This document shows positions 1 to 6,940 of a stretch of 6,940 nucleotides of DNA, one piece after another. This DNA comes from Desulfobacterales bacterium (GTDB lineage: Bacteria; Desulfobacterota; Desulfobacteria; Desulfobacterales; JAFDCJ01): contig CP070771.1 of assembly GCA_020345785.1 (NCBI GenBank), forward strand, positions 1,243,558-1,250,497. The letters run 5' to 3'. Every line of letters begins with the position of its first letter. The stretch's first letter is position 1. The notes under the pieces were generated by a model. The model did no database searches. It worked only from the letters and a program-made list of their open reading frames with translations, and was not told the DNA's origin. The position numbers and the translations under genes are program-made.

Positions 1-1088
1 AGGGCCGGATCAGTAAATGGTATGGCATGCGGCGTACCGGGGCCGCCCGCATGGCAGCCGGTAGCAGAGCCGTCGCTGTTGGTGAAATTCGCCGTAAAGC
101 AGCTTGGCGCATCCGGATGAGAGCCGGGGGCATCCGTCGTCACGTTGTGACAGACGGCACAGGCACTATCCAGTTTACCGGCCGTGCGGTGGCTTGACAG
201 ATAGTCGCCGGATGGATCATTGCTGCCCTGCCAGTTGGTCGGGTGGGCCCGCGCATCGGCGTGGCATTCAACCGACGAGCAGGAAGTCGAGGCGATCGCA
301 CCGTCAAACTGGATGGTGCCGACGGTACCGTGACACTGCTGGCAGGAAGTCAAATCAGCCTTGGCGTCTGCACCGTGTTGGCTTGCTTCAATATAAGGCA
401 GATTATGCGGGGCCGTGAATCCCGGGCCCTCGGCATGACATCCGGTCGTGATGCCGTCACGGTTGGTAAAACTTGCCGAAAAACAACTCGGCGCATCAGG
501 GCTTGGGCCTGAGCCGGATCCATTGGTTTTGTGACACAGGCTGCAGCTTGCATTGACCGTAGCCAGCGTTATGGATCGGTGGGTGGCGTCATAGGATGGG
601 TCCCGATCATCATTGGTTCCCTGCCAGTTGGTGGGGTGCGCCCGGGCGGCTGGATGGCAGGCTTCGGCCGAACAGGAGCCGTTGGAATTGTTGAAATAGT
701 TTGGATCAGAAACGATACCGCCGTCAAAGTTGTTAAATGCCTCACCGTGACAGCCGCGGCATAGAAGCTGATTTGCTCTGGCAGCCGGCCCATGCTCCTG
801 GGGATCGGTATAAGGCAGGGAATGCACCGTAAAGGGCGGACCGCTCTCATGGCAGGCAAAGCAACCCGGCATCGGGTCGCCGTTACCGGCAAAGTCTGTG
901 CCGTGACAGGTTTTACAGCTTTGTAGATCGACCTCGGCGTCAGCGGCATGCATCAAAACAAAACCCGCCGGATGAGCCTGGTCGCTTCGCGGCGCATCCG
1001 TATTTGAGCTTGAACAGCCACCGATATAAAGAATCAAAAATATCGGAAGGAGTTTCATCAACCATGTAATTGTGATTTTTTCTTTCAT
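1..1088 (-). CDS. Large multihaem c-type cytochrome lipoprotein, C-terminus beyond the window
   Basis: The reading frame is open from the ATG at 1088 to the left edge, giving 362 residues of an incomplete protein. Residues 1-24 are a lipoprotein signal peptide ending in YIGG-C25, with Ser at +2, which fits outer-membrane sorting. Ten haem c sites are visible: CX2CH at 58, 76, 110, 182, 249 and 310; CX4CH at 139 and 270; and CX14CH at 202 and 330. The last two align with the plain CFACH at 76. From residue 76 the protein is built of ~127-residue tandem units (starting at C76, C202 and C330). Each complete unit has four haem sites and four conserved extra histidines (89/99/151/170 and 228/238/282/300), suited to be distal ligands. 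The CX4CH...CX2CH pair matches the Geobacter family known as GSu_C4xC__C2xCH. It starts six bases after the pentahaem gene, with a weak GAGAG upstream, so translational coupling is likely. The inferred role is electron transfer at or outside the outer membrane. Confidence 0.9.
   Translation of the reverse strand, partial: MKEKITITWLMKLLPIFLILYIGGCSSSNTDAPRSDQAHPAGFVLMHAADAEVDLQSCKTCHGTDFAGNGDPMPGCFACHESGPPFTVHSLPYTDPQEHGPAARANQLLCRGCHGEAFNNFDGGIVSDPNYFNNSNGSCSAEACHPAARAHPTNWQGTNDDRDPSYDATHRSITLATVNASCSLCHKTNGSGSGPSPDAPSCFSASFTNRDGITTGCHAEGPGFTAPHNLPYIEASQHGADAKADLTSCQQCHGTVGTIQFDGAIASTSCSSVECHADARAHPTNWQGSNDPSGDYLSSHRTAGKLDSACAVCHNVTTDAPGSHPDAPSCFTANFTNSDGSATGCHAGGPGTPHAIPFTDPA
51..101 (-). 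other. CX14CH candidate haem-binding motif, copy 2
   Basis: The encoded residues 330-346 read CFTANFTNSDGSATGCH. The motif sits in the third tandem unit, where the first unit has CFACH, and it is followed by the same GPG...PHAIPF context. Fourteen residues separate the two cysteines. Haem attachment is inferred from the position and the conserved surroundings. Confidence 0.6.
435..485 (-). other. CX14CH candidate haem-binding motif, copy 1
   Basis: The encoded residues 202-218 read CFSASFTNRDGITTGCH. Its flanks (GPGFTAPHNLPY after, PDAPS before) match those of the second copy. The downstream flank also matches that of the plain CFACH site of unit 1 (SGPPFTVHSLPY). It therefore looks like a CX2CH site expanded by 12 residues between the cysteines. 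Confidence 0.6.
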
Positions 1089-1094
1089 TATCTC

Positions 1095-1562
1095 TCATCC
1101 ATGGCAACGCTTGCAGGTTTGGGCCGATTTAGGATTTCCATGACAGCGGTAGCAGGAAGTCGGGTTGATGCGACCGTCAATGACATGACGGGCAAGGTAA
1201 TCCCCGCGATGGGGCATACGACGGTAATTTTCAGTCTGATTCTTGATGGAGGGTTTCAGTTCAGTACCGACGCCATGGCAATCACTGCAATAACTCTCAC
1301 GATGGCAGGCGGCACAAACGGGACCGAATCTGCCGGCCACCGCCCCATGGTTTTCCCCAAAAAACATGCCGTGATTGAATTTTTCATAGGGAATTTCCGC
1401 CTCCTCCGTATCATGGCAATCCGTGCAAAAACGCAGATCCTCCCCGTCTTCTTCAGGGTGCCGGGGGGGTGGCGCATAACCGCTTTCGATCGTGGCACAG
1501 GCAGCTATCAGCACGACCAGCCAAACACTTACAATGAATCCCCATAATTTCCCATTTTTCAT
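1095..1562 (-). CDS. Pentahaem c-type cytochrome lipoprotein
   Basis: This is a 155-residue protein. I chose the ATG at 1562 because AGGAAGG lies five bases before it; a TTG at 1583 would add seven residues but has no such site. Residues 1-21 are a lipoprotein signal peptide (lipobox LIAA-C22, Ala at +2, compatible with outer-membrane localisation). Five CX2CH motifs bind haem c: C46TDCH, C83AACH, C92SDCH, C137YRCH and C150KRCH. There are exactly five other histidines (35, 64, 72, 118, 126), enough for bis-histidine coordination of every haem. The last motif ends one residue before the C-terminus. It lies between the beta-barrel gene and the large cytochrome and is six bases from the latter. 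It probably relays electrons within or on the barrel. It resembles in layout the small lipoprotein cytochromes of Geobacter outer-membrane conduits, but I cannot assign a specific ortholog. Confidence 0.92.
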   Translation of the reverse strand: MKNGKLWGFIVSVWLVVLIAACATIESGYAPPPRHPEEDGEDLRFCTDCHDTEEAEIPYEKFNHGMFFGENHGAVAGRFGPVCAACHRESYCSDCHGVGTELKPSIKNQTENYRRMPHRGDYLARHVIDGRINPTSCYRCHGNPKSAQTCKRCHG

Positions 1563-1596
1563 ATCTGCCTTCCTGATAGTCAAATTAGGCCTTTCT

Positions 1597-1747
1597 CCCC
1601 AATTGGAATGTTGGAATATTGGAAAAATGGGTCTTGGGATAAAGCAACATTGGGTAAATGGTAACCTTCGTCTTTACTTAAAAGTCAAAATAGATAACAT
1701 CCTTCAAATACCCACTCTTCCATCATTCCATTATTCCTTCATTGGGG
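1597..1747. repeat. 151-bp imperfect inverted repeat with GGAAT-rich arms
   Basis: Two arms of about 36 bp face each other across a spacer of roughly 75-80 bp. The left arm begins CCCCAAT and ends TGGGT; the reverse complement of the right arm begins CCCCAAT and ends TGGGT. By eye 29 of 36 aligned positions match, with a two-base gap. Each arm contains GGAA(T) words spaced about 9 bp apart. In RNA from the cytochrome operon it would fold into a long interrupted hairpin between the barrel and pentahaem genes. It fills most of the 314-bp gene-free spacer at 1563-1876, where I see no reading frame. It could be a MITE-like or REP-like element. Confidence 0.6.
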
Positions 1748-1763
1748 CAGAGACGCGTGCCCC
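1744..1763. repeat. Short GC-rich inverted repeat
   Basis: GGGGCA and TGCCCC are separated by eight bases that include the palindrome ACGCGT. It overlaps the right end of the larger inverted repeat. On the plus strand it is followed by A6; on the minus strand it is preceded by T6. It is therefore not a canonical terminator in either direction. It may be part of the repeat element or a pause or processing hairpin in the operon mRNA. Confidence 0.4.
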
Positions 1764-1876
1764 AAAAAAGTCCATTTTATTCAACCAGTTGCAGAAATTC
1801 CGAGATAGCCGACGCGTTTATCCGTTCTGAAAAGGTGTTCCTATTTTGCAACCAGTCCTGACCTTTATCCGTTTTG

Positions 1877-3427
1877 TTAATAGTTGTATTCGATTTTAAG
1901 CAGCCCGCGCAGATCCGATTCAAAATAAGGATCATTACTCCAATCTCCCGAAAGCTTGACCTGCAAAGCATCATCGAGAAATCGCCATCCGCCGCCCAGT
2001 GAAATCCACAGAGATGAGTCATGTCCATAGATGTTTTCGTCATAAAGGACATAGATGGCGTCGCCGGTGATAGATCCCAGCCGCGACAGGTTGGCCGGCA
2101 TGTCCCAGTAGAAAAAAGCTCTGGTCATCAAATAGCGGGTCGCATTGGTATCTCCGTTCATACGGCCGAGCTGTCCCCCGATCTGGGTCTGGTCGGTCAT
2201 ATACCAGCTGGCATTGCCTTCAACGTAAAGGGCCGGATCCTCCCTTAGATCATAATCAAAGTAGTTGACTTTGGCGCCCAGATCCACGCGGCTGAATCGA
2301 CGCCAGATGACCTCACTGCCCAGTATGGATAGGATTTCACCGGTGTCGGCCAGAAGACGAAAGGGATTGGCGCTGTTATCCTTGGTGTTAAAATAGTCTT
2401 CATAGCGATAGCGCTCATAGAACGGTCGAAAATAGAGATTGGAAATATCAAAACGAATTTCGTAGGAATGCGCGCCCCAGCCTTTGGTGTCCAGATTGTA
2501 AGAGGAAGATCCGATAAAGTTAATTTTGAACGGCAAGGCTGCAACAATGTCCAAGCCCGCCAATTCTTCGTCTTTTTCACTATCGCTGTATTTCTTTTTA
2601 TAGGAAACTCCGATTTCGTATTCCGCACCCTGGTGGCCCGCAACTCGGCCGCCATAGATGCCGTCCCCCGAGCGGCCTGGCTCCGAAGAAAGTCCCACCG
2701 GCGAACCGCCGAATACGGAAAATTTGAAATGGGGCGTCAGAGCGCTTTGAAGCCCGATTCCGTCTATGCTGTTGTTGATGATGCCGGTCATTAAATGCTG
2801 GCGTCCGAGTTTTATATTGAGGCCGTAATCCGGCTGGTTGTATTCCAGATAGCCGTATAGCAAATCAGCATCGGGATTATCATCGTAAAAGCCGCTGTGG
2901 TTAAAATCGTAACGGCCCCAACCGTAAAAGTGAAAGGATAGTCCCTCTTGATCCAAAGCGCCTAAATCCATCCGCAAGTATTCATAGCCGGCTAAAACGA
3001 GAGAATCATTCTCACTGTCCGTATCCCTTCTAAAAGCCCGTATGAAAGTTTCAGAAGATACTTCCACCCTGTACTGTGCTTCATTATCTTCATCTTCATT
3101 TTCTTCATTAGTACTTTCTTCAGCGCTATTCTCTTCACCACTATTTGCCGCTTCAGTAGATAGTTCAACATGGCCGGTGTCGTCCTGGGCGTTGACCTGA
3201 GAACCGCTGTCTGATGCTTCGCTCGGCGTATCGGTTGTATTTTTCTTTTCTTTTAATTTCTTGAGTAGCTTCTCATACTCTTCTGCTGAAATCAGATTGC
3301 CCTTCAGGTCATAATAATAAGTTTGGCCGGCCTGCAGATTGGAAGAATATGCCAACATCCATGTCGCCAAGAGCACGCTGAAACAACCGACTAAAATATT
3401 TTCCAATCTCAATTTCTTTATGTTCAT
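1877..3427 (-). CDS. Outer-membrane beta-barrel, putative porin partner of the cytochromes
   Basis: This is a 516-residue protein. Residues 1-33 are a Sec signal peptide with cleavage after LQA. A short segment (37-62, YYYDLKGNLIS... then a Lys-rich helix) leads into a strongly acidic, low-complexity linker (about 63-118, rich in E, D, S and N). From about 119 to the end the sequence alternates aromatic/aliphatic and polar residues in beta-strand fashion, with many Y, F, W and G. It ends ...L-K-I-E-Y-N-Y, the alternating pattern with a terminal aromatic that the outer-membrane insertion machinery recognises. The mature protein has no cysteine and no haem motif. Being first in a unit with two multihaem lipoproteins suggests it is the sheath of an electron conduit. 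The barrel class is an inference; it is not a recognisable close relative of MtrB. GAGG lies 11 bases before the ATG. A sigma-54 promoter precedes the gene. Confidence 0.8.
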   Translation of the reverse strand: MNIKKLRLENILVGCFSVLLATWMLAYSSNLQAGQTYYYDLKGNLISAEEYEKLLKKLKEKKNTTDTPSEASDSGSQVNAQDDTGHVELSTEAANSGEENSAEESTNEENEDEDNEAQYRVEVSSETFIRAFRRDTDSENDSLVLAGYEYLRMDLGALDQEGLSFHFYGWGRYDFNHSGFYDDNPDADLLYGYLEYNQPDYGLNIKLGRQHLMTGIINNSIDGIGLQSALTPHFKFSVFGGSPVGLSSEPGRSGDGIYGGRVAGHQGAEYEIGVSYKKKYSDSEKDEELAGLDIVAALPFKINFIGSSSYNLDTKGWGAHSYEIRFDISNLYFRPFYERYRYEDYFNTKDNSANPFRLLADTGEILSILGSEVIWRRFSRVDLGAKVNYFDYDLREDPALYVEGNASWYMTDQTQIGGQLGRMNGDTNATRYLMTRAFFYWDMPANLSRLGSITGDAIYVLYDENIYGHDSSLWISLGGGWRFLDDALQVKLSGDWSNDPYFESDLRGLLKIEYNY

Positions 3428-3513
3428 CGAACGTCGTTCCTCGTCATCTAAGTCTCAAATCAACCAGAAAAAGGCCTATATCCGACAAATTTTATATGAA
3501 ATTATATGAAGTC

Positions 3514-3529
3514 AGCAAAATTTATGCCA
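3514..3529 (-). promoter_or_regulatory. Sigma-54 (-24/-12) promoter of the barrel-cytochrome unit
   Basis: On the minus strand the sequence is TGGCATAAATTTTGCT. It matches the RpoN consensus TGGCACRNNNNTTGCW at every defined position except one (T for C at position 6), with the correct 10-bp GG-to-GC spacing. Transcription would start near 3503, leaving a leader of about 76 bases before the barrel ATG. Such promoters require an ATP-dependent enhancer-binding activator, so the electron-transfer genes are probably switched on by a specific signal. No activator gene is in the window. Confidence 0.8.
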
Positions 3530-3623
3530 TTTATTTTTGAGCTGCTATTTCCCGGACCATGGAAAAAATGGGAAATCTAAATAATTCAGCAAGATAAAAA
3601 TTTAAGCGTTAAAGAATAAAAAC

Positions 3624-3640
3624 GGGACGATTTGGGACGA
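3624..3640. promoter_or_regulatory. Tandem heptamer, candidate activator binding site
   Basis: GGGACGATTTGGGACGA holds two identical GGGACGA words exactly 10 bp apart, so both lie on the same DNA face. Its centre is about 130 bp upstream of the predicted sigma-54 start. This is the usual distance for an enhancer-binding activator site. The binding protein is unknown. Confidence 0.45.
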
Positions 3641-3716
3641 AAAAAGATCAGATGATGCATTTCCCCGACTGAAAAGACCACTATGTTGTATCTTTTATCA
3701 GACATTTCCTCGGTTT

Positions 3717-3751
3717 TTATGACAGCTTTCAGTTAGCTTTACCTGTCATAA
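3717..3751. promoter_or_regulatory. Perfect 9-bp inverted repeat, candidate operator
   Basis: TTATGACAG (3717-3725) is mirrored by CTGTCATAA (3743-3751) with 17 bases between, so the half-site centres are 26 bp apart. It lies about 230 bp upstream of the predicted sigma-54 start and 270 bp before the STAS-like gene. It could be a dimer binding site for either promoter, or a hairpin. Confidence 0.45.
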
Positions 3752-3956
3752 CGTTTCAGGAAGCGAATTTTATCCGTGCTAATTTATTTTTTTTAAAAAA
3801 CGGCCTTACCCATACATCTTCTTAGGGACGGGGGAAACCATTGTCGGCCTGCCGGTCGACACTACTCACGCAGCGTGCAGCGAGGCATCATTGGACGAAA
3901 TTTGGGTCCCTTGGGATCTGCTGAGTTATTTGGTGGGAATTATGGATACAGATAAC

Positions 3957-3987
3957 TTGACTTTATAACCAGAAATTATGATATATA
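3957..3987 (+). promoter_or_regulatory. Possible sigma-70-type promoter of the STAS-like gene
   Basis: A -35-like TTGACT at 3957-3962 is followed by TATGAT (14-bp spacing) and TATATA (19-bp spacing). Neither spacing is ideal, so the -10 element is uncertain. The start would fall about 25-35 bases before the ATG. Confidence 0.35.
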
Positions 3988-4001
3988 TAACTTAATTTTA
4001 T

Positions 4002-4013
4002 AAGGGGGGGGAG
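4002..4013 (+). promoter_or_regulatory. Ribosome binding site containing a G8 tract
   Basis: The sequence AA-G8-AG ends five bases before the ATG at 4019, and GGAG gives good Shine-Dalgarno complementarity. The eight consecutive G residues (4004-4011) are a homopolymer prone to slippage. Changes in length would shift SD spacing or strength. Confidence 0.7.
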
Positions 4014-4018
4014 TTATC

Positions 4019-4408
4019 ATGGCGGAGGATGTATACCCAATCGAGTTCGATAATTCTGTTGGACGCGCATATGTTAAATTAACCGGTGAGATCAATGCTG
4101 CGAAAATTCGTAATACTTTTCTTGCCATAGCAATGAATAAAAGTTGGGCTGACGGCGAGAGGAGTGTACTTTGGCAAACTGAAAATGCATTTTTACCTGA
4201 ATCATTTGAATTTTCAGATATTCTTAAAACAACACAGATAACCCAAGTTTTTACAAAACCGGGCAAGTCGGCTTTTGTTGTTGAAAAAAGTTCAGAAATG
4301 GAAAAAAAGGTAGCGAATTTTTATAAAAGCATTGCATCAACAACGACAGATAGAAAAATCGAAATATTTTTCAGTGAGAAAGAAGCGTTGGTTTGGCTTG
4401 ATAACTGA
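4019..4408 (+). CDS. SpoIIAA/STAS-like domain protein
   Basis: This is a 129-residue soluble protein with no signal peptide or membrane segment. The ATG is supported by a strong GGAG five bases upstream. The pattern fits the SpoIIAA-like family: an N-terminal beta-hairpin with GEI (23-25); a helix; a strand VLWQTENA (50-57); a helix containing FEFSDILKT (63-71); a strand SAFVVE (84-89); a helix MEKKVANFYKSI; and a C-terminal IEIFFSEKEALVWLD, the typical ending of such proteins. In the family the domain is an all-in-one alpha/beta fold. Its members are usually uncharacterised, and lipid or protein binding is suspected. It is the only gene in its apparent transcription unit; a weak terminator follows. 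Function here is unknown. Family assignment is by pattern recognition only. Confidence 0.75.
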   Translation: MAEDVYPIEFDNSVGRAYVKLTGEINAAKIRNTFLAIAMNKSWADGERSVLWQTENAFLPESFEFSDILKTTQITQVFTKPGKSAFVVEKSSEMEKKVANFYKSIASTTTDRKIEIFFSEKEALVWLDN

Positions 4409-4723
4409 ATTTCCTTTGCCATTCGACAATGTCGCTGTTTTTTAGAGCAGACCGCGCTCCAATATATATTGATGTAGATGCCTGAATAAGGAAATTGAAT
4501 TTTTTTTCATTTTGAATTTATGAAAGGATTCTTTATTTTAGTTTGAAAAACGCTGATCAGGAGTTGAGGTGCCGGGGTGATATTTCGGGAATTTAAGAGT
4601 TAAAAAGCCAGCTTGATGGCGGATATTAAAGTAGGGCATTAAAAGCCTACGAATCTTTATTGCCGACCAGTTAGCTATCACCGGATTTGACCTCCGGGGT
4701 TGCCTCCGATAAAGCAAACCTTC
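4409..4723 (+). other. Gene-free spacer with small hairpins
   Basis: This 315-bp stretch has no convincing frame. It holds the weak terminator listed separately and two small inverted repeats. GTAGGGC/GCCTAC at 4631-4650 has one bulged G, and CCGGA/TCCGG at 4681-4697 has a 7-base loop and lies just before the cysteine-rich gene. I recognise no riboswitch or known small RNA. Confidence 0.4.
4424..4443 (+). terminator. Weak candidate terminator after the STAS-like gene
   Basis: CGAC and GTCG around a 3-base loop are followed after three bases by T6. The stem is only 4 bp, so its strength is doubtful. Its position, 16 bases after the stop codon, is appropriate. Confidence 0.35.
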
Positions 4724-4930
4724 ATGGAATGTCAGATTTGCGGTCAGGGATGCAACAGACGGTCAAAAGTGTTTACCGAGGGCAAGAAGTTCCTTGCCTG
4801 CCGGAAATGCGTATGCAAGTTGCGCACGCATGAGCTTTTTTACTGCGAATGCTGCACCAAATACCATTTTGACAGGAAACAGCCGCTTGAGGAAACCTAC
4901 AGCAGGCAATCATTCTTTCCCGGAAATTAA
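4724..4930 (+). CDS. Small cysteine-rich putative zinc-binding protein
   Basis: This 68-residue product starts at the ATG at 4724 (MECQICGQGC). A TTG at 4700 in the same frame would add eight residues. Neither start has a clear Shine-Dalgarno sequence. Nine cysteines are arranged as C3-X2-C6-X3-C10, then C26-X2-C29-X-C31, then C41-X-C43-C44, followed by H48. CXXC pairs at 3/6, 26/29 and 41/44 suggest a zinc ribbon or treble-clef knuckle, possibly with two metal sites. It has no signal peptide and a basic middle (RRSK, KK, RK, KLR), so nucleic-acid binding is possible but unproven. I do not recognise the family. The regular cysteine pattern argues for a real protein, but its small size and missing ribosome binding site leave doubt. 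Confidence 0.5.
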   Translation: MECQICGQGCNRRSKVFTEGKKFLACRKCVCKLRTHELFYCECCTKYHFDRKQPLEETYSRQSFFPGN

Positions 4931-4973
4931 AACAATCGAGGGAATGGGTGGTTTGTAAAAGGGTAATTGCTAT

Positions 4974-5156
4974 TTTATACATAAAATCGGAAAACCTTGC
5001 ATGTTTCGAACCAAAGAAGCCCCACAGGACTCCAGCTAAAATCAGAAAGATTACAAAATAGCCTAAATTTATATGCAGATTCTTAAAATCGTCTCCGGTC
5101 AGAAACATGCCGATTATGCAGCCAACCAATGCCCAATGAAAAATTCTAAATTCAAT
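4974..5156 (-). pseudogene. Cytochrome b561-family remnant, N-terminal part only
   Basis: In the frame starting at an ATT at 5156 the sequence reads KIEFRIFHWALVGC, then a TM helix, FLTGD, NLHINLGY, a second TM helix, LWGFFGSKHARFSDF. This is the hallmark of the first ~60 residues of bacterial di-haem cytochrome b561 (hydrogenase cytochrome b-like) proteins. It includes the haem-ligand histidines of helix I (FHW) and helix II (LHINLGY). Similarity stops after SDFMYK near 4974. The frame then runs on without sense, so helices III-IV and their ligands are missing. No ATG/GTG/TTG precedes the FHW motif; a TTG at 5129 would start inside helix I and lose its histidine. The remnant overlaps the stop codon of the nuclease gene by a few bases, which suggests a deletion junction there. 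Confidence 0.75.
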
Positions 5157-6663
5157 CTTGAGTATCGATCAGGTTCTCTATTCCCTCTTTCAACACCATC
5201 GTAGCTTTGCAATCATCCTCGTTATAAGTAAGCAAGCGCTGGAGTATTTTCTCGTCTTTGGTATCAATGAATTCATTGAACCATTGGATCGACAGCGCTC
5301 CGGACGGAGTTTCGTCCTGCCAGCTAAAACCAAGATACTGTGCCAAATCTTTGAGCGAGTAGCTGGATAGCGGCCAGTCGGTATGTTTTTTGACGATGTC
5401 ATAGAGATCGATTACGTAAGGATGAGCGAAAAACGAATCCAGCTCGGCCTCGCTTATTACTTCCGGATAGATTTTTTGCATCCTCCGGTAGGTGGTTTTT
5501 TCGTGGTGGGAATAATAATATACGGCGAAATCATCCGGCGGCAGCGACCGGATAAAGCTCCAGAAATCCTGCCAGGCCTGTCTTTCGGCTTCGCGCGTTA
5601 ATTCAACCGCAGTGAAGTCCTTGTATTCCTCCCCGTCCGGTCCCTTGATATAGACACCGTGCATGTAAACGAATTCCTGGGTGGGGTCGTCCTCGATATC
5701 GAAATAGAGTTCATAGCCTACTCGCGGGAATTGGAAGTTGGCATAAGCTACCGGTTTTTTGGTTTCGACAAGGACTTTAGCCCGCCTTAGGATCTCGACC
5801 AGGGTCTTTTCGCCTACGCCGTATAGGAACTCTCTGTTCCTGTCTTTTGCGCGCATAACCTCTTTTATGTCAACGCACAGGATATCGGTAATTTTCTCGA
5901 TCCCGAGGTCCTTATTGATCCGGTCGCGGCGGTTGCGGCCGAGATAGAATATTTTAGTAAGATCGCCGGATTCATCAACCCATTTTTTGCAGCTTAAGTA
6001 CCACGGGCACAGTTTGCAGATGCCGACCAGCGCCGGTTTGTTCCTGACCTCGCCGGTTATGAGAAGCTCAACATCGTTTTTTACCTGTTCGTAATGCTGC
6101 CATAGTGTCCGGGAATCGCGCCTCCCGAGCGATCGGTTGAGATTGTACTCGACCTCTTCTGTCCGGATATCTATTACCCGGCCTAATCGCCGGTTTTCAA
6201 AACCGAGCTTATTCAAAAGCTCCGAATAAAGGGCGATCTGGACCGCGTAGTGTTTTTTCAGCCTGCCGGGGTCGCCCTCCTCCTCGTCCACACCTTCGAA
6301 GCCGCGGCCAGACTTGATCTCGATCGGCACATATTGCCCGTCCGGTAAAAGCTTCAAAAGATCGGGGATGCCGACCATGTTTTCATAAATTAAAACCCCC
6401 TGGTAAATAAGGGAAGTTTTTTCTTTCATGGCGCTGATTGTTTGCTTGAATCGATCTTCGTACGGGCCCGGCTGCAGATTGAGGAATTCACCCAGATTGG
6501 ATACGACCTGTTCTTCGTGGGCTATTCCCCGCTCCCACAGGAGTTGGACAAAGGGGTTGGTTTCTTTTATTTTCTCGTCTTGGGGGCCGTATATATCCCG
6601 CCAGACGCGGTGCGGGCACTGCGTGTAATCGTAGAGTTTGGCGGCGGTGATGTGTGGGGTCAT
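5152..6663 (-). CDS. TM0106-family RecB-like nuclease / RNase H-like exonuclease fusion
   Basis: This 503-residue protein is full length for the family. The N-terminal Cas4/RecB-like PD-(D/E)XK domain (about 1-228) shows H49, the metal-binding GIPD101 and E115-I-K117, and the QxxxY motif (Q142...Y146). It has four cysteines laid out as in Cas4-type Fe-S nucleases: C16 near the N-terminus, and C216, C219 and C225 after the catalytic core. A linking region (about 245-300: DLGIEKITDIL..., GVGEKTLVEIL) looks like helix-hairpin-helix DNA-binding segments. The C-terminal RNase H-like (YprB/DnaQ-type) domain begins with FDIED (322-325). It continues with YYSHHE (384-388), VIDLYDI (D419), SYSLKDLAQYLG and YNEDD (480-484), supplying the acidic residues of a 3'-5' exonuclease. 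No CRISPR genes are nearby. The role is inferred to be DNA repair or processing; it is uncharacterised in this family. The ATG at 6663 lacks a clear ribosome binding site. Confidence 0.88.
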   Translation of the reverse strand: MTPHITAAKLYDYTQCPHRVWRDIYGPQDEKIKETNPFVQLLWERGIAHEEQVVSNLGEFLNLQPGPYEDRFKQTISAMKEKTSLIYQGVLIYENMVGIPDLLKLLPDGQYVPIEIKSGRGFEGVDEEEGDPGRLKKHYAVQIALYSELLNKLGFENRRLGRVIDIRTEEVEYNLNRSLGRRDSRTLWQHYEQVKNDVELLITGEVRNKPALVGICKLCPWYLSCKKWVDESGDLTKIFYLGRNRRDRINKDLGIEKITDILCVDIKEVMRAKDRNREFLYGVGEKTLVEILRRAKVLVETKKPVAYANFQFPRVGYELYFDIEDDPTQEFVYMHGVYIKGPDGEEYKDFTAVELTREAERQAWQDFWSFIRSLPPDDFAVYYYSHHEKTTYRRMQKIYPEVISEAELDSFFAHPYVIDLYDIVKKHTDWPLSSYSLKDLAQYLGFSWQDETPSGALSIQWFNEFIDTKDEKILQRLLTYNEDDCKATMVLKEGIENLIDTQD

Positions 6664-6837
6664 GGTTTAATGAATTATTGAATCACTTGGATTTGAATTT
6701 TTTTCTTTGCTTTTTGGCGGATGGTTATCAGAGTGCATTCGATAGAGATATCTTGCCACAGTACATGCAATTTGGCTGAAGCGCATGTACGTTTCGTGTA
6801 TCTAAATATTTTTAATGGCGTCAAATCGTTTGATAGA
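6664..6837. other. Spacer between nuclease gene and group II intron
   Basis: This stretch has no gene that I can see. It includes the 8-bp inverted repeat listed separately and, on the minus strand, a TTGACG (6819-6824) that might serve as a -35 element for the nuclease gene, though no good -10 follows it. Confidence 0.35.
6761..6790. repeat. Perfect 8-bp inverted repeat upstream of the nuclease gene
   Basis: GTACATGC (6761-6768) and GCATGTAC (6783-6790) are separated by 14 bases. It may be an operator or leader hairpin for the nuclease gene, about 100-130 bp before its start. No U-tract follows, so it is not a terminator. Confidence 0.4.
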
Positions 6838-6940
6838 GTCGAGTCGCGCTGGGGAATTTCACCCCAACGCTCTCCAAGAACCGTACGTGACAGTCTCCCG
6901 TCATACGGCTCCTACTGTCCAACCGACGGCCGGAAGCCAA
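6838..6940 (-). mobile_element. Group II intron, 3' end only (domains V and VI), continuing beyond the right edge
   Basis: The minus strand carries a complete domain V at 6878-6911. It is followed by a domain VI-like hairpin (GCGTTGGGG pairing with CCCCAGCGC around a 7-base loop) and CGACTCGACTC, typical of the 3' boundary. Near the base of this hairpin an unpaired A (about 6844) could be the branch point. The exact 3' splice site is uncertain and lies within about 6833-6840. The 29 bases beyond domain V show no recognisable reverse-transcriptase ending, so the maturase gene, if present, lies outside. The intron is on the same strand as the nuclease gene and upstream of it. Confidence 0.85.
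6878..6911 (-). ncRNA. Group II intron domain V
   Basis: Domain V has exactly 34 nt. The basal helix GAGCCGUA pairs with UACGGUUC (one G-U pair) and includes the catalytic AGC triad. A 2-nt CG bulge follows, then the distal helix UGACGG/CUGUCA capped by a GAGA (GNRA) tetraloop. Every element of an active domain V is present. Confidence 0.92.

Follow-up and report, generated by a model that had tools for sequence, protein, structure and literature searches.

Recurrent CX14CH motifs at a CX2CH slot of a multihaem cytochrome encoded beside a probable porin in a Desulfobacterales bacterium

The cytochrome locus and its ten CXnCH sites

The window, by which we mean the whole 6,940-nucleotide stretch of Desulfobacterales DNA that was analysed, carries on its minus strand the genes for a large multihaem cytochrome c, a smaller pentahaem cytochrome and a probable outer-membrane beta-barrel protein. 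These are given below with the paired sites of the large cytochrome, which were taken from a site listing of the window protein and run from its N-terminus onwards.

3..1088, minus strand: open reading frame for the N-terminal 362 aa of a large multihaem cytochrome c lipoprotein, the C-terminus of which lies off the window
1014..1016, minus strand: lipobox cysteine C25 (LYIGGC-SSS, recognised by eye), the sole cysteine outside the paired sites
903..917, minus strand: CKTCH, a CX2CH site
849..863, minus strand: CFACH, a CX2CH site in the D-site slot of unit 1 (C76-H80)
747..761, minus strand: CRGCH, a CX2CH site
654..674, minus strand: CSAEACH, a CX4CH site
531..545, minus strand: CSLCH, a CX2CH site
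435..485, minus strand: first CX14CH site, CFSASFTNRDGITTGCH (C202, C217, H218), also marked by conservation and a predicted hairpin
330..344, minus strand: CQQCH, a CX2CH site
261..281, minus strand: CSSVECH, a CX4CH site
147..161, minus strand: CAVCH, a CX2CH site
51..101, minus strand: second CX14CH site, CFTANFTNSDGSATGCH (C330, C345, H346), also marked by a predicted hairpin
1095..1583, minus strand: open reading frame for a pentahaem CX2CH cytochrome, with a Cytochrome_C7 match and, by eye, a signal resembling a lipobox
1877..3427, minus strand: open reading frame for a probable outer-membrane beta-barrel protein (porin) of 516 aa, a conserved neighbour ending in EYNY

Profile searches placed Cytochrom_CIII and Cytochrome_C7 (PF02085 and PF14522) above the Pfam cut-offs in the large cytochrome, which has the make-up of a multihaem c-type cytochrome, with ten CXnCH sites behind a lipobox-type export signal (the signal being recognised by eye). 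All 21 of its cysteines are accounted for, twenty by the ten sites and one by the lipobox, leaving none spare. The relatives L001 and L002 have full-length open reading frames of 829 and 822 aa. The database copy of the window protein (P0001) is 363 aa long (compare window positions 1-2), and the gene may therefore end at the record's own edge and not only at that of the window. Plasmid records yielded no match.

As the initial annotation had proposed, both CX14CH sites stand where unit 1 has CFACH, the flanks agreeing in GPP or GPG ahead of the site and in VHSLPY, PHNLPY or PHAIPF behind it; this positional correspondence is directly observed. Chance was tried as the origin of the two motifs and rejected. 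When the protein was shuffled 20,000 times, 15 of the resulting sequences had at least two C[^C]14CH matches, making chance a poor explanation even before the matching repeat position of the two sites is counted.

Elsewhere in the window, positions 5152-6663 on the minus strand encode a RecB-like putative nuclease of the TM0106 family (TIGR03491 at 229.8 bits, cut-off 97.45; also RNase_H_2) with no obvious tie to the cytochrome cluster. A cysteine-rich open reading frame of 76 aa at 4700-4930 on the plus strand, with several CxxC pairs and no Pfam or NCBIfam match, might be of the zinc-ribbon type.

The cysteine pair and its spacing in related proteins

A search of 5.8 billion proteins with the window protein returned 101 at E 0.001 or better, its own copy included. 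A second search, in which the CX9-bearing P0091 served as the query, returned 455 proteins, and the best 120 of these were used, yielding a joint set of 214 proteins. The D slot was assigned in the relatives by sequence pattern, and since these proteins share kinship their counts are not independent. The family is sparse, being found at E 1e-15 in 10 of 297 genomes from the phylum of the L001 genome (that one included); with G002, reached from a separate search, this makes 11 family-bearing genomes, in one of which (G137) the match sits at a contig start.

The upstream anchor was defined as P[SGT]C[FYLA] (PSC-type), from which a CH was sought within 21 residues, three anchors at sequence ends having been set aside before counting. 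All 202 untruncated anchors of the 101 proteins, the window's own included, ran into CH, with spacings of 14 (131 anchors), 2 (24), 9 (15), 4 (15) and 5 (7) and, more rarely, 16 (3), 6, 13 and 15 (2 each) and 3 (1). Approached from the downstream histidine, a paired site was found at 138 of 141 anchors in the same proteins; those lacking a CH within 14 residues belong to P0031 and P0076 (both just after the lipobox) and to P0096 (residue 332), and the D site can therefore be absent whole, not half. When the joint set of 214 proteins (including the best 120 of 455) was considered, the first cysteine was kept in 424 of 425 downstream-anchored CH sites, not all of which are D sites because the pattern also catches CX2 and CX4 sites of other slots. 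The single miss falls at residue 2 of a fragment, that is, at a fragment end. The same joint set holds a CX19CH site in P0207, the spacings observed overall being 2-6, 9, 13-16 and 19. In the fetched loci of the 11 genomes, 33 of 34 anchors led to CH; the one that did not is a cysteine of lipobox type in L030, and no anchor was seen in the fetched locus of G137. Several spacings occupy the D slot within one protein, namely CX2, CX9 and CX14 in L034 and CX5, CX9 and CX14 in L031 (slots by pattern).

Site counts left out those sites whose nearest upstream cysteine belongs to another CH, and four of the 101 proteins, whose CH had no cysteine in the preceding 20 residues, were omitted; no spare cysteine beyond residue 60 was present in 87 of the 97 proteins counted. 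The proposal that CX14CH occupies a CX2CH haem slot and is probably haem-bearing thus withstood comparison with the relatives: neither cysteine nor histidine is lost singly, so that free loss does not speak against it. Because both cysteines are kept while the gap between them varies widely, a haem-attachment motif that was supposed fixed looks, judging from these sequences, stretchable. Length varies likewise at the second site of the unit, where CX2, CX4 or CX5 precedes AHPTNW (P0025, P0028, P0029, P0038, P0045; P0005).

Loop sequence, haem attachment and maturation

The linker between the D-site cysteines is, by its sequence, variable yet not random. Across the 150 distinct CX14 loops of the joint set (including the best 120 of 455), the most frequent pattern reads C-[FY]-[SA]-A-x-F-T-N-[AS]-D-G-x-T-[TS]-x-C-H; loop position 7 is Asn in 148 of them, position 9 is Asp or Asn in 129, and position 10 is Gly in 116. 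The 93 distinct CX9 loops, drawn from every CX9 site in the joint set (again including the best 120 of 455) whatever its slot, most often follow C-F-S-A-S-F-[DN]-G-x-x-C-H. Beta-hairpins classically form their tight turns from sequences such as NxDG and [DN]G. N209 is invariant, as are C202, C217 and H218, in the 57-sequence alignment used for AlphaFold, which comprised the window protein and 56 of the 100 other proteins (P0002-P0058 without P0012). The resulting haem-free model shows short strands at 207-208/214-215 and 335-336/342-343, i.e. a predicted hairpin in each CX14 loop; the ten-residue blocks of the loops have pLDDT values of 84, 79, 80 and 78, in a model that is middling as a whole (mean pLDDT 68.1, pTM 0.44). 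For the CX9 relative P0174, the predicted structure (mean pLDDT 58.3, CX9 loop below 50) was too poor to judge a hairpin. Comparison of the window model with PDB folds gave no match at E 0.001 or better, one match standing at E 6.3, and a second look was empty. The conserved hairpin sequence suggests a structural or binding role: most likely the loop either packs units against one another or docks an acceptor or partner.

The initial annotation had counted four non-motif histidines for the four sites of each complete unit. This stands for the window's one complete unit, but in the second unit, which is incomplete, H324 is an additional histidine, and four per unit is therefore a minimum in the examined set, not a rule. 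Among 114 complete CX14 units from the 214 proteins (including the best 120 of 455), none had fewer than four non-motif histidines, the numbers being four in 82, five in 24, six in 7 and seven in 1. Over whole proteins, non-motif histidines equalled or outnumbered the sites in 94 of 97 and were fewer in 3. Short of proof, these counts agree with bis-His ligation of all the haems, among them that of the CX14 site.

On this evidence we consider it likely that the window protein is a lipid-anchored outer conduit cytochrome made of tandem four-haem units, the D site of which carries a true haem c on a cysteine pair split by a hairpin. The D-site thioether cysteines would be separated in the sequence by a folded beta-hairpin (CX14CH here, 2 to 19 residues in relatives) and should be neighbours in space, the haem being bound and bis-His ligated as at CX2CH; the hairpin would project from the haem edge and either pack between units or dock partners or electron acceptors. 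A simple account of the length variation would be that hairpins of various sizes were grafted between two cysteines that stay spatial neighbours. The sequence, its conservation, the gene neighbourhood and the hairpin prediction are what the analysis shows directly; the parts of this reading that we infer are haem attachment, the proximity of the cysteines, the function of the loop, the barrel nature of the neighbour and the location in the cell.

MccA had been named initially as a precedent for such a site. A closer one is OmcZ, a nanowire cytochrome of extracellular electron transfer in Geobacter sulfurreducens, where, according to the portion of PMC9473688 drawn on here, cryo-EM places haem 1 on a CX14CH motif (C77, C92, H93) of the same spacing as in the window, with the extra residues forming a loop. 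That 14-residue loop is located at the subunit interface in the same account (PMC9473688), and its removal is said, in a passage of PMC11208441, to suppress the reduction of soluble acceptors. The kind of motif is therefore already known. Unlike OmcZ, which has one such site in a filament subunit of eight haems, the window shows tandem recurrence in a lipoprotein encoded beside a probable porin.

Concerning maturation, the evidence for and against a dedicated lyase is mixed. If haem were attached only by an enzyme specialised for long-spaced motifs, there would be precedent in MccA and SirA, the long-spaced motifs of which need dedicated synthases, CcsA1 acting on CX15CH in Wolinella and SirEFG on SirA in Shewanella (as set out in parts of PMC6976685 and PMC12285233). 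Also in keeping with this explanation, hand counts of ResB gave a median of 3 in the 11 family-bearing genomes compared with 1 in 28 genomes taken from the 287 that had no match (Mann-Whitney P 0.002), and in G043 (locus L030) the place immediately upstream of a truncated family member is taken by CcsB-type and CcsA-type genes instead of the usual conduit neighbours. The ResB excess is not relied on here because the genomes may differ in completeness and in cytochrome richness, the counts were made by hand and some genes are possibly split over contigs (G129); the family bearers may simply be the ones rich in cytochromes. The L030 genes (PF05140, PF01578) occupy positions 6366-9373 on the plus strand, and the family member beside them, which is cut by the contig end, has visible spacings of 2, 2, 2 and 5. 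Against a dedicated lyase, G001, a draft MAG with three CX14CH sites, has a single ResB-CcsA pair and gave no CcmF match. Its two CcsA-like matches are on contigs C66 and C93 and the conduit is on C135; the second of these matches lies beside haem-synthesis-like open reading frames (by eye). No listed frame in the 11 genomes holds both ResB and CcsA domains among the PF05140 and PF01578 matches, and therefore no fused CcsBA was seen there. In the surroundings of the cytochrome genes of the window, and of the L001 and L002 loci, which were inspected by eye, no lyase could be recognised. Taking these observations together, we regard a strict need for a specialised lyase as rather unlikely. It is quite possible, and we advance it tentatively, that motif length is not fixed at all: hairpins giving n = 2 to 19 would have been grafted unit by unit, a general System II synthase would read the folded cysteine pair plus CH and not a linear CXXCH, and the loops would serve as exchangeable surface elements at the haem edge, for packing or acceptor docking.

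The remaining explanations do without the pair of thioethers. Single-thioether cytochromes exist, and by analogy with those of the AXXCH type only the CH cysteine might bind haem at the D site, the upstream cysteine being a leftover. A leftover would decay, whereas the upstream cysteine is present at 424 of the 425 sites (including the best 120 of 455) despite the changing spacing, which makes this explanation very improbable. The weakest, and in our view highly improbable, is a structural disulfide closing the loop of a haem-free CX14CH site: the loop does have a conserved pattern, a cysteine at each end and a predicted hairpin, but every untruncated upstream anchor reaches CH, the slot is CX2CH in unit 1, non-motif histidines never fall below four in the 114 four-site units with the CX14 site counted in (including the best 120 of 455), and OmcZ, as described in the portion of PMC9473688 already cited, binds haem at equal spacing.

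The conduit and its relation to known systems

For the 516-aa protein, nothing in Pfam or NCBIfam scored above a curated cut-off and no PDB sequence matched, one unrelated entry standing at E 0.73. Its homolog P0268 is named 'Alginate export domai...', and this name, the EYNY end and the conserved place indicate that the neighbour is probably a beta-barrel. By tblastn, 8 of the 11 related genomes have a homolog of the pentahaem protein next to the large cytochrome, and 7 of the 11 have a homolog of the porin-like protein there; a ninth genome, G287 (L034), has an adjacent five-site protein recognised by motif only. Because the probable porin and the pentahaem protein usually adjoin it, the large cytochrome probably forms the outer portion of a porin-cytochrome conduit, and the cluster contains both a probable outer lipoprotein cytochrome (C25, by eye) and a partner cytochrome. 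One source describes the relative P0174 as a putative multihaem cytochrome belonging to an 'extracellular electron transfer conduit cluster'. At the L001 locus of a Desulfosarcinaceae MAG, a further cytochrome of 713 aa with ten CX2CH motifs is encoded at 3123-5264 on the minus strand, just upstream of the conduit genes and on the opposite strand to them.

Porin-cytochrome conduits are known to carry electrons through the outer membrane, OetABI being described in the part of PMC10553843 used here and OmaB-OmbB-OmcB being named in PMC12545173. The window resembles both in gene arrangement, with a probable porin, cytochromes and a probable outer lipoprotein cytochrome (PMC10553843, in part), and differs from both in that its small partner is pentahaem with a lipobox-like signal and the order is probable porin, pentahaem cytochrome, large cytochrome. 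The window cytochrome would be the outer, lipid-anchored member of such a conduit for extracellular electron transfer. Going by what is known of these families, electrons would pass between periplasm and outside by way of the barrel, its pentahaem partner and the large cytochrome at the surface, the repeated four-haem units of which would form a wire.

Kinship to cytochromes of solved structure was sought with the window protein, a piece of it, profile A1, P0174 and a 62-position D-site profile, and was rejected, as only weak matches following CXXCH were returned. Among PDB sequences the window protein matched none at E up to 0.1; with the limit raised to E 10, profile A1 had five matches, the best being 28pb (E 0.0013, over a later part of the profile) and none being named OmcZ, which the searched copy may not hold. 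At the sensitivity of these same PDB searches (E up to 0.1 and up to 10, respectively), neither query showed a sequence relation to octahaem sulfite reductase; MccA is among the PDB entries. The MccA and SirA octahaem sulfite reductases share a long-spaced haem motif with the window protein (CX15CH and CX12NKGCH, in the part of PMC6976685 drawn on), and differ from it in being enzymes with one long-spaced site among eight haems and a dedicated lyase. The CX4CH sites are a likeness to the CxxxxCH/CxxCH cytochromes (TIGR01904, PF09698). The TIGR01904 cut-off was passed by three of five relatives tested (L001, L002 and P0012), L001 and L002 scoring 31.6 against 27 bits in their C-terminal part, while P0024 stayed below it (23.6 against 27) and P0084 had no match. 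The likeness does not extend to the CX14 unit, the match in L001 and L002 covering a C-terminal module; the truncated piece in the window had no TIGR01904 match, and PF09698 was below cut-off in L001 (17.3 against 21.7). Giant multihaem cytochromes of ANME, as presented in a portion of PMC9012536, likewise have multiple motifs with extra residues between the cysteines, one widened type being accompanied by a CcmF paralog; they differ in being archaeal, S-layer-linked and matured by a Ccm-type system. In view of these widened motifs, length variation as such is not wholly unprecedented (PMC9012536, in part). What appears to be new, on the sequences compared, is the tandem recurrence of CX14CH, its length-variable linker and its conserved loop sequence; in the open-access literature we found no report of tandem CX14CH, of a conserved NxDG hairpin or of a haem slot with spacings of 2 to 19.

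Haem counting and cytochrome annotation usually take CX2CH or slightly longer motifs, n = 2 to 5 being counted in PMC12545173, for example. More than five residues separate the cysteines in 184 of 1,337 paired, putatively haem-binding sites (14%; 101 proteins, all slots), and these would escape annotation limited to n = 2 to 5. With one slot bearing many linker lengths, sometimes within one protein, the family may offer a natural test of recognition by cytochrome c synthases, and CX14CH, a single site in the OmcZ nanowire, would also stand as a recurring design feature of a probable outer-membrane conduit.
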